The notes under the pieces were generated by a model. That model did no database searches. It had not been told where the DNA came from and saw nothing but the letters and a program-made list of their open reading frames with translations. A program made the position numbers and the translations under genes. A stretch of DNA of 64,000 bases, from contig NZ_JAMZDZ010000001.1 in NCBI RefSeq assembly GCF_024172085.1, positions 4,898,001-4,962,000 on the forward strand, in the 5' to 3' direction. Source of the DNA: Hamadaea flava. Lineage in GTDB: Bacteria > Actinomycetota > Actinomycetes > Mycobacteriales > Micromonosporaceae. Positions 1 to 64,000 of this stretch are shown here, piece after piece (position 1 is the stretch's first letter; the number at the start of each line of letters is the position of its first letter).

Positions 1-8
1 CTCACGAA

Positions 9-35
9 GGGCCCCACAGCAGTGCTGTGGGGCCC
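9..35 (+). terminator. Rho-independent terminator of a gene left of the window
   Basis: Perfect 12-bp inverted repeat, GGGCCCCACAGC at 9-20 and its complement at 24-35 with a 3-nt loop, followed by a T-rich tail (TTTCTTTTC). The tail places it on the plus strand, ending a gene outside the window. It may also stop the minus-strand M4 protease transcript that ends at 57. Confidence 0.8.
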
Positions 36-56
36 TTTCTTTTCGCTGTCTGTCTG

Positions 57-2672
57 CTATCTGCGGGGCAGGCTCGTCGCGCAACCCCTGGCCCGAACGC
101 TGAAGATCGGGTACGCCGACTTCTGGCATGAGACCGGGGCGTACGGGGCGATGGACAGATCGGTCCAGTCCCCGGCGACTCCCGTGTTCGACACGGCGCG
201 AACCTTGACGGTCCGAGCCACGGCGGGCTCGGTCGTGGTCACCGTGAAGCCGGTCTGCGTGCCCGCGACCGAGGTCGGCCCACCCGTCAGCGCGGGACTG
301 TACTGGAACTCCCAGTGATCCAGCGACTGCCCGGCCGGCAGGTACGCCGCGGCCAGCGTGCTGACGACGACGTTCGTTCCGTCGTAGTACGCGTACCCGG
401 TGGGCGCCGACGGCCGCGCGGCACACGTGTACGCCCGGAAGTCGTCGAGGTACCAGTCGTACGAGTTCGTGTTACCGGCGTTGACCGCCAGGACGAAGCG
501 GAGCCGCACCGACTTGCCAGCCCAGCTCGTGAGGTCGAGGCGGACGTCGGAGTACCCCGTCGTCTGGGCGAGCTGAGCGGGTCCGACTGCGGCGGGCAAT
601 GCGGCCCACGCGCCGCCGTCGACGCTGGCCTGGACCCTCGTCGAGGCGCCGGTGCTAGCGTCGAGCGCGGCCTGCTGGAAGTGCACGTAGGTGTTGCCCG
701 TCGCCGGAACCGTGATGGACTGCGGCATCGTCGCGGTCGTGCCGTTCCCGGTCGTGCTCGGAGCCCATCCGTTCAGCGAGCCGGTGCCGACTGCGGCGTA
801 CTGGTACCGGGCCACGTCCGACGGGATGTTCAGCCAGTTGTAGGTGTTGCTGACCGGCCAGGTGCCCGGCTTCTCGAAGCCGTCGTAGTAGATCGTGTCG
901 ACGGGCTGGGCTGCCGACGTGGGGCACAGGGCAACCTTGGTGAGGCCGGCTGCCGCCTGGTTCCGCATGCCGGTCTGGCTGATCACGGGCTCCAGGTTGG
1001 CGCAGTCGGTCGGTGTGAAGCCGAAGTGGCCGACGAGCTGCGTACAGGCGGAGGTGAGCGCCGTCGCCAGCGTTCCGTAGTCCGCGGCGGACGGCAGCAG
1101 GTGCATGACCCGCCACCACAGCTGCGCCGATTTCGCGTTGCCGATGCCGTTCGGCCCGGCGGCGATCAGGTACGCCGCGTAGTTGGCCACGCCGGAGTTG
1201 GTGTGGACACCACCGCTGTCGTCCTCCCCGTTGTCCCAGTTTGTGCCGCCGACCGTCTTGGGCTGCCCGTACAGATTCGGGTTGTCCATGCTGCGCAGCG
1301 TCCCGATCGAGCTGGGCAGATCCTCGCCGAGTTGCCACTTCAGGCTCGGGTTGGCCTCGTTCACCGCGGTGTACTGCTGGTCGACGAACTCGCCCATGAT
1401 GTCCGAGAGCGCCTCGTTGAGGGCGCCCGACTGGTACGCGTACAGCAGGTGCGAGGAGTACTCGGTCACCCCGTGCGTGTACTCGTGGGCGACCACGTCG
1501 TCGGTGGCGAACCCGTCGCCGAAGACGAACTGGGTGCCTTCCCAGAAGGCGTTCCGGAACGGGCACCGGGCCACGTCACAGACCCGGACGGTGGCCTGCA
1601 GCTGGGCGCCGTGGCCGTCGAACGAGTCGACGCCGAAGTTCGCCTTGTAGAAGTCGTAGGTCGCGCCGAGCATGTCGTACACCTTGTTGACCTCGGCGAC
1701 GGTGCTGACCGCACCGCCCTCCTTACGCGTGGTGCTCTTCGCTCCCAGGGTGGTCGACGGCGTGCAGCGGTAAGCCGCCGCGTTGTTGGTGTCCACCTTC
1801 GTCCCGGCGAGGTCGCAGACGATCCGGCTGCGGGCGCTCTGCCGGTCCGACATGGTCAGCCGAGCGGTGCCGTCGAGCGCGTCCACGAGCACCGTCGCGA
1901 CCTCGCCGCCGTCGGTGGCCGTGATCGCGACCTGCCAGGTCGGGCGCAGGCTCGCGGCGCCCGGGGCGCCGATCAGCGTCGGGTCGTACAGCGCCAGTTG
2001 CGGCCGGCCCGCCGTCAAGGTCGCGGCCGGTACGCCGGTCTCGGTGGCGGCTGCGGTCAGTGCCGTCGTCGCCGCGGCCGCGGCCGGAACGGTCGCCTTG
2101 GTGCTGACCGGGGAGAGCCCGGACGTCTCGGCGATCGCCGACCGGACCAGCTTGCCGTGGCTGGTCACCACGATCTGGCCGCCCAGGATCGGCAGTCCGC
2201 CGGCAGTCTGCTGGTAGCGGTTGACCGTGTCGCCGCCGGGTAGCGCCGCGGTCTGCGTCTTGCTCAGCGAATGCGCGTCGGTGAGACCGAAGGCGGCCGC
2301 ATACCGGACGGTGAAGGCGTCCGCTCCACCGGTCGTCAGTGACTTGCCGGTGTCGGCGGTGGCGGCCGTGACCGCCCCGTCGGCGACGACGATGGTGTTC
2401 TTCCCATTTCCGGCCGTACGCAGTTCCCGGATGCCGGCCGTGGCCGACATCGATCCCTTGGGCGGCGTTTGACTGCGCTCGCGGCCGGCAGAGGTGTTCG
2501 AGGTCGTCGAGGTAGCGGTGCTCTCCGCAACGGCGGAATCGCCGGCGCTGCTGTTCGCGGGGGCGGGCGACGAAGTCGCGACGGGGGCGTCGTCTGGGAC
2601 GGCGCTCGCCGTGGCGACCCCGGCCAACGCCACGCCCGCGGCGAGGAGCGCCACGCGGGTGCGTGATCTCAA
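57..2672 (-). CDS. Secreted M4-family (thermolysin-like) zinc metalloprotease
   Basis: An 871-residue preproprotease. An N-terminal signal peptide (MRSRTRVALLAAG..., about residues 1-25) is followed by a Ser/Thr/Ala-rich linker and an FTP/PepSY-type propeptide to about residue 270. The catalytic domain carries the zinc motif HEYTH at 396-400, the downstream glutamate in NEALSD near 418, and the active-site histidine in GGVHTNSG (H490). All the expected catalytic residues are visible. About residues 600-760 look like a beta-sandwich (MAM or immune-inhibitor-A-like) accessory domain, with a fibronectin-like tail after it. Such enzymes are exported and self-processed to degrade extracellular protein. 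It stands alone, and its only neighbour is divergent to it. Confidence 0.93.
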   Translation of the reverse strand: MRSRTRVALLAAGVALAGVATASAVPDDAPVATSSPAPANSSAGDSAVAESTATSTTSNTSAGRERSQTPPKGSMSATAGIRELRTAGNGKNTIVVADGAVTAATADTGKSLTTGGADAFTVRYAAAFGLTDAHSLSKTQTAALPGGDTVNRYQQTAGGLPILGGQIVVTSHGKLVRSAIAETSGLSPVSTKATVPAAAAATTALTAAATETGVPAATLTAGRPQLALYDPTLIGAPGAASLRPTWQVAITATDGGEVATVLVDALDGTARLTMSDRQSARSRIVCDLAGTKVDTNNAAAYRCTPSTTLGAKSTTRKEGGAVSTVAEVNKVYDMLGATYDFYKANFGVDSFDGHGAQLQATVRVCDVARCPFRNAFWEGTQFVFGDGFATDDVVAHEYTHGVTEYSSHLLYAYQSGALNEALSDIMGEFVDQQYTAVNEANPSLKWQLGEDLPSSIGTLRSMDNPNLYGQPKTVGGTNWDNGEDDSGGVHTNSGVANYAAYLIAAGPNGIGNAKSAQLWWRVMHLLPSAADYGTLATALTSACTQLVGHFGFTPTDCANLEPVISQTGMRNQAAAGLTKVALCPTSAAQPVDTIYYDGFEKPGTWPVSNTYNWLNIPSDVARYQYAAVGTGSLNGWAPSTTGNGTTATMPQSITVPATGNTYVHFQQAALDASTGASTRVQASVDGGAWAALPAAVGPAQLAQTTGYSDVRLDLTSWAGKSVRLRFVLAVNAGNTNSYDWYLDDFRAYTCAARPSAPTGYAYYDGTNVVVSTLAAAYLPAGQSLDHWEFQYSPALTGGPTSVAGTQTGFTVTTTEPAVARTVKVRAVSNTGVAGDWTDLSIAPYAPVSCQKSAYPIFSVRARGCATSLPRR

Positions 2673-2806
2673 GGCTGGTCCTACCAGAGGGGTGAGGGAG
2701 AGGATTCCGCCAGATTCTAAGTGTGCGAATCAACCCGCGCTGCCCCGCCGACGCCCACTGCACGTGCGGTCCTCGTAGTCTGACCGTACGCTGTGGCGTA
2801 GTAGAC

Positions 2807-2822
2807 GTTACTGGCGGGTAAC
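2807..2822 (+). promoter_or_regulatory. Candidate operator GTTAC-N6-GTAAC in the etfD promoter
   Basis: The palindrome GTTACTGGCGGGTAAC starts 2 nt after a plausible -10 (TAGTAG, 2799-2804). The same palindrome occurs at the same position relative to the -10 in front of the FadE5-type gene (17363-17380). A repressor bound here would block initiation. A TetR-type fatty-acid regulator is inferred; no regulator gene is visible in the window. Confidence 0.6.
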
Positions 2823-2873
2823 CTAGACGGTAGGCTGAGCGGCACTGGAGCCGAGCAGAACGAGGAGTGGTGC

Positions 2874-5009
2874 ATGGGCGGCGTGCAGATCGTCACCACG
2901 ATCGGGGCTTTCGCGATCACCGCGGTCGCGGTCTTCCTGGTCGTACGCGCGGTGCGCAGCATGCTGGCGGTGATCCGGCTGGGCCAGCCCGACCCGACGC
3001 GTACGGGGAACAAGGGTGAGCGCCTGAAGGTCATGCTCGCCGAGACCGTGGGTCACACTCGGATGCTGAAATGGACCGCGGTCGGTGTCGCGCACTGGTT
3101 CGTCATGGTCGGCTTCATCCTGCTCTCCTCGCTCGTGCTCGAGGCGTACTGGGAGGTCGTCACGCCGACCGGCGAACTGCCGATCATCGGCCACTGGGGC
3201 CTGTTCGGCGTGGTCACCGAGTGGGTCGGCGTCCTCGGCATCCCGGCGATCCTCTACCTGATGGCGATCCGGCTGACGAACCGGCCCAACCGGCCCGGCC
3301 GCCGCTCCCGGTTCGCGGGCTCCACGATGTGGCAGGGCTACTTCGTCGAGTGGGTCGTCCTGCTGGTCCTGGTGATGGGCGTGCTCATCCGGGGATTCAA
3401 GGCCGCCAACGGGCACCTGCCCTACCCGGTCTGGGCGGCTCCGGTCAGCCACGGCCTCGGCGAGATCCTGCCGGCCAGCGCCGCGGCCGTGTCGATCATC
3501 GCCATGATCAAGATCGCCGTCTCGATGATCTGGGTCATCGTCATCAGCCTGAACCTCACGATGGGCGTGGCCTGGCACCGGTTCGCCGCGTTCTTCAACA
3601 TCTTCTTCAAGCGCAGCGGCACCGAGCGCCCGGCCCTCGGCGCGCTCAAGCCGATGGTCGACAGCACCGGCCAGCCGCTGAACTTCGAGGAGGCGGATCC
3701 GGAGAAGGACCTCTTCGGCGTCGCCCAGGTCGAACAGTTCACCTGGAAGGGCCTGCTCGACTTCACCACATGCACGGAGTGCGGCCGCTGCCAGTCGCAG
3801 TGCCCGGCCTGGAACACCGCCAAGCCCCTGTCGCCGAAGCTGCTCATCACCAGCCTCCGCGATCACGCGTACGCCAAGGCCCCGTATCTGCTCGCCGACG
3901 AGAGCCACCGGGACCTCGACGTCCTGGCACTCGCCCGGGCGGAGAGCGAGCGTCCGCTGATCGGCGGCGCCGACCTCAACGGCGTGATCGACCCGGACGT
4001 GCTGTGGTCGTGCACCACCTGCGGGGCGTGCGTCGAGCAGTGCCCGGTCGACATCGAGCACGTCGACCACATCGTCGATATGCGCCGCTACCAGGTCATG
4101 ATCGAGTCCAGCTTCCCGGCCGAGGCCGGCGTCATGCTGCGGAACCTCGAGAACAAGGGCAACCCGTGGGGCGCCCCGCCGAACACTCGCGAGGACTGGA
4201 CCAAGGGCCTCGACTTCGCCGTTCCCCGGGTCGCGGAGGGCGCCGAGTTCGAGTACCTGTTCTGGGTGGGCTGCGCGGGCGCGTTCGAGGACAAGGCCAA
4301 GAAGACCACCCGCGCGGTGGCGACGCTGCTGAACGAAGCCGGTGTCCAGTTCGCCATCCTCGGCAACAACGAGACCTGTACCGGTGACCCGGCCCGCCGG
4401 ATCGGCAATGAGTTCGTCTACCAGATGCTCGCCCAGCAGAACGTCGAGACGCTCAAGGAAGCCGGCGTCCTGAAGATCGTGGCGACCTGCCCGCACTGCT
4501 TCAACGCCATCGGCAACGAGTACCAGCAGCTCGGCCTGGAGGTCGAGGTCGTGCACCACACCGAGCTGCTGGCCCACCTCGTCAAGACGGGCAAGCTCAC
4601 CCCGGTCCGCCCGGTCGACGGCGGCCTGACCTACCACGACCCGTGCTACCTCGGCCGGCACAACCGCGTCTTCACCCCGCCCCGCGAGGTGCTCGGCGCG
4701 GCCCTCGGCGAGCAGCCCATCCGCGAGATGCAGCGCACCATGGAGCGCTCGTTCTGCTGCGGCGCCGGCGGCGCGCGGATGTGGATGGAGGAGCGGATCG
4801 GCAAGCGGATCAACGTGGAGCGGACCGAGGAGGCCGTCGCCACCGGCGCGGCCACCATCGCGGTGGGCTGCCCGTTCTGCTCGACGATGATCACCGACGG
4901 GGTGAACACCGTTGGCTCGGGGGAGAAGGTCGAGGTCGTCGACGTCGCCACCGTGCTGCTGCGATCGATCAAGCCGGAGGCGACAGCGGCACCGGCGGCC
5001 GCCGAGTAG
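2874..5009 (+). CDS. etfD: EtfD-like membrane iron-sulfur oxidoreductase (ETF:menaquinone)
   Basis: A 711-residue membrane iron-sulfur protein. About five transmembrane helices lie in residues 1-240 (nitrate-reductase-gamma-like). Two 4Fe-4S motifs follow: CTECGRCQSQCP near 300 and CTTCGACVEQCP near 380. Two heterodisulfide-reductase-type CCG domains come next, with key cysteines near 466, 501 and 539-542, then 590, 628-629 and 665-668. This architecture matches mycobacterial EtfD (Rv0338c), proposed to pass electrons from electron-transfer flavoprotein, reduced by acyl-CoA dehydrogenases, into the menaquinone pool. The ATG follows a GAGGAG ribosome site. It shares an operator with the FadE5-type dehydrogenase at 17.4 kb. 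A glycolate- or lactate-oxidase iron-sulfur subunit is less likely because the membrane domain is fused. Confidence 0.85.
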   Translation: MGGVQIVTTIGAFAITAVAVFLVVRAVRSMLAVIRLGQPDPTRTGNKGERLKVMLAETVGHTRMLKWTAVGVAHWFVMVGFILLSSLVLEAYWEVVTPTGELPIIGHWGLFGVVTEWVGVLGIPAILYLMAIRLTNRPNRPGRRSRFAGSTMWQGYFVEWVVLLVLVMGVLIRGFKAANGHLPYPVWAAPVSHGLGEILPASAAAVSIIAMIKIAVSMIWVIVISLNLTMGVAWHRFAAFFNIFFKRSGTERPALGALKPMVDSTGQPLNFEEADPEKDLFGVAQVEQFTWKGLLDFTTCTECGRCQSQCPAWNTAKPLSPKLLITSLRDHAYAKAPYLLADESHRDLDVLALARAESERPLIGGADLNGVIDPDVLWSCTTCGACVEQCPVDIEHVDHIVDMRRYQVMIESSFPAEAGVMLRNLENKGNPWGAPPNTREDWTKGLDFAVPRVAEGAEFEYLFWVGCAGAFEDKAKKTTRAVATLLNEAGVQFAILGNNETCTGDPARRIGNEFVYQMLAQQNVETLKEAGVLKIVATCPHCFNAIGNEYQQLGLEVEVVHHTELLAHLVKTGKLTPVRPVDGGLTYHDPCYLGRHNRVFTPPREVLGAALGEQPIREMQRTMERSFCCGAGGARMWMEERIGKRINVERTEEAVATGAATIAVGCPFCSTMITDGVNTVGSGEKVEVVDVATVLLRSIKPEATAAPAAAE

Positions 5010-5066
5010 CCGGCTTGTAAGATCCACGTCATCGACGGTCTACTGCTCACGGTCCTGCTGCCACTG

Positions 5067-6353
5067 GTGCTCTTCGTGCTCCTGACAGCGGGCAACGCCT
5101 TCTTCGTGGCGGCGGAGTTCTCGCTGGTCACGGTGGACCGGGCGGAGATCGACGAGCTTGCCGAGTCCGGCGACAAGCGCGCCCGCACGGTACGCCGTGC
5201 GCTGCGCGCCTTGAGCTTCCAGCTCTCCGGGGCGCAGCTCGGCATCACGATCACCGCGCTGCTCACGGGTTACATCGCGCAGCCGGCCTTCGATGTGCTG
5301 CTCTCCGGCCTCGGCCTGGGTCAGGCGGTCAACCATGCGATCGCGCTGATCCTGGCCACCCTGCTGTCGATGCTCTTCGGCGAACTCGTCCCGAAGAACG
5401 CCGCGCTGGCCAGGCCGATGCCGTTGGCGCTGCGGACCTCCGGACCGCTGCGCGTCTTCTCGCGTACCTTCACGTGGCTCATCGCGGCTCTGAACGGCAG
5501 CGCGAACTGGCTGGTCCGCCGGTTGGGGGTCGAGCCACAGGAGGAGCTGGCCAGCGCGCGGTCGCCCGAGGAGCTGGGCCTGCTCGCGGCGATCTCCGCG
5601 CGGGCGGGCGCGTTGCCCTCGGACACCGCGCTGGTCCTCCAGCGCACGGTGCGGTTCGGCGAGAAGCGAGCGGCCGAGGCGATGACCCCGCGCGTCGACG
5701 TCGTCGGGCTGACCGCGACCGACACGGTGGCCGACCTGATCACGACCTCGATCGAGACCGGGCACAGTCGGTTCCCGGTGTACGAGCAGACGCTGGACCA
5801 GGTCACCGGAGTGGTGGAGCTGACCGACGCCCTCGCGGTTCCGCCCCACCGCCGCGCGGTGACCAGCGTGAACGCCGTCGCGCGCGAGCCCGTGCTCGTG
5901 CCCGAGTCGCTCGACCTCGACGGAGTGTGGGAAGCGCTCAACGCCGCCCGCGCGGAACTCGCGATCGTCGTCGACGAGTACGGCGGCACCGACGGCGTGG
6001 TCACCCTGGAAGATCTGGTCGAGGAGATGGTCGGCGAGATCGCCGACGAACACGACACCGACTGGGTCGACGTCGAGCTGACCGCTCCGGCCGACGCGCG
6101 CGAGCACCTGGTCGACGGTGTGCTCCGGGAGGACGAGTTGCGCGAGCAGACCGGCTTCCGGCTGCCTGAGGGCCCCTACGAGACGCTCGCGGGCTTCCTC
6201 ATGGCTCGGCTCGGGCACATCCCGAGCGTCGGCGAGTCGGTACGCGAGAACGGCTGGGAGTTCACCGTAGTGGAGACCGACCGCCACCGAGTCGAGCAGG
6301 TACGCGTCGTCCGCCCCGAACCTGGGGACGACCACGAGGACGATGCAGCGTGA
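5067..6353 (+). CDS. CNNM/CBS-domain (hemolysin C-like) membrane protein, first of pair
   Basis: A 428-residue protein (from GTG 5067) of the CNNM/HlyC-CorC family. The N-terminal membrane domain (to about 190) begins within its first helix, with the family signature NAFFVAAEFS. A pair of CBS domains (about 205-330) and a C-terminal CorC/HlyC transporter-associated domain (about 340-420) follow. Members are linked to Mg2+ or Co2+ handling, but the substrate here is unknown. The start is doubtful. The open frame extends upstream to 5010, and a TAAGAT -10 at 5018-5023 sits 7 nt before an in-frame ATC (5031), which would restore the usual N-terminus; 5067 truncates the first helix. It overlaps the next gene at GTGA, so the two are translationally coupled. 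Confidence 0.88.
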   Translation: MLFVLLTAGNAFFVAAEFSLVTVDRAEIDELAESGDKRARTVRRALRALSFQLSGAQLGITITALLTGYIAQPAFDVLLSGLGLGQAVNHAIALILATLLSMLFGELVPKNAALARPMPLALRTSGPLRVFSRTFTWLIAALNGSANWLVRRLGVEPQEELASARSPEELGLLAAISARAGALPSDTALVLQRTVRFGEKRAAEAMTPRVDVVGLTATDTVADLITTSIETGHSRFPVYEQTLDQVTGVVELTDALAVPPHRRAVTSVNAVAREPVLVPESLDLDGVWEALNAARAELAIVVDEYGGTDGVVTLEDLVEEMVGEIADEHDTDWVDVELTAPADAREHLVDGVLREDELREQTGFRLPEGPYETLAGFLMARLGHIPSVGESVRENGWEFTVVETDRHRVEQVRVVRPEPGDDHEDDAA

Positions 6354-7354
6354 CCGGCATCGTGATCATGCTCGTGTTGCTGCTCGGCAACGGGTTCTTC
6401 GTCGGCGCCGAGTTCGCCCTGATCGCCTCGCGGCGTACCGTGCTGGAGCCGAAGGCGACCACGTCCCGGCGCGCCCGGTTGGCGTTGACCGCGATGGGCC
6501 AGATCCCGCTGATGATCGCGGGCGCGCAGCTCGGCATCCAGATCTGCTCGATCCTCCTCGGCGCGATCGCCGAGCCGGCCATCGCCCACCTGCTCGAAGC
6601 GCCGTTCGAGCTGGTCAATCTGCCGGAGCAGCTGGTGCATCCGGTTTCCTTCGTGATCGCGCTGGCGATCGTCGTCTACCTGCATACGGTGCTCGGCGAG
6701 ATGGTGCCGAAGAACATCACGCTGGCCGGGCCGGAGGCGTCCGTGGTCTGGCTCGGGCCGCCGATGCTGCTCTTCTGCACGGTGACCAAGCCGCTGCTGC
6801 TGGTCATGAAGTGGCTGTCCCGGCGCGTCCTCAAACTCTGGCGGATCGACGCGGTGGACTCGGTGAAGTCGGTCTTCACCGCCGAGGAGTTGGCCGGCCT
6901 GGTCACCCAGGCCCGCTCGGAAGGGCTGCTCGATCCGGAGCAGCACGCGCGGATCTCCGGCGCGCTGGCGATGCATCAGCGTACGGCGGCCGACGCTTTG
7001 CGTCCGTGGACCGAGGTCGACCTGGTCACCGACGACACGTCGCCCGCCTCGCTCGAGGTGCTCGCCACCCGGACCGGCCGGTCCCGATTCCCGGTCGTGC
7101 AGCGGCTCAACCGCCGCGTCCTCGGCTTCGTCCACATCAAGGACGTGATCGGGATGAGCGGGGCGGCCCGGCGGGCGCCCATCCCGTCCGACGTGATCCG
7201 GCCGCTCGCCGTCGTGCCACCCGAGCGCAGTCTCGCCGAGCTGTTGCTCGCGATGCGTCGCGAACGTCGCCACATGGTGCTGGTCAGCGACGGTCAGCGA
7301 CCGCTCGGCGTGGTCACCCTGGACGACGTGCTGGCGGCGGTTTCGGGTCGCTGA
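6350..7354 (+). CDS. CNNM/CBS-domain membrane protein, second of pair
   Basis: A 334-residue paralogue of the preceding protein. The CNNM transmembrane domain starts MTGIVIMLVLLLGNGFFVGAEF. Two CBS domains (about 200-330) follow, ending in GVVTLDDVLAAV. It lacks the CorC/HlyC C-terminal domain of its partner. The GTG start overlaps the upstream stop (GTGA), so co-translation and perhaps a heteromeric membrane complex are likely. Tandem CNNM pairs of this kind are common in actinobacteria. Ion specificity cannot be read from the sequence. Confidence 0.9.
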   Translation: MTGIVIMLVLLLGNGFFVGAEFALIASRRTVLEPKATTSRRARLALTAMGQIPLMIAGAQLGIQICSILLGAIAEPAIAHLLEAPFELVNLPEQLVHPVSFVIALAIVVYLHTVLGEMVPKNITLAGPEASVVWLGPPMLLFCTVTKPLLLVMKWLSRRVLKLWRIDAVDSVKSVFTAEELAGLVTQARSEGLLDPEQHARISGALAMHQRTAADALRPWTEVDLVTDDTSPASLEVLATRTGRSRFPVVQRLNRRVLGFVHIKDVIGMSGAARRAPIPSDVIRPLAVVPPERSLAELLLAMRRERRHMVLVSDGQRPLGVVTLDDVLAAVSGR

Positions 7355-7470
7355 CCGGCTCCCAGCGGTCTTTGAGCGAAGTTGACCGCGAGTAAACAGG
7401 CGTGAGCAGGGTGAAGTTTCCGCACCGACGCCTTGCGTACGCCGAACGCCCGCCCCTAGGGTGATGAGCT

Positions 7471-8448
7471 GTGCCTCACCCCCGCACTCTCTACCGTGGA
7501 CTCATCACGGCCCTTGGCGTGCTGCTGATCGGACTGGTCCCCTCGACCGTCTACGCCGCGCCCAGCGTGGCCGAGATCGAGAAGCAGATCAACGAGGCCT
7601 GGGAGAAGCTCGAACCGGCGATCGAGCAGTACAACAAGGTCCACAACGAGCTGACCAAGAACCAGAAGAAGGCTCGGGACCTGCAGAAGAAGATCGCCCC
7701 GCTGAGCCTCCAGGTATCGGTCTCGCTCGGCCAGGTCGCCGACATGGCGAGCGCCTACTACATGACCGGGCCGGCTTCGCGGCTGACGGGACTGTTGAAC
7801 GCGAAGTCGCCGGACCAGTTCCTCGACCAGCTCACGACGCTGGAGCAGATTTCGCAGACGCAGCAGCTGGCGATCGCGGGGGTCGCGGCGCAGCGAGACG
7901 TCTACGACGGGCAGAAGTCCCAGCTCGATCAGCTCATCGCCACCCTCGGCCAGCAGGACGCGGCGTTGGCGGCTCAGAAGAAGTCCATCCAGGCTGAGAT
8001 GGACCGGCTGCAGAAGCTGCGCATCCAGGCGTACGGGTCGTCGACGGTCGGCGGCAGCCTCCGGATCGGGGTGTGCCCGCCGGTGCTGCCGGGCGGCGCA
8101 CGGGCCACCGCGGTGAAGAAGGCCTGCGCGCTCATCGGTAAGCCGTACGTGTGGGGCTCGGACGGGCCCAACTCCTACGACTGCTCGGGTCTGACCAAGG
8201 CGGCGTGGGCGGCGGCCGGCAAGAGCCTGGAGCACTACACCGGAGCCCAGTGGAACGAGTCCCATTACGTGAGCCGGGCCAACTTACAACCCGGTGACCT
8301 GGTGTTCTTCTATTCCGATCATCACCACGTCGGCATATACATCGGTAACGGGCTCATGGTCCACGCCCCGCACAGCGGTGACTACGTGCGAATGGCGTAC
8401 ATATCGAATATGCCGATCAGCCCGAGTGGGACTCGTTCCGTGCTTTAA
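7471..8448 (+). CDS. Secreted NlpC/P60 peptidoglycan endopeptidase, paralogue 1
   Basis: A 325-residue RipA-like hydrolase. The signal peptide is about residues 1-28, two coiled-coil stretches lie at about 33-110 and 125-190, and an NlpC/P60 domain spans about 212-325. The catalytic Cys is in YDCSGL (C238), His in the HHHVGIY segment (284-286), and a further His in MVHAP near 298. These enzymes cut stem peptides during cell growth or division. A -10 (TAGGGT, 7457-7462) lies 8 nt before the GTG, implying a leaderless transcript. An in-frame TTA leucine codon occurs at 8284-8286, which is rare at this GC content and suggests tRNA-Leu(UAA) dependence. A close paralogue lies at 9613. Confidence 0.92.
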   Translation: MPHPRTLYRGLITALGVLLIGLVPSTVYAAPSVAEIEKQINEAWEKLEPAIEQYNKVHNELTKNQKKARDLQKKIAPLSLQVSVSLGQVADMASAYYMTGPASRLTGLLNAKSPDQFLDQLTTLEQISQTQQLAIAGVAAQRDVYDGQKSQLDQLIATLGQQDAALAAQKKSIQAEMDRLQKLRIQAYGSSTVGGSLRIGVCPPVLPGGARATAVKKACALIGKPYVWGSDGPNSYDCSGLTKAAWAAAGKSLEHYTGAQWNESHYVSRANLQPGDLVFFYSDHHHVGIYIGNGLMVHAPHSGDYVRMAYISNMPISPSGTRSVL

Positions 8449-8449
8449 C

Positions 8450-8482
8450 GGACAATTGTGCCGAAAATCGGCACAATTGTCC
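8450..8482. repeat. Perfect 33-bp hairpin between NlpC/P60 and LamG genes
   Basis: 15-bp arms GGACAATTGTGCCGA (8450-8464) and its exact complement (8468-8482) around an AAA loop. It starts 1 bp after the NlpC/P60 stop and ends 2 bp before the ATG of the LamG gene, filling the ribosome-binding region. It may be a tail-less terminator, a translational switch, or both. The 11-mer GCACAATTGTC recurs inside the next gene at 9142-9152. Confidence 0.75.
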
Positions 8483-8484
8483 CA

Positions 8485-9255
8485 ATGAAGCGTTTCCGTC
8501 TCCTACTGGGCAGCGGAGCCGGCCTGCTGGCCGTGCTTGTCGCGACTGCCCCGGCCCCCGCCAGCCCGACGGCCGCCCCCCGAACCCCCGATCAGCGGCG
8601 TGCCGCCGGCGAGGCTGTCACTCTCCGGTACGCCTTCGACGCCGGCTTGGCCGATCCGATCTGGGACGCCGACCGGACCCTGCGGTTGCACCCGGTCGGC
8701 GTGATGGGCGGCGTCCTGACCACCAAGGCCCGGGCCGGCACGGTGGCGGCCGGATTTCCGCCGGGCTGTTCGGGGGACGAGGCCGAGTGCCCCCGGGTCA
8801 TCCTGGAGAGCGACCCGGTACCGTGGCTTAATCCGGCCCAGGCCGACGTCTCATGGGGCGCGCAGGTGCTGCTGGATCCGCGGAACACCAGCGACGGCGA
8901 GAACGTCGTGCAGAAGGGCTTCTCGACCCAGGGTACGCAGTACAAACTTCAAGTGGATCACTTCGGCGGCCTGCCGAGCTGTGTCGTCGCCGGGCTGGTC
9001 GTCGGCGTCAACCGCATCTACGTCGCACAGTGGCGTCGCACCGTCGCCGACGGCGCCTGGCATCGCCTGGATTGCGTACGCCGAACCACCGGACTGGCGT
9101 TGTTCGTAGACGGTGAATTGCGGGCGAGTACCGCGATTCCCGCACAATTGTCTGTTGTGAACTCCGATCCGCTCCGGTTGGGCGGCAAGGGGATCGGGCC
9201 CTGGAACGACCAATTTCACGGTTTGCTGGACGATGTCTACGTCACGGTCGGTTAG
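8485..9255 (+). CDS. Secreted LamG/concanavalin-like domain protein
   Basis: A 256-residue exported protein. ATG 8485 gives a clean signal peptide (MKRFRLLLGSG..., cleavage near APAPASP, about 28). The upstream GTG 8458 would start inside a hairpin and bury the signal peptide. The mature part reads as a single LamG-like jelly roll: LRYAFD at the start, then DGAWHRLDCVRR, ALFVDGELR and GLLDDVYVTVG at the C-terminus. Such domains bind glycans or proteins outside the cell; no catalytic motif is seen. Its place between two cell-wall hydrolases suggests a surface role, which is inference. Confidence 0.8.
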   Translation: MKRFRLLLGSGAGLLAVLVATAPAPASPTAAPRTPDQRRAAGEAVTLRYAFDAGLADPIWDADRTLRLHPVGVMGGVLTTKARAGTVAAGFPPGCSGDEAECPRVILESDPVPWLNPAQADVSWGAQVLLDPRNTSDGENVVQKGFSTQGTQYKLQVDHFGGLPSCVVAGLVVGVNRIYVAQWRRTVADGAWHRLDCVRRTTGLALFVDGELRASTAIPAQLSVVNSDPLRLGGKGIGPWNDQFHGLLDDVYVTVG

Positions 9256-9369
9256 ACCATTGACTACGCATTGAAGTCCGTGCTAGCCCCGGGTTGCGGT
9301 TCGATAACGCACGACTTTAGAGTCATCGAGGCGCAGGAAGTCGGTCGGCCATCCGGGGCGGCCCCTCGC

Positions 9370-9589
9370 GCCGCCGCCGAACCGCGACATCCGTCGCGGA
9401 CCGGGGACCCAGGTAAGTAGAGGCCATCGAGCTTCGGGGGTGAATCCGCGCCAGCGGTAGCGCATCTTCCAGCGCGAACCCGTGACGACAATGCCGACTC
9501 ACGACGAGCTGCCCTGAGGCAGTTTCGCCAGCGACCCGGCACCGTCGCAGCTAACCCGGTAGGCGGTGAGAGCGACCCGAACGCTCTCA
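9370..9589 (+). ncRNA. ydaO/yuaA-type cyclic di-AMP riboswitch
   Basis: The leader of the second NlpC/P60 gene holds the hallmark blocks of the actinobacterial ydaO class in order: GGGGACCCAGGTAAGTAG near 9399-9416, GGGGGTGAATCC near 9436-9447, CGAACCCGT near 9477, and AGCTAACCCGGTAGGCGGTGA at 9549-9569. An 8-bp hairpin (TGAGAGCG 9567-9574, complement 9582-9589) overlaps the aptamer 3' end and is a candidate expression platform just before the GAGGAG ribosome site. The class binds c-di-AMP and is known upstream of cell-wall hydrolase genes in actinobacteria. The 5' boundary is approximate. Confidence 0.9.
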
Positions 9590-9612
9590 GTGGAAGAGGA
9601 GACCCACCTAAG

Positions 9613-10605
9613 GTGGCCAGCCAATCCACCCGCAAGAAACGTGCCCTGATCACGCTCGTGCTCTCCGCCGTCGCCACGATGGGGATGTTGCTCAGCAGCG
9701 AGGCCGTCCGGGCGGACCCGTCGGTCAGCGCGCTGGAACAGCAGATCGACGACGCCTGGAACAAACTCGAGCCCGTGCTGGAGCAGCACAACGACACCAA
9801 GGAAAAGCTCACCGCCGAGCGCAAGCGCCTCGAGGGCCTGAAGAAGCAGCTCGATCCGCTGGAGCTGGAGCTGCACGTCGCGACCGCGCGCGTCGGCGAG
9901 TTCGCCGCCTACCTGTACACCGGTGGCAGCACGACCGAGCTGAACGCCCTGCTCTCGGCCAAGTCCCCGACCGACGTCACGGACCAGCTGGTGCTGCTCG
10001 ACCAGTTCTCCCGCATCCAGCAGGACAAACTGTCGGATGTCATCGCTAAGCGCGATGACCTGACAGCCAAGAAGAAGCCGATCGACGACAAGATCACCGC
10101 GCTGGCCGAGGCCGAGAAGAAGCTCAACGACCAGGCCAAGACGCTCAACGGCCAGATCAAGACGCTGCAGGATCAGGTCCAGAAGTTGTACGCGACCACT
10201 GGCGGTCTGGGCTCGCTGCGTCCCGCGCCGTGCCCGTCGACCTATCCGGGCGGCAAGGCGGCCACGGCCGTCCAGTACGCCTGCCGCCAGATCAGCAAGC
10301 CCTACGTCTGGGGCGCCGACGGACCCGGTTCGTTCGACTGCTCGGGCCTGACGATGGCGGCGTGGAAGGCGGCCGGCATCTCCCTGCCGCACAACGCGAA
10401 GTCGCAGTGGAACTCGGTGCAGCACGTGTCGCGCGCGAACCTGCGCATCGGCGATCTCGTCTTCTACTACTCCGACATCCACCATGTCGGCATGTTCGTC
10501 GGCAACGGCTGGATCGTGCACGCGTCCAGAGCCGGCGTACCGATCATGATGCGGAAGATCGACGCCGCACCGATCTACGGCTACGGCCGGCCCTACGGCA
10601 GCTGA
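9613..10605 (+). CDS. Secreted NlpC/P60 peptidoglycan endopeptidase, paralogue 2 (c-di-AMP regulated)
   Basis: A 330-residue paralogue of the 7471 product with the same layout. Signal peptide is about 1-33, long coiled coil about 38-200, NlpC/P60 domain about 215-330. Catalytic Cys is in FDCSGL (C243), His in IHHVG (290-291), and a further His in IVHAS near 303. The GTG start has a ribosome site (GAGGAG near 9595) and sits at the end of the riboswitch leader. Peptidoglycan hydrolysis is therefore expected to follow c-di-AMP levels. It lacks the TTA codon of its paralogue, using CTG at the matching leucine. A strong terminator follows. Confidence 0.93.
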   Translation: MASQSTRKKRALITLVLSAVATMGMLLSSEAVRADPSVSALEQQIDDAWNKLEPVLEQHNDTKEKLTAERKRLEGLKKQLDPLELELHVATARVGEFAAYLYTGGSTTELNALLSAKSPTDVTDQLVLLDQFSRIQQDKLSDVIAKRDDLTAKKKPIDDKITALAEAEKKLNDQAKTLNGQIKTLQDQVQKLYATTGGLGSLRPAPCPSTYPGGKAATAVQYACRQISKPYVWGADGPGSFDCSGLTMAAWKAAGISLPHNAKSQWNSVQHVSRANLRIGDLVFYYSDIHHVGMFVGNGWIVHASRAGVPIMMRKIDAAPIYGYGRPYGS

Positions 10606-10610
10606 CTTCT

Positions 10611-10645
10611 CCGTAGGGGTCCGCGCATCCAGCGGACCCCTACGG
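10611..10645 (+). terminator. Terminator after NlpC/P60 paralogue 2
   Basis: 14-bp perfect arms CCGTAGGGGTCCGC (10611-10624) and complement (10632-10645) with a 7-nt loop, 5 bp after the stop codon. There is no T tail, as is usual for actinomycete terminators. Confidence 0.8.
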
Positions 10646-10694
10646 GACAGTCACCTAGCTCGCGCGACGGAGAGCTGAACCCGTCGCGACGGCG

Positions 10695-11315
10695 ATGCCT
10701 CGCGACCGGCGTACGACGAGCATTTCGGTCATGAATCGCCTGTCGCTCGCCCTGTTCGGGCTGTTCCTGTCCGCTTTCCTCATCGTGGCCGGCCACCTCG
10801 ACGGCAACGGCCTGTCGCCGTGGGTCCACACCATCAGCGACTACGCCGCCGCCGATCGCGGCGGCGCGGTGGAGACCGGGATGGGCCTGGCCGCGCTCGC
10901 CACGCTGGCCTTGCTGCCGTCGGTCTACCGGTCGAACCGGCTGGCCGCCGTCCTACTGAGCGTCTGGAGCGGCGCTCTCCTGGTCGCCACCGTCGTGCCC
11001 ACCGACCCGGCTGGCGAGGCGCTGAGCCCGACCGGCTACCTCCACCGGTACGCCTCCACAGTGGCCTTCGCGGCGCTGCTCGCCGCCGGGCTGCGCCTCG
11101 GCTTCCGCCGGCTCACCGGCGTCGGTGTGGCCGGCGGGGTGGCCATGCTCGCCTCGACCTACCTCTTCCACCGGTACGCCATCGGCCTCACCGAGCGCGT
11201 CATGGCCGCCGCCGAGTTGAGCATGCTCATCGCCCTGACGTGGAACCTGCTGCGCGCCTCGGTCCGGTCGTACGCACCCTCCTACGCCACCACGGCCGTC
11301 CCCGCCCGTGCCTGA
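10695..11315 (+). CDS. DUF998-like membrane protein
   Basis: A 206-residue hydrophobic protein with about six transmembrane helices. The pattern after helix 1 (HLDGNGLSPWVHTISDYAA) and the conserved VVPTDP segment fit the DUF998 family of uncharacterised membrane proteins. ATG 10731 (MNRLSLALFG), directly before the first helix, is an alternative start; neither start has a strong ribosome site. No partner gene is evident and the function is unknown. Confidence 0.75.
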   Translation: MPRDRRTTSISVMNRLSLALFGLFLSAFLIVAGHLDGNGLSPWVHTISDYAAADRGGAVETGMGLAALATLALLPSVYRSNRLAAVLLSVWSGALLVATVVPTDPAGEALSPTGYLHRYASTVAFAALLAAGLRLGFRRLTGVGVAGGVAMLASTYLFHRYAIGLTERVMAAAELSMLIALTWNLLRASVRSYAPSYATTAVPARA

Positions 11316-11345
11316 CGGCCTGCCTGAACGCGACAGCCCCTGTGT

Positions 11346-11391
11346 GTCAAGGCAATCTTGACGACCGAGCAAGTGTCAAGGTAGTCTTGAC
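11346..11391 (+). promoter_or_regulatory. Two GTCAAG-N5-CTTGAC palindromes over a promoter
   Basis: Identical-arm palindromes at 11346-11362 and 11375-11391, centres 29 bp apart. The right arm of the first supplies a -35 (TTGACG, 11358-11363). The second contains the -10 (TAGTCT, 11382-11387, 18-bp spacer), 7 nt before the ATG of the small HTH gene. A factor bound to both would cover the whole promoter, so autoregulation by the downstream HTH protein is the simplest inference. Confidence 0.7.
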
Positions 11392-11394
11392 GGC

Positions 11395-11772
11395 ATGTTG
11401 ATCGAGAAAGCCTGCACCACCGACATCGCGCAGGCGGTGACTGCTGCCAGCCTGGCCGCCGTGAACGAGGCGAGCCGCCAAGCCGACCGAATCCTCGGCC
11501 CGCGCCCCCTCCCAGGTACGCCCGACTGGGAAGCCGAGCAGGGCGACCCGGCGATCCAGCGGGACATCGCCACAGGTCTGCTGCAACTGCGGATCGAACT
11601 GGCGCTGGGGCTGGACCCGTTCGGCACCGTGCTGGGTCTGCGCCGCTGGGGCGCCACCTGGGAACTCGTCGCGCGGGCGGCCGGAGTCAGCCGCCAGGCG
11701 GCACACGAGCGCTGGGGCAAACGCGTACGCGAGACGCTCGGCATCCCCGAGAACGCCGAAGCCGGCCTCTGA
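11395..11772 (+). CDS. Small HTH protein, probable autoregulator
   Basis: A 125-residue protein with no family I can name. The C-terminal half contains a helix-turn-helix-like stretch, WELVARAAGVSRQAAHERWGKR (about 91-112), resembling recognition helices of sigma-70 region 4 or MarR/TetR-like folds. The N-terminal half is helical with no membrane segment. The transcript should be leaderless. Its promoter is covered by two identical palindromes, as expected for a self-repressing dimer. A terminator hairpin overlaps the stop codon. The targets are unknown. Confidence 0.7.
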   Translation: MLIEKACTTDIAQAVTAASLAAVNEASRQADRILGPRPLPGTPDWEAEQGDPAIQRDIATGLLQLRIELALGLDPFGTVLGLRRWGATWELVARAAGVSRQAAHERWGKRVRETLGIPENAEAGL

Positions 11773-11787
11773 CGAGGCCGGCTTCGG
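11756..11787. terminator. Bidirectional terminator overlapping the HTH-gene stop
   Basis: 14-bp arms (11756-11769 and 11774-11787) around a TGAC loop that contains the stop codon of the HTH gene. The convergent secreted-protein gene ends at 11796, so the hairpin can serve both strands. Confidence 0.75.
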
Positions 11788-11795
11788 GTGATGAC

Positions 11796-12254
11796 TCAGA
11801 GGCAGAGCGCGGCCGAGCGGTAGCAGTCGACGGTCCCCGACCCCGCATGGGTCTTGTCGAAGACGTCGACCTGCACCAGCGTGATGCCACCGGAGACGTT
11901 GCTGCCGTCGAGGGTGAAGCTGTCGAAGGTGAACCACTTGCCAGTGGTACCGCCGCAGCGCTCGCCGAAGTCGGCTTTGAAGTCGATCAGGGTGCCACCC
12001 TGGAAGCCTTCGACCCGGAACCAGCCGCACTCGCCGGCGGCGGCGTAGAACTTGACCGAGCTGAGGGTGACCGAGCGGTTCCCCCAGACCATGTTCCCGG
12101 TGGCCTCGACCGCGAGCTTTCCGGCCCCGTTCGCGTGGATGGCGGCGGAAACGAAGCTGCTCGGGGCGGCGTTGGCGGTGGAGCCAAACCCCAGGATCGA
12201 AACGGCGAGCACGCAGATCGCGACGCCTGATCGCAGAATCCGTCGGCTGAGCAT
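11796..12254 (-). CDS. Small secreted protein of unknown function
   Basis: A 152-residue protein with a signal peptide (MLSRRILRSGVAICVLAV..., cleavage after ANA near residue 30). ATG 12254 is chosen because GAAGGAG lies 5-6 nt before it; an in-frame start 30 nt upstream has none and would add a charged tail. The mature part is rich in Gly, Phe and Thr, with four cysteines (in GECGW, GERCGG and two near the end) that could form two disulfides. It looks like a small extracellular beta-sheet protein. No homologue is recognised. Confidence 0.72.
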   Translation of the reverse strand: MLSRRILRSGVAICVLAVSILGFGSTANAAPSSFVSAAIHANGAGKLAVEATGNMVWGNRSVTLSSVKFYAAAGECGWFRVEGFQGGTLIDFKADFGERCGGTTGKWFTFDSFTLDGSNVSGGITLVQVDVFDKTHAGSGTVDCYRSAALCL

Positions 12255-12416
12255 GTGTTCTCCTTCGGCTCTCGGCATGGCCAACTGGACGCCATACCGG
12301 TATAGACCACTCTACACAGGACGGACTGGACTGATCGTGGCAGTGGCACTCCACGTGCGCGGCAAGGAAACGTCCTCGCGGGGCCTCACCGAGCGGCCGC
12401 AGGATCGGAAAACAAG

Positions 12417-12453
12417 AAGCCCAGGCTCCGGGTGATCCCGGTGACCTGGGCTT
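12417..12453 (-). terminator. Terminator downstream of tRNA-Gly
   Basis: 9-bp arms AAGCCCAGG (12417-12425) and CCTGGGCTT (12445-12453), with a C-T-rich run (CTTGTTTTCC) on the minus strand, placed just after the tRNA-Gly 3' end. Confidence 0.75.
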
Positions 12454-12458
12454 TCGTG

Positions 12459-12532
12459 TGGAGCGGGTGAAGGGAATCGAACCCTCACTGTCAGCTTGGG
12501 AAGCTGATGTTCTGCCATTGAACTACACCCGC
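12459..12532 (-). tRNA. tRNA-Gly(CCC)
   Basis: 74-nt cloverleaf including encoded CCA. Acceptor stem GCGGGTG/CACCCGC, D-loop AGTTCAATGGCAGAAC, anticodon stem TCAGC/GCTGA with loop TTCCCAA (anticodon CCC), T-arm GAGGGTTCGATTCCCTT. It reads glycine codon GGG. Confidence 0.95.
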
Positions 12533-12751
12533 GGGCGGCGCAACTCTATCAGGTCCGACCCGGCCATGCGTAACCCCGGCATCCGATGATCGGCTGATGC
12601 CGATGCCACGATGATGATCACTCCCGGCGACAGTCAAACCCGTGCGCACTATTCTCGACCGCGATCGATCCTCCGTAGCGTCCGAGGGACCCCCGACATC
12701 GGGGCGCACTGTCGCGACACGACTACCGGCGTGTCGTGGGGAGGAGAAGGC

Positions 12752-13717
12752 ATGGCAGACGCAGGGCGTACGCCCAGGAAGCGTGTGGCCGGACTAGCGG
12801 TGGTCGCGGCGGCCGCCTTCGTGCTCAACGCATCGCCTGTGGCGTTGGGCGCGTTCGCGGCGACGTCGGCGGCGTGCTACGACCCGGTCGCCAGCGGTGC
12901 GGCCAGCGCCAAGGCGAAGCCCGGCAGCGTCGGCAAGGTCGACCCGAACGAGTTGACCGCCGCGCAGACCGATGCCCGTGAGAAGGAGACCAACGCCCTG
13001 CTGAAGGGCAAGGGTAAGACGCCGGGCACGGTCACGGCCGCCGCGACGATCACCATCCCGGTGATCGTCCACGTGGTCAGCTCGGACGGCACGCGGGCCA
13101 ATGGCAACATCCCCGACAATCTGATCGCCGCCCAGCTCGACGTGCTCAACAAGTCGTACGCGGGCGTCTACGGCGGTACGTCGACGGCCTTCCAGTTCCA
13201 GCTGGTGAAGGTGAACCGCGTCGTCAACCCGGCGTGGTACCCGATCGTCTACGGCTCGCAGGGCGAGAAGGCGATGAAGGCGGCGCTGCGTGAGGGCGAC
13301 GCTGGCACGCTCAACATCTACACTGGTCTGCTCAGCGACGACCTGCTCGGCTGGGCGACCTTCCCGACCAGGAAGCTGTCCACTTCGGATGGCGTGGTGA
13401 TCCTGGCCGAGTCGGTCCCGGGTGGCACCGCGACGCCCTACAACGAGGGTGACACGGCGACGCACGAGGTCGGCCACTGGCTGAACCTCTACCACACCTT
13501 CCAGGGCGGCTGCTCCAAGCAGAACGACAAGGTCTCCGACACCCCGGCCGAGGCGTCGGCGGCGTTCGGCTGCCCGGTCGCCCGCGACACCTGCACGGCG
13601 TCGGGCGTCGACCCGATCCACAACTTCATGGATTACACCGACGACGCCTGCATGTACGAGTTCACCGCGGGCCAGGCCCAGCGGATGCTCGACGGGTGGA
13701 CCGCGTACCGGGGCTGA
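12752..13717 (+). CDS. Secreted M43-like (pappalysin-type) zinc metalloprotease
   Basis: A 321-residue exported metalloprotease. ATG 12752 follows GGAGGAGAAGG and gives a signal peptide (about 1-36). A linker of about 60 residues precedes the catalytic domain, which starts near TITIPVIVHVV. The extended zinc motif HEVGHWLNLYH lies near 238-248 (two His and Glu, third His after GHWLNLY). The Met-turn segment NFMDYTDDACMYEF follows near 290. This is the metzincin pattern of the M43B family. Several cysteines around CSKQ, GCPVARDTC and ACM suggest disulfides. Extracellular proteolysis is expected; the substrate is unknown. Confidence 0.9.
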   Translation: MADAGRTPRKRVAGLAVVAAAAFVLNASPVALGAFAATSAACYDPVASGAASAKAKPGSVGKVDPNELTAAQTDAREKETNALLKGKGKTPGTVTAAATITIPVIVHVVSSDGTRANGNIPDNLIAAQLDVLNKSYAGVYGGTSTAFQFQLVKVNRVVNPAWYPIVYGSQGEKAMKAALREGDAGTLNIYTGLLSDDLLGWATFPTRKLSTSDGVVILAESVPGGTATPYNEGDTATHEVGHWLNLYHTFQGGCSKQNDKVSDTPAEASAAFGCPVARDTCTASGVDPIHNFMDYTDDACMYEFTAGQAQRMLDGWTAYRG

Positions 13718-13723
13718 CAGAAG

Positions 13724-13763
13724 TCTCGCCGCGTTGACTGACTGCGAGGTCAACGCGGCGAGA
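13724..13763. terminator. Terminator between convergent genes
   Basis: 15-bp perfect arms TCTCGCCGCGTTGAC (13724-13738) and complement (13749-13763), loop 10 nt, between the M43 protease and the convergent flavin-binding gene. Confidence 0.75.
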
Positions 13764-13798
13764 GAACAACGGGGGACAGGGTCCGAAGCCGGGGGGCG

Positions 13799-14341
13799 TC
13801 AGGCCGCGATCACATCCCGTAGCACCGCGGGGACATGCCCGCGTCGCCATCCTCGGCGGCGCGGGCTTCGACGTTCGGGCGGCGACTCGCGCCACACCTG
13901 CGCGACGCCGGATCGGGCTCGTCCGTCGCTGGTCGGACCCATGGGCGAGTGCATCATCGCGACCTCGACCTGCAGTTCGAACAGCCGCCAGTCGACGGAG
14001 TCGTCGGCACCGGCGCGGGCGGCGATCCGGGCGATGACCGCCGGGTCCTCGACCGGCCGGGCCGTCCCGGTCAGGTACGCCTCGACGTCGGTCTCCTCCG
14101 CCGGGAACGCGTGCAGCGCGTATCGCCCGTCGCGTTCGAGGTCCCGGCGTTTCGGCGAGTCGATGAGGAAGCAGTACACACCCTCCTCGGTGATGAGCGG
14201 AGAGACCGGGTGCACCCGCGGGCCGCCGTCGGACCGGACCGTGGCGAGATAGCCCAGTCCCGGGCCGTACTGGTGGAACAGCGCACGGATCTGCGCGGCG
14301 AGCCGGGGAGAGGCCGCGGCGAACTGCGTCCAGGAAGCCAT
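13799..14341 (-). CDS. Pyridoxamine 5'-phosphate oxidase-like flavin-binding protein
   Basis: A 180-residue protein of the PNPOx-like split-barrel fold. GLGYLATVRSDGGPRVHPVSPLI near the N-terminus and RRDLERDGRYALHAFP are typical of the family that binds FMN, or F420 in actinobacteria. Its substrate is not evident. ATG 14341 is chosen because a -10 (TAGAAT, 14353-14348 on the minus strand) lies 6 nt upstream, giving a leaderless transcript. The in-frame GTG at 14347 would fall before the transcription start. The C-terminus is Arg-rich (ERRSPRRRGWRRG). Confidence 0.82.
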   Translation of the reverse strand: MASWTQFAAASPRLAAQIRALFHQYGPGLGYLATVRSDGGPRVHPVSPLITEEGVYCFLIDSPKRRDLERDGRYALHAFPAEETDVEAYLTGTARPVEDPAVIARIAARAGADDSVDWRLFELQVEVAMMHSPMGPTSDGRARSGVAQVWRESPPERRSPRRRGWRRGHVPAVLRDVIAA

Positions 14342-14436
14342 ACACACATTCTATAGAACAGACGTACGAACACCTAGTCGAATCGCCGAGGTAGCGCGGA
14401 AGTAGTACATAAGGCCGGGCAGGTAGAGTCCCAGGG

Positions 14437-15015
14437 GTGCTGCTCTCCGACCGTGATCTCGTTGCCGAGCTGAAGGCCGGCAGTCTGGTCCTCGACCCCT
14501 TCGAGCCGGACCTGATTCAGCCGTCGAGCATCGACGTCCGGCTCGACCGGCATTTCCGGGTCTTCAACAACCACCTCTACACCCACATCGATCCGGCCGT
14601 CCAGCAGGACGACCTGACCGCCTGCGTCGAGGTGGACGACGACCAGCCGTTCGTCCTGCACCCGGGCGAGTTCGTGCTGGCCTCGACCCTCGAGGTGGTC
14701 ACCCTCGGCGAGCAGCTGGCGGGCCGGCTGGAGGGCAAGTCGTCCCTCGGCCGCCTCGGCCTGCTCACCCACTCGACCGCCGGCTTCATCGACCCCGGCT
14801 TCTCCGGCCACGTCACGCTCGAACTGTCGAACGTGGCCAACCTCCCGATCAAGCTCTGGCCCGGGATGAAGATCGGCCAGCTCTGCCTCTTCCGGCTCTC
14901 GTCGCCGGCTGAGCATCCCTACGGCTCGTCCGTCTACGGCTCGCGCTACCAAGGGCAGCGCGGCCCGACGCCGAGCCGCTCGTGGCAGAACTGGCGGACC
15001 TGGCCCACGCGCTAG
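14437..15015 (+). CDS. dcd: dCTP deaminase, dUMP-forming (bifunctional type)
   Basis: A 192-residue deaminase that makes dUMP from dCTP for dTMP synthesis. Family blocks present: [21 protein letters not shown], the [11 protein letters not shown] active-site loop, [14 protein letters not shown] with the catalytic glutamate region after it, and the nucleotide-binding tail [13 protein letters not shown]. The sequence is very close to the mycobacterial bifunctional dCTP deaminase/dUTPase, so direct dUMP formation is expected. A TAGAGT -10 at 14424-14429 lies 7 nt before the GTG: a leaderless start. It overlaps the convergent GNAT gene by 4 bp. Confidence 0.96.
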
Positions 15016-15650
15016 CCCAGCCCGAACATCTCCAGACAAGGGTCCAAACCCTCGATCTCCACTGGTACGCGGGAATGCAGCGCCCAGCGCTCGCGGGTGA
15101 GTCGCAGCCGCCGCGAGATCGTCGGCCGGCCGCGTACCGCGTCGACCTGGACGCCGTCGGGCTGGTAGCCCAGCTTCTCCGAGACCCGCAGCGACGAGTG
15201 GTTGTCCAGGAAGGCGGCCGAGCAGGCGCTCAACGCGCCGAGGCCGTCGAAGGCCAGCGCGAGGACCGCTGCCCGCATCTGGGTGCCGAGGCCCTGGCCG
15301 TGGAAGCTTCGTCCCATCCAGGACCACGTACGCACTTCGCGCGTGACGGCGTACTCCTTGGCGCTCAGGATCTGCCGCCCGATCGGCTCGCCGTCGTGGA
15401 AGGCGACCAGCCCGAGGCTCCAGTCGTCGGGCCGCCATTGGCCGAGTTCGGCGAGCGCGCCGAGGATCACCCGCCGGCCGACGTCGGGCTCCTGGGTCCA
15501 CGGATGCATGAACGGCAGGACGTCCGGGTCGTGGATGCCCGCCGCGGCGGCGTCCCCCAGACGGGCGAGTTCCGCCAAGTCGGCCAACCGGAGTTCCAGA
15601 TCAGGCGTACGCACCCGTAAGCCGTACAGCGGGAGATGAGCTACCAGCAC
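15012..15650 (-). CDS. GNAT-family N-acetyltransferase (RimJ/RimL-like)
   Basis: A 212-residue acetyltransferase of the RimJ/RimL type. It opens with the typical [14 protein letters not shown] strand. The acetyl-CoA loop is [18 protein letters not shown] (about 130-147), then [20 protein letters not shown], the C-terminal family signature. It transfers acetyl from acetyl-CoA to an N-terminal or small-molecule amine; the acceptor is unknown. It is convergent with dcd, with a 4-bp overlap. Confidence 0.87.
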
Positions 15651-15772
15651 CGGGTCATCCTTGAGGCTGACACCCCGATGGGCAACCGGTTAACCACGCG
15701 CCCCTCATCCGCCCGGTCAGAATGCGGTCGTCTGTCGGGTCAACCTCATCGTCGTAGCCGCCGCGATCCGGC

Positions 15773-17020
15773 ATGCTGATTGCCGTACTCGAACGACTGC
15801 TGTGGTCGTCTCGCCGGCCACTGACCCCAGGCACCCGCGCCGGCGTCGGCGCGGCCGCCATCCTGCTCTTCTTCCTGGCGATCCTGGAGTGGGCCGACGG
15901 CCCCGAACCGCACTACATCGGCCTGATGGCGACGGCGCCGTTCCTCGCGGCCGCCTTCGCTCCGTGGCGATCGGTGCTGGTCGCGGGCGGTCTGGCCACC
16001 GCACTCGGTACCGTCTTCGCGGTGATGAGCGGCGCTCGCGGCCAGACCACGCTGCTCAACGTCATCGGGATCGGCCTCGCGACCGGCTTGGCGGCCGCGG
16101 CCGCGGCGGTACGCCAGAAGCAGGCCGAGCGGATCGCCGAGCTGTCCCACCTCGCGATGATCGCCCAGCAGGCCGTCCTGCGCCCGCTCGGGCCGACCGT
16201 CGGCGGGTTGTCGATCGCCGGCCGATACATCTCCGCCACCGCGGCGGCCGACATCGGGGGCGACCTGTTCGAGGCGGTCGAGACGGCCTACGGCGTACGC
16301 ATCATCGTGGGCGACGTCCGGGGCAAGGGTCTGGACGCCGTCCGGCTGGCGAGCATCGTGCTCGGCTCCTACCGCCACGTCGCGTACGACCGGGCTGATC
16401 TGCGGGCCATCGTGGCCGACCTGGACCGGGCGGTCGCCCGCAGCGTCGGCGAGGAGGACTTCGTCACCGCGGTCCTCGTCGAGGAACGCGGCGGGACGCT
16501 GACCGTGGTCAACTGCGGTCACCCCGCGCCGCTGCTGCTCCGGCGAGGCAACGTCATCCCGCTCGAACCGCCGGCCCCGGCGCCGCCGCTGGGCTTCCTG
16601 CCGTCGGTGAAGGCGCGGGTGGAACGCCTGGAACCCGGTGACCGGCTGCTGATCTTCACCGACGGTCTCGCTGAGGCCCGCCGGGACGGCCGGTTCTTCC
16701 CGATCGCGGAGCGCGCCTGGCGTCTGCTCGGCCACGGGACCGTCGGCGATGGGCTGGCCTCGATCGAGACGGCACTGGTCGAATGGGTGCACGGGCGACT
16801 CGACGACGACATCGCGCTCGTCCTGCTCGAATACACCGGTCCGCAGTCCGGCGGTCCGATGCCCAGCTGGGAGGTCGGCACCGCACCTTCGGTGTCGGCA
16901 CGGTCGGCCCTGGAGGAGGGCGGGTCTCCGCCACGGACGCCCTCACCCGGTCCGCACCCCGATCGGCCGGACGCCGGTCCGATCCAGCCGAGCGGTCCGC
17001 GCTCTACGCGTACCGCTTAG
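15773..17020 (+). CDS. Membrane PP2C/SpoIIE-type serine phosphatase
   Basis: A 415-residue protein. Three to four transmembrane helices (about 25-115) are followed by a short coiled coil and a SpoIIE/PP2C domain (about 130-350). Metal-binding aspartates are visible in AADIGGDLFE, GDVRGKGLDA and near the end in DDDIALVLLEY. The last 60 residues are Pro/Ser-rich. Such phosphatases dephosphorylate anti-sigma-antagonist proteins in partner-switching systems. No kinase or antagonist gene is adjacent, so its partner is unknown. The 3' end overlaps a small convergent ORF by 4 bp. Confidence 0.9.
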   Translation: MLIAVLERLLWSSRRPLTPGTRAGVGAAAILLFFLAILEWADGPEPHYIGLMATAPFLAAAFAPWRSVLVAGGLATALGTVFAVMSGARGQTTLLNVIGIGLATGLAAAAAAVRQKQAERIAELSHLAMIAQQAVLRPLGPTVGGLSIAGRYISATAAADIGGDLFEAVETAYGVRIIVGDVRGKGLDAVRLASIVLGSYRHVAYDRADLRAIVADLDRAVARSVGEEDFVTAVLVEERGGTLTVVNCGHPAPLLLRRGNVIPLEPPAPAPPLGFLPSVKARVERLEPGDRLLIFTDGLAEARRDGRFFPIAERAWRLLGHGTVGDGLASIETALVEWVHGRLDDDIALVLLEYTGPQSGGPMPSWEVGTAPSVSARSALEEGGSPPRTPSPGPHPDRPDAGPIQPSGPRSTRTA

Positions 17021-17157
17021 GAGACGACGCGGGCCGCGCGGGCGCGACGGGCCTGGCCCACGACGAAAGCCGCTGGCAGGACGAATGGTGCGCGGTGCCG
17101 CCCGATGTAGCGGGCGGGGGTGCGGCTGTCGAACAGCCGGGCGATGATCACCTTCAT
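17017..17157 (-). CDS. Candidate 46-residue Arg-rich small protein
   Basis: A short ORF encoding MKVIIARLFDSRTPARY... to ...RRARAARVVS, 46 residues. A near-perfect ribosome site (GGGGAGGA, 7 nt before ATG 17157) is the main evidence. The product is basic, with a short hydrophobic patch (FVLPAAFVVG) and many arginines, and could be a membrane-associated or RNA-binding micropeptide. It is convergent with the phosphatase gene, overlapping its last 4 bp. No homologue is recognised. Confidence 0.5.
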   Translation of the reverse strand: MKVIIARLFDSRTPARYIGRHRAPFVLPAAFVVGQARRARAARVVS

Positions 17158-17362
17158 GGTCGGTTCCTCCCCTGTCGAGTCACTCTCTGGAACGAAAGCC
17201 CCCCAAGAAGGTGACGGGGGAAGCGGCGTGTCGGGTTGCCCTGGTCCAGCCCGACCTACTCACTTTTCCGACGTATGGGATTAAACAGGCACTATCTGCG
17301 ACCCGCGCGGTGATTTCTCCCCAGCCGGTTACCGCCGAGTAATGTTTGCGCGCTACAGTCGA

Positions 17363-17380
17363 GGTTACTGATCGGTAACC
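17363..17380 (+). promoter_or_regulatory. Candidate operator GGTTAC-N6-GTAACC in the fadE5 promoter
   Basis: An 18-bp palindrome, GGTTACTGATCGGTAACC, beginning 3 nt after a -10-like TACAGT (17354-17359). It shares the core TTACTG-N2-SGGTAA with the etfD promoter site at 2807-2822. Binding would block transcription start. Confidence 0.65.
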
Positions 17381-17408
17381 GGCACACACCAGAGGGCTTG
17401 GGGAAGCG

Positions 17409-19259
17409 ATGACGCACTACAAGAGCAACCTTCGGGACCTGGAGTTCAACCTCTTCGAGGTCTTCGAGACGCCGTTCGGAACCGGCCCGTACGCCGATGT
17501 CGACGCGGAGACCGCGCGGGGCGTGCTGGCGGAGGTCGACCGGCTGGCGCGAGTCGACCTCGCGGCGAGCTTCGCCGAGGCCGACCGCAATCCGCCGGTC
17601 TTCGACCCCGCGACGCACTCCGTCACCGTTCCGGACGCCTTCAAGAAGTCCTTCCAGGCGTTCATGGACTCCGAGTTCTGGCTGCTCGACCTGCCTTCGA
17701 CGGTGGGTGGCACGCTCGCGCCGCGCAGCCTCTGGTGGACCCTCGCCGAGATGGTGCTGGGCGCCAACCCGGCCATCTGGATGTACTCGTCCGGCCCGTC
17801 CTTCGTGAACACCATCCTCTCGGAGGGCACGGAGGAGCAGAAGAAGTGGGCGCAGATCTTCGTCGACCGCCGCTGGGGCTCGACCATGGTGCTCACCGAG
17901 CCGGACGCCGGCTCCGACGTGGGCGCCGGGCGGACCAAGGCGATCCCGCAGCCCGACGGCTCCTGGCACATCGAGGGCGTCAAGCGCTTCATCACGTCCG
18001 GTGACCAGGACATGACCGAGAACATCGTCCACTACGTGCTGGCCCGTCCGGTCGACACTCCTGGCGTGGGCGGACCCGGCACCAAGGGCCTGTCGCTGTT
18101 CCTGGTGCCGAAGTTCCACTTCGACCCGGAGTCGGGCGAGCTGGGCGAGCGCAACGGCGTCTTCACCACCAACGTCGAGCACAAGATGGGCCTGAAGGTC
18201 TCGGCCACCTGTGAGATGACGTTCGGCGGGCACGGCGTACCGGCGAAGGGCTGGCTGCTCGGCGAGGTGCACGAGGGCATCCGGCAGATGTTCCTCATCA
18301 TCGAGAACGCCCGCATGATGGTCGGCACCAAGGCGATCTCCACCCTGTCGACGGGCTACCTCAACGCGCTGGAGTACGCCAAGGAGCGTGTCCAGGGCGG
18401 CGACCTCAAGGCGATGACCGACAAGACGGCTCCCCGGGTCACGATCACCCACCACCCCGACGTACGCCGCTCGCTGATGCTGCAGAAGGCGTACGCCGAG
18501 GGCCTGCGCGCGCTCTACATCTACGCGGCGCAGTGGGCGGACAAGGCGCGCATCGCGACAGCGGCCGGCGACGCCGACGCCGCGAAGCAGGCGACGAAGA
18601 TCAACGACCTGCTCCTGCCGCTCGTCAAGGGCGTCGGCTCGGAGAAGGCGTTCGAGCTGCTCGGCTCCGAGTCGCTGCAGACCTTCGGCGGATCCGGCTT
18701 CCTCCAGGACTACCCGCTGGAGCAGTACGTCCGCGACTCGAAGATCGACTCCCTCTACGAGGGCACCACCGCGATCCAGAGCCTCGACCTGTTCTTCCGG
18801 AAGATCGTCCGGGACAACGGCAAGGCCATGCTCACGGTCGCCGCGGAGATCTCGGAGTTCCTCTCCGACGACAACGAGAACAGCGAGCTCAAGCAGGAGC
18901 GCGAGGCACTGGGCAAGGCCGCGATGGAGTTCCAGCGGATGGTCGGCGTGCTGACCGGCTGGCTGGGCGAGGCCGCCGGGGGCGACCCCGACGCCGTCTA
19001 CAAGGTCGGCCTGCACTCCCGCCGACTGCTGCTGGCCCTGGGCGACCTCGTCGTCGGCTGGCTGCTCCAGCGGCAGGCGACCGTCGCGCTGGCCGCCCTG
19101 AACGGCGAGGTCACCGAGGCGGACCGGGCCTTCTACACCGGCAAGATCGCCGCAGCGAAGTTCTTCGCCGCCGAGGTGCTGCCGGAGCTGGGCGCCTCCC
19201 GCCGGATCATCGAGGGCGCGTCGCTCGACCTCATGCAGCTCGACGAGGCCGCGTTCTGA
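17409..19259 (+). CDS. fadE5: FadE5-type acyl-CoA dehydrogenase
   Basis: A 616-residue flavoenzyme that oxidises acyl-CoA to trans-2-enoyl-CoA, the first step of beta-oxidation, passing electrons to ETF. It matches mycobacterial FadE5 from end to end: [19 protein letters not shown] at the start, [13 protein letters not shown] (FAD/substrate region, near 160), [35 protein letters not shown] (near 453, with the catalytic glutamate region) and a long C-terminal helical extension ending MQLDEAAF. The ATG has a GGGGAAG-type ribosome site. Its promoter shares a palindrome with etfD, the expected next-but-one electron acceptor. Chain-length preference cannot be read from sequence. Confidence 0.93.
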
Positions 19260-19353
19260 TTCTCTGATGATTCTGTTGCGGCACAACGGTTTCATCGACG
19301 GCGTCGGGGCTCTCCGCCTCGGCGCCGTACACTGTTCCGGTGAAGATTGCCAC

Positions 19354-19389
19354 AACCTACGGTCTCGTAACCTACGGTGCCGTAACCTA
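19354..19389 (+). repeat. 15-bp direct repeats over the hemolysin III promoter
   Basis: AACCTACGGTCTCGT (19354-19368), AACCTACGGTGCCGT (19369-19383) and AACCTA (19384-19389). Each unit with its neighbour forms a TACGG-N2/3-CGTA near-palindrome; 19373-19384 is exact (TACGG TG CCGTA). They span the -35/-10 region of the leaderless gene at 19395, which looks like a multi-site repressor operator. Confidence 0.65.
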
Positions 19390-19394
19390 ATCAC

Positions 19395-20078
19395 GTGAGC
19401 ACGACCGCCGACCTCAAGCAGAAGCTGAAGCCGATCGACATCGGCAAGCCGCGCCTGCGCGGCTGGCTTCACGCGTACGCGTTCTTCATCGCCCTCGCCT
19501 GTGGGGCAGTGCTGGTCACCCTGGCCGCGTTCCGGCCCGGCATCGCGCCCGTCGTCAGCGTCGCCATCTACAGCGTCACCGTCTGCGGGCTCTTCGGGAT
19601 CAGCGCGCTCTACCACCGTCGGGTGTGGAGCGAGCGCGGGTACCAGATCATGCGGCGGCTCGACCACGCCATGATCTTCGTCTTCATCGCCGGGACGTAC
19701 ACGCCGTTCTGCGTACTGCTGCTGGATCAGGGCAAGGCGACCGTGCTGCTGATCATCGTCTGGGCCGGCGCGGTCGCCGGGGCGGCTCAGTCGCTGATCT
19801 GGCCGCACGCCCCCCGATGGGTCTCCGCCCCGATGTACATCGCCCTCGGCTGGGTCGCCGTCGCGGTGCTGCCCGACATCCTCCACAACGGTGGCGTCAC
19901 GGCGTTGGTGCTGCTGCTCGCCGGTGGAGCGGCGTACACCGTCGGCGCGGTCTTCTACGCGCTGCGGCGGCCTAACCCGTGGCCGACGGTCTTCGGCCAC
20001 CACGAGTTCTTCCACGCCTGCACGCTGGTGGCGGCCCTCTGCCATCAGATCGCGGTCTACTTCGCCCTTTACGCCTGA
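19395..20078 (+). CDS. Hemolysin III (YqfA/PAQR-family) membrane protein
   Basis: A 227-residue protein with seven predicted membrane helices. PAQR/hemolysin III metal-site motifs are present: SALYHR (about 75), LDHAMIFVFIAGTYTP (about 95) and HHEFFHACTLVAALCH near the C-terminus, which supply the conserved Ser, Asp and His ligands. Despite the family name there is no evidence of a cytolytic role; homologues affect membrane lipid balance. TAACCT (19383-19388) lies 6 nt before GTG 19395, implying a leaderless mRNA, and tandem repeats cover the promoter. Confidence 0.92.
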   Translation: MSTTADLKQKLKPIDIGKPRLRGWLHAYAFFIALACGAVLVTLAAFRPGIAPVVSVAIYSVTVCGLFGISALYHRRVWSERGYQIMRRLDHAMIFVFIAGTYTPFCVLLLDQGKATVLLIIVWAGAVAGAAQSLIWPHAPRWVSAPMYIALGWVAVAVLPDILHNGGVTALVLLLAGGAAYTVGAVFYALRRPNPWPTVFGHHEFFHACTLVAALCHQIAVYFALYA

Positions 20079-20144
20079 CTTCGTCGCCCGAGAGCGGGCG
20101 TGGGGAACGCGGCGAGGGCGTGGTGGCGTCGGTACGGTGGGCGG

Positions 20145-20876
20145 ATGGATCTCAACGCGGACCTCGGCGAGGGCTTCGGGCACTGGAACCTCGGCGACGA
20201 CGACGCCCTGCTCGCCGTCGTGACCAGCGCCAACGTCGCCTGCGGCTTCCACGCGGGGGACGCCGGGATCATGCGCCGGGTCTGCGCGGGCGCGGCGGAG
20301 CGCGGCGTCGTCATCGGGGCGCAGGTGGGATACCGGGACCTGGCCGGCTTCGGCCGACGCAAGATCGAATACGAGCTTCCTCAGCTGCGGGACGAGCTGA
20401 TCTACCAGGTAGGGGCGTTGCAGGCGCTGGCGGCCAGCGAGGGTGCGCAGGTCCAGTACGTCAAACCGCACGGCGCCCTCTATCACGCGGTCGACCACGT
20501 TCCGGCCGTCGTCGAGGCCACGATGGCGGTCGGCCTGCCGCTGCTGTGCGCGCCGGAATCCGTGTTGTCGACGGAGGCCGCTGACTCCGGCGTACAAGTC
20601 GTCTTCGAAGGGTTCGCGGACCGCGCCTATCGCGCGGACGGCACGCTGCTCCCGCGTGGCAAGCCTGGCGCGGTGATCGGCGACACCGAGGAGGTCGTGG
20701 CCCGCGCCTTGCTCATGGCCGTGGACCAGCGGGTCATCGCGCTCGACGGGACGGTGGTCCCGCACAACGTCGACTCGATCTGCGTGCACGGTGACACACC
20801 CGGGGCGGTCACGCTCGCTCAACGGGTACGCGCAGCGCTGGAGTCAGCGGGAGTGGACCTCCGTCCGGCGGTGTGA
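20145..20876 (+). CDS. pxpA: 5-oxoprolinase subunit A (LamB/YcsF family)
   Basis: A 243-residue protein starting MDLNADLGEGFG, the family's N-terminal signature. Further conserved segments are SANVACGFHAGD, GVVIGAQVGYRDL, VKPHGALYH, EGFADRAY and VDSICVHGDTPGA. PxpA works with PxpB and PxpC to hydrolyse 5-oxoproline to glutamate using ATP. Neither partner is adjacent here. ATG 20145 is 6 nt after TACGGT, a leaderless promoter, so the longer GTG start is rejected. Confidence 0.93.
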   Translation: MDLNADLGEGFGHWNLGDDDALLAVVTSANVACGFHAGDAGIMRRVCAGAAERGVVIGAQVGYRDLAGFGRRKIEYELPQLRDELIYQVGALQALAASEGAQVQYVKPHGALYHAVDHVPAVVEATMAVGLPLLCAPESVLSTEAADSGVQVVFEGFADRAYRADGTLLPRGKPGAVIGDTEEVVARALLMAVDQRVIALDGTVVPHNVDSICVHGDTPGAVTLAQRVRAALESAGVDLRPAV

Positions 20877-20922
20877 TCGGGTCGTCTCGCGGTTCAAGGT
20901 CAGCATGCGGCAGGATTGTCGG

Positions 20923-22725
20923 ATGCGAGTGAGGGCGCCGGAGCTGCGCGGTCGAGGCTGGTTGAACACGGGCGGCAAGGAGCTGAAGCTCGCCGACCTG
21001 CGCGGCAAGATCGTCGTCCTGGACTTCTGGACGTTTTGCTGCATCAACTGCCTGCATGTCCTCGACGAACTGCGCCCGCTGGAGCAGAAGTACGCCGACG
21101 TCCTGACGATCATCGGGGTGCACTCGCCGAAGTTCGAGCACGAGAAGGATCCCGACGCCCTCGCCGCGGCGGTCGAGCGGTACGGCGTCGAGCACCCGGT
21201 GCTCGACGATCCCCAGCTGGAGATGTGGCAGCAGTACACGGCGAAGGCATGGCCGACGCTCAGCGTCGTCGACCCGGAGGGCTATCTCGTCGCGAGCATG
21301 GCCGGTGAGGGGCACGCCGAAGGGCTCACCCGGCTGATCGACCAGATCGTCGCCGAGCACGACGCGAAGCGGACGCTGCACCGGGGCGACGGGCCGTATG
21401 TGCCGCCGCTGCCCAGCAAGACCGCGCTGCGCTTCCCGGGCAAGGCGCTGGCACTGCCCGGTGGGAGCCTGCTCGTCAGCGACTCCGCCCGGCACTCGCT
21501 CGTCGAACTCGACGCCGACGGCGAGACGGTGCTGCGCCGGCTCGGCTCCGGTACGCGAGGCCGCGCCGACGGCGGTCCCGCCACGGCCGGCTTCTCCGAG
21601 CCGCAGGGCCTGTGCCTGCTGCCCGCGAAGGTCGCCGAGCGGGTCGGCTATGACGTGGTCGTCGCCGACACCGTGAACCACCTGCTCCGGGGCGTACGCC
21701 TCGAGACCGGAGAGGTCACCACGATCGCCGGCACCGGACGGCAGTGGCGGTCGACGGTGGACTTCCACCCGCACGACGCGACCAGCGTCGACCTGTCGTC
21801 CCCGTGGGACGTCGCCTACTACGACGGGCGCATCGTGATCGCGATGGCTGGTATTCACCAGCTCTGGTGGTTCGACCCCATTCGGCGTACCGCTGGGGCC
21901 TATGCCGGAACAACCGTCGAGGCGTTGCGCGACGGCGACCTGGAGCAGGCGTGGCTGTCGCAGCCCTCAGGTCTGTCGGTGTCGGCGGACGGCGCGCGAC
22001 TGTGGTTCGTGGACTCCGAGACGAGCGCGCTGCGCTACATCGAGGGCAACCAGCTGCACACGGCCGCCGGGCAGGGCCTGTTCGACTTCGGGCACGTCGA
22101 CGGCCCGGCCGAGACCGCGCTCCTGCAACACCCGCTGGGCCTTTACGCGCTGCCCGACGGCTCGGTGCTCATCGCCGACACCTACAACGGGGCGATCCGC
22201 CGGTACGCCGACGGCCAGATCTCCACAGTGGAAGCCGGATTGGCCGAGCCCAGCGACGTGATCGTGGCCGCCGACGGATCCGTCCTCGTGGTGGAGTCCG
22301 CCGCCCACCGGCTCATCCGGCTGGCACCGGGCGCCGTGGACTCGCTTGTGGACGGCGGCCGGCTCTCGGTCGAACGCCCAGCCACCCCGATCAGCTCAGG
22401 CGACGTCACGCTGGAGATCCTGTTCACGCCGCCGCCCGGCCAGAAACTCGACGAGACCTACGGGCCGTCCACGCGACTGGAAGTGTCAGCGTCCCCGCCG
22501 GAGCTGCTCCTCGAAGGTGCTGGTGTGACGACCTCGCTCATCCGACAGCTCGTCATCAACCCGGACGTGCCCTCGGGCGTACTGCAGGTCGTGGCGCAAG
22601 CGGCGACGTGCGACGCCGACGTCGAGCACGCCGCCTGCCACCTGGCCCGGCAGGACTGGGGCGTACCCGTGACGGTCGACGCCTCCGCCTCCGACCGGCT
22701 TGCGCTCGCGCTGCTCGCCCGCTGA
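20923..22725 (+). CDS. Thioredoxin-NHL repeat protein (NHLRC2-like)
   Basis: A 600-residue cytosolic-looking protein. Residues about 10-155 form a thioredoxin/TlpA-like domain with the redox motif in WTFCCINCLHVL (near 40). Residues about 170-490 form an NHL-type beta-propeller (repeats such as ALPGGSLLVSDSARHSLVEL, GLCLLPA...VVADTVNHLLRG and YALPDGSVLIADTYNGAIRRY). A C-terminal beta-sandwich follows (about 500-600). The same domain order and CCINC motif occur in eukaryotic NHLRC2. ATG 20923 begins the conserved domain; longer in-frame starts overlap pxpA. No signal peptide is seen. The function in bacteria is not established. Confidence 0.88.
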   Translation: MRVRAPELRGRGWLNTGGKELKLADLRGKIVVLDFWTFCCINCLHVLDELRPLEQKYADVLTIIGVHSPKFEHEKDPDALAAAVERYGVEHPVLDDPQLEMWQQYTAKAWPTLSVVDPEGYLVASMAGEGHAEGLTRLIDQIVAEHDAKRTLHRGDGPYVPPLPSKTALRFPGKALALPGGSLLVSDSARHSLVELDADGETVLRRLGSGTRGRADGGPATAGFSEPQGLCLLPAKVAERVGYDVVVADTVNHLLRGVRLETGEVTTIAGTGRQWRSTVDFHPHDATSVDLSSPWDVAYYDGRIVIAMAGIHQLWWFDPIRRTAGAYAGTTVEALRDGDLEQAWLSQPSGLSVSADGARLWFVDSETSALRYIEGNQLHTAAGQGLFDFGHVDGPAETALLQHPLGLYALPDGSVLIADTYNGAIRRYADGQISTVEAGLAEPSDVIVAADGSVLVVESAAHRLIRLAPGAVDSLVDGGRLSVERPATPISSGDVTLEILFTPPPGQKLDETYGPSTRLEVSASPPELLLEGAGVTTSLIRQLVINPDVPSGVLQVVAQAATCDADVEHAACHLARQDWGVPVTVDASASDRLALALLAR

Positions 22726-22891
22726 CCGCCCCGGTTTCCCGCTTTCTGCCATCCGGCTGGCGCGGTCACGGCTGGCAGGGCGTGTTGATCCAGGCGCGGA
22801 ATGGTTGCCGGGGCAGCCCTTTCTCGCCAAGACCAACCTGCTGCTAGCTGGGCCTGCGAGGCCGGGTGGTCAGGGCCGGGAGGTGCAGCGG

Positions 22892-24184
22892 TCAGGCGGT
22901 GACTGACTGCGGATTGCCCACCGATTCGACCTGCGGCGCTTCGAGGCCGTCCTGTTCCGGCGTGATCAAGCGGCGCAGTGAGAGAGCCAGCAGCGACGCG
23001 ACCAAGCAGCCGCAGACGGTCAGCGCGACCCAGATCCCAGCGTGCCCACCGGCGATCAGCGGCGCGGCGGTCACCGGGCCGACGATGCCGCTGATGCTCC
23101 ACACCATCGAACCCAGGGCGTTGAAACGGCCTCGCAATTCGTCCGTCGCCAGCGCGTTGATCAGCGTCGGGTTCACCGGCGAGATGAGCGTCTCGGCCGA
23201 AGCGAAGACGGCCGCGCACGCGATGACGGCGATGCTGGAGATCACCGCGTTGCGTCCGTCGACGACCCCGGCGATGCCGAGGATCAGCCAGGACGCACCC
23301 ATGATCACACCGACGAGGGCCAGGACTCGGGTTCGGCTGCGCCGCTGGATGAGGCGTACCACGATGAGCTGCGCGAGGACGATGACCAGGGTGTTCGCCG
23401 TGAACGCCAGCGCCACCACTCGTTCCTTGACGTGCGCGACGTCGATGGCGAACGCGGTGAAGCCGACTTCGATCTGGGCGTACCCGCTGATCGTCATCAC
23501 GATGCTGAAGGCGAGCAGCCGCCGGAAGCCCTTGTGGGCGAAGACTTCCCGATAGCCCGCCTTACGTGCGGCCGGCTGCCCGACCGAGGCCGCGACGGTG
23601 AGCTGCTGCCCGACCCCGCGCATGAAGAGCAGGTTGAGGAACGGAATCAGGTACGCGATCGCGTCGAGCGTGTAGATCAGCTGGAACGTGCTCGGCTGCT
23701 TGATGTCGACGATGGACCCGGCGATCACCGAGCCGACGCCGATGCCCAGGTTGAGCAGCGTGAAGTTCAGGCCGAACGTCTTCTGCCGCTCGTGTTCCTC
23801 GGTGACCGAGGAGAGGATGACGTTGACGCCCGCCCAGATGACGCCGCCACCGAGGCCGATGAGGGTGGCCGCGCCGATGGCGAGGGTGACGTTGTGCACG
23901 AGGCCCATGCTGAAGACTCCGGCCGCCTCGACGAGCAGCATCGGCACGACCACGCGGCGCGCGCCGAACCGGTCCACCGCCCAGCCGCCGATCGGGCCGA
24001 TGACCAGGGCACAGACTGCGATCCACGCCATCACGAGACCGGCGGTGAACGCCGAGATGTCCCGGACCTTCGTCAGGTAGATGAACATGAAGGGCAGCGT
24101 GAGTCCCCGGCCGATCGCCGAGAAGATCGTGGCCAGCAGGATGCGCCGGGCCTCGACACGCCGGGGCAGCAGGTCATGCAGCAT
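22892..24184 (-). CDS. Major facilitator superfamily transporter (DHA1-like)
   Basis: A 430-residue membrane protein with twelve predicted helices. MFS motif A is visible as GGWAVDRFGARRVVVP (about 67-82). A central loop of roughly 25 residues (about 185-215) separates the two six-helix halves. The pattern resembles drug/metabolite exporters; the substrate is unknown. It has no neighbouring regulator and is followed by 166 bp in which I see no clear feature. Confidence 0.88.
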   Translation of the reverse strand: MLHDLLPRRVEARRILLATIFSAIGRGLTLPFMFIYLTKVRDISAFTAGLVMAWIAVCALVIGPIGGWAVDRFGARRVVVPMLLVEAAGVFSMGLVHNVTLAIGAATLIGLGGGVIWAGVNVILSSVTEEHERQKTFGLNFTLLNLGIGVGSVIAGSIVDIKQPSTFQLIYTLDAIAYLIPFLNLLFMRGVGQQLTVAASVGQPAARKAGYREVFAHKGFRRLLAFSIVMTISGYAQIEVGFTAFAIDVAHVKERVVALAFTANTLVIVLAQLIVVRLIQRRSRTRVLALVGVIMGASWLILGIAGVVDGRNAVISSIAVIACAAVFASAETLISPVNPTLINALATDELRGRFNALGSMVWSISGIVGPVTAAPLIAGGHAGIWVALTVCGCLVASLLALSLRRLITPEQDGLEAPQVESVGNPQSVTA

Positions 24185-24228
24185 GCACCCATACTTGCGG
24201 CCGGGTACGACACTCGGCCAGCGAGTTT

Positions 24229-24262
24229 CCGTAAGGCGTGTCGGTGATCACACGCCTTACGG
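24229..24262 (-). terminator. Terminator after the Pro/Ser/Tyr-rich protein gene
   Basis: 13-bp perfect arms CCGTAAGGCGTGT (24229-24241) and complement (24250-24262), loop 8 nt, 5 bp after the minus-strand gene ends at 24268. There is no T tail. Confidence 0.7.
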
Positions 24263-24267
24263 GGTGG

Positions 24268-26898
24268 TCAGGCGACGGGCTCCAGGCAGTAGATGTCCGA
24301 ACCCTGGGTCAACGCGTCGTTCTGCGGGTTCGGGCAGTCCTTCTGGTCGGCGACCTTCTTCACGATCTTGAAGGCCCCGGTCCCGGCCGTACCACAGTCC
24401 ACGACCGACGCGGAGTTGCCGCTGCGCTGCACACACTGCCCGACCGCCAGCGCGTCGTCGCTGCCGCCGCCGAACAGCTTGTTGACGGCGAAGAGTACGC
24501 CGAAAGCAACGCCGATCAGCAGTACGCAGGCCGCGATGACCATCACGAGCACCTTCGCCGTACCACCCTTGGCCGGGGCGGGCTCCGGTTCGGCGCTGAA
24601 CTTGTCGAACCGGCCCTGCTCCTGCGCGGGCGGGCTCGGCGGCTGCTGCGGCGGTACGCCACCCGGGCGCTGCTGCGGAATCGAGGGCGCGGACGGCTGC
24701 TCGCCCCAGGCGCTGGGCGGCGGCGTAGCGGGCTGGGCGGGCGGAACGGACGTCGACTGCGCCGGTCCCATCAGGTCGCTGTACGCCGACATCCCAGCCC
24801 CACGACCAGCCGGAGCCGGACTGACCGGCGGCTGGATCGTGGTCTGCGACGGCATCGCCGCCTGCGGGGGAGCCGGAGCGGCGGCCGGTGCACCCGATCC
24901 GTACACGGTCGGCTGAGTGGTGCTGCCGTACACCGTGGGCTGGGCCGGAGCACCGTAGACCCCGGGCTGCCCGGAAGTCTGCGGTACGCCACCGGCCTCG
25001 GCCGGCGAGATGCGGCCGACCGACACCGATGCGCGGGCCGAAGCCTGCGCGGGCCGGCCCTGCGGGACCGCCTGCGCCGGAATCTTCGGTGCGGCCTGCT
25101 CGGGTGCGGCGGCGGGGCTGCCGTACTGCGCCGGAGCGGACTGCGCAGCCGGCGAACCGTACGTTCCCGGATTCGGCGCAGGGCTCGTCGGCGCGGGCGG
25201 TGCCATGGGCAGGTTCGACGGGGGTTCCTCCGCCTGGGCAGTCGCCGGCTGAGCGGCCGTCGAGCCGTAGACCCGGCCCGAGCCACGCGACTGCGGCACG
25301 GCTTCAGCGGGCGGAGCGATCCGGCTCGCCACCGGGACGGCAGCCTTCGCAACCGTTCCCGCGGCGGCTCCGGCCGCTCCTGCGACGACGGCGGCCGCTA
25401 CCGGCGCGGCGATCGGCGGCGGCGGGGTCGGCGTGGTCTCCGGAGCCGGCGCGGGCGCACCGTACACACTGGACCCGATGGAAGGCGCGGGTGCGGCCGA
25501 ACCGTAGACGCTGCCATTCGACGCGGGCTCGCCGTACGACGGCGCCGACTCGCTGTGTGACTGTGCGGGCTCGCTGTACGACGGAGCGGGATCGCTGTAC
25601 GACGACGGTGCCCCGTTGTAAGCCGGTGCCGGGTCGCTGTAGGACGGTGCGGAGTCGCTGTAGGACGATGCCGGCGCGGGCTCGGGCTCGGCGTACGAGG
25701 GCGCCGAGCCATAGCCACCGCCACTTGACGGCGCGGCACCATAGCCACCGCCGCTGGACGGAGCGGCCGAGCCATAAACGCCGCCACCACTCGATGGCGC
25801 GGCCGAGCCGTAGACGGCTGCGCCGGAGGACGGCGACGACTGCGGTGGCGGTGGGGTCGCCGGGGAGATCGGCTCTTCGAAGACGGACGTGTACGAGTGC
25901 GGCTCTGAAGCGGGCTCGGCGGGCGCTTCGCCGCCGAACGGGGACCAGCCCGTCGAATTCGCCTCGGGGATCTCGAACGCCCAGCTCCCGGTACGCCCTT
26001 CCGGCGCGGCCGACGAAGCACCCCCGCCGGCGGAAGACGCGGCGGAAGCGGTGGGCGCGGGCGACTCCTCGACCGGCGGCGGACCGCTGGGTGCGAAGGA
26101 CTGCCAGGCCGGCGGCGACGACTGAGCCCACGACGGGGTCTCCTCCGCGCGCCCGGCCGTGCTCCAGGCGTCCGGCGCCGGCTCGGCCGGGTTCGGCAGC
26201 GGGACCACCGCGGGCGGCGGAACGTACACCGATTCGCCCGGTTGCGGGGCGAACGACGTGTTCTGCGCGGGCGGCGGGTCGTAGGCCGACGACGACGGCG
26301 GATCGTACGAGGAAGACGGCGCCGCGTCGTACGACGACGATGCGGGCGCGTCATAAGACGACCGCGCCTCATAAGACGACTGCGCTGCCGGTGTGTCATA
26401 AGACGGCGGCGCGTCGTAAGAGGGCTGAGCGTCGAAAGACGGCCGCGAGTCGTAAGACTGCTGCGCCGGCGGCGCGTCATAAGACGACGGTGCGTCATAA
26501 GACGACGGTGCGTCATAAGACGACTGCGCTGCCGGTGTGTCATAAGACGGCTGCGAGTCATAGGACGGCTGAGCGTCGAAAGACGGTCGCGAGTCGTAAG
26601 ACTGCTGCGCCGGCGGCGCGTCATACGACGGCGGCGCTTCGTGGGTCGGCACGGCCGAGCCGCCGTCCGGCGGGAACCCACCGAACGTGGGCGCCGCGGC
26701 GGAGCCGTTGTAGGAGCCGGTCGGAGCGGGTTCAGCCGCCTCGTCCGCGCCGAACATCGGGAACGGCGAGGCCGGTGCCGCTGCGGTGGGCTGCCCGGGA
26801 GCGAAGTCCGGGAAGTCCTCGGCGGCCGGCGGTGTGCCGAACACGCTGTTGCGGTCCGACCCGGCGTTGCCCGCGTGGTCGGGGAACTCGGACGTCAT
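24268..26898 (-). CDS. Pro/Ser/Tyr-rich repeat protein with C-terminal membrane anchor
   Basis: An 876-residue low-complexity protein. Residues about 1-790 are dominated by Pro, Ala, Ser, Gly and Tyr. Repeats of the SYDAPPSYD type lie at about 85-215, including a 48-residue unit present in tandem. SYSDPAPSYSE repeats follow at about 400-470, then YGSAAPSSG and VYGS-type units. A single transmembrane helix (VLVMVIAACVLLIGVAFGVLF, about 793-813) leads to a small C-terminal domain with four cysteines (GQCVQ, VDCGT, KDCPN, YCLEP), like those of LppU-type lipoproteins. The N-terminus should face the cytoplasm. The ATG has an AAGGAGG ribosome site. The function is unknown; a scaffold or phase-separating role is speculation. 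Confidence 0.8.
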   Translation of the reverse strand: MTSEFPDHAGNAGSDRNSVFGTPPAAEDFPDFAPGQPTAAAPASPFPMFGADEAAEPAPTGSYNGSAAAPTFGGFPPDGGSAVPTHEAPPSYDAPPAQQSYDSRPSFDAQPSYDSQPSYDTPAAQSSYDAPSSYDAPSSYDAPPAQQSYDSRPSFDAQPSYDAPPSYDTPAAQSSYEARSSYDAPASSSYDAAPSSSYDPPSSSAYDPPPAQNTSFAPQPGESVYVPPPAVVPLPNPAEPAPDAWSTAGRAEETPSWAQSSPPAWQSFAPSGPPPVEESPAPTASAASSAGGGASSAAPEGRTGSWAFEIPEANSTGWSPFGGEAPAEPASEPHSYTSVFEEPISPATPPPPQSSPSSGAAVYGSAAPSSGGGVYGSAAPSSGGGYGAAPSSGGGYGSAPSYAEPEPAPASSYSDSAPSYSDPAPAYNGAPSSYSDPAPSYSEPAQSHSESAPSYGEPASNGSVYGSAAPAPSIGSSVYGAPAPAPETTPTPPPPIAAPVAAAVVAGAAGAAAGTVAKAAVPVASRIAPPAEAVPQSRGSGRVYGSTAAQPATAQAEEPPSNLPMAPPAPTSPAPNPGTYGSPAAQSAPAQYGSPAAAPEQAAPKIPAQAVPQGRPAQASARASVSVGRISPAEAGGVPQTSGQPGVYGAPAQPTVYGSTTQPTVYGSGAPAAAPAPPQAAMPSQTTIQPPVSPAPAGRGAGMSAYSDLMGPAQSTSVPPAQPATPPPSAWGEQPSAPSIPQQRPGGVPPQQPPSPPAQEQGRFDKFSAEPEPAPAKGGTAKVLVMVIAACVLLIGVAFGVLFAVNKLFGGGSDDALAVGQCVQRSGNSASVVDCGTAGTGAFKIVKKVADQKDCPNPQNDALTQGSDIYCLEPVA
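26267..26640 (-). repeat. Imperfect in-frame tandem repeats (144-bp unit)
   Basis: Within the Pro/Ser/Tyr-rich gene, a 144-bp block starting near 26387 recurs at 26531 with few differences. Shorter 18- to 24-bp units (coding SYDAP(S/P)) fill the rest. Period multiples of three keep the frame, so copy number can vary without frameshift. Confidence 0.75.
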
Positions 26899-27024
26899 TC
26901 GCGCGCCTCCTTCACGTACCGGTCGTACCGTACCGGTCCGCAGCGCGGACGGGAACCCGGGCCATGGGCCGACCTAGTCGCCAGAGTTGGATGCCAAAAC
27001 CGGACAGAACGAGAAAACCGCAGG

Positions 27025-28662
27025 TCAGCCGCGTGGTGTGACGGCCGCTAGCAGCTCCGGACCACGCCGGTCGACTGCGTCACCGCCGACGATCACACCC
27101 AGCCAGACCGCACCCAGCCCGTACGCGACGCCGACCGGCAAGGCCAGCCAGGTCCAGAGATCTCCCGCGAGGGCCGCAGCCAGGATCAGCGGCGTGGCCA
27201 GGATGACCGAGCCGACCATGGCGACCAGGGCGAGCAGGCTCTTGGTCAGGCCGCCTCCGGTGTTCACCGCGAACGGATTCGACGTCTCAGGGAGGGCGTA
27301 CGCGCCGAAGACGCTCACGATCAGGCACGCCGTGAGGCTGACCCCGTATCCGCCGAGCAGGATGCCGATCCGCGACGGCAACTCGGCGGCGTCGCCTCCG
27401 AGCAGCGTCACGAGGATCGAGATGAGCACGATCAACGGGACGATGTAGAGGGAGTAGCCGATGATCCGGCTGCGGATCTCCCGTCGCCCCGGTACGCCGG
27501 TCGCCAGGTGCAACGCGTACGCAGTGCCGTCGAAGCCGAACTGGTTGGCGACCGCGACCGCGCCCAGTACGCCCACGAACACCATCGAAGCGGTGTGGAT
27601 CGCCGGATTGTCCGGCAACGCCGGGGCATCCGCGTCGCTCGGGAGCAGCCCGGACGGGCCGAGGTTGAACAGCACCGGCAGGAAGACGCCGATGACGGCG
27701 AAGGTGATCAGGTTCGCCCGGCGACGGGTGTCCCGCCACCAGTAGCGCGCCTCGCGTACCACCATCGCGCCCTCGGCCGTGGCCGGCACCCAGCGCAGCC
27801 GGCCGAAGAACTGGGTCACCGGCGAGGCCGATCCGGCGGCACGCCGGGGGCCGGAGGCGTCGGTCGCGCCGAGCATCGCCCGTTCGATGGTCGCCGACCA
27901 CCACCACAGCAGCAGGCCGGTGGTGACGACGCCGATGCCGACCTTCGCGACCGCCGCGAGATAGTCGCCCCGGGCGGCCGACACCGCGGCGGACCACGGT
28001 GCGGCGAGCGGAGTCCAGCCCAGGACCTCGGCGAAACCCTCCAACTTGGCGAAGTCGGCGCGGGAGAGCGCCGAGATCCCGAAGATCTGCGCCGGCCCGA
28101 GCAAGGCGACCAGCAGCGCGAGACCGATCGCGGCGAGATCGCGTACCCGTCGGGATCCCAGAAGATTGGCGAACGCGCTCGTGACCGCTCTCGAGAGCGC
28201 GACGCACATCAGCAGGCCGACCACGACGCCGACCGCGCTCACCACGGCCGGGAGCACCCCGTGGCCGAGGGCCGACCCGATCACCAGACCGGAGGTCGCG
28301 AGCAAGGTGGCCGCGACCGGGACGCCGAGCAGCGCGGCCGTGAGCAGGCCGGTGATGAGCGTGCGCCGGGGGATCGGGAGCAGCGCGAACTTGGCCGGGG
28401 CGAGCGACTCGTCGACGCCGAACCAGAGCAGCGGGCCGAACAGCCAGCCGATCACCAGCAGCGCTCCGCCGAGTGTCGGGACCAGGGCGGTCAGCTCCGG
28501 ATAAGCCGGCTGCATCGAGGCGATCAGGGCCAGGCAGCCGCCGCCACCGAACCAGGCGCCGAAGAACAGCGACAGCACGAACATCGTGACGCGCGCCGGC
28601 TTGCCGCGAAAGCCGTTGCGCAGCACCCGGAGTTTGAGCTGGGCGAAGAGTCTCACAGCCAC
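27025..28662 (-). CDS. ABC transporter permease, ABC-2 type
   Basis: A 545-residue very hydrophobic protein with about ten to twelve predicted membrane helices, no signal peptide and no enzymatic motif. Its start overlaps the end of the upstream ATPase gene by 10 bp, so the two are co-translated and should form one transporter. The length and helix pattern fit the large single-chain permeases paired with a separate ATPase in actinobacterial ABC exporters. The cargo is not evident. Confidence 0.85.
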   Translation of the reverse strand: MAVRLFAQLKLRVLRNGFRGKPARVTMFVLSLFFGAWFGGGGCLALIASMQPAYPELTALVPTLGGALLVIGWLFGPLLWFGVDESLAPAKFALLPIPRRTLITGLLTAALLGVPVAATLLATSGLVIGSALGHGVLPAVVSAVGVVVGLLMCVALSRAVTSAFANLLGSRRVRDLAAIGLALLVALLGPAQIFGISALSRADFAKLEGFAEVLGWTPLAAPWSAAVSAARGDYLAAVAKVGIGVVTTGLLLWWWSATIERAMLGATDASGPRRAAGSASPVTQFFGRLRWVPATAEGAMVVREARYWWRDTRRRANLITFAVIGVFLPVLFNLGPSGLLPSDADAPALPDNPAIHTASMVFVGVLGAVAVANQFGFDGTAYALHLATGVPGRREIRSRIIGYSLYIVPLIVLISILVTLLGGDAAELPSRIGILLGGYGVSLTACLIVSVFGAYALPETSNPFAVNTGGGLTKSLLALVAMVGSVILATPLILAAALAGDLWTWLALPVGVAYGLGAVWLGVIVGGDAVDRRGPELLAAVTPRG

Positions 28663-29399
28663 TGGAGTTCCTCGCCGGTCGCGGTGCGGCCGCCGACCAC
28701 CTCGACGAAGACCTCCTCCAGCTCACGTCCGCCGGTGACCTGCTCCAGTGTGCCGACGGTCCGGATACGGCCCTCCGCCATGATCGCGACGTGGCTGCAC
28801 AGCCGCTCGACGACCTCCATGACGTGGCTGGAGAAGATCACCGTTCCGCCACCCTGGACGTACCGCTGCAGGATGTCGCGGATCAACGACCCGCTCACCG
28901 GGTCGACCGCCTCGAACGGCTCGTCCAGCACCAGCATCCGGGGCGCGTGCAACAACGCGCAGGCCAGGGCGATCTTCTTCTTCATGCCCGCGGAATAGTC
29001 GATCACCAGCGTCCGGCCCGCGTCGGCCAGGGCCAGGACGTCCAGCAGCTCCTTCGCGCGCTGGTCCACGACCGCGCGGTCCATGCCCCGCAACATCCCC
29101 GTGTACGCGAGCAGTTCGGCCCCGTCCAGCCGGTCGAAGAGGCGTACGCCGTCCGGCATGACGCCGAGCAGCGCCTTGGCCTGGACGGGATCCGCCCAGA
29201 CGTCGTGCCCGAGGACGACGGCGGTGCCCTGATCGGGGCGCAGCAGCCCGACCGTCATGCTCAGCGTCGTCGTCTTGCCCGCACCGTTCGGGCCGAGCAG
29301 CCCGAAGAAGCTGCCGGTCGGGACGTCGAGGTCGACGCCGGCCACGGCGATTTTCTGGTCGAACCGCTTCACGAGGCCGCGCAGGGCGAGTGCTGTCAC
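28653..29399 (-). CDS. ABC transporter ATP-binding protein
   Basis: A 248-residue nucleotide-binding subunit. Walker A is GPNGAGKTT (near 36-44). The signature is the variant YSAGMKKK (near 139). Walker B is MLVLDEPFEAVD (near 158), and the switch His is in FSSHVMEV (near 195). It powers the permease encoded directly downstream. The GTG start is 6 nt after TAAGCT on the minus strand, indicating a leaderless mRNA. The gene lies just after the symporter but has its own promoter and is separated from it by a nested palindrome. Confidence 0.93.
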   Translation of the reverse strand: MTALALRGLVKRFDQKIAVAGVDLDVPTGSFFGLLGPNGAGKTTTLSMTVGLLRPDQGTAVVLGHDVWADPVQAKALLGVMPDGVRLFDRLDGAELLAYTGMLRGMDRAVVDQRAKELLDVLALADAGRTLVIDYSAGMKKKIALACALLHAPRMLVLDEPFEAVDPVSGSLIRDILQRYVQGGGTVIFSSHVMEVVERLCSHVAIMAEGRIRTVGTLEQVTGGRELEEVFVEVVGGRTATGEELQWL

Positions 29400-29445
29400 G
29401 TCCTGAGCTTAAGGTCCGCCCGCCCCTTCCCAGGTCGCCCTTTGC

Positions 29446-29506
29446 GCTGGATCAGGGACCTCGGTCGAATCTTGGGCCAAGATTCGACCCGGAACCGTGA
29501 TCCAGC
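29446..29506. terminator. Nested intergenic palindrome, probable terminator of the symporter operon
   Basis: Outer arms GCTGGATCA (29446-29454) and TGATCCAGC (29498-29506) enclose a near-perfect 27-bp palindrome (13-bp arms 29463-29475 and 29477-29489). It lies 7 bp beyond the symporter stop. Arm lengths and nesting are unusual for a simple terminator. Confidence 0.65.
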
Positions 29507-29512
29507 ACCCAA

Positions 29513-30991
29513 TCAGGAGACGGCGCGTAGAGCTTCCGGTGCGTGCAGCCGGAACATGATCTGCCGGATGTCGGCGGGCACCCGGTGCTGGGTGGCGAAC
29601 GACACCGCCACCATGACGGCGAACGCGAGCGGCACCGTCCAGGCGGCCGGCTGGGCGATGAGTTCGCCGAGCGCTCCGGGCAGCTCCGGTCCGAACACCG
29701 TGACCAGGACCGACGCCGCCGCGGCTCCGCCGCCGGCTAGTACGCCGGCCGCCGCCCCGAGGTCGGTCAACCCCCGCCACCAGGTGCCGAGGACGAGCAG
29801 CGGGCAGAAGCTCGACGCGGCGACCGCGAAGGCCAGCCCGACCACTTGGGACACGTTGAGCCCGGTGACGTTGAGCGCGAGTACGAGCGGAACGGTCCCA
29901 CCGAGTACGGCGGCCACCCGGAAGGCGCGTACCGATCCTCGCCCGAACACGTCGGTCGCCAGCACCCCTGCCACAGCGGTGAGCAGCCCGGACGCGGTGG
30001 AGATGAAGGCGGCGAACGCCCCGGCCGCCACGAGCGCGCCGAGCAGTTGCCCCAGTACGCCGGTCCCGAGCGCCCGTTCCGGCAACAGCAGCACGACGGC
30101 GTCGCTGCGGCCCGAGGCCAACTCGGGGGTCCAGATTCGCCCGAGGACTCCGTAAAGCGTGGGGAACAGGTAGAACGCCCCGACCAGGCCCAGCACGACC
30201 AGCGTCGTACGCCGAGCGGCCGCTCCGTCCGGGTTGGTGTAGAAGCGTACGAGGACGTGGGGGAGACCCATCGTGCCCAGGAAGGTCGCGAGCATCAGCG
30301 AATAAGTGCTGAACAGCCCGCGCTTGCCGCCCTCGCTCGGCAGCAGCCATTCCAGCGGTGCGGGCACGTGCGGCTGTCCGGTCGACCGCCAGTGCAGCAC
30401 GAGGAAGATCGCCGGGACCGCGAGCGCGGTGAGCTTCAGCCAGTACTGGAAGGCCTGGACGAAGGTGATGGCCCGCATGCCACCGAACGCGACGTTCGCC
30501 GTCACCACCCCCGCGACCAGCACCGATCCGGCCCAGTAGGGCGAGCCCGTGACGGTCGCCAGGGTCAGCCCGGCCCCCTGGAACTGGGGAACGAGGTAGA
30601 GCCAGCCGATGAAGACGACGAAACCGGTGGCCAGCTTGCGTAGCCGTCGCGAACCGAGCCGGAGCTGGCAGAAGTCGGGCAGGGTGAAGGCGCCCGAGCG
30701 GCGCAGCGGCGCGGCGACGAACAGCAGCAACGCCAGGTAGCCCGCGGCGAACCCGACCGGATACCAGAGCATGTCCACGCCGAAGCGCAGGATCAGCCCG
30801 GCGACGCCGAGGAAGCTCGCCGCGCTCAGGTACTCCCCGCCGATCGCGGCCGCGTTCCAGGTCGGGCTGATCACCCGTGACGCCACCAGGAAATCGCTGG
30901 TCGTGCGGGCCAGGCGCAGACCATAGGCCCCGATGGCCAGGGTCGCGAGGGTCACCGCGCCGATCGCGGGCAGCAGATAGGGGTTGCTCAC
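29513..30991 (-). CDS. Sodium:solute symporter (acetate/monocarboxylate-like)
   Basis: A 492-residue membrane protein with about thirteen helices of the SSS family. Typical features are GGEYLSAASFLGVAGLI near 51, FTLPDFCQLRLGSRRLR near 102 and AFAAFISTASGLLTAVAGVLATDV near 310, the region that holds Na+ ligands in this family. It resembles ActP-type cation/acetate symporters. The start overlaps the stop of the small membrane-protein gene upstream. Located at the end of a unit beginning with a LytS/LytTR pair, it is likely induced by that sensor in response to a small carboxylate; this is inference. Confidence 0.9.
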   Translation of the reverse strand: MSNPYLLPAIGAVTLATLAIGAYGLRLARTTSDFLVASRVISPTWNAAAIGGEYLSAASFLGVAGLILRFGVDMLWYPVGFAAGYLALLLFVAAPLRRSGAFTLPDFCQLRLGSRRLRKLATGFVVFIGWLYLVPQFQGAGLTLATVTGSPYWAGSVLVAGVVTANVAFGGMRAITFVQAFQYWLKLTALAVPAIFLVLHWRSTGQPHVPAPLEWLLPSEGGKRGLFSTYSLMLATFLGTMGLPHVLVRFYTNPDGAAARRTTLVVLGLVGAFYLFPTLYGVLGRIWTPELASGRSDAVVLLLPERALGTGVLGQLLGALVAAGAFAAFISTASGLLTAVAGVLATDVFGRGSVRAFRVAAVLGGTVPLVLALNVTGLNVSQVVGLAFAVAASSFCPLLVLGTWWRGLTDLGAAAGVLAGGGAAAASVLVTVFGPELPGALGELIAQPAAWTVPLAFAVMVAVSFATQHRVPADIRQIMFRLHAPEALRAVS

Positions 30992-31407
30992 CGCCGCTCA
31001 CCGCCGGCATCGCGGTGCAGCGCGGCGAAGTCGGTCTCGTTGCGGTTCGCCAGGCGCACGAAGGCCACGCCGACGCCGATCAAGAAGGGGTACGCGAGTA
31101 AGCCGAGCAGCAGCCACGGCAAGCGGAATCCGGCGATCCTGACCTCGCCGAAGCTGGGCGCGAGGCTGAACAACAACGGCAGCGAGCCGAGCCCGACCAG
31201 CACCACGACGGCGAGCCGCAAGGCGAGGGCGAGCTGCGCCCGGACGAGCCCGCGAAGCAGAACGTCCTGAACGGCCGCCGGTGCGGCCGGATCGCCACCG
31301 CGCCGGGGCGTGGCGATCTCCGCGAGCACCACCCGCGTACGCACCGGGCCCGGCGGCTCATCAGCCCGCTGAGCAGCGGACTCGGAACCGTCGGGGGGCG
31401 GTGTCAT
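30988..31407 (-). CDS. Small two-helix membrane protein partnered with the symporter
   Basis: A 139-residue protein with two predicted transmembrane helices (about 62-82 and 95-120), a Pro-rich N-terminus and a charged C-terminus. It resembles the DUF485-type small proteins often encoded directly before ActP-like symporters. The 4-bp overlap with the symporter gene supports co-translation and a shared complex. I could not confirm the family by motif, so the name rests on context. Confidence 0.72.
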   Translation of the reverse strand: MTPPPDGSESAAQRADEPPGPVRTRVVLAEIATPRRGGDPAAPAAVQDVLLRGLVRAQLALALRLAVVVLVGLGSLPLLFSLAPSFGEVRIAGFRLPWLLLGLLAYPFLIGVGVAFVRLANRNETDFAALHRDAGGERR

Positions 31408-31447
31408 GCCGGGAGTCTATCGACGAGGCAGGACACCGCCATCCCCC

Positions 31448-33682
31448 TCAGCGCTGGTAGTCGTACCCCCGGCGGCCCTGGCACGGGCCGAAACCGGCCG
31501 GGTAGCGCTCGGCGAGCAGATGCCGGGCCTGTTCCCGGCTCCAGTTCCACTCGTACCAGTCGTCCTTGTCCTCCCGCAGGTCCCGGTCGATGTCGCCGAG
31601 TACGCAGTTCCGCGCGCTCTCCGGCAGGTTGACCAGGGCAGGCACGGCGTCGGCCGACAGCGCGCCCAGGTACCAGAGGTCGATCTTCTCACCCGCCTGG
31701 TAGCGCTCGATGTTGTGCTGCGCGATGTAGTGCTCGGGGTTGAGCGCGGCCGCGCCGAGCAGCATGACGACCCAGATCCCGAGAACGGCCCGGGAGAGCC
31801 ACGGCGCCTTCATCTTCCAGCCCGCCAGCAGCACGAGCAGGAAGCTGATGCCGAGGAACAGTTCCAGCATCGCCACGGCGAAGCGTTCGCGGGTCAGCCC
31901 GTACGTGTCGACGTAGAGCTGGAGCCGGGTCAGCGCGGAGACGACGATGACGATGCTCAGTACGCACAACGTCCCCAGCAGGACCCGCAGGGTCAGTCGC
32001 TCCCGGCGCTGCTCCTTGTGCCCCCACCGGGCGGCGGCCGCGACGATCACCAGGGTCAGCAGCGAGACCACCACCAGCTGCCGGAACCCGCCGACGGCGT
32101 ACTTGGCGTAGGTGACCTGCGCGTGCTCCAGGATGTAGGTGTTCCCGCCGAACAACGCGGTGAACTGGACGGCGACGAAGCCGACGAAGAGCAGGGCCAG
32201 CGCGGCCAGCGGCAGCGCGAGCAGGTCGCGGCCGAACAGCGGACGGCCCGGGCTCTCCATGCCCCGCAGGTCCGGCGGGTTGCTCGCGAGGAACACCCCG
32301 CCTGCCGCGAGCAGCAGTCCGACGCACAGCAGGAAGATGCGCAGGATCAGGTTCCCCGCGTCCCAGTCTGGAATGACGTTGCCGATCCGGCTGAAGAACG
32401 CCTCGAGGTAGTGCGCGAAGACCGCGTCGGCCGAAGCGAACAGCGCCCCGAAGATGAGCAGCAGCACCAGGGTGATGACCGCCGACAGCATCACGTTGGC
32501 GTTCCGCCGGGATCGGGCGGAGGCCGCTGCGGCGTCACCTTCTTGTCCGGCGGCCCGGCGTCGCTCGGCCCGGCGCGCGGCCATCCCAGCGAGGCTCTGA
32601 GCTACCCACGGGATGCTGCGGAACCCGGCGATGGGCGCGGCGACGACGCCGAACAGCATGGCCCGGACGGACTTGCCCCCGGCCGCGGCCAACGACGCGC
32701 ACGCGAGCGCGCCGATGACGAAGTAGAAGGTGAGCAGCCCGGACGCCCGGATGGCGCTCATCGTCAGCAAGGCGAGCGCGGCCAACCCCCAGACCAGACG
32801 CATGATCCGGTCGTTGCGGCTGACCTCGGCGTCACTGCGCCAGGCGGCGTACCCGACGCCCAGGGCGGCGGCGAGACCGGCGATCGGCCAGCCGATGCCC
32901 GGCTTGCTCAGTGGCAACGCCAGGGCGAAGCCCAGCCCGCCGAGCAGGATGCCCAACAGCGCCAGGGCGGGTGCCGGATGCCTCGGTCCGGGCCAGCGGG
33001 TCTGCGTGAAACCCGGCGGCGGCGTACGCGGGGCGTAGCCGGGCGGGTTGGTCCAATACCCGGCTGGCGGCACCGGCGGGTAAGGCGGCCCCTGCTGCGG
33101 GTATCCCGTCGGCACCTGCTGGGGGAACCCCGGAGGCGCCTGCGGCGGCACGGCGAACACCGGTTGCTGGGCGCCCGGCTGTTGCGCGCCTGGCTGCTGC
33201 ACCGGTTGCGGAGCGGCCGGCTGCTGCGCGACCGGTTGTTGCGGTGCGGGTTGCTGTGCGGCGGGCTGCGCGGGAACCACCGGCTGCGCCGTCGCCTCGG
33301 CGGTCACCGCCGCAGTTTCGGCAGTCGTCGCGGACTCAGCGGTCGCCGCAGCCTCAGCGGTTTCAACCGGCTCGGCCGCTGCTGCCACGGCCTTGGCCAG
33401 TGCGGCCTTTTTCGCCGGGGTCGCCTTCTTCGCCGGAGCGGCCTTGGCGGGCGTGGCCTTCTTGGCGGGTGCGGCCTTTTTCGCCGGTGTCGCCTTCTTC
33501 GCCGCCGGAGCAGCTGCCGACGGGTCGGCGTCCGCGGCCGCCTTCTTCGCCGGCCGGGCACGCTTCGCCGGTGGTGTAGGCGGTTCGGCCGCTGGGGGCT
33601 CGGCCGTCGAGGCTTCGGCGGCGTCCGGAGTGGACGGTGTCGGTTCCTCGGGCGGTAGGGGCTGTTCAGGCGTCTCAGACAT
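31448..33682 (-). CDS. DUF4153/DUF4173-like polytopic membrane protein with Lys/Ala/Pro-rich tail
   Basis: A 744-residue protein. About the first 230 residues are low complexity: acidic, then repeated KKATPAKKA units of histone-H1-like character, then Pro/Gln-rich YPQQGP segments. Roughly thirteen membrane helices follow from about 240 to 690, with a C-terminal soluble part. The membrane part has features of DUF4153/4173 proteins (for example LLLIFGALFASADAVF). It sits between the LytTR regulator and the symporter genes on the same strand, so it may share their regulation. The Lys-rich cytoplasmic tail could bind nucleic acid or acidic lipid, which is speculation. Confidence 0.78.
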   Translation of the reverse strand: MSETPEQPLPPEEPTPSTPDAAEASTAEPPAAEPPTPPAKRARPAKKAAADADPSAAAPAAKKATPAKKAAPAKKATPAKAAPAKKATPAKKAALAKAVAAAAEPVETAEAAATAESATTAETAAVTAEATAQPVVPAQPAAQQPAPQQPVAQQPAAPQPVQQPGAQQPGAQQPVFAVPPQAPPGFPQQVPTGYPQQGPPYPPVPPAGYWTNPPGYAPRTPPPGFTQTRWPGPRHPAPALALLGILLGGLGFALALPLSKPGIGWPIAGLAAALGVGYAAWRSDAEVSRNDRIMRLVWGLAALALLTMSAIRASGLLTFYFVIGALACASLAAAGGKSVRAMLFGVVAAPIAGFRSIPWVAQSLAGMAARRAERRRAAGQEGDAAAASARSRRNANVMLSAVITLVLLLIFGALFASADAVFAHYLEAFFSRIGNVIPDWDAGNLILRIFLLCVGLLLAAGGVFLASNPPDLRGMESPGRPLFGRDLLALPLAALALLFVGFVAVQFTALFGGNTYILEHAQVTYAKYAVGGFRQLVVVSLLTLVIVAAAARWGHKEQRRERLTLRVLLGTLCVLSIVIVVSALTRLQLYVDTYGLTRERFAVAMLELFLGISFLLVLLAGWKMKAPWLSRAVLGIWVVMLLGAAALNPEHYIAQHNIERYQAGEKIDLWYLGALSADAVPALVNLPESARNCVLGDIDRDLREDKDDWYEWNWSREQARHLLAERYPAGFGPCQGRRGYDYQR

Positions 33683-33745
33683 CCGGCTTCTCCTGTCAGA
33701 CCAGTGGGTCCGTCACAGCGGACTGGACTGTAACTGGAAGGAGGC

Positions 33746-34522
33746 TCAGCTGGGTGTCCCGCGTTGCCAGCCTTGCTTGGCCGCCCGGACGAGCCGATCT
33801 TTCAGCTCCCGGGTGTGGCGGCGACTGACGGGCAGCTCAGCGCCGTCGACGACGACCACGTAGCCCGTGTTGGTCAGCCGTAGTTCACCTATAAGTCTGA
33901 TCTGCACCAGGTACGAACGGTGGATACGGACGAAGCCCGCGTCGGCCCAATGCTCGGCCAACGTCGCCAGCGGTACGCGTACCAGGTGGGAACCGCCCGC
34001 GGTGTGCAGCCGGGCGTAGTCGCCTTGCGCCTCGACCCAGCGGACGGCCGAGCGCGGCAGCATCTTCGTCACCCCGGCCAGCTCGACCGGGATCGAGACG
34101 TCCTCACCGGCGGGGACCGGTGGCGCGCCCGGGAGGACGAGCCGGGCGACGACCCGGCGGACGGACTCGGCGAGCCGGTCGGCCCGGATGGGCTTGCGGA
34201 CGTAGTCCACGACGCCCAGGTCGAAGGCGTCCACCGCCGCGTCGTCGTACGCGGTCACGAACACCACGGCGGGCGGCCGGGCGAACCGGCGCAGGACCCG
34301 GGCGAGTTCGAGCCCGTCGAGGCCGGGCATCCGAATGTCGAGGAAGACCGCGTCGACCTCGTGATCGCGCAGGATGCGCAACGCGTCGGTGGCGTCGGCG
34401 GCGGTGTGCAGGCGGGCGATGCGCGGGTCGGCGCGCAGCAGATAGGCCAGCTCGTCCAGGGCGGGCGGCTCGTCGTCGACCGCCAGTACGCGCAAGAAAG
34501 CGGGAACGTCGACAGAACTCAT
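33746..34522 (-). CDS. LytTR-family response regulator
   Basis: A 258-residue regulator. The receiver domain (about 8-125) has the phospho-acceptor Asp in DAVFLDIRMPG (near 60), Thr in FVTAYDDA and Lys in DYVRKPIR. A LytTR DNA-binding domain (about 150-255) includes VRWVEAQGDYARLH, FVRIHRSYLV and LPVSRRHTRELK. It overlaps the kinase gene by 4 bp (ATGA). LytTR regulators bind direct repeats upstream of target operons; the downstream symporter unit is the likely target. Confidence 0.93.
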   Translation of the reverse strand: MSSVDVPAFLRVLAVDDEPPALDELAYLLRADPRIARLHTAADATDALRILRDHEVDAVFLDIRMPGLDGLELARVLRRFARPPAVVFVTAYDDAAVDAFDLGVVDYVRKPIRADRLAESVRRVVARLVLPGAPPVPAGEDVSIPVELAGVTKMLPRSAVRWVEAQGDYARLHTAGGSHLVRVPLATLAEHWADAGFVRIHRSYLVQIRLIGELRLTNTGYVVVVDGAELPVSRRHTRELKDRLVRAAKQGWQRGTPS

Positions 34523-35748
34523 GCCGACACCCCCGGGTGGAACTTGGGGATGCGCAGGCTGACCTTCGTACCGGCACCCAGCGCGGTCTCCACGATCAGC
34601 CCGAACCGGTCGCCGAACACCGACCGGAGCCGCTCGTCCACGTTGGCCAGGCCGACATGCTGGCCCGCCTCACCCGTCTCACCGGCCTCGTCGGCCTCGT
34701 CGTCCTCGGTCAAGTGGTCACCGCCTCCGGGCCGCCTCGCCAGGACGGCCGGATCCATCCCGACACCGTCGTCCTCCACCGTGATGTGGCATTCCGAGCC
34801 CGCGTCCTCGGCCTCGATCCGCAGATTACCGACCCCGGGTTTGCGGGACAGCCCGTGGCGTACGGCGTTTTCGACGAGCGGTTGCAGGCAGAGGAACGGC
34901 AGGGTCACCGGCAGCACCTCGGGCGCGATCCGGAGGCGTACCTGGAGGCGGTCGCCGAACCGCGCGCGCTCGATGGTCAGGTAGCGGTCGATCGAACGCA
35001 GCTCCTCGGCCAGCGTCGTGAACTCGCCGTGTGCCCGGAACGAGTACCGGGTGAACTCGGCGAACTCCTCCAGCAGGTCCCGGGCCCGATCCGGGTCGGT
35101 ACGCACGAACGAGGCGATCGCGGTCAGCGCGTTGTAGATGAAATGCGGGCTGATCTGGGCGCGGAGGGCGCGTACCTCGGCCCGGGCGAGCCGGGCGCGG
35201 GACCGGTCCAGCTCGGCCAGCGCCAACTGGGCCGACACCCAGCGGCCGGTCTCCAGGGACGCCTGGACCAGGCCGGGCGCCGGGCGATCCGAGGTCACCG
35301 CGGCCAGCGCCGCGCGAGCGGTGACGCCGTCCCCGGTCAACGGCACGATCACCGCGCCGCGGACCGGGCAGTCGATCCGCTCGCAGGGCAGCTCCTCGAT
35401 CGTCAGCACAGCGGTACGCCCGGAGCGGATCCCGGTGCTCGCCGCCGCCACGAGCTGATCCGTGTGGTGGCCGCCGAGGCCGTCCAACGCGAGCTGCGTA
35501 CCGTCCTCGTAGAGGCCGAGACCGGCCGACCCGATCAGGGGACGGAGATGGCGTACCGCCCGGGTCGCCGAAGCTGGAGTGAGACCGGCCCGCAGCGGCT
35601 CCGCGGCCAGGCCCGCCGCGTGAAGCACCTGGTAGGTGGCCCGCTGGGCCGCCGTGGCGATACGCGGACGGCGACGCAGCCGGACCACCGCGCCCACCGC
35701 GAGCGCGAGCGCCAGGACCAGCGCGAGCGCGGCGAGAGCGGTGGGCAT
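34519..35748 (-). CDS. LytS-like sensor histidine kinase
   Basis: A 409-residue kinase with one N-terminal membrane helix (about 1-22), a GAF-like sensor region (about 45-190), then the His_kinase domain with ISPHFIYNAL (phospho-accepting His near 213) and an ATPase domain (LQPLVENAVRHGL, VEDDGVGMD, HVGLANVDERL). It is paired with the LytTR regulator by overlapping stop and start. Kinases of this type sense extracellular or cytosolic small molecules such as pyruvate or acetate. The ligand here is not known. Confidence 0.92.
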   Translation of the reverse strand: MPTALAALALVLALALAVGAVVRLRRRPRIATAAQRATYQVLHAAGLAAEPLRAGLTPASATRAVRHLRPLIGSAGLGLYEDGTQLALDGLGGHHTDQLVAAASTGIRSGRTAVLTIEELPCERIDCPVRGAVIVPLTGDGVTARAALAAVTSDRPAPGLVQASLETGRWVSAQLALAELDRSRARLARAEVRALRAQISPHFIYNALTAIASFVRTDPDRARDLLEEFAEFTRYSFRAHGEFTTLAEELRSIDRYLTIERARFGDRLQVRLRIAPEVLPVTLPFLCLQPLVENAVRHGLSRKPGVGNLRIEAEDAGSECHITVEDDGVGMDPAVLARRPGGGDHLTEDDEADEAGETGEAGQHVGLANVDERLRSVFGDRFGLIVETALGAGTKVSLRIPKFHPGVSA

Positions 35749-35761
35749 GCGCGCCGCGGAG

Positions 35762-37411
35762 CTAGTACGCGCCCTTGCGCGCGAAGACCACGCCGACCGT
35801 CCGCCACAGGATGGCCAGGTCGTAGGCGAGCGACCAGTTGTCCACGTAGTACAGATCCAGTCGCACCGCCTCCTCCCACGTGGTGTCGGAGCGGCCGGAG
35901 ACCTGCCAGAGCCCGGTCATGCCCGGGCGCACGAGCAGGCGGCGGCGGGCCGGTCCCTCGAAGTCGTCGTCGCCGGCCGGCAGCGGACGTGGCCCGACCA
36001 GGGACATCTCCCCGAGGATGACGTTGATGAGCTGTGGCAGCTCGTCGAGCGAGGAGGCCCGCAGGAAGCGCCCGATCGGCGTGACCCGGGGGTCGTCCTT
36101 CATCTTGAAGAGCAGGCCGTCGCTCTCGTTGAGGTCGACCAGGGTGGCCAGGCGTTCCTCGGCGTCGGTGTACATGGTCCGGAACTTCCAGACCCGGAAG
36201 AGGCGACCCTCGTGACCGATCCGCTTCTGCCGGAAGAAGATCGGGCCCGGGTCGGTGATCTTGATGGCCAGCCCGATGATCGCGAAGATCGGCAGCAGGG
36301 CGATGACGCCGAGGATGGCGCAGATCCGGTCCATCGCGTTCTTCGCCAGCAGCGAGACGCCGGACAGCGTCGGCTCCTCGACGTGCAGCAGCGGCAGGCC
36401 CTCGATCGGCCGGATGTGCACCCGGGGACCGGCGATGTCGGTGATCTGCGGCGCGACGACCAGGTCGACGCCGGAGCCCTCCAGCTCCCAGGCCAGCTCC
36501 CGCAGCTTGCCCGGCTCGGAGTTGGCCGAGCCGCAGATGGCGATGGTGTCCGCGCCGACCTCGTGGACCAGCCCGATGATGTTGCGATTCGTGTAGACCG
36601 GGATCGGGACTTGGGCCCGCCGAGCCGCTGACACGCCGTCGGTGAGGTGGATCGCCACCGGCTGGAGCCCGGCGGCCGGGCTGCGGGTGACGATCTTGTA
36701 GACGTAGAGCGTCTCCTGCAGCGTGCCGACCAGCAGCGTGCGGTGGTTGGCGTGCCGGATCCGCCGCCGGACGAAGTGCAACGCCCGGCGCGCGAGCCCG
36801 CGCAGGATGAGCATGTAGATCAGGGCGCCGAGGACGGCGGTCAGCACGGACCACCGGGACAGCAGGACGCGGAAACCGAAGGCGGCGACCGAGACGGTGG
36901 CCAGCACGGCCACCCCGGCTCGGACGACCCGTTTGAACTCGTCCGCCCCGATGCCGAGCCGGCGGCGGTCGTACGCCCCGTTGCCCCAGAGCAGGATGAG
37001 CCAGCAGAGCGGCAGGGCCACGTACGCGATCTCGGCGAAGAACGGCACGTTGAGGCCGGTGCTCGCCCGGGTCTCCCACCAGGTGACCGCGGTGTAGCTG
37101 CCCAGCGCGGCGGCGGCGTAGTCGAGGACGATCAGGATCAGGATGTAGGGCCGGTGCCATCGGGCAAGCCGGGGACGCGTACGCATCCAGACCGAGCGAG
37201 TGACGCCGTTGTATTTCTTCCGCGCGCCGTTCACCGCGGCGGCCCGGCGACCGGCACCGGTACGCGGCCCGCCATCGGCGGGCTGAGCTGCTGACTCTCC
37301 GGCAGGCGGGACCGTCGGAAGCTCTTGCGTCGGCTCCGACTCGATGCGTCCCGCGACCTCTGGAGGCTTCTTGAGACTCGTCGTCACCTCACCCGGGTCC
37401 TCCCGTGCCAC
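35762..37411 (-). CDS. Polyprenyl-phosphate glycosyl-1-phosphate transferase (WcaJ/CpsE-like)
   Basis: A 549-residue membrane enzyme that starts exopolysaccharide repeat units by moving sugar-1-phosphate onto undecaprenyl phosphate. After an acidic/Pro-rich N-terminus of about 85 residues there are four to five membrane helices (to about 215), a Rossmann-like CoA-binding-type domain (about 220-350) and the catalytic bacterial sugar transferase domain with RIGHEGRLFRVWKFRTM, SLDELPQLINVILGEMSLVGPRP and RPGMTGLWQVSGR. It reads from GTG 37411; a -10-like TATAGT lies at about 37483-37478 on the minus strand. The neighbouring GT4 and CDP-alcohol genes may act in the same envelope pathway. Confidence 0.92.
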   Translation of the reverse strand: MAREDPGEVTTSLKKPPEVAGRIESEPTQELPTVPPAGESAAQPADGGPRTGAGRRAAAVNGARKKYNGVTRSVWMRTRPRLARWHRPYILILIVLDYAAAALGSYTAVTWWETRASTGLNVPFFAEIAYVALPLCWLILLWGNGAYDRRRLGIGADEFKRVVRAGVAVLATVSVAAFGFRVLLSRWSVLTAVLGALIYMLILRGLARRALHFVRRRIRHANHRTLLVGTLQETLYVYKIVTRSPAAGLQPVAIHLTDGVSAARRAQVPIPVYTNRNIIGLVHEVGADTIAICGSANSEPGKLRELAWELEGSGVDLVVAPQITDIAGPRVHIRPIEGLPLLHVEEPTLSGVSLLAKNAMDRICAILGVIALLPIFAIIGLAIKITDPGPIFFRQKRIGHEGRLFRVWKFRTMYTDAEERLATLVDLNESDGLLFKMKDDPRVTPIGRFLRASSLDELPQLINVILGEMSLVGPRPLPAGDDDFEGPARRRLLVRPGMTGLWQVSGRSDTTWEEAVRLDLYYVDNWSLAYDLAILWRTVGVVFARKGAY

Positions 37412-37543
37412 GTTCGCCAGTCTTCCATTCCCGCCACCGAGACAGGGCTCACATGTGGTGGGGAGGAAGCCCGAGTCACTATACCGACGTTTGATGGGTG
37501 CGGAAGAGGGCTGATCATGCGGTGACTCTGAGTTCTCTGCACG

Positions 37544-38404
37544 TCACCTCAAGAGTTTGGACAACCGGCGGTCCGCGAGCGGCTTTCCGCCGGTCTGACA
37601 CGTCGGGCAATACTGCAGGCTGGAGTCGGCGAAAGAGACTTCCCGGACGGTGTCTCCGCAGATCGGGCAGGGCTGCCCGGTACGGCCGTGGACCCGCAAT
37701 CCGCCCTTCTTCTCGCCCTTCAAAGTGGCCGCCTTCTGCCCGACCGACCGGTTCACCGCGTCGGTGAGCGTGTCGAGCATCGCGTCGTAGAGCGCCTTGA
37801 GCTGTTCGTCGGTCAGCTTCCCGGTGAGCGCGTACGGCGACAGCTTCGCCACGTGCAGGATCTCGTCCGAGTACGCGTTGCCGACCCCGGCGATGATCTG
37901 CTGGTTCCGCAGGACGCCCTTGATCTGCCCGGACTGTTTGCGGACCAGCGCCGAGAACTCGTCCAGGGTGAGCCCGAGCGGCTCCGGCCCCAGCGACGCG
38001 ATCTGCGGCACGGACTGGGGGTCCTTGACGAGGTAGACGGCCAGCTTCTTCTGCGTGCCCGCCTCGGTCAGGTCGAAGCCGGACCCGTCGTCGAGGCGTA
38101 CGCGCAGCGCGATGGGGCTCTTGCCGGGCTTGAGCGGGGTGGCCGAGGTGAAGCTCTCCCGGTAGTGCAGCCAGCCCGCCCGGGCCAGGTGCGTCACCAG
38201 CATCAGGTCCTCGCCGAGCATGATCTCCAGGAACTTGCCCCGCCGGCCGGCGTCGGTGATCGTGCGGCCGGACGCCGCGCTCACCGGTGGATCGAACGTC
38301 TTCAGAGCACTGATGGCCGAGACTTCGACCCTGCTCACGGTATGGCCGACCGCGCGCTCGCGCAGGAAGGCGGCGAGCGCTTCGACTTCGGGCAGCTCTG
38401 GCAC
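37544..38404 (-). CDS. Fpg/Nei-family DNA glycosylase/AP lyase
   Basis: A 286-residue base-excision repair enzyme. The catalytic N-terminus PELPEVE (Pro as nucleophile after Met removal), the H2TH region (QIKGVLRNQQIIAGVGNAYSDEIL, about 165-188) and the C-terminal zinc finger (CPICG ... CPTCQTGGKPLADRRL) are all present. It removes oxidised bases and cleaves the abasic site. Specificity (Fpg versus Nei type) cannot be decided by eye. The GTG start is 6 nt after TAACTT, giving a leaderless mRNA divergent from the next gene, also leaderless. Confidence 0.92.
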   Translation of the reverse strand: MPELPEVEALAAFLRERAVGHTVSRVEVSAISALKTFDPPVSAASGRTITDAGRRGKFLEIMLGEDLMLVTHLARAGWLHYRESFTSATPLKPGKSPIALRVRLDDGSGFDLTEAGTQKKLAVYLVKDPQSVPQIASLGPEPLGLTLDEFSALVRKQSGQIKGVLRNQQIIAGVGNAYSDEILHVAKLSPYALTGKLTDEQLKALYDAMLDTLTDAVNRSVGQKAATLKGEKKGGLRVHGRTGQPCPICGDTVREVSFADSSLQYCPTCQTGGKPLADRRLSKLLR

Positions 38405-38439
38405 CCGTCCAAGTTACCCCGACCGATAAGGTTCCGAAG

Positions 38440-39384
38440 GTGACCGGTACGTGGAGACGGGGCTGGATCATCGCCGCCCTCGCCGTAGCGCTGGCTGCGC
38501 TGATGGCCCTGCACGCGTACATCCCGAACGGGGTGCGCAACCTCGGCAGCCTCCTGGAGACCTTCCTGCCCTGGCTCGGGCTCCCGATTCCGATCCTGGC
38601 CGGGTTGGCGGTCTACCGGCGCTCGGCGCCCGCCGGCATCGCCGTGCTGCTCCCGATCGTGGTCTGGCTCGCCCTGTTCGGCGAGATCGTCCTCCCGGCC
38701 AAGGGCGGCGGCCCGCACGATCTGCGGGTGGTCAGCAACAACGTGCTGGCCGGCAACGAGGATCCGGCCGCCACCAGCCGGCAGCTCGTCGCGGCCGACC
38801 CCGACGTCATCGGGTTGCAGGAGATCCCCTCGAACGCGGTCGCCGCGTACGAGGCGGAGCTGGCCTCGGCGTACCGGTATCACGTGGTCCGGGGGACGGT
38901 CGGACTGTGGAGCCGCTTTCCGATCACCGAGCCGAGCGCGGTCGACCTGCGGCTCGGCTGGGATCGGGCGCTGCGGGCGGTCGTCCACGCGCCGGCTGGG
39001 ACGATCGCGGTCTATGTGGCCCACATGCCGTCGGTCCGGGTCGACGTGGACCAGGGATTCACCGCCGACCAGCGGGACGACAGCGCGGAGGCGCTCGGCG
39101 AGGCGCTGTCGGCCGAGCGGAATCCCCGGGTCGTTCTGCTGGCCGACCTGAACGGCAGCGTCTACGACCGGGCGCTGGCCCCGATCACCGCCCAGCTGGA
39201 CTCCGCCCAGGCGGCCGCGGGCAGCGGGTTCGGGTTCAGCTGGCCGGCCGGCTTCCCGCTGGCCCGGATCGACCACGTCCTCATCCGGGGCGTGGACGTC
39301 GCGCACGCGTGGGTGCTCCCCGCGGACGGCAGCGACCACCGCCCGGTCGCGGCTGACCTCCGCCTCGCGAAGTCCACCGGGTAG
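38440..39384 (+). CDS. Membrane-anchored endonuclease/exonuclease/phosphatase-family protein
   Basis: A 314-residue protein. Three N-terminal membrane helices (to about 85) are followed by an extracytoplasmic EEP domain. Catalytic motifs are RVVSNNVLAG, GLQEIPSN (Glu metal ligand), VLLADLNGS and SDHRPVAADLR (terminal Asp-His). The outward location argues for a phosphoesterase acting on lipid head groups or extracellular nucleic acid rather than DNA repair. A leaderless start (TAAGGT, 7 nt before GTG) is seen. The GT4 gene follows within 11 bp. Confidence 0.88.
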   Translation: MTGTWRRGWIIAALAVALAALMALHAYIPNGVRNLGSLLETFLPWLGLPIPILAGLAVYRRSAPAGIAVLLPIVVWLALFGEIVLPAKGGGPHDLRVVSNNVLAGNEDPAATSRQLVAADPDVIGLQEIPSNAVAAYEAELASAYRYHVVRGTVGLWSRFPITEPSAVDLRLGWDRALRAVVHAPAGTIAVYVAHMPSVRVDVDQGFTADQRDDSAEALGEALSAERNPRVVLLADLNGSVYDRALAPITAQLDSAQAAAGSGFGFSWPAGFPLARIDHVLIRGVDVAHAWVLPADGSDHRPVAADLRLAKSTG

Positions 39385-39395
39385 CGTTGCGCACC

Positions 39396-40559
39396 GTGAA
39401 GGTCGTCGTCGCCCACAATCGCTACCGGTCGGACGCGCCGAGCGGCGAGAACATCATGGTCGACCTGGAGTCCGCGCAGCTGGCGGCGGCGGGCGTCGAG
39501 GTGGTCCCGTTCCAGCGTGACTCCGATGACATCCCGTCCCTGCCGGCCGTCCAGAAGGCAATGCTCCCGCTGTCGCCGATCTGGTCGCCGGCCTCCACCC
39601 GCGCGCTCGCCGATCTGCTGCGCCGCGAGCGGCCGGACGTCCTGCACCTCCACAATCCGTATCCGCTGCTGTCGCCGGGAGTGGTCCGGACCGCGCATCG
39701 CCACGGCGTGCCGGTGGTCCAGACCGTCCACAACTACCGACAGGTATGCGCACCGGGGCTGTACTTCAGGGACGGCCACGTCTGCACCGACTGCAAGGGC
39801 AAGGCCTTCGCGCTGCCGGCGATCCAGCACCGGTGCTACCGCGGCTCGGCCGCGCAGAGCGCGATCATGGCGACGACGCTGGCCGTCCACCGGGGCACCT
39901 GGCATTCCGTCGACCGCTACATCGCGTTGACCGAGAGCATCGCCGCCCATCTGCGGGACTACGGCATCCCGCCGGAGCGGATCGCCATCAAGCCGAACGC
40001 CGTCGAGGACCCCGGGCCTCCTGCGCCGGTGGGCGAGGGCGTCCTGTTCGCCGGGCGGCTGTCCCCGGAGAAGGGCCTGGGCATCCTGCTCGACGCCTGG
40101 CGCCGGACCGAGCCGGGGACGCTGGGCACGCTGCGTATCGCCGGGGACGGCGAGCTGCGGCCGCTGGCCGAGGCCGCCGCGGCCGAGCGGTCGGACGTCG
40201 ACTACCTGGGACCGCGCGATCGGGCGGGCGTACGCGAGCTGATGCGCGCGTCCGCGTTGGTCACGGTTCCGTCCACCTGGTTCGAGCCGCTCTCGACGGT
40301 GATCATCGAGGCGCTCGCCAACGGGCGTCCCGTCCTCGGCACCGCCCTGGGCGGCAGCCCGTACCTCATCGACTCGGCGGGCTGGGTCGTCGCGCCGACC
40401 GCCGACGCGCTCGCCGGAGTGCTGCCGCTCGCCGTCAAGGAAGCGGGTTCGCTGGCGCAGGGCGCGCGGGAGCGTTACCTGGCCAACTTCCATCCCGATG
40501 TGGTGACGAGCCGCCTCATCGACATCTACTCGTCCGTCGCCGGATCGCGGCGCGCCTAG
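39396..40559 (+). CDS. GT4-family glycosyltransferase
   Basis: A 387-residue GT-B glycosyltransferase. The N-terminal domain begins KVVVAHNRYRSDAPSGEN. The mid region HLHNPYPLLSPG and QTVHNYRQVC is typical of GT4, with an inserted Cys cluster (VCAPG...VCTDCKGK...HRCYRG). The C-terminal domain has FAGRLSPEKGLGILLDAW, then PSTWFEPLSTVIIEALANGRPVLGT, with the EX7E nucleotide-sugar motif. GTG 39396 is preferred over TTG 39387 because TAGCGT (39382-39387) lies 8 nt upstream. It likely extends a surface polysaccharide or glycolipid. Confidence 0.9.
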   Translation: MKVVVAHNRYRSDAPSGENIMVDLESAQLAAAGVEVVPFQRDSDDIPSLPAVQKAMLPLSPIWSPASTRALADLLRRERPDVLHLHNPYPLLSPGVVRTAHRHGVPVVQTVHNYRQVCAPGLYFRDGHVCTDCKGKAFALPAIQHRCYRGSAAQSAIMATTLAVHRGTWHSVDRYIALTESIAAHLRDYGIPPERIAIKPNAVEDPGPPAPVGEGVLFAGRLSPEKGLGILLDAWRRTEPGTLGTLRIAGDGELRPLAEAAAAERSDVDYLGPRDRAGVRELMRASALVTVPSTWFEPLSTVIIEALANGRPVLGTALGGSPYLIDSAGWVVAPTADALAGVLPLAVKEAGSLAQGARERYLANFHPDVVTSRLIDIYSSVAGSRRA

Positions 40560-40600
40560 GCGCTCGGCCGGCCCAGCTGGGCCGGGTCAGCTCGGCCGGC

Positions 40601-41278
40601 TCAGCTCGGCTGGTACGCCTTGCGCGCCGTGAAGGCGATGCTGGCGAGCAGGAATCCGCCGTTGACGAAGGTGAACGCGGCGGCGTACCAGACGGCCCAG
40701 TCGGCCTGGATCGCCAGGACGAGCCCGGCGAGCAGGAACACCACGCCGGGGTCGCGGACCAGCTTGACCACCCGGACGGGCAGCGATTGCGACGGCATCA
40801 TCGAGTCCGCGTTCGGGCCGGACTGGAGCACGCTCGTGATGAGGTTGACCATCCAGGTCCCGGCGAACATGGTGAGCAGCCAGACCGGCGCGTCCGAGCG
40901 GGCCGCCGCCACCGCCGAGATCGCCGTGACGAGGGCGATCTGGGAGGCCACGTCACAGAGGATGTCGATGCGGGCGCCGGCGGCCGAGCGCTGGCCGGTG
41001 ACCCGGGCGAGCTGACCGTCCGAGCAGTCCAGCACGTACGCCACCTGCCAACCGACCAGGGCGAGGACGCCGATCCAGCCGGCCCAGGAGTCGGCGCGCA
41101 GCACGACGATCACCGAGACGGCCAGCCCGACGAGCAGGTTGGCCAGCGTCAGCGTCGTCGGCCGGAGGCCGGCCCGGGAGGCCGCGTACGCCGTCGCCGC
41201 GCCCAGGCGCTGGCTGACGGCCTCAGAGAACAGCCCGCCACCGCGGTTGACCTGGTAGAAGTCACGGACGGACGGCAT
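40601..41278 (-). CDS. CDP-alcohol phosphotransferase
   Basis: A 225-residue membrane enzyme with about six helices. The complete family motif D-x2-DG-x2-AR-x8-G-x3-D-x3-D is present as DCSDGQLARVTGQRSAAGARID...D (near 83-108). It transfers a phospho-head group from a CDP-alcohol to an acceptor alcohol. Its start overlaps the upstream dehydrogenase by 17 bp. The gene order nucleotidyltransferase, dehydrogenase, phosphotransferase suggests that the CDP-alcohol is made by its two partners. Acceptor and product are unknown. Confidence 0.92.
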   Translation of the reverse strand: MPSVRDFYQVNRGGGLFSEAVSQRLGAATAYAASRAGLRPTTLTLANLLVGLAVSVIVVLRADSWAGWIGVLALVGWQVAYVLDCSDGQLARVTGQRSAAGARIDILCDVASQIALVTAISAVAAARSDAPVWLLTMFAGTWMVNLITSVLQSGPNADSMMPSQSLPVRVVKLVRDPGVVFLLAGLVLAIQADWAVWYAAAFTFVNGGFLLASIAFTARKAYQPS

Positions 41279-42332
41279 CGACGTAGTCCTCCACCAGGGT
41301 GCGCAGCTTGGCCCGCGACATCGTAGCGCCCACGCCCAGGTGTTCCAGGATCGTGTAGCGCTCGGGCCGGGTCTTGGGGGCGAACTCGGCGACCTCGACG
41401 AAGTCGTCCAGCGACAGGCCCAGGTCGGCGGGGAGCCGGGGGAGCCCGTGCCGGGCGAGCACCCTCGACATCTGCTGGAAGCGGGACTGGTCGCCGCGCA
41501 GGAAGGTGCAGAAGAGACCGCCGAGACCGACCTGCTCGCCGTGGCTGCCGTGCCCCGGCTTCAGGATGTTCATCGAGTGCGAGATCTCGTGGCAGCCGCC
41601 GCTGGCCGGGCGCGACGTGCCGGCAACCGCCATCGACAGCCCCGCCATGATGAGACCCTCGGCCAAGGTGATCAGGTACCCGTCGTCGGTGATCGAACCG
41701 GGATGGTTGATCAGCGCCTCGGCACTCGATCGGGCCATGGCCACCGCGAGGCCGTCGATCGGTTCGCCGGTCTCCCGGGCGGACAGCTCCCAGTCGGCGA
41801 CCGCGCTGATCTTGCAGAGCACGTCCCCGATGCCCGCCTTGGTCTGGCTGTCCGGCCCGGACTCGACGAAGTCCAGGTCGACGAAGACCGCCAGCGGGAT
41901 GTGCACGCCGTAGGACGGGCGCGCCCCGTCATGGTCGAGGGTGGCGGTCGGGGAGGCGATCCCGTCGTTGGCCAGGCTCGTCGCGACGGTCACCATCGGC
42001 AGCCCATAGCGGGTGGCGGCGTACTTGGTGGTGTCGACGGTCTTGCCACCGCCGATGCCCACCACCGCGTCGACGCTCAGGTTGCGCAGCTGCGTACCCA
42101 GCTCTAGTGCGGACTCGAGAGTGCCGCCGGTGACGTGGAGGATCTGCGCGTTCTTGAGGGTCGGCGCGATCAGCTCGGCGATCTTCTCGCCCTGCCCGGG
42201 GCCGACGACGATGGCGACCTCACCGTTGGCGGACACCCGGCCGTCGGCGAGCAGCTTGCCGAGGCTGGCCACGGCACCCCGGCGGACGTCGATGGTCAGC
42301 GGCGCCTGGACCGAACGGGTCAGTAGCGGCAT
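41262..42332 (-). CDS. Glycerol-1-phosphate dehydrogenase-like (iron-containing ADH family)
   Basis: A 356-residue NAD(P)-dependent metal enzyme of the G1PDH/AraM, glycerol dehydrogenase and DHQ synthase superfamily. The nucleotide-binding site is GIGGGKTVDTTKYAA. Metal ligands are present: Asp in AGIGDVL, His in GGCHEISHSMN, His in GHGSHGEQVGLG. The expected reaction is reduction of a ketose phosphate such as dihydroxyacetone phosphate to a polyol phosphate. ATG 42332 is used because the longer ORF start lacks conservation. It overlaps both neighbours (13 and 17 bp). Confidence 0.88.
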   Translation of the reverse strand: MPLLTRSVQAPLTIDVRRGAVASLGKLLADGRVSANGEVAIVVGPGQGEKIAELIAPTLKNAQILHVTGGTLESALELGTQLRNLSVDAVVGIGGGKTVDTTKYAATRYGLPMVTVATSLANDGIASPTATLDHDGARPSYGVHIPLAVFVDLDFVESGPDSQTKAGIGDVLCKISAVADWELSARETGEPIDGLAVAMARSSAEALINHPGSITDDGYLITLAEGLIMAGLSMAVAGTSRPASGGCHEISHSMNILKPGHGSHGEQVGLGGLFCTFLRGDQSRFQQMSRVLARHGLPRLPADLGLSLDDFVEVAEFAPKTRPERYTILEHLGVGATMSRAKLRTLVEDYVDAVRP

Positions 42333-43051
42333 GCGATCTCCCGCGCGCGGGCGAGGTCGTCGTGGTTGTCGACCTCGACCCACTCCACCTGGCCGATGGG
42401 TGCGCCGGTGATCAGTCCGCCGCGGTTGGCGTACTCCTGGTAGCCGTCCTCGTAGTAGAGGTTCGGGTCGCGCTCCCAGGTCGCCTGGAGCGCGTCGGCC
42501 AGGTCGGCCGCCACCTCCGGCTGGATCCGGGTCAGCCCGATGTACTCCCCGTCAGCGGTCGCCGGGTCCATGAGCTTGGTGATGCGCTTCAGCCGGCCGT
42601 CGGCCGAGAAGATCGCCTTCATCTCCTCGTCGGCCAGCTTCTTCTGGTCGTCGATCGCCAAGGTGATGCCGTTGGCCGGGGCGGCCAGCAGGGTTCGCTC
42701 GACACTCTGCGGGTGGACGGTGTCCCCGTTGACCAGGAGCGCGCCCCGGGCGAAGTGCTCGCGCGCCAGCCACAGCGAGTACGCGTTGTTCCACTCCTCG
42801 GCCTTGTCGTTGTGGACGAGGCTGAGCGTGATCCCGTACTTCTCCTCCAGTGCCGCCTGGCGGGCGACCACTGCCTCGGCGCGGTAGCCGATGACGGCGG
42901 TGATCTCGGTGAGGCCCACGGCGGCCAGGTTGGCCAGCGCGATGTCGAAGATCGTGGTCTCGCCGTCGACCGGCACCAGCGTCTTGGGCACGGTGTCGGT
43001 ATAGGGGCGCAGGCGCCGCCCGGCACCGGCGGCCAGGACGAGACCGATCAT
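42320..43051 (-). CDS. LicC-like nucleotidyltransferase (CDP-alcohol forming)
   Basis: A 243-residue nucleotidyltransferase. The N-terminus IGLVLAAGAGRRLRPYT is the NTP-binding loop, with VNGDTVH and VEVDNHDDL as Mg2+ sites. EWNNAYSLWLAR is the sequence type seen in LicC-type phosphocholine cytidylyltransferases. It should join a phospho-alcohol to CTP. ATG 43051 has an excellent ribosome site (GGAGG). It is first of a three-gene overlapping unit, so its product is probably consumed by the CDP-alcohol phosphotransferase. Choline use is not implied: the adjacent dehydrogenase suggests a polyol phosphate instead. Confidence 0.88.
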   Translation of the reverse strand: MIGLVLAAGAGRRLRPYTDTVPKTLVPVDGETTIFDIALANLAAVGLTEITAVIGYRAEAVVARQAALEEKYGITLSLVHNDKAEEWNNAYSLWLAREHFARGALLVNGDTVHPQSVERTLLAAPANGITLAIDDQKKLADEEMKAIFSADGRLKRITKLMDPATADGEYIGLTRIQPEVAADLADALQATWERDPNLYYEDGYQEYANRGGLITGAPIGQVEWVEVDNHDDLARAREIACRY

Positions 43052-43276
43052 GGGAGAACCTCCTGCTGAATGCGGGGTCCGGGGGGCCACCCCCGGGTGC
43101 AGCCCGACCAGCTTAGTGGAAGCTTGTACAAGCGGCGTTCACCCGCCGGTCACCCCGTCTCGCCCCGCCCGGGTGACCCGACGACATATGTCAAGTCTTG
43201 AGTGTTGGCCCCATCGCGGCGAGGATGTCCATACGGTTCGTTTCAGTGAGGTGACGACCGAAGGGCGGCGTTCACG

Positions 43277-43675
43277 ATGTTTGTCCGAGACGCGATGACC
43301 AAGCCGATTCTCATGGTCGGCCCGGAACACACGCTCCGCCAGACCGCGCAGCTCATGGCGGCCAGACGGGTGGGGTCGGCGATCGTGCTGGACCCGGACG
43401 GCGCCGGGGTAGGCATCCTGACCGAGCGGGACCTCCTGTACGCCATCGGCGCCGGCAAAGATCCCGACATCGAGGTTGCTAACGGGCATATCACCTGGGA
43501 CGTCGTGTACGCCCGGCCGGACTGGTCGTTGGAGGAGGCCGCGATGGCGATGGCCCGCGGCGGCTTCCGGCACCTGGTCGTCATGGACGAGGACGAGGTG
43601 CTCGGGATCATCTCGGTCCGCGACATCATGCGGGTGTGGGCGCAGCTCCGAGCCGAGGCGGCGGCGTCCGTCTGA
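43277..43675 (+). CDS. CBS-domain pair protein
   Basis: A 132-residue stand-alone Bateman module. Two CBS motifs are seen: MTKPILMVGPEHTLRQTAQLM...GILTERDLL and VYARPDWSLEEAAMAMARGGFRHLVVMDEDEVLGIISVRDI. Such proteins bind adenine nucleotides and regulate partner enzymes or channels. No partner is adjacent. The 225-bp gap from the divergent nucleotidyltransferase holds a GCTTGTACAAGC palindrome (43122-43133) of unknown role. Confidence 0.9.
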   Translation: MFVRDAMTKPILMVGPEHTLRQTAQLMAARRVGSAIVLDPDGAGVGILTERDLLYAIGAGKDPDIEVANGHITWDVVYARPDWSLEEAAMAMARGGFRHLVVMDEDEVLGIISVRDIMRVWAQLRAEAAASV

Positions 43676-43748
43676 ATCGTGGCTCACCATTCGGGAGCGC
43701 GGTAAGTCGCGCGCGTACCCGGCCCGGCCATCGGTACGCTGAGCAGCT

Positions 43749-44843
43749 ATGTCCCCTGCGCAGCTCATCTCGTTCGCCCGTGGTGCCCCGTCGCTCGACA
43801 TCGTCGACATCGACGGGCTGAAGACCGCGGCCGTCCGTGCGTTCGACGCCGACCCGGCCGGGGTGACCGCCTACGGCAACAGCCTCGGTTACCAGCCGCT
43901 CCGGGAATGGATCGCGGCCAAGCACGGCGTACCCGTCGACCAGGTGATGGTCACCAACGGGTCGCTGCAGGCCGACGCGTTCCTCTTCGAGCACCTGGTC
44001 CAGCCCGGCGATCACGTGATCGTGGAGAAGCCGACCTACGACCGGACGCTGCTCAACCTCCGCAACCGCGGCGCGGTCGTCCACCAGGTGACGCTGGAGC
44101 CGGACGGCATCTCGGTCACCGAGCTGCGCGCGCTGCTCGAGGCGGGCGTACGCCCGAAGCTCGCGCACATCATCCCGAACTATCAGAACCCGGCCGGGGT
44201 CACCCTGTCGGAGGAGAAGCGGCACGCCCTGCTGGCGTTGGCTCGTGAGTTCGACTTCGTGATCTTCGAGGACGACCCGTACGCCGACATCCGCTTCCGG
44301 GGCGAGGCGCTGCCCCAGCTGATCTCGCTCGACACCGACGGCGTAGTCGTGCACGCCTGCTCGTTCACGAAGACGGTCTGCCCCGGTGTCCGCGTCGGCT
44401 ACCTCATCGGGCCGAGCCGGATCATCGACGGGATCGCCAAGACGGCGACCAACACCTACATCTCCGCCGGCCAGGTCGCCCAGGGCATCGTGCACCAGTT
44501 CTGCGTCTCCGGCGACATCGACCGGTCGATCGCCAAGGTGAGCGCCGCCCTCGGCGAGCGAGCCAAGGTGCTCGGCGAATCGTTGCGTACGCGGATCCCG
44601 GGGGTCGAGTTCACCGAGCCCGACGGCGGCTACTTCCTCTGGATCGAGCTGCCGGACGACGTCCACGTGGACAAGCTCCTGCCGGAGGCGGCCACCCGTG
44701 GGGTCGCCGTCGTCAAGGGCTCCGACTTCCTGCTGGAGGGCGGCGAGCACGCGCTCCGGCTCGCGTTCTCGGCGGTCACCGTGGACGAGATCGACGAGGG
44801 CGTACGCCGGCTGGCCGAGGCGATCGACGCCGTCCGCGGCTGA
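43749..44843 (+). CDS. PLP-dependent aminotransferase, class I/II (MocR/2-aminoadipate-like)
   Basis: A 364-residue fold-type I aminotransferase without the HTH found in MocR regulators. Substrate and PLP motifs: YGNSLGYQPLREWIA, VTNGSLQADAFLF, IPNYQNPAGVTLS (Asn for the PLP ring), FEDDPYADIRF, and SFTKTVCPGVRVGY with the Schiff-base Lys near 208. It probably acts on 2-aminoadipate, aromatic or branched-chain amino acids; the substrate cannot be fixed by eye. TACGCT (43735-43740) lies 8 nt before ATG: a leaderless start. A terminator follows. Confidence 0.92.
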   Translation: MSPAQLISFARGAPSLDIVDIDGLKTAAVRAFDADPAGVTAYGNSLGYQPLREWIAAKHGVPVDQVMVTNGSLQADAFLFEHLVQPGDHVIVEKPTYDRTLLNLRNRGAVVHQVTLEPDGISVTELRALLEAGVRPKLAHIIPNYQNPAGVTLSEEKRHALLALAREFDFVIFEDDPYADIRFRGEALPQLISLDTDGVVVHACSFTKTVCPGVRVGYLIGPSRIIDGIAKTATNTYISAGQVAQGIVHQFCVSGDIDRSIAKVSAALGERAKVLGESLRTRIPGVEFTEPDGGYFLWIELPDDVHVDKLLPEAATRGVAVVKGSDFLLEGGEHALRLAFSAVTVDEIDEGVRRLAEAIDAVRG

Positions 44844-44899
44844 ATCGTCGCCGGAACCTCGATACCGGCTCCTGATCGGATAACCGACCGATAACAACG

Positions 44900-44928
44900 C
44901 GGCGTCCCGGCCTTCCGCCGGGACGCCG
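44900..44928 (+). terminator. Terminator after the aminotransferase gene
   Basis: 12-bp perfect arms CGGCGTCCCGGC (44900-44911) and complement (44917-44928), loop 5 nt, then TTCGG. It lies 57 bp after the stop. Confidence 0.8.
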
Positions 44929-45082
44929 TTCGGCCCAGAATGCTGCGGAGCCTCATTCCCCCGAGCGCGCCGGGCGGGTCGCCTGCCCCCACCCCCCGAA
45001 CGCGGACGGTCCGCCCGGCGCCCTCGGACTCGGCATGGGCGTAGCCTTGTTGCCCGAACCAACGGCTACGGGAGGAGGCGTC

Positions 45083-46201
45083 ATGGCGGATCGGATCGGC
45101 AACGGCGAAACCAAGGGATTGCGCGCCTGGACGGCTCCGGTACGCGGAGCGGTCACCCGGATGTGGGGCGGCACCTTCGATGAGAGCCTGCCGGAGGAGC
45201 CCGGCCGTAGCGGCATTGTGGACTGTGCGGTCTACGTCGACGGCGTACGCCGAGAGGGCGCGCTCGACTACCGCGCCGCCCTGGAAGCGGCCCGCGCCGA
45301 ACCCAACGCGTTCGTCTGGCTCGGCCTGAACACCCCCCGTCCGGAGGAGATGGCCGGCATCGCCGACGCCTTCGGACTCCACGAGTTGGCCGTCGACGAT
45401 GTGATCAACGCCGGGCAGCGACCGAAGCTGGAACGCTACGAGGACTTCACTTTCCTGGTGCTGCGGTCGGCCCGTTACATCCCGCACGAGGCGCTCAGCG
45501 AGCACGCCGAGGTCGTCGAGACCGGTCAGGTCATGCTCCTCATCGGCGACCGCTTCGTGATCACGGTCCGGCACGGCGAGGCGTGCACCCTCCGTGGCGT
45601 ACGCAAGGAGCTGGAGGGCCGGCCGGAACTGTTGCGCCTCGGCACCTGGGCCGTCGCGTACGCCGTCACCGACCACGTGGTCGACCTCTACGTCGACGCG
45701 TCCGAGCGGCTGGAGGACGATCTGGACCTCGTCGAGGAGAAGGTCTTCTCCCGCGAGGGCACCGCCCAGGTGCAGCAGATCTACCAGTTGAAGCGGGAGA
45801 TGGTGGAGTTCAAGCGGGCGGTCCTGCCGTTGCAGCGCCCCATCATGGCGCTGGTGGGCGAATCGTCCGAAGTGGGCAAGGAGCTGCGGCGTTACTTCCG
45901 GGACGTGCAGGATCACCTGACCCGGACGGTCGAGCAGATCGCCGGCTTCGACGATCTGCTGAACTCGATCCTGCAGGCGCGGCTGGCCCAGGTCTCGGTC
46001 GAGCAGAACAACGACATGCGCAAGATCGCGTCGTGGGCCGGTATCGCGGCGTTCTGGACGGCGGTCGCCGGGATCTACGGCATGAACTTCGACAAGATGC
46101 CGGAACTGCATTGGCAGTACGGCTATCCCATCATCTTCGCCGTGATGGTCGGCGGGTCGCTGCTCCTCTTCCGGCTGTTCCGCCGCTCCGGCTGGCTCTG
46201 A
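45083..46201 (+). CDS. corA: CorA-family Mg2+/Co2+ channel
   Basis: A 372-residue divalent cation channel. The large cytoplasmic N-terminal domain (to about 305) has a long helical stalk. Two C-terminal helices hold the selectivity signature YGMNF (near 333) and a basic tail FRLFRRSGWL. Homopentamers pass Mg2+ down the membrane potential. ATG 45083 has a GGAGG ribosome site (GGGAGGAGGCGTC); the longer ORF start does not. It is convergent with ppiA across a long hairpin. Confidence 0.93.
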   Translation: MADRIGNGETKGLRAWTAPVRGAVTRMWGGTFDESLPEEPGRSGIVDCAVYVDGVRREGALDYRAALEAARAEPNAFVWLGLNTPRPEEMAGIADAFGLHELAVDDVINAGQRPKLERYEDFTFLVLRSARYIPHEALSEHAEVVETGQVMLLIGDRFVITVRHGEACTLRGVRKELEGRPELLRLGTWAVAYAVTDHVVDLYVDASERLEDDLDLVEEKVFSREGTAQVQQIYQLKREMVEFKRAVLPLQRPIMALVGESSEVGKELRRYFRDVQDHLTRTVEQIAGFDDLLNSILQARLAQVSVEQNNDMRKIASWAGIAAFWTAVAGIYGMNFDKMPELHWQYGYPIIFAVMVGGSLLLFRLFRRSGWL

Positions 46202-46225
46202 CCCTTCGGCGGTTGGTGCCGCACA

Positions 46226-46298
46226 TGATCATTGCGCCAGCCATGCCGTAACAACGGACATTTCCGCGTCCGAAACAGCGTGGCTGGCGCAATGATCA
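46226..46298. terminator. Long intergenic palindrome between corA and ppiA
   Basis: Perfect 18-bp arms TGATCATTGCGCCAGCCA (46226-46243) and complement (46281-46298) with a 37-nt loop that contains a smaller hairpin (CGGAC ... GTCCG). It ends 6 bp beyond the ppiA stop and 25 bp after corA. It could be a bidirectional terminator or a small palindromic repeat element. Confidence 0.65.
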
Positions 46299-46304
46299 AG
46301 AAAT

Positions 46305-46826
46305 TCAGCGCTCGATGTCGACCTTCTCGATCACGATCGGCGTGGTGGGCCGGTCGGACCGGTCCGTCGCCGTCGTCGCGATCGCCATGACGACCTGCTC
46401 AGACGCCTCGTCGGCGACCTTGCCGAAGATGGTGTGCTTGAAGTTCAGCCACGGGGTCGGGCCGACCGTGATGAAGAACTGCGAGCCGTTGGTCTTCGGG
46501 CCGGCGTTCGCCATGGCGAGGATGAACGGCTTGTCGAACTGAAGCTCCGGGTGGAACTCGTCGTCGAAGGTGTAGCCAGGACCGCCACGACCGGTGCCCG
46601 TCGGGTCGCCGGTCTGAATCATGAAGCCCTCGATCACGCGGTGGAACGGCGTGCCCTCGTAGTACGGGCCGTTGCCGGGCTGACCGGTGTTCGGGTCGGT
46701 GTATTCGCGAGTGCCCTCGGCCAGCTCGGTGAAGTTGCGGACCGTCTTCGGGGCGTGGTTTCCGTACAGCTCCAGGCGGATCGGCCCGAGGCTGGTGTGC
46801 AGGATTGCGTAGCGGGCGTCAGCCAC
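46305..46826 (-). CDS. ppiA: Peptidyl-prolyl cis-trans isomerase (cyclophilin)
   Basis: A 173-residue cytoplasmic cyclophilin close to mycobacterial PpiA. Active-site blocks are present: [25 protein letters not shown] with the catalytic Arg, [16 protein letters not shown], and a Trp/His region in [11 protein letters not shown]. It speeds prolyl isomerisation during protein folding. It has no signal peptide. The neighbouring rhomboid and membrane-protein genes are divergent. Confidence 0.95.
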
Positions 46827-46982
46827 GTGCTTGCTCCCGTCATCTGGCTCGCCGCCTTCGCACCGGGCGGTGCGAGGTCACGACGAGGCGTTCGTTGCCG
46901 TCCCCGATCCTCCCACCTCGTCGAGACGAACGGACGGGCGGATCGCGCGTTCCGGTGGTGCGACCTGCTCAGAAGGGGCAAC

Positions 46983-47678
46983 ATGTTTGAGGGGACACCA
47001 TTGGAGGTGGGGGTTTTGTTCGGTTTCGGGGGGACTCCGAAGACGCATGGCCAACTGGCCAAGGAGGAGTTCGGCGCTGGCTGGGATCACATGGTTCAGG
47101 CCGCGTCACACGCTGCCGGGGGCATGGGATCGGCGGTCGGGCCACGGGCCCACGCCATGCGCTCGATGATCACGCCCGCCGCCGGGCGTGTCCGCGGCCT
47201 CGCGTCGTCGGGGTGGGACACTACCGTGAGCACGTTCTCGCCGCTGATGATGGCCGCTCGGGAAGGCGCCCGAGAGGCGACCGAGGCGGCCCTCAAGGAG
47301 AAGGCCAGGCTCGCGAAGCTGGCCAAGAGGGAGGAGCGGATGAAGCAGAAGCGGATCGGGCTGGCCGTCGGCCTGCTCGCCGCCGGGGTCGCCGTCGGCG
47401 CCGCCGCCGCGCTGGTGATGCGCCGCCGCCGTCGGTCGACCTGGGAGGAGTACGACCCGTCGCAGGCACTGGACACCGCGATGGAGTCGACCTCCAGGAC
47501 CCTCGACAAGACGGCCAACAGCCTGGAGAAGGCGTCGGACAAGGCCGCCGAGAAGATGAAGGGCGCCGGTGACAAGGCCGGCGGCATGAGCCGCGACACC
47601 GCCGAGCAGACGCGGTCGATGGCCAATGATCTGACCGACGCTCCGTCGCCGTCGAAGAACGGCGTACGCCGGAGCTGA
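46983..47678 (+). CDS. Single-pass membrane protein with coiled-coil C-terminus
   Basis: A 231-residue protein of no named family. The N-terminal region is Gly-rich (VLFGFGGTPKTHGQLAK). A charged helix (about 90-122, many Lys, Glu, Ala) leads to one transmembrane segment (GLAVGLLAAGVAVGAAAALVM, about 125-145) and an RRRRR stop. The C-terminal part is a helical Lys/Asp/Ala-rich stretch recalling YtxH or LEA-like proteins (DKASDKAAEKMKGAGDKAGG). ATG 46983 has AGAAGGGG before it. A stress or envelope-associated role is possible but unproven. Confidence 0.75.
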   Translation: MFEGTPLEVGVLFGFGGTPKTHGQLAKEEFGAGWDHMVQAASHAAGGMGSAVGPRAHAMRSMITPAAGRVRGLASSGWDTTVSTFSPLMMAAREGAREATEAALKEKARLAKLAKREERMKQKRIGLAVGLLAAGVAVGAAAALVMRRRRRSTWEEYDPSQALDTAMESTSRTLDKTANSLEKASDKAAEKMKGAGDKAGGMSRDTAEQTRSMANDLTDAPSPSKNGVRRS

Positions 47679-47696
47679 GCGGCCTTAGCGTGACGA

Positions 47697-47722
47697 GCCG
47701 GTGGGACTGAGCGCCCACCGGC
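47697..47722 (+). terminator. Terminator before the rhomboid gene
   Basis: 9-bp perfect arms GCCGGTGGG (47697-47705) and complement (47714-47722), loop 8 nt, 18 bp after the preceding stop. Confidence 0.65.
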
Positions 47723-47752
47723 TATACAGGGATCTGACGTAGCCTGGTCGGC

Positions 47753-48667
47753 ATGACTTCTGTCGGCCAGGTTCCGGTCTGTTACCGTCACCCCTCTCGT
47801 GAGACGTATCTGTCCTGCTCACGGTGTGGCCGTCCGATCTGCCCCGACTGCATGATCCCAGCGTCCGTCGGACATCAATGTCCGGAATGCGTACGCGAAG
47901 GCACCCGGAACCAGCGCGCGCCGGTCACCGCGTTCGGTGGCGACGCCCGGGCCGGTGCCCAGGGCTATGTGACCAAGGGCCTCATCGCGATCAACGTCGC
48001 GATGCTCCTGATCGGGCTCCTGGTAAGCGGGGCCGGCAGCCTCTTCGGCGGCAACTGGGGCGGCCTGCTCGGCGGCGACAGCTCGCTGAGCGAGTGGGGC
48101 GGCATGGTCGGCTCCCGGGCGGTCATGAGCGACGGCCGGTTGCAGGCCTACGACGTCATCGCGCAAGGCGAGGCGTACCGGTTCCTGACCAGCATGTTCC
48201 TGCACGCCGGGATCCTCCACCTGGCCTTGAACATGTGGGCGCTGTGGGTCGTCGGCCGGGTGATCGAGCAGGCGCTCGGCCCGGTGCGGTTCCTCGCCCT
48301 CTACCTGGTCGCCGGGCTCGGCGGCAGCCTCGCGGTCTACCTCTTCACCGGGCCGTACCTGACCGTCGGCGCGTCGGGCGCGATCTTCGGTCTGTTCGCG
48401 GCGCTGTTCATCCTGTTGCGCCGGGTCGGCCGGGACGCGACCGGCATGCTCTCGCTGATCTTGATCAACGTCGTCTTCACCTTCGTCGTCCCCGGCATCT
48501 CGATCGCCGGGCACCTGGGCGGCCTGCTGACCGGCGCGGTCGCCGCCGCCGGACTGGCCTACGCACCGCAGAAGAACCGCGCGGTCATCCAATACGCGTC
48601 GCTCGGCGCCGTCTTCGTGGTGATCGTCGCGGTCACCCTGATCCGGGCGGCGACGCTCAGCTACTGA
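47753..48667 (+). CDS. Rhomboid intramembrane serine protease with N-terminal zinc ribbon
   Basis: A 304-residue protein. Residues about 8-47 form a double zinc-binding, B-box-like motif (CYRHP..., CSRCGRPICPDCM, HQCPECV). Six or seven membrane helices follow. The catalytic Ser is in VGASGAIFGLF (near 200) and the His in IAGHLGGLLTGA (near 255), with HLALNMWALW as the conserved L1/helix-2 motif. It cuts membrane proteins within the bilayer; substrates are unknown. TAGCCT (47740-47745) lies 7 nt before ATG: leaderless. It ends 7 bp inside the convergent kinase gene. Confidence 0.94.
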   Translation: MTSVGQVPVCYRHPSRETYLSCSRCGRPICPDCMIPASVGHQCPECVREGTRNQRAPVTAFGGDARAGAQGYVTKGLIAINVAMLLIGLLVSGAGSLFGGNWGGLLGGDSSLSEWGGMVGSRAVMSDGRLQAYDVIAQGEAYRFLTSMFLHAGILHLALNMWALWVVGRVIEQALGPVRFLALYLVAGLGGSLAVYLFTGPYLTVGASGAIFGLFAALFILLRRVGRDATGMLSLILINVVFTFVVPGISIAGHLGGLLTGAVAAAGLAYAPQKNRAVIQYASLGAVFVVIVAVTLIRAATLSY

Positions 48668-50055
48668 CGGGGCAGGGTCACGGTCAGCGCCGCTCCGCCC
48701 TCGGGCGCGTGCCCGGCGCTGATCGTCCCGCCCAGGCGGCGTACCAGTCCGGCCGCCAGGGCCAGGCCGAGCCCGCTGCCCACTTTGCGTACCCCTTGGT
48801 AACGCTGGTGAAGTGCGCCACGCTGGAAGGCGACGGCGAGATCGTCGTCGGTGAAGCCCGGCCCGCCGTCGCGGACCTGAATTATCGCCACGGCCAGGCT
48901 CGCGGTCAGCTCGACCACGATCGGCCGGCCCGGCGGGACCACCCGCAGCGCGTTCTCCAGCAGGCCGTCGATCACCTGCCGCACGCGCCCGGCATCCGTC
49001 GTCACCATCAGCTCCGCGTCGGGAACCCGCACCGCCAGGGGTACGCCGTGAGCGGTGCACCGAGGCTGCCAGGCTTCGCGCACCGCCCGCACGACCGGCA
49101 CGAGATCCACGACGGCGGTCTGGAGCGGGAAGTCCACCGCGTCCAGGCGGGCCAAGGCGAGCAGATCGTCGATGAGCCGGGCCAGATGGTCGGCCTCGCC
49201 GAGCATGGTCGTGCCGACCGGGGCGGTCTCGTTCTCCTGGACCACCCCGTCGGCGAGCGCTTCGGCGTAGCCCCGCAGCGTGGTCAGCGGCGTCTTCAGC
49301 TCGTGTGAGATGGAGAGCAGGAACTCGCGTTGCCGGGCCTCGGAGACGGCCAGCGCGCCGGCCAGCTCGTTCAAGGCCAGCGCCAGATCGGCCACTTCCG
49401 GCGGATCCTCGATCGGTACGCGTACCGCGTGATCCCCGGCCCGGATGCGCGCGGCGGCGACCGCGGCGTTCCGCAGTGGCCGCGTGAGGCGTCGCGCCAG
49501 CAGCACGCCCGCCAGAATCCCGGCGAGCAGACCGGCCCCGAGCGGCAGCCACAGTCCCTTGAGGACGGCCCAGGCGGTCCCGGTGGCGGCCGGAGCGGTC
49601 AGCACGACGCCGTCGCCGTCGCCGACCGGGCGGCCCTCGACCAGCGAGATCCGGCCGTTCACCAACGACATCCGCTGGCTGACCGATTGCCCGGCGGTCA
49701 CCATCTTGACGACCGATTCCGGCAGCCCGGCCCGGTCGCTGACCCCGTTGCGGATCAGATAGATCTCGACGTCCCGTTTGCGCAGCGTCGTCGCCAGGCG
49801 CTCCTCGTCGGCCGTCCGCCCCCGATCGATCCGGTTGCGCAGCACCTCGGTCACCAGCTGCGCCTCCTCGGCGAGCACCTGGCGGGCCCGGTTGTCCGAG
49901 ACGCGTACCGCGATGGGAATCGCGACGAGCGCCGTGACCAGCACCGACACCAGCGCGACCGCCGCCCCGGCGAACGCCGCCCGGGTGACCAACCCGGCCC
50001 GGCCCGATCGTGGCGGCGTGACCAACTGGAGCGGCCGGGTCAGCTCGTCGCGCAC
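48661..50055 (-). CDS. Sensor histidine kinase (HisKA/HATPase, HAMP)
   Basis: A 464-residue kinase. Helix 1 (about 25-48), an extracytoplasmic sensor loop of about 115 residues, helix 2 (about 165-187), HAMP (about 188-240), HisKA with SISHELKTPLTTLRGY (phospho-His near 252), then an ATPase domain (DGLLENALRVVPP, VRDGGPGFTDDD, GSGLGLALAAGL). The start overlaps the end of its response regulator by 16 bp. The signal is unknown. Confidence 0.93.
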   Translation of the reverse strand: MRDELTRPLQLVTPPRSGRAGLVTRAAFAGAAVALVSVLVTALVAIPIAVRVSDNRARQVLAEEAQLVTEVLRNRIDRGRTADEERLATTLRKRDVEIYLIRNGVSDRAGLPESVVKMVTAGQSVSQRMSLVNGRISLVEGRPVGDGDGVVLTAPAATGTAWAVLKGLWLPLGAGLLAGILAGVLLARRLTRPLRNAAVAAARIRAGDHAVRVPIEDPPEVADLALALNELAGALAVSEARQREFLLSISHELKTPLTTLRGYAEALADGVVQENETAPVGTTMLGEADHLARLIDDLLALARLDAVDFPLQTAVVDLVPVVRAVREAWQPRCTAHGVPLAVRVPDAELMVTTDAGRVRQVIDGLLENALRVVPPGRPIVVELTASLAVAIIQVRDGGPGFTDDDLAVAFQRGALHQRYQGVRKVGSGLGLALAAGLVRRLGGTISAGHAPEGGAALTVTLPRQ

Positions 50056-50723
50056 GCGTACCCCACTCCGCGGACGGTGCGGATGACGGTCGCGTCGTCA
50101 CCGAGCTTGGCGCGTACCTGGGCGACGTGGACGTCGACGGTCCTCGTCCCGCCGTGGGCGGCGTACCCCCAGACCGCGCTGAGCAGCTCCTCCCGCGTGA
50201 ACACCCGGCCGGGCCGCTGCATCAGATGGGCCAGCAGGTCGAACTCGGTCGCGGTGAGAGCCAGTGCGCGCCCGTTAGCCGTGACCGTTCGGGTGACCGG
50301 ATCGAGGCGTACGCCCCCGACGGCGCGGCTGCGGTCCGGCTCCGGCCGCCCGCTGCTGCGCCGCAGCACCGCCCGGAGCCGGGCGACGAGTTCCCGCGGA
50401 CTGAACGGCTTGGTCAGGTAGTCGTCGGCGCCCAATTCGAGCCCGACGATCCGGTCCACCTCGTCGTCGCGGGCGGTGAGGAAGACGACGGGCGTCCAAT
50501 CGTCGTCGGCGCGCAGGCGGCGGCAGATCTCTGTGCCGTCGAAGCCCGGCAGCGCGATGTCCAGGACGCAGGCCACCGGGCGCAGCCGCCGGGCGGCCGC
50601 CAACCCCGCCGGGCCGTCGCGTTCGACGTGCACCCCGAAGCCGTCCCGCTGGAGGTAGAGCCGGACCAGATCGGAGATGGCCGGCTCATCCTCCACGACG
50701 AGGATCAGTCCCTTGTCGGTCAC
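50040..50723 (-). CDS. OmpR/PhoB-family response regulator
   Basis: A 227-residue regulator. The receiver domain has EDE at the acidic pocket, phospho-Asp in ACVLDIALPG (near 54), Thr in FLTARDDE and Lys in DDYLTKPFSPRE. The C-terminal winged helix (about 130-225) includes TATEFDLLAHLM, FTREELLSAVWG and RTVDVHVAQVRAKLG. It is co-transcribed with and partner of the overlapping kinase gene. A GTG start is used. Confidence 0.95.
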   Translation of the reverse strand: MTDKGLILVVEDEPAISDLVRLYLQRDGFGVHVERDGPAGLAAARRLRPVACVLDIALPGFDGTEICRRLRADDDWTPVVFLTARDDEVDRIVGLELGADDYLTKPFSPRELVARLRAVLRRSSGRPEPDRSRAVGGVRLDPVTRTVTANGRALALTATEFDLLAHLMQRPGRVFTREELLSAVWGYAAHGGTRTVDVHVAQVRAKLGDDATVIRTVRGVGYACATS

Positions 50724-50773
50724 CGCCCCATCATGTCCGCACCGTGTACGGATCAGGTAAGGCGGAGGTCAGA

Positions 50774-51208
50774 TCAGTACGCGCCCAGCGGGCTGACCAG
50801 CCGGGGCGGCTCGGTCGCGACGGTTCGCTGGCTGGCGAGCGTACGCGGCTTGAAGATGTGACTGAGCAGCGCGTCGAGGTGCCAGACGTGCTTCGGATGG
50901 CCGACCTTGATGAGGAACCGTTCGCGTACGCCGTCGATCGCGGTGGCCGCGAACTCGACGGCGCCCAGCCGCTGGTCGGGGTGCCAGACGACGTTGCTCA
51001 GATGGCGCAGCTCGGTGTTGAGGTGTAGGCGCATCTGCCGTAGCAGCCGCGTCTCCTGCGTGACCACGAGCCGCCGATAGGTGAGGACGAGCAGATACTC
51101 CCGGCCGAGGGGCCGCTCCGGGCGAGTGCATCGAGTGACCAGGACCGCGCCGTCGTCGGGCTCGACGCACCGGCGCATCACGTGCATGTGGCGGGTGACG
51201 GTCGCCAT
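50774..51208 (-). CDS. Hypothetical protein, PH-like fold possible
   Basis: A 144-residue soluble protein from ATG 51208 (MATVTRHMHVM). An ORF reaching 51769 is open upstream but is antisense to the lipoprotein gene and rejected. Sequence pattern: alternating strands such as GREYLLVLTYRRLVVTQETRLLRQ and RHLSNVVWHPDQRLGAVEFAATAIDGVRERFLIKV, like bacterial PH-type domains that describe a value converted by a membrane setting. The last 20 residues are unstructured. It lies 50 bp upstream of the response regulator on the same strand, so may be in its operon. Confidence 0.65.
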   Translation of the reverse strand: MATVTRHMHVMRRCVEPDDGAVLVTRCTRPERPLGREYLLVLTYRRLVVTQETRLLRQMRLHLNTELRHLSNVVWHPDQRLGAVEFAATAIDGVRERFLIKVGHPKHVWHLDALLSHIFKPRTLASQRTVATEPPRLVSPLGAY

Positions 51209-51359
51209 CGGGAGACCGGCTTCCGCCGTCGCTGGCAGAAACGTTCTGGAGAACACGTCCACGGAAGTTCCAACGAGTGCAAGATGCACCGGACACCGCT
51301 TACCAGCTTCGTACCTGGAATTGATCGGCGGGCAGCACTTTCGGCGCAGCATCGCAGAC

Positions 51360-51944
51360 ATGCGAAAGGTTCTTGTTTCGATGCTGCTCGGGGCGGCTCT
51401 CCTCGGCGGCGCGACCGCCTGCGGACCTGCCGACGTCGCCGGCGCGACCGGCCAGGCCGCCGCAGAGTTCACTCCGGAGGGTGAGGCTTTGGTCGCTCTC
51501 GGCTTCGATCCGAGCGAAGTGGCCGCCGCCGAACCGGGATTCGCCGCCGCCGCGATCGCCCCGTCGTCCATCGTCGCCCCGTCGCCGTCCGGCAAGGGAG
51601 ACAAGGGACGGCTCGCCGACTCGGGCAAGCGCCGGGCGGTACGCGTGATGCTGGCGAAGAACACCCTGCACGGCGAGGCCGTGGTGCAGAAGAAGGACGG
51701 CACCACGATCACCGTTCTGGTCCAGAAGGGAGTGATCACCGAGCTGACCGCCGACCACGTGACCGTCAAGTCGGCCGACGGTTACACACTGACCTGGGCC
51801 CTCGGCGACCAGCTCCGCGTGGTCGAGAAGCGCAAGTCCGTCCAGCCCTCCGAAGTGAAGGTCGGGCAGCAGATCGGGGTGGCCGGCGCCAAGCAGCAGG
51901 ACGACGTGGTCGCCCGCTTCATCCTGATTCCAGCGCAGAAATAG
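51360..51944 (+). CDS. Putative lipoprotein
   Basis: A 194-residue exported protein. The signal peptide ends in a lipobox-like GATAC (MRKVLVSMLLGAALLGGATAC), so lipidation of Cys21 is likely. A Pro/Ala/Ser-rich linker (about 45-85) precedes a small beta-rich domain (about 95-194) with repeated strands (GTTITVLVQKGVITELTADHVTVKSADGYTLTW...). The domain resembles DUF5666-type or OB-like modules. It is divergent from the hypothetical gene with 151 bp between them. The function is unknown. Confidence 0.8.
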   Translation: MRKVLVSMLLGAALLGGATACGPADVAGATGQAAAEFTPEGEALVALGFDPSEVAAAEPGFAAAAIAPSSIVAPSPSGKGDKGRLADSGKRRAVRVMLAKNTLHGEAVVQKKDGTTITVLVQKGVITELTADHVTVKSADGYTLTWALGDQLRVVEKRKSVQPSEVKVGQQIGVAGAKQQDDVVARFILIPAQK

Positions 51945-52072
51945 TCGTTCGTCACCGGATCCAGTATTCTCAGCGGTGCTGCGGGCCTCGCAGCACCGCG
52001 ATTGTGCACCGGCGTCGGGTCAACGGCTACGCTGTCCCCGATCTGTCGGGGTGAGGCTGGAGTTCTGCCGCC

Positions 52073-52771
52073 ATGAAGCTTTCCATTTTGATGCCGGTTT
52101 ACAACGAGGAAGAGCGGCTGCCGGAGGCGCTGAAGCAGGCGCTGGCTGTCGAGTACCCCTGCGACGTCGAACTGGTCGTGGTCAACGACGGCAGCGCCGA
52201 CCGGACCCGGGAGATCCTGGAGAGCTGGGAGGACGCCCGGCTCCGCCCGATCAACCACGAACGCAACAAGGGCAAGGGCGCGGCGATCCGCACCGCGGTG
52301 GACGCGGCCGACGGGGACTACATGGTGATCCTCGACGCCGACCTGGAGTACGACCCGAAGGACATCCCGCGCCTGCTGGAGCCGGTGCTGGACGGCAAGG
52401 CCAAGATCGTCTACGGCAATCGGAGCTTCGGCGGGCACGCGGCCTTCTCGTTCTGGTATGTCATGGGCAACAAGGGGGTGACCCTGTTCGCCAACATCCT
52501 CTACAACAGCTACATCGGCGACCTCGAGACCTGCTACAAGCTCATGCCGCTGGAGCTGTACCGCTCGCTGGCGATCAAGTCCAAGGGCTTCGGCATGGAG
52601 GCGGAGGTCACCGGCAAGCTGCTGCGCCGCCGGCTGCGCCCCTACGAGGTGCCGATCAGCTACCACGCCCGCACGCGGGAAGAGGGCAAGAAGATCACCG
52701 CCATGGACGGGGTCGAAGCGCTGCTCATCCTCATGCGTGAGCGCCTCCGCCCGGTGCCTAAGCAGCGCTGA
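52073..52771 (+). CDS. GT2-family glycosyltransferase (polyprenol-phosphate type)
   Basis: A 232-residue GT-A enzyme. It has LSILMPVYNEEERLPEAL at the start, VVVNDGSADRTREIL, NKGKGAAIRTAVDAADGDY, the DXD motif in VILDADLEYDP, and the acceptor-side YNSYIGDLETCYKLM and SKGFGMEAEVT. This resembles Ppm1/DpgS-type glycosyltransferases that load sugars on polyprenol phosphate. No membrane helix is evident. The mRNA leader has a small hairpin (52036-52051). It overlaps the convergent oxidoreductase gene by 14 bp. Confidence 0.9.
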   Translation: MKLSILMPVYNEEERLPEALKQALAVEYPCDVELVVVNDGSADRTREILESWEDARLRPINHERNKGKGAAIRTAVDAADGDYMVILDADLEYDPKDIPRLLEPVLDGKAKIVYGNRSFGGHAAFSFWYVMGNKGVTLFANILYNSYIGDLETCYKLMPLELYRSLAIKSKGFGMEAEVTGKLLRRRLRPYEVPISYHARTREEGKKITAMDGVEALLILMRERLRPVPKQR

Positions 52772-53666
52772 CGGTCAGCACGACCTTCCCCAGATGAGCG
52801 TTGGCGGCCACGCGCTCATGCGCTTTCGCCGCCTCCTCCACCGGGAACGTCTCGTCGATCACGGGACGGATGCGACCGTCCTCGAGCATCGGCCACACCT
52901 GCTCGCGTACCGCTGAGACGATCGCGGCCTTCTCCGCCACGGGCCGCGACCGGAGCGTGGTGCCGGCGACCGTCAGGCGCTTGCTGACCAGCGCGCCGAG
53001 GTCCAGCTCCGCGCGGCGCCCGCCCTGCAGTCCGATGATCACGAGCCGGCCGCCGGTGGTCAAGGCCGTGACGTTCTTCCCCAGGTACGCGCCACCGATG
53101 ATGTCCAGGACAAGATCGGCCTGTACGCCGCTGAAGTCGTCCTCGCGATAGTCGAGGAGTTCGTCCGCGCCCAGCTCGCGCAACTTCTCGTGCTTCTCCC
53201 GCCGAGCCGTGGCGACCACCCGCGCGCCGAGCGCCTTCGCATACTGGATCGCGAATGTGCCGATCCCGCTGCCGCCACCGTGAATGAGCACGGTCTCGCC
53301 CGCGGCGAGCCGCCCGACCATGGTCACATTCGACCAGACCGTGCAGGCGACCTCAGGCAGCGCCGCCGCCTCGATCAGGCTCACACCCCGCGGAACGGGC
53401 AGGAGCTGACCCTCCGGCACGGCGACGCGCTCGGCATAGCCACCGCCCGCGAGCAGCGCACAGACCTCGGACCCGTCAGCCAGCCGGCCCGAGCACTCCA
53501 ACCCGAGGTACGCCGGCGCACCAGGCGGCGGCGGATAGAACCCCTGAACCTGCAACAGATCGGCCCGGTTCACCGCCGTCGCGGCGACCTCGACGAGCAC
53601 CTCGCCCGGACCCGGCTCGGGCTCGGGTACCTCGCGCCAGACGAGGTCACCAGTCATTGCACGCAT
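52758..53666 (-). CDS. NAD(P)H:quinone oxidoreductase, MDR family
   Basis: A 302-residue medium-chain dehydrogenase/reductase without zinc ligands, quinone-oxidoreductase (QOR/PIG3) type. The N-terminal GroES-like domain has ATAVNRADLLQVQGFYPPPPG, a PIG3-like signature. The Rossmann NADP site is GETVLIHGGGSGIGTFAIQYAKALGARVVATAR. It reduces quinones or alpha,beta-unsaturated carbonyls using NADPH. The start codon directly precedes the first conserved strand. Confidence 0.92.
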   Translation of the reverse strand: MRAMTGDLVWREVPEPEPGPGEVLVEVAATAVNRADLLQVQGFYPPPPGAPAYLGLECSGRLADGSEVCALLAGGGYAERVAVPEGQLLPVPRGVSLIEAAALPEVACTVWSNVTMVGRLAAGETVLIHGGGSGIGTFAIQYAKALGARVVATARREKHEKLRELGADELLDYREDDFSGVQADLVLDIIGGAYLGKNVTALTTGGRLVIIGLQGGRRAELDLGALVSKRLTVAGTTLRSRPVAEKAAIVSAVREQVWPMLEDGRIRPVIDETFPVEEAAKAHERVAANAHLGKVVLTVSAA

Positions 53667-53704
53667 GCCTGTAGGCTACGGTGCGGGTCCGTTCCGGCGG
53701 GCTT

Positions 53705-53791
53705 GGAGGGTTCGCCTAGTGGCCGAGGGCGGCGGTCTTGAAAACCGCTAAGGCAGCGATGTCTTCCAGGGTTCGAATCCCTGACCCTCCG
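53705..53791 (+). tRNA. tRNA-Ser(UGA)
   Basis: 87-nt class II tRNA. Acceptor GGAGGGT/ACCCTCC with discriminator G, D-arm CGCCTAGTGGCCGAGGGC, anticodon stem GGCGGTC TTGAAAA, a variable arm, and T-arm CAGGGTTCGAATCCCTG. CCA is not encoded. It reads UCA/UCG-type serine codons. Confidence 0.95.
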
Positions 53792-53867
53792 CAATTCCGC
53801 CGCTGTGTCGCTCCCGGCCGCGTAAACTCAGTCGATCTTGTCAGTCGGTCGGAGTTACGCTGCGCCG

Positions 53868-54374
53868 ATGGAGATTCGGCTGGCGACTTCGAGCGATCTG
53901 CCCGGCTGTTCGGCGATCGAAGTCGATGCGGGGCGGCTGTTCGCGGACGTCGGAATGGACGAGATCGCCGGGGATGAGGGCGCGCCGCTGTCGGTCCTGG
54001 CTGAGCATCAAACCGCTGGGCATGCCTGGGTCGCGGAGGTCGACGGAACCGTGGTCGGCTACCTGATCGCCATGCCTGTCGACGGCTGCCTGCACGTCGA
54101 GCAGATCTCTGTCCGGCCCGCGTACGGGCGACGGGGCATCGGCGCGGCGTTGCTGGAAGCGGCCGCGCAGTGCGCGCTCGCCGAGAACCGGTCGGCGATG
54201 ACCCTGACGACCTTCGTCGAGGTGTCGTGGAATGCGCCCTACTACGCACGGCACGGCTACCGCTTGCTCAGTGCGGACGAGTTGACGCCCGGCCTACAGG
54301 CGATCCGGGAGCGGGAAGCCGCCATGGGGCTGGACAAGTGGCCGCGTGCGGCGATGCGCCGCGACCTCCCCTAG
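53868..54374 (+). CDS. GNAT-family N-acetyltransferase
   Basis: A 168-residue acetyltransferase. The acetyl-CoA loop is VRPAYGRRGIGAALLEAA (about 85-102), preceded by HVEQISVRP and followed by NAPYYARHGYRLL, all standard GNAT motifs. TTACGCT with -10 TACGCT (53856-53861) lies 6 nt before ATG 53868: leaderless, which rules out the 10-residue longer start. The substrate is unknown. Confidence 0.88.
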   Translation: MEIRLATSSDLPGCSAIEVDAGRLFADVGMDEIAGDEGAPLSVLAEHQTAGHAWVAEVDGTVVGYLIAMPVDGCLHVEQISVRPAYGRRGIGAALLEAAAQCALAENRSAMTLTTFVEVSWNAPYYARHGYRLLSADELTPGLQAIREREAAMGLDKWPRAAMRRDLP

Positions 54375-54433
54375 TCGCGCCGATCCGCAGCAGCCGCGCT
54401 GGCATGACCTAGCCGCGCGACGTGCCTCAGGCG

Positions 54434-54474
54434 GCGGAGTTGATCAGGTGCTCGCGGAGTTGATCAGGCTGCTC
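54434..54474. repeat. 20-bp tandem direct repeat
   Basis: GCGGAGTTGATCAGG + TGCTC (54434-54453), followed at once by GCGGAGTTGATCAGG + CTGCTC (54454-54474). It is intergenic, between the GNAT and FhuF-like genes. Neither coding nor clearly regulatory. Confidence 0.6.
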
Positions 54475-54543
54475 GGGACACGACACGCCGGTTGATCACG
54501 ACCGATAGTTCATGATCGCGCGGAAAGCCCCTGGGGGAGCGGG

Positions 54544-55311
54544 TCAGGGGCGGATGCAGCAGCCGCTGCAGATCTTCGGCTGGTCCAGGGTGAACGCCAA
54601 GCAGCACGTCTTGCGCTGGACGGACATCCCCGAGTCGCTCGCGCAGACGTCCACGAGGTCGTCGAGCTCGAGCGCAGTGAGCAGGCGTAGCAGCGATTCG
54701 TGGGTGGAGCCGGGGAGCGCGTCGCTGGCCCGGATCATCCCGTACGCGATCCCGGACGCGACCGAGCCGAGCAGCGTACGCCGGCCGACGCGGACTTCGG
54801 TGCGGATCGCGTCGAGCAGCGGGTCGAGGTGCCGCTCGAGCAGCTGCGTACGCAGTGTGGCGAGCAGTTCGTCCTCGTCGGCGACGACGACCGTGCCCGG
54901 TGTTCCGGCGAGGGTGTCGGACGGGAGCACGGCGAACGGTGCCGGGGCGGTGCCGATGGTGAGGAACGGCGCCTCGTCGTGGAACTGGGCGTACGTCGTG
55001 TCGGCCGTCAGCAGCGGGACGCGTCGCGCCGCCGCCCAGCTCAGTACGGTCGGCAGACTGGCCCAGTAGCTGTAGCTCTTCCACGCCAGGGTGGCTGCCG
55101 CGTGCGGGGCCGCGTTCCAGCGCCGGGCGGCCGCCTGAAGCAGGAGGTCGAGGCCCTCGGGCTCGGTCAGCTTGCTCGCTCGCACCCATCCGGGGCCGGG
55201 CAGGACGCCCAGCCGGATCGCCTTCGCGGCGTCCATCACGGCGAGGGCGTTCGCGGCAGGCGCCCAGGCCACAGGGGTACGCCGAGGCGGTGCGAGCACC
55301 CCTGCCGTCAT
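54544..55311 (-). CDS. FhuF-like ferric iron reductase
   Basis: A 255-residue protein with a C-terminal CC-x10-CxxC cluster (TCCLAFTLDQPKICSGCC) characteristic of FhuF-type 2Fe-2S proteins that reduce ferric siderophores in the cytoplasm. The body has the helical FhuF/FhuF-like layout (RRWNAAPHAAATLAWKSYSYW; an Ala-rich linker). ATG 55311 is preferred, with GTG 55320 possible. An iron box lies about 70 bp upstream, so iron-repressed expression is expected. Confidence 0.85.
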   Translation of the reverse strand: MTAGVLAPPRRTPVAWAPAANALAVMDAAKAIRLGVLPGPGWVRASKLTEPEGLDLLLQAAARRWNAAPHAAATLAWKSYSYWASLPTVLSWAAARRVPLLTADTTYAQFHDEAPFLTIGTAPAPFAVLPSDTLAGTPGTVVVADEDELLATLRTQLLERHLDPLLDAIRTEVRVGRRTLLGSVASGIAYGMIRASDALPGSTHESLLRLLTALELDDLVDVCASDSGMSVQRKTCCLAFTLDQPKICSGCCIRP

Positions 55312-55379
55312 CCCAGCCACCCTTCGGCCAACCTGTCCGGACTGCCCTCACGGAGAGCAACCGGGCCAGCGTAGCGCCA

Positions 55380-55398
55380 TTAGGCTAGGCTTACCAGA
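55380..55398. promoter_or_regulatory. IdeR/DmdR-type iron box
   Basis: TTAGGCTAGGCTTACCAGA matches the IdeR consensus TTAGGTTAGGCTAACCTAA at 15 of 19 positions. It is about 70 bp upstream of the fhuF-like start and 200 bp upstream of the divergent Xre-deformylase gene. Confidence 0.75.
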
Positions 55399-55600
55399 CC
55401 GGGGTGCCCCTTCCTTTCCCAGTGTGACCGGATTTACCACTCGTGGCGGCCTGTTCCCGGAGATGAGTTCGCCCTTTGTCAAGCCACTTGTCGGGTATTC
55501 ATCACGATCATCACATAGATAGTCGTGCGCCCGAGACTGGAATCCTCACGCGCGCGAGCCACCGCGAACCGGCCGGACCCGCGCGGAGCGGAGGGTGGCA

Positions 55601-57211
55601 ATGGCGACGTCGGGGGCCGACCGTGCGGCGGAAGCGTTTGCAAGCGAGCTGGCTCGCTGGCGGCTGGACCGCGGCATGTCCAAGAAACAGTTGGCCGGAC
55701 TCATGGGTTTCGATCCGTCCTACGTCAGCCACATCGAGGGACGACGGCATCGGCCGACCGAGGACTTCGCCCGCCGGGCCGAAGCGGTGCTGGCCACGGC
55801 AGGTGCGCTCTGGCAGCGGTTTCAGGAGTACGAGGAGGCTCGGCACGGCCGATCGGCAGCGCTGATCGCCCGGGACTCGCCGATGCCGCCGCAGTGGCTG
55901 CCGCCGGGGACCGGACTGGTGGTCGAGCACGAGGAAGCACTGCTCACCTACCGCGATGGCCAGTACGTGACCACCGTCCGGCGATCGCTCTACAACGCCG
56001 GCGTCGAGCCGGTCAGCCGCTACCTCATCCGCGTTGCGGTGGACCGTTTTCCGGGCGATCCGCAGCGGTCCAACCGGCATCACCGGGAGCATCCGCTGGA
56101 ACTCGACGAGCTGGAACTCCAGGCGTCGTGCGGCGACGGTGCGGCGTACGAGCGGATGCACTGGCGGGTGAAGCAGGACCGCGACGCCTTCAAGGAGATC
56201 TGGCTGCTCTTCGAGAACGAGGACGGCCGCTTTCCGCTGTACCCCGGCGAACGGACCGCGGTGACCTACAGCTACCGCGTCGGCGAGGGGAAGTGGGGCA
56301 GCTGGTTCCAGCGGGCAGTCCGCCTGCCGACCCGGCGGATGACCGTGCGGATCGACCTGCCCCAGGCGCTCGACCCACAGGTGTGGGGCGTCGAGACCTC
56401 CATGTCGGCCGAGGAGACCCCGCTGCGTACCCTCATCGAGAAGCAGATGGAGGGTGACCGGGCGATCTTCACCTGGACCACCGACAATCCCAGCTTGAAC
56501 GCGCGATTCCGCCTGCAGTGGCGGTTCCGCGCGGTGTCGTCAGCGCCCCCGGCGCTGCATCTGCCCACCGGCGCGGCGGGCCAGCCGCTGGCGCCGCGCC
56601 TGGCGTCGGTCGGAGTGGTGCAGTGGCCGCCGCCCAGCGAGCGGGAGCCCACCGCGGGTCGGTTGCGCGCGGCGGCCAACGGAGGTCATCCACTGAGGAC
56701 TCGTGCCCGGCGGCTGGAGCTGCCGGACGAGGAGGAGCAGGCCCGGCTGATCGTCGCCGACCTGACGGTGGCGCTGGAGGAGATCGGCCGGCTGCACCCC
56801 TTCAACAAGGGCATGGGCCTGGCCGCGCCGCAGCTCGGCGTGGACGCGGCTGCCGCGGTCATCCGCCAGCCCGGTCGCGGCGAGCCGTTCGTGCTGCTCA
56901 ACCCGGTGATCGTGGAGGAGTCCCGGCAGGCGGACGAGCAACCGGAGGGCTGTCTGTCCTATTTCGACTTCCGGGGCTGGGTCCGAAGGCCGCTGCGCAT
57001 CGTGATCGAGCATCAGCGCTTCGACGGCGGCCGGGTGGTGAGCACGTTCGAACGCGGCCTGGCCCGGCTGGTCGGGCACGAGGTCGACCATCTGGCCGGG
57101 CGACTCTACGTCGACCGGATGCCGCTCGACGCGCCGCTGATTCCGTTGGCCGACTACAGCTCGGGACCGTGGGTCTACGATCAGCAGCCGTTGGAGCAGA
57201 GGGCCTGGTAG
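55601..57211 (+). CDS. Xre-HTH / peptide deformylase fusion
   Basis: A 536-residue three-part protein. An Xre-type HTH (SKKQLAGLMGFDPSYVSHIEGRRHRP, about 26-51) is followed by an uncharacterised beta-rich domain (about 110-325; segments such as GKWGSWFQRAVRLPTRRM). A Pro-rich linker leads to a peptide deformylase domain with all three motifs: GMGLAAPQLG (near 405), EGCLSY (near 449) and HEVDH (near 493), so the metal ligands Cys, His, His and catalytic Glu are intact. Deformylases normally stand alone and remove formyl from new proteins. ATG 55601 has a GGAGGG site; GTG 55595 is possible. It ends 31 bp inside the convergent CPBP gene. Confidence 0.9.
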   Translation: MATSGADRAAEAFASELARWRLDRGMSKKQLAGLMGFDPSYVSHIEGRRHRPTEDFARRAEAVLATAGALWQRFQEYEEARHGRSAALIARDSPMPPQWLPPGTGLVVEHEEALLTYRDGQYVTTVRRSLYNAGVEPVSRYLIRVAVDRFPGDPQRSNRHHREHPLELDELELQASCGDGAAYERMHWRVKQDRDAFKEIWLLFENEDGRFPLYPGERTAVTYSYRVGEGKWGSWFQRAVRLPTRRMTVRIDLPQALDPQVWGVETSMSAEETPLRTLIEKQMEGDRAIFTWTTDNPSLNARFRLQWRFRAVSSAPPALHLPTGAAGQPLAPRLASVGVVQWPPPSEREPTAGRLRAAANGGHPLRTRARRLELPDEEEQARLIVADLTVALEEIGRLHPFNKGMGLAAPQLGVDAAAAVIRQPGRGEPFVLLNPVIVEESRQADEQPEGCLSYFDFRGWVRRPLRIVIEHQRFDGGRVVSTFERGLARLVGHEVDHLAGRLYVDRMPLDAPLIPLADYSSGPWVYDQQPLEQRAW

Positions 57212-57924
57212 CCGACGAACGCCACCACGTCGAGCAGCGTGTGCGCGACGATCAGCGGCCCGACCCGCCGCCACTTCAGGTAGACGAGCGCGAACACCAC
57301 GCCCATGATCGCGTTTCCGACGAAACCGCCGAACCCCTGATAGAGGTGGTAGGAACCGCGCAGCAGCGCGCTGGCCGCGATGACCGCGGGGATCGACCAG
57401 CGCAGCTCGCGTAGCCGCGTGATCAGGTACCCGACCACGATCACCTCTTCCAGCACCGCGTTCTGCACGGCGGAGAGGATCAGCACCGGCACGGACCACC
57501 ACAGGCTCGGCAGCCCCGACGCGCTCACATCGGTGTTCAGGCCGAGAGCGCGCGCACCGAAGTAAAGACCAAGCCCCGGAATCCCGACCAGCGCGGCCAG
57601 CGCCGCGCCCCCGCCCAGGTCGAACCACGGCCGTCGCAGGTCCAGACCGAGGACCAGGCGCGGCCGTCCGGGGTCCCGATTCAGCAAGTGGTACGCGAGC
57701 CCGACCACCACGAGGGCGAAGAAGATGTCGAGCAGCTGGTACGTGAGGTCGAAGTACGGCCGGACCGAACGGGAGACGTTGAGCGCCGACGTCTGACTGG
57801 ACAACGGACCGGGCTTGGTCAGTTTGGCGATCAGCGACACCAACGAATAAATCGCCGATTGTCCAAGTGAAAGGCCGAGGACCAGTAGCAACTCGTTGCG
57901 ACGGCGTACCGCGAGGTTCCTCAC
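57181..57924 (-). CDS. CPBP-family intramembrane metalloprotease (CAAX/Abi type)
   Basis: A protein of about 247 residues with seven or eight membrane helices. CPBP motifs: EEVIVVGYL (motif 1, with Val where Arg is usual in EExxxR), LLRGSYHLYQG (motif 2 with His) and AHTLLDVVAFVG (motif 3). Members cleave prenylated or membrane proteins or protect against bacteriocins. Several GTG starts (57924, 57933, 57963) are possible; the first gives the best N-terminus. It is divergent from the flavohemoglobin-like gene with a palindrome between. Confidence 0.85.
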   Translation of the reverse strand: MRNLAVRRRNELLLVLGLSLGQSAIYSLVSLIAKLTKPGPLSSQTSALNVSRSVRPYFDLTYQLLDIFFALVVVGLAYHLLNRDPGRPRLVLGLDLRRPWFDLGGGAALAALVGIPGLGLYFGARALGLNTDVSASGLPSLWWSVPVLILSAVQNAVLEEVIVVGYLITRLRELRWSIPAVIAASALLRGSYHLYQGFGGFVGNAIMGVVFALVYLKWRRVGPLIVAHTLLDVVAFVGYQALCSNGC

Positions 57925-57935
57925 GCACCGCACTA

Positions 57936-57952
57936 TCGCACAAGTTGTGCGA
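57936..57952. promoter_or_regulatory. 17-bp palindrome between CPBP and flavohemoglobin genes
   Basis: Perfect 8-bp arms TCGCACAA (57936-57943) and TTGTGCGA (57945-57952) with a single central G. It sits in the ~60-bp divergent promoter region, covering either promoter. It matches none of the NO, iron or redox consensus sequences I can recall. Confidence 0.65.
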
Positions 57953-57985
57953 CTCGCCGTCACTGATTGTCGCGAGAGTCGTTAC

Positions 57986-59098
57986 GTGTCCGACCTACAA
58001 CGGCTGTTGAAGGAGTCCTGGACCCTCGTCGAAGAGGACCAGGACAAGTTGGCCGGCTACTTCTACGCCCGCATCTTCCTAGGTCGTCCCGAAGTCAGAG
58101 ACCTGTTTCCGGTCACCATGGACGTCCAGCGAGCCCGTCTGCTGGGCGCGATCGTCAGCGCCATCCAGACCGTCGACGATCCCGAACGATTCGACGAGTA
58201 CCTGCGGTCCCTCGGCCGCGACCACCGCAAGTTCCAAGTCGTCCCGGAGCAGTACGAAGTAGTCGGCGCCGCGCTGCTGGAAGCGCTGCGCACCTTCGGC
58301 CGGGGCGATTGGACTCCCGAGTACGACCAGGCGTGGCGGGACGCGTACGACGTCATCGCGCGCAAGATGCTGGCCGGAGCGGAGGCCGACACCAATCCCG
58401 CATTCGTCCACGCCGAGGTCGTCAGCCACGAACGGCGCGGGCGCGACATCGGCATCATGCGCGTACGCCCGCTGCAACACCTGGAATTCCGCCCAGGCCA
58501 GTACGTCAGCCTGGAATGCCCGAAGTACCAGCCGCGCGTCTGGCGTACCTATTCCATCGCCAACGCGCCCCGGGCCGACGGCACCATGGACTTTCACATC
58601 CGGGCGCTGGGCGCGGGCTGGGTCTCCGGCGCGCTGGTCCGGCGTACGCTTCCCGGCGACATGCTCCGGCTGGCGGCTCCGATGGGAACCATGGCCGTCG
58701 ACCGGCGATCGCAGCGCGACATCGTGCTGATCGCCGGCGGCACCGGGCTGGCGCCGATCAAGGCGATCATCGAGGAGTTGGCGACCTTCAACCGGACCCG
58801 GTGGGTGCACGTGTTCTACGGCGCGCGGGATCGGGACGACCTCTACGACCTGCCCGACCTGCAACGTCTGGCGAGCGTCTTCCCGTGGCTGTCGCTGATG
58901 CCGGTCTGCTCGCACGATTCCGGCTGGGGCGGGGAGGAGGGTCTGCTCAGCGAGGTCGTACGCCGCTACGGCCCGTGGCAGGACCACGACTTCTACCTGT
59001 CCGGCTCGCCCGCGATGATCCGCGCGACGCTGCGGGCGCTCAACGAGCTCCAGGTCCCGTCGATGCGGGTGAAGTACGACGCCTTCGCCGACTACTAG
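57986..59098 (+). CDS. Flavohemoglobin-like protein (globin + FAD/NAD reductase)
   Basis: A 370-residue two-domain protein. The globin domain (about 1-130) has the helix-B Tyr in LAGYFYARIF and a candidate proximal His in LGRDHRKFQVV. The reductase domain (about 145-370) has the FAD motif RVWRTYSIAN and the NAD motif LIAGGTGLAPIKAIIEEL, then FYGARDRDDLYDLP and YLSGSPAMIRA. This is the Hmp layout; the usual function is NO dioxygenation. GTG 57986 gives the natural globin start; a longer frame to 57896 overlaps the divergent promoter. A strong terminator follows. Confidence 0.92.
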   Translation: MSDLQRLLKESWTLVEEDQDKLAGYFYARIFLGRPEVRDLFPVTMDVQRARLLGAIVSAIQTVDDPERFDEYLRSLGRDHRKFQVVPEQYEVVGAALLEALRTFGRGDWTPEYDQAWRDAYDVIARKMLAGAEADTNPAFVHAEVVSHERRGRDIGIMRVRPLQHLEFRPGQYVSLECPKYQPRVWRTYSIANAPRADGTMDFHIRALGAGWVSGALVRRTLPGDMLRLAAPMGTMAVDRRSQRDIVLIAGGTGLAPIKAIIEELATFNRTRWVHVFYGARDRDDLYDLPDLQRLASVFPWLSLMPVCSHDSGWGGEEGLLSEVVRRYGPWQDHDFYLSGSPAMIRATLRALNELQVPSMRVKYDAFADY

Positions 59099-59110
59099 GC
59101 CAGTACGCGA

Positions 59111-59141
59111 AGGAGGCCGGGCGAATCTCGCCCGGCCTCCT
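59111..59141 (+). terminator. Terminator after flavohemoglobin gene
   Basis: 14-bp perfect arms AGGAGGCCGGGCGA (59111-59124) and complement (59128-59141), loop ATC, then TCTCGTTTCTTC: a classic intrinsic terminator. Confidence 0.9.
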
Positions 59142-59173
59142 CTCGTTTCTTCGATCAGCTGCACGATGTGCGA

Positions 59174-59200
59174 GGGGCCGGGCGGAATCCGCCCGGCCCC
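59174..59200 (-). terminator. Terminator of the repeat-protein gene
   Basis: 12-bp perfect arms GGGGCCGGGCGG (59174-59185) and complement (59189-59200), loop 3 nt, 17 bp beyond the minus-strand gene end. Its stem core resembles the plus-strand terminator just upstream. Confidence 0.8.
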
Positions 59201-59216
59201 CAACGGTTTTCGAGGA

Positions 59217-61625
59217 TCAGCTGACGACGCAGGTGAAGGTCTGGGTCGGGCTGGTCGTGACCCGATAGGCCTTCGCCGTGGCGAAGGTCGCGCCGCCGCA
59301 CCACTTCCAGTCGCGGGTGCGCTGGAACTTGACGGTGGTGCCCGGGAGCATCCGCAGCGACGCGCCCTGGGCAGGGTCCTGAATCCAGCCGCTGGCCTGG
59401 AAGTCGCCGGTGGTCACGTTGTACGCGTCGACGAAATCGTCGGCCACGCCGAACACCTTGACCACTACGCCCGCCTTCATCGTGTAGTTGAAGGTGGTCG
59501 TCTGGCCGGACTGAACCGGAACGCCGTTGGCGACCGGGGCCCGCCGGGGCAGGACGGACGTGACGCTGGTGGGGCCAGTGACCGTCTGGGACGTCGTACG
59601 CCTCGGCAGCGCAGCGGGTGCCCCGTAGCGGTAACCGGTGCCGTCACTCCACTGGAAGGCGTGATCCTGAGCCGTGAACAGCAGCGGCCAGGTGTACGGA
59701 CCGAGGAAGTCGATCGTGTAGGTGCCGTCTGCCGCCACGTCGACCTGGCCGAAGCCACCGCCCGAGTGGTACGCCTGCGGAGCCATGGTCACCCCGCCGT
59801 ACTTGATCGGGTTGCCGGTCTCGCTGGTGACCTTGCCGGTGATGGTGCCCGCCTTGTCCATGAGGATCGTCGGGGGCGTGATGGTCTGGCCGTTGGTGGC
59901 ACTGAAGGTGGAGGCGAGCAGCTCACTTCCGGTGCCGCCGTTCGGGCCCACCCACTGAGCGCCGTAGCCACTGCCGGTCTTCGGGAAGACGAACAGGTGG
60001 TAGGGGCCGCCGTTGTTCACCTCGACCGTCTTGGTCCCGTCGGCGGCGGTCCGGCCGTCGATTCCTTCCGGCATCGCGAAGTCCTTCGGGCTCAACGCGA
60101 GCACGACGAAGTCCTTGAGGCCGGCCCCGGTCGCCCGGTCGACGACCTTGACCTTGATCTTCGCGGTGGGGCGCATCGTTACCGTTACTGCGGTCTGCTG
60201 ACCGGCGGTCACGGTCACCGGAACCGTCTGGAAGACGTAGCCGGTGGCGGACACGCTGAGGTCCCACGCGCCGGCAGCCACGTCGCTGAAGATCAGCGAG
60301 CCGTTGGTGCTACTGCCGTTGATGGCGCCCGACTCACCGAGGTACGCGTTGAAGGAGCTGATCGCGGCACCGGTGATGGAGTCCTTCGCCGTGATCTTCA
60401 CCGAGCCGGACGCCGGCTTCTTGTCGTTCACCGTGGTGGTGTTGCCACCGGTCACGGTGAAGGCGGTGGCCGTCTCGACGGTCCGCTTACCCGTCGCCCA
60501 TTGATCGATGTGCTGATCCGGGCTGTAGAAGTGGACCTTGTACCCGGAGCCGGCGAAGACCTCGTCGATCGCGTAGTTGCCGCTGCCGTCCGTCTGGGTC
60601 GAGAGGTACTCGTTCGTCATGGTGGAGGAGAGCGACACGTAGACGTCCGCGATCCCGGCACCCGCCTGGTTGGTCAGCCGACCGGCGATCGAGCCGGTGG
60701 GCAGGAGGCTCTCGTCGACGGTCACGACTCCGCCACCGGTGACGGTGAACGACGCGGCGGTCGCTTCCGAGCGCTGGTCGTGTGCGAGCTGCGCCGCCCC
60801 CGACTGGAGCGTGAACTGCACTCGGTACGAGCCGGGGATCAGGTAGTCGAGGCGGTAGTTGCCGCTGTCATCGGTCATCGCGTAGCCGGCGCTGTTGCCG
60901 GTGGCTTGTAGCGCCGTGACCTCGACATCCACGGCCGGCGTGCCGTCCGACCGGGTGACATGGCCGGTGATCGAACCGACCGGCTGGAGAGTTTCGTTGA
61001 CGGTCGTCGTCGCGTTCGCGTTGACTTCGAACACGTCGGCGTCCTGATAGCTCTTGCCGTGGGCGAACTGCTCCACCGAGCCGATTCGGAAGGAAACCGT
61101 GTAGGTGCCTGGGAGCACCGCGATGGCGTACGAACCGTCGTACTGCGTCATGCCGAAGCCGTAGCCACCGCTGGGGCTGGAGGCGGAGACCTGGGCGTTG
61201 GGCACCGGGCTACCGTGGCTGTCAGTGAGTACGCCGCTGATCGTGCCGGCCGGCAGCGCGCTGTCGTCCACCGTCGTGGTGGCACCGGAGGTGACGGTGA
61301 TCAAGTCGGCGACGTCCGATGACACCTTGCCGTAGGCGTACTGGGCGGGCCGGCCGGGCGACTGGAACAGAACGGTGTAGCGGCCGGGCTGCAGCCCGGT
61401 CATCGAGTAGTGCCCAGAGGCGTCGGTCGAGGCGTCGCCGTAGGTGTCGGTCTCGTCCGAGTACGCGTTGACCCAGACGCCTTCCAACGGGGCGCCGTTG
61501 GCGGAGAAGGTCCCGGCGATGGTGCCGGGGGTGGCCGCGTGGGCGGCCGGTGGCATCAAACCGAAGGTTGCGATCGCGATAGCGACGACAATGGATCCGA
61601 TCCGACGCAGAGGTGATCTGCTCAT
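59217..61625 (-). CDS. Large secreted protein with repeated carboxypeptidase-regulatory-like domains
   Basis: An 802-residue exported protein. The signal peptide (MSRSPLRRIGSIVVAIAIAT...) ends near AAHAA (about 30). At least four tandem units of about 85-90 residues follow, each with SGxVTxxxGxPVxxxxV, TDxSGxYxIxxLxPGxYxVxF, then ...AHGK...AxxFxVxxGxTTTVxExLxPxG. These are CarboxypepD_reg-like/prealbumin beta-sandwiches, with diverged units to about 720. No protease motif is seen. Likely a wall-associated adhesin or spacer. The gene is single with its own terminator. Confidence 0.88.
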   Translation of the reverse strand: MSRSPLRRIGSIVVAIAIATFGLMPPAAHAATPGTIAGTFSANGAPLEGVWVNAYSDETDTYGDASTDASGHYSMTGLQPGRYTVLFQSPGRPAQYAYGKVSSDVADLITVTSGATTTVDDSALPAGTISGVLTDSHGSPVPNAQVSASSPSGGYGFGMTQYDGSYAIAVLPGTYTVSFRIGSVEQFAHGKSYQDADVFEVNANATTTVNETLQPVGSITGHVTRSDGTPAVDVEVTALQATGNSAGYAMTDDSGNYRLDYLIPGSYRVQFTLQSGAAQLAHDQRSEATAASFTVTGGGVVTVDESLLPTGSIAGRLTNQAGAGIADVYVSLSSTMTNEYLSTQTDGSGNYAIDEVFAGSGYKVHFYSPDQHIDQWATGKRTVETATAFTVTGGNTTTVNDKKPASGSVKITAKDSITGAAISSFNAYLGESGAINGSSTNGSLIFSDVAAGAWDLSVSATGYVFQTVPVTVTAGQQTAVTVTMRPTAKIKVKVVDRATGAGLKDFVVLALSPKDFAMPEGIDGRTAADGTKTVEVNNGGPYHLFVFPKTGSGYGAQWVGPNGGTGSELLASTFSATNGQTITPPTILMDKAGTITGKVTSETGNPIKYGGVTMAPQAYHSGGGFGQVDVAADGTYTIDFLGPYTWPLLFTAQDHAFQWSDGTGYRYGAPAALPRRTTSQTVTGPTSVTSVLPRRAPVANGVPVQSGQTTTFNYTMKAGVVVKVFGVADDFVDAYNVTTGDFQASGWIQDPAQGASLRMLPGTTVKFQRTRDWKWCGGATFATAKAYRVTTSPTQTFTCVVS

Positions 61626-61830
61626 GCTTCCTCGAGGGGTGAGAAAGGACGGGGTCGGGGGCGGGCTGAACGCCCGCTGAGAATCCCCGTGTGGCGCTCA
61701 CGATATCGGAGACGTGCGACACGGTGGGGGCGCTGCGACGGCGGTCTTGGCGCCTCACCGGATAGTCGCTTTGCTCTCGCTCGGGAGGGCAGGGTATTCT
61801 CGTCCGGCGACGATCTCACCGATCGCCGTT

Positions 61831-61920
61831 GGAGGCTTCGCCTAGTCCGGTCTATGGCGCCGCACTGCTAATGCGGTTTGGGTTTAACGCCCATCCGGGG
61901 TTCAAATCCCCGAGCCTCCG
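61831..61920 (+). tRNA. tRNA-Ser(GCU)
   Basis: 90-nt class II tRNA. Acceptor GGAGGCT/AGCCTCC with discriminator G, anticodon loop CTGCTAA (anticodon GCU), long variable arm, T-arm GGGGTTCAAATCCCC. CCA is not encoded. It reads AGC/AGU. Confidence 0.95.
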
Positions 61921-62012
61921 CTCACCGATCACCTCGGGTCTCGTGCTCGATGTGACCGGGGAAACCCGATTAGTCCGCTCGGTCGACCTTGTGTAGACTG
62001 AGCGGGCGCCGA

Positions 62013-62085
62013 GCGCCCGTAGCTCAACGGATAGAGCATCTGACTACGGATCAGAAGGTTAGGGGTTCGAGTCCCTTCGGGCGCG
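62013..62085 (+). tRNA. tRNA-Arg(ACG)
   Basis: 73-nt cloverleaf. Acceptor GCGCCCG/CGGGCGC, D-loop AGCTCAACGGATAGAGC, anticodon stem TCTGA/TCAGA with loop CTACGGA (anticodon ACG, wobble A to I), T-arm AGGGGTTCGAGTCCCTT. A TAGACT -10 lies at 61994-61999. Confidence 0.95.
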
Positions 62086-62097
62086 CTCATGATCAAG

Positions 62098-62125
62098 GGG
62101 TCTTCCACCTGCGGGTGGGAGGCCC
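62098..62125 (+). terminator. Terminator after tRNA-Arg
   Basis: 12-bp stem with two G-T pairs (62098-62109 and 62114-62125), loop 4 nt, then TTTGTCGTT. Confidence 0.75.
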
Positions 62126-62160
62126 TTTGTCGTTGATCGTGCGGAGTGTTTCGCCAAGCC

Positions 62161-62195
62161 GTTCAGCCCCCATCCCAGCGGGATGGGGGCTGAAC
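62161..62195. terminator. Strong hairpin before the GntR-like gene end
   Basis: 16-bp perfect arms GTTCAGCCCCCATCCC (62161-62176) and complement (62180-62195), loop AGC. It probably terminates the minus-strand GntR-like gene that ends at 62236. No T tail. Confidence 0.65.
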
Positions 62196-62235
62196 TCGGT
62201 CTGGGGCCGGCCTTCGCGTCGTACGCGGGCCGCCG

Positions 62236-62457
62236 TCAGGAAGCCTCGCGATCCTTCACGTAGACAGCCTCTCCCTGGCGTCCCTCGATCAAGCCTTCGG
62301 CCTTGAGGACCAGCATCGCGCCGCGGACGGAGCCGTAGCTGATGCCGTATTCCTCCCGGAGTTGCGAGATCGACGGCAGCTTGTCCCCGGCGCGCAGCTC
62401 ACCAGACTTGATCTGTTCACGGATCGTGTCCGCAAGCTTGACGTACTTGGCGGTCAT
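62236..62457 (-). CDS. Minimal GntR-type winged-helix protein
   Basis: A 73-residue protein that is nearly all GntR-type winged helix: YVKLADTIREQIKSGELRAGDKLPS, then EEYGISYGSVRGAMLVLKAEGLIEGRQGEAVYVKD. There is no effector domain, so it cannot sense a ligand by the usual GntR route. ATG 62457 has a GGGAGAAG site; a 22-residue upstream extension lacks support. Its own upstream region has an ACGTAGT-N11-ACTACGT palindrome. Such proteins are frequent regulators on integrative elements, but no integrase is seen here. Confidence 0.82.
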   Translation of the reverse strand: MTAKYVKLADTIREQIKSGELRAGDKLPSISQLREEYGISYGSVRGAMLVLKAEGLIEGRQGEAVYVKDREAS

Positions 62458-62996
62458 CTTCTTCTCCCTGACAGGCTCGCCTGAGTAGTAGATCACTGTC
62501 ACTGGGGTTCCATCAACTACCAAAAGCCGCTCAACGTAGTCGAGAAGTATTACTACGTCGAATCAGTTCATCGATAGACACTTATCACCTTCGGGGTGGG
62601 CGACCAGGTGGAGGGTTCTGGACGGAAGCACGAGGTTTGCCGTACGCGGGTCCGGACTGCCATCCCCCAAGCGTCCGATGCGCTGTCGCGTTATCAAAAT
62701 GTTACGTAGCGCGTGATCTTGACGCTGTGTAGTGATCTTCCGAATGTCTGTCCGGAAATATCGCCCGCATCCGAATCGAAAACTCCCAGCGATTAACGCA
62801 GAGTCACTTGATCAGGTCTCACCTCGGATTCACGGTTACCGGTGAGTAGCAACAGGGGTTGTGACGCATCTCGCGGAGCGGAAACATGCGTGACACAACA
62901 ATGCCGTCCGTTGCCATCCACGCTCCCTCTCGGCTACCGCAGGGCCGATCCGCGTTAACGGCGTACGACGGGCAAAAGCTTCGAGGAGGACCCCCA
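62458..62996. other. 539-bp AT-richer intergenic region
   Basis: The longest non-coding stretch of the window, of lower GC than its surroundings. It holds the GntR-gene promoter and palindrome (62534-62558), a TTGACG -35-like site near 62719, and the leader of the DUF6230 gene. No convincing small ORF with a ribosome site was found. Confidence 0.5.
62534..62558. promoter_or_regulatory. Candidate GntR operator
   Basis: ACGTAGT (62534-62540), 11-bp spacer, ACTACGT (62552-62558), about 80 bp upstream of the GntR-like start. GntR operators are often GT/AC-type palindromes like this. Confidence 0.5.
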
Positions 62997-63629
62997 GTGA
63001 AGGACTCGAACGGCAACCTGGTGCAGGGTCGCACCAGGTGGCGGCGGTTCGCTGCCGTCGTCATCCCGGCGGCGGTCGTCGCCGGCGGCCTGATGACGGG
63101 CGTGGCGCAGGGCAAGGTGCCCGTCGCGCTCAACGTCTCCGGTCAGAGCTTCAAGATCAGCGCTGACCAGCTCAACGGCACCGGCTTCACCCAGTACGGG
63201 AGCGTGGCCGTCAAGAAGGACGGCACGCAGATCCCCGTCGCCGCGTCGGGCATCAAGTCGGCCACGCTGAGCAACCTCTGCCAGTCGGTCGTCGTCGTGC
63301 CCGGTCACCTCTCGCTGGTCATCCGGGCCGGCCGCGAGGCGGGCAACCCGGCCAGCGCCGAGAACCTGCTCATCGGCATGGACGCCCTCGCCGGTGACGC
63401 GACGTTCACGAACATCGACATCGGCACCGACGCCTCCGCGCTGTCCAAGGACGGCTTCAGCAGCCACGGTCAGACCGGCGCGTTCGGCCAGGAGGCCGAC
63501 AAGGTCGAGATCCACAACCTGAAGCAGCGCGCGTACAGCACGAACGCGGGCACGTTCACCCTCAACGGCCTGTCCATGAAGGTGGACCTCACGGGTTACG
63601 AGTGCTTCGCCGACTCGGCCCTGAACTGA
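62997..63629 (+). CDS. DUF6230-family secreted/membrane protein
   Basis: A 210-residue protein. GTG 62997 follows GAGGAGGA; a longer ORF start at 62886 has none. A membrane/signal segment (RRFAAVVIPAAVVAGGLMTGVAQG) is at about 15-38. The rest is a beta-rich extracytoplasmic domain typical of DUF6230: PVALNVSGQSFKISADQLNGTGFTQYG, NLCQSVVV, LLIGMDALAGDATFTNIDIGTDA, and NLKQRAYSTNAGTFTLNGLSMKV. It is followed by a DUF6114 gene, the usual partner in sporulating actinomycetes. The function is unknown. Confidence 0.85.
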   Translation: MKDSNGNLVQGRTRWRRFAAVVIPAAVVAGGLMTGVAQGKVPVALNVSGQSFKISADQLNGTGFTQYGSVAVKKDGTQIPVAASGIKSATLSNLCQSVVVVPGHLSLVIRAGREAGNPASAENLLIGMDALAGDATFTNIDIGTDASALSKDGFSSHGQTGAFGQEADKVEIHNLKQRAYSTNAGTFTLNGLSMKVDLTGYECFADSALN

Positions 63630-63717
63630 CCGCGCCCATGGCGTGACCCCGGCCGGCCGCTCTACCCATGGGCGGCCGGTTCGGCGGTTACCCCGCGTTG
63701 CATGGAGGCACAACCCC

Positions 63718-64000
63718 ATGGAATTCACCCCTCCGGAGAGGAATCCGGCCGCCGAGGAGCTGTTCTCGTCGGCCGACCGAGCGGAGACGCCTTCCTTCTG
63801 GCAGAAATTCAGTGCCTGGCGGCGGGCTCGGCCGTTCTGGGGTGGACTGCTGGCGATCCTGGCCGGCATCGAGGTCTACGCCTCGACGCAGACGTCCATC
63901 GGCGACATCGTGCTCAAGGTGGGCGTCGAGGGCTTCCAGGCGTACCTGATTCCCCTGATGCTGGTCCTTGCGGGGTTCCTGGCCTGGTTCACCCCGGCCC
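63718..64000 (+). CDS. DUF6114-family membrane protein (partial)
   Basis: The first 94 codons of a gene cut by the window end. The N-terminus is acidic and Pro-rich; then WRRARPFWGGLLAILAGIEVY begins the first of its membrane helices, followed by a second (LIPLMLVLAGFLAWFTPA). The pattern fits DUF6114 proteins encoded next to DUF6230. A GGAGG site lies 11 nt before ATG 63718. Confidence 0.8.
   Translation, partial: MEFTPPERNPAAEELFSSADRAETPSFWQKFSAWRRARPFWGGLLAILAGIEVYASTQTSIGDIVLKVGVEGFQAYLIPLMLVLAGFLAWFTPA

Follow-up and report, generated by a model that had tools for sequence, protein, structure and literature searches.

NadR and BirA are trigger-enzyme regulators, and ImmA/IrrE-XRE modules occur on mobile elements. 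Another trigger-enzyme regulator, an XRE regulator/shikimate kinase, is mentioned in PMC8153426. In S. coelicolor, as described in PMC12161575, the SCO6158/SCO6159 pair combines a gene with an FhuF-type [2Fe-2S] motif and an iron box with a divergent GntR regulator. The gene considered here joins an XRE-type helix-turn-helix (HTH), a middle domain and a peptide deformylase (PDF) in one chain. It lies in the window, meaning the whole stretch of 64,000 nucleotides of Hamadaea flava that was analysed, in a genome of 8.86 Mb assembled as a single contig. Hamadaea also supplies the nearest named loci, at 97 and 96% across the middle domain.

Domain architecture of the fusion gene

The gene is one open frame from the ATG at 55601 to the TAG at 57211, with an in-frame GTG upstream at 55595. 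Its domains, and the features of the divergent intergenic region and neighbour, are as follows.

54547..55320, minus strand: FhuF-like [2Fe-2S] gene with a C-terminal CC-x10-C-x2-C; divergent, conserved neighbour
55380..55398, no strand assigned: IdeR/DmdR1-type iron box, matching TTAGGTTAGGCTAACCTAA at 15/19 positions; in the shared divergent intergenic region
55476..55494, plus strand: predicted operator-like direct repeat TTGTCAAG-N4-TTGTCGG, 106 nt 5' of the ATG
55601..57211, plus strand: HTH_31 - M1N-like - peptide deformylase fusion gene, 536 aa, TAG included
55634..55819, plus strand: HTH_31 (XRE-type) domain, residues 12-73, Pfam PF13560
55913..56536, plus strand: middle domain, residues ~105-312, with the modelled fold of the M1 aminopeptidase N-terminal beta domain / Ost1
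56690..57121, plus strand: peptide deformylase (PDF) domain, residues 364-507, Pfam PF01327

The preliminary description had recognised an Xre-type HTH fused to a deformylase, and this holds for the single 536-aa frame. Both Pfam domains score over their cut-offs (HTH_31, residues 12-73, E 2.2e-12, 47.5 bits against a cut-off of 27; Pep_deformylase, residues 364-507, E 2.8e-27, 95.7 bits against a gathering cut-off of 22.8), and the three catalytic motifs of the PDF are present, GMGLAAPQ at residue 404 (nt 56810), EGCLS at residue 449 (nt 56945) and HEVDH at residue 493 (nt 57077). Over residues 76-360 no Pfam family scored above its cut-off. Same-order HTH-middle-PDF fusions are present in many genera of the Micromonosporaceae and run from start to stop in genera other than Hamadaea, which excludes an assembly join. 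In the homology search with the fusion protein many relatives were initially listed with '1 TGA/TAG inside'; a readthrough or split reading of their fused genes was rejected, the frames spanning both domains and stopping near the C-terminus of the match. A structure model of the whole chain reached a pTM of 0.47, too low to read the packing of the domains.

Against the NCBIfam peptide deformylase models (equivalog/subfamily), the PDF stays under the cut-offs, with 88.1 against 125 bits and 78.2 against 103.95 bits, indicating a divergent PDF rather than the standard enzyme. Solved relatives include 1q1y, which is the best match (2.9e-17), and 3qu1. Judged by its motifs the domain looks active. 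Across the family, GxGLAAxQ, EGCL and HExDH are retained in 190, 188 and 191 of 192 PDF domains, a count in which near-identical loci are repeated, and the longer pattern EGCLxxxxxR is retained in 187 of the 192. The exceptions read EGCM, EGCW, GMGMAAPQ or SMGIAAPQ, or belong to one domain that is cut at the end of its locus. As to the check for a separate def gene proposed in the preliminary description, the Hamadaea genome contains four PDF genes besides the fusion, all of which outscore the fusion PDF against the family, and on the strength of these matches a reading of the fusion gene as the housekeeping def was rejected. At least two PDFs per genome were present in all 15 genomes checked. 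Pairwise identity across 19 fused proteins averages 0.76 in the HTH, 0.65 in the middle domain, 0.60 in the PDF and 0.36 in the linker, which varies in length from 21 to 74 aa. A literature search on Zur/PDF paralogs gave nothing relevant among the matches listed.

The 210-aa middle domain, previously called unknown, has a recognisable fold as modelled. Structure comparison places it with the N-terminal domain of M1 aminopeptidases and with Ost1 (ribophorin I), at 6-14% identity in the structural matches, hence the term M1N-like used here. The five Pfam families listed for the fusion protein to E 1 include no match to an M1 (gluzincin) catalytic domain. DUF3857 matches the middle domain in 10 of 26 members, under its cut-off (best 0.0051). 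Two long frames at another locus (873 and 997 aa; L036, 4447-7326 and 9480-11897) likewise contain an M1N-like domain, close to their C-termini, and no HTH or PDF of the fusion family was found in these frames.

The divergent FhuF-like gene and the upstream repeats

Among the closest relatives, the FhuF-like gene is divergent from the fusion gene in 76 of 79 loci. These are the loci with a called upstream gene in a set made up of the window and L060-L139, the best 80 of 396 relatives, and so represent near kin rather than a spread sample; the controls for this set contain no gene up to two positions away from the anchor, and gene calls around this and the other loci rest on a crude frame caller of our own. 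In a broader set the arrangement is found in 87 of 98 loci (102 loci minus four without an anchor), repeats included, as loci overlap and some places are counted twice. The FhuF-like protein of the window scores 18.8 bits against Pfam FhuF, below the cut-off of 25.2, and NCBIfam gave it no name. At E 0.05, FhuF matches 13 of 14 FhuF-like members (best 4.7e-7) and FhuF_C matches 7 of 14, and the motif CC-x(9-11)-C-x2-C is present in all 87 FhuF-like neighbours (repeats included).

The consensus of the iron box, TTAGGTTAGGCTAACCTAA, is also printed in PMC7174319. Matches of at least 14/19 occur in 76/76 FhuF-linked loci and in two of the three others, against 1/804 other upstream regions and 0/284 random windows. 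The box stands ~60 nt from the FhuF-like start and ~200 nt from the fusion ATG, so that it most likely serves the FhuF-like gene. Iron, which had been put forward as one signal for the fusion protein, gains from the box and from the FhuF-like neighbour, but the position of the box nearer to that neighbour counts against it. From the gene arrangement, the FhuF-like gene is a possible co-regulated target of the fusion protein.

Distant FhuF-like homologues are found in 58 of 61 genomes of a genus that we take to be Streptomyces (E 0.001), and the 12 of these genes that were fetched (L238-L249) all have an iron box. At 7 of the 12 loci a GntR-type pattern was detected (by pattern, not profile), in 6 of them in divergent orientation, in agreement with the SCO6158/SCO6159 pair. 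HTH-M1N-PDF therefore seems to occupy the place of a regulator that is of an ordinary type elsewhere, and the comparison of these loci suggests regulator replacement at one locus. As a further heme/iron link, a flavohemoprotein (globin plus FAD/NAD domains) is encoded at 57896-59095 of the window. A gene of this cluster adjoins the other side of the fusion gene, in convergent orientation, in 74 of the 98 loci; in the window itself it is found two genes from the fusion gene, on the same strand.

The direct repeat between the iron box and the fusion gene is confined to this one place. The strict pattern of this type (type A), TTGTCAAGN{4,5}TGTCGG, has a single match in the 8.86-Mb genome, at 55476-55494, and a control pattern has none. 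With patterns drawn up after inspection of the upstream regions and then loosened in stages, repeats resembling TTGTCAAG-N4/5-TTGTCGG were found in 93 of 116 upstream regions of genes with a strong middle-domain score, and a looser form of type A in 68 of 80 own upstream regions versus 1 of 874 others. Other members carry ACTCACG/TTCACG repeats (type B), present in 25 of 28 own upstream regions versus 7 of 305 controls. When six genomes were searched for type B, one exact site each was found in G490, G635, G884 and G1043, a site with one mismatch in G725 and none in G831; there were also two sites with two mismatches, and the control pattern gave three matches. By position, the four exact sites and that in G725 lie just upstream of the gene of the family.

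The type of repeat goes with the recognition helix of the HTH. The comparison covers the 166 upstream regions with an HTH match and enough sequence, in 25 of which neither repeat was found. RRHRPT-like helices (115 proteins) are associated with type A in 103 cases, with both types in 3, with type B alone in 0 and with neither in 9. For other helices (51 proteins), the corresponding figures are 2 with type A, 33 with type B and 16 with neither. Shared ancestry contributes to this pairing, and could by itself have produced it. From the sequence comparisons we infer that the HTH binds the upstream repeat. In the strong-score group, 9 of 12 upstream regions of PDF-less genes have kept the type-A repeat. 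Several syntenic PDF-less orthologs keep the HTH, the repeat and the locus, which indicates a conserved DNA-side role independent of the PDF, with the PDF as an optional input.

Fused, split and PDF-less members

The preliminary description had looked towards a survey of the fusion in other actinomycetes, and a conserved family emerges: the middle-domain profile matches 166 of 200 sampled genomes of the host family (38 of 44 genera); among genomes sampled more widely it matches 88 of 397 in the order and 3 of 396 in the phylum. Within the presumed Streptomyces genus it matches 30 of 246 genomes, several of them by fragments only, and the members there resemble a plasmid copy of S. cellulosae. 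The top 20 loci from this genus, whose identity is presumed, were retained from 36 listed matches; the HTH-middle and PDF parts are split in 14 of them and fused in 6. The genes of all 14 split pairs overlap at the GTG start of the PDF gene and the TGA stop of the HTH-middle gene, 12 pairs by 4 nt and 2 by 8 nt.

Presence of the PDF has changed at least seven times on a quick tree of 72 representatives (from 223 rows, with near-copies removed); with 24 open forks and long branches in that tree, the count is rough and does not distinguish gain from loss. Catellatospora, which stands beside the Hamadaea group on the tree, has no PDF at the same locus, and the same is true of several further orthologs. 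In Phytohabitans suffuscus (L117) there is an apparent frameshift between the middle domain and the PDF. In L176, a PDF gene follows directly after the HTH-middle gene. In three distantly related loci (L037, L186 and L187) the HTH-M1N gene is unfused and stands in divergent orientation to RimO, an identity that NCBIfam gives for the neighbour in L187, and a PDF gene lies ~1 kb downstream. A relative in a 2.4-Mb genome (L033, 1201-2715) keeps M1N-PDF behind a different N-terminal segment, HTH-like by eye, and its HTH head seems to have been exchanged. In L038 and L188-L191 a PDF-less paralogue has two neighbours characterised by eye, a gene of 1302-1305 aa whose start is P-loop-like and a second gene that is TIR-like, and we take this neighbourhood to resemble FxSxx systems.

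The divergent partner is not always FhuF-like. In the genus taken to be Streptomyces, the nine split loci with wide flanks are all divergent from the next upstream gene, which by eye is the same glycosyltransferase-like gene in each; the name comes from the annotation of the S. cellulosae plasmid, and NCBIfam gave none for the gene of L214. In other members the opposite side is occupied by a 6-carboxytetrahydropterin synthase/QueE operon, a D-Ala ligase operon, a hypothetical/MazF pair or QueC. Plasmid records contain both fused and split forms, thirteen actinomycete ones cover at least 80% of the query, and the plasmid-borne genes listed are mostly annotated as peptide deformylase. All 8 matching contigs in IMG/VR carry the fused form, and the five opposite-strand upstream genes tested on such contigs encode DUF6907 proteins. 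Among isolated phage records there was no match covering at least 80% of the query. A role as a phage defence gene was not supported, as PADLOC gave only two HTH-level matches to the fusion protein (2e-4 and 0.0025); it gave no match for three neighbour genes.

Proposed function and comparison with known systems

The reading we prefer, with confidence a little short of even, is a narrow, local one-component regulator, probably autoregulatory, with a sensor head made of the M1N-like domain and the PDF. The HTH would bind the repeat at its own promoter, controlling its own gene and probably the divergent gene, which here would be the FhuF-like siderophore-iron gene that separately has an iron box. 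The M1N-like domain and the PDF would form the input module, the former holding a polypeptide N-terminus and the Fe2+-dependent site of the latter binding or removing its formyl group, and the occupancy or metal state of this site would alter DNA binding. A plausible signal would be an unprocessed formyl-methionyl protein, rising when Fe2+-dependent PDF activity fails; a hydroxamate-like ligand would be a plausible alternative. The PDF half would be optional, being absent in some lineages and, in others, encoded by an overlapping gene of its own. Within the sequence evidence, the strongest fact for a functional tie is the fused-or-overlapping state in distant lineages with the metal ligands intact, and the strongest against a necessary sensor is the repeated absence of the PDF with the repeat retained. 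The preliminary description had offered a regulator with a deformylase-like sensor or a backup deformylase. The former is the better supported, by the divergent setting, the single-copy repeat tracking the HTH helix and the GntR-type stand-in, though its sensor part is weakened by PDF-less syntenic orthologs that keep the DNA-side features.

We are more doubtful of a bolder and more specific proposal, in which the active site of an ancient translation enzyme was recruited as a sensor. The M1N domain would hold N-termini, the Fe2+-PDF would read formyl-methionine or a hydroxamate (siderophore or PDF inhibitor), and the protein would report failing N-terminal processing or iron loss to the iron-release gene or, where it is carried by a plasmid or phage-like element, to the operon of that element.

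The best-surviving alternative, which we hold to be unlikely though of some substance, is a conditional or dedicated deformylase with no regulatory target but its own synthesis. Its HTH would be an autorepressor, and the M1N-like domain would direct the PDF to particular proteins, or the enzyme would sustain deformylation under iron shortage or PDF inhibition. The retention of the motifs in 188-191 of 192 PDF domains, the single-copy repeat at the gene's own promoter, the overlapping genes of the split forms and the iron-linked locus are all consistent with such an enzyme. Four other PDFs in the genome speak against it, as do the PDF-less orthologs still present at this locus, most of which have retained the repeat, and the wide differences in divergent genes between lineages, which fit a regulator better than a backup enzyme.

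A switch like that of XRE/ImmA(IrrE) pairs, in which the action of the metal hydrolase on its HTH partner, or on a peptide that it holds, lifts repression, seems quite improbable to us. It would explain why an HTH and an HExxH metal hydrolase are associated, in one chain or through overlapping genes, and the occurrence on 13 plasmid records (at least 80% of the query) and, in fused form, on 8/8 IMG/VR contigs. Many members, however, occupy stable chromosomal loci, a Pfam search to E 1 gave no match to ImmA/IrrE or any other peptidase family, and no PDF is known to cut unformylated chains.

Actinonin, a hydroxamate, is an actinomycete product, and the PDF half might give or sense tolerance to inhibitors of this type, as a target copy that soaks up the inhibitor and signals its presence. 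The actinomycete setting, the several PDFs per genome and the sporadic PDF losses would suit this, but presence in 166/200 genomes of the family and the FhuF-like synteny are unlike a resistance gene, and we give the idea little credence. That an ancient operon fusion carries the PDF along as a passenger, kept active in general deformylation and unlinked to the task of the HTH, agrees with its repeated absence where the HTH locus stays and with a linker of 21-74 aa, but is very unlikely given that the fusion or overlap persists in distant actinomycetes with intact ligands and that the PDF, at an identity of 0.60, is nearly as conserved as the middle domain (0.65).

If the PDF site of the preferred one-component regulator is a sensor, bacteria would be able to read N-terminal formylation or Fe2+ supply directly into transcription, and inhibitors of PDF would turn into signals for gene expression. 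The wide spread in actinomycetes, the natural controls provided by fused, overlapping-gene and PDF-less forms, and the single predicted operator make the sensor question directly testable.

Compared with peptide deformylases (PF01327), the fusion PDF is alike in its Pfam match and three motifs, and differs in its HTH and M1N-like partners and in its NCBIfam scores below the cut-offs. With HTH_31/XRE one-component regulators the protein shares the N-terminal HTH_31, the divergent neighbour and the repeat at its own promoter, whereas the rest of the chain, an M1N-like domain and a metal enzyme, is different. As modelled, it has the N-terminal beta domain fold in common with M1 aminopeptidases and Ost1; in contrast to the former it lacks, by the Pfam scan, the M1 catalytic domain, and the M1N-like domain precedes a PDF instead. 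The fusion family resembles ImmA/IrrE-XRE modules in lay-out, with an HTH and an HExxH hydrolase fused or coupled and with members on plasmids and IMG/VR contigs, but by sequence comparison its hydrolase is a PDF with no ImmA/IrrE Pfam match. The SCO6158/SCO6159 locus shares with the fusion locus the FhuF-type [2Fe-2S] motif gene, the iron box and a divergent regulator, which is of GntR type there and HTH-M1N-PDF here. A search of mainly open-access literature found no transcription regulator carrying a deformylase. The likeness to trigger-enzyme regulators is one of working principle, with enzyme and HTH in one chain, the enzyme here being a deformylase. HTH-enzyme fusions are a known kind, and a deformylase in that role, with an adjoining M1N domain, appears to be new.
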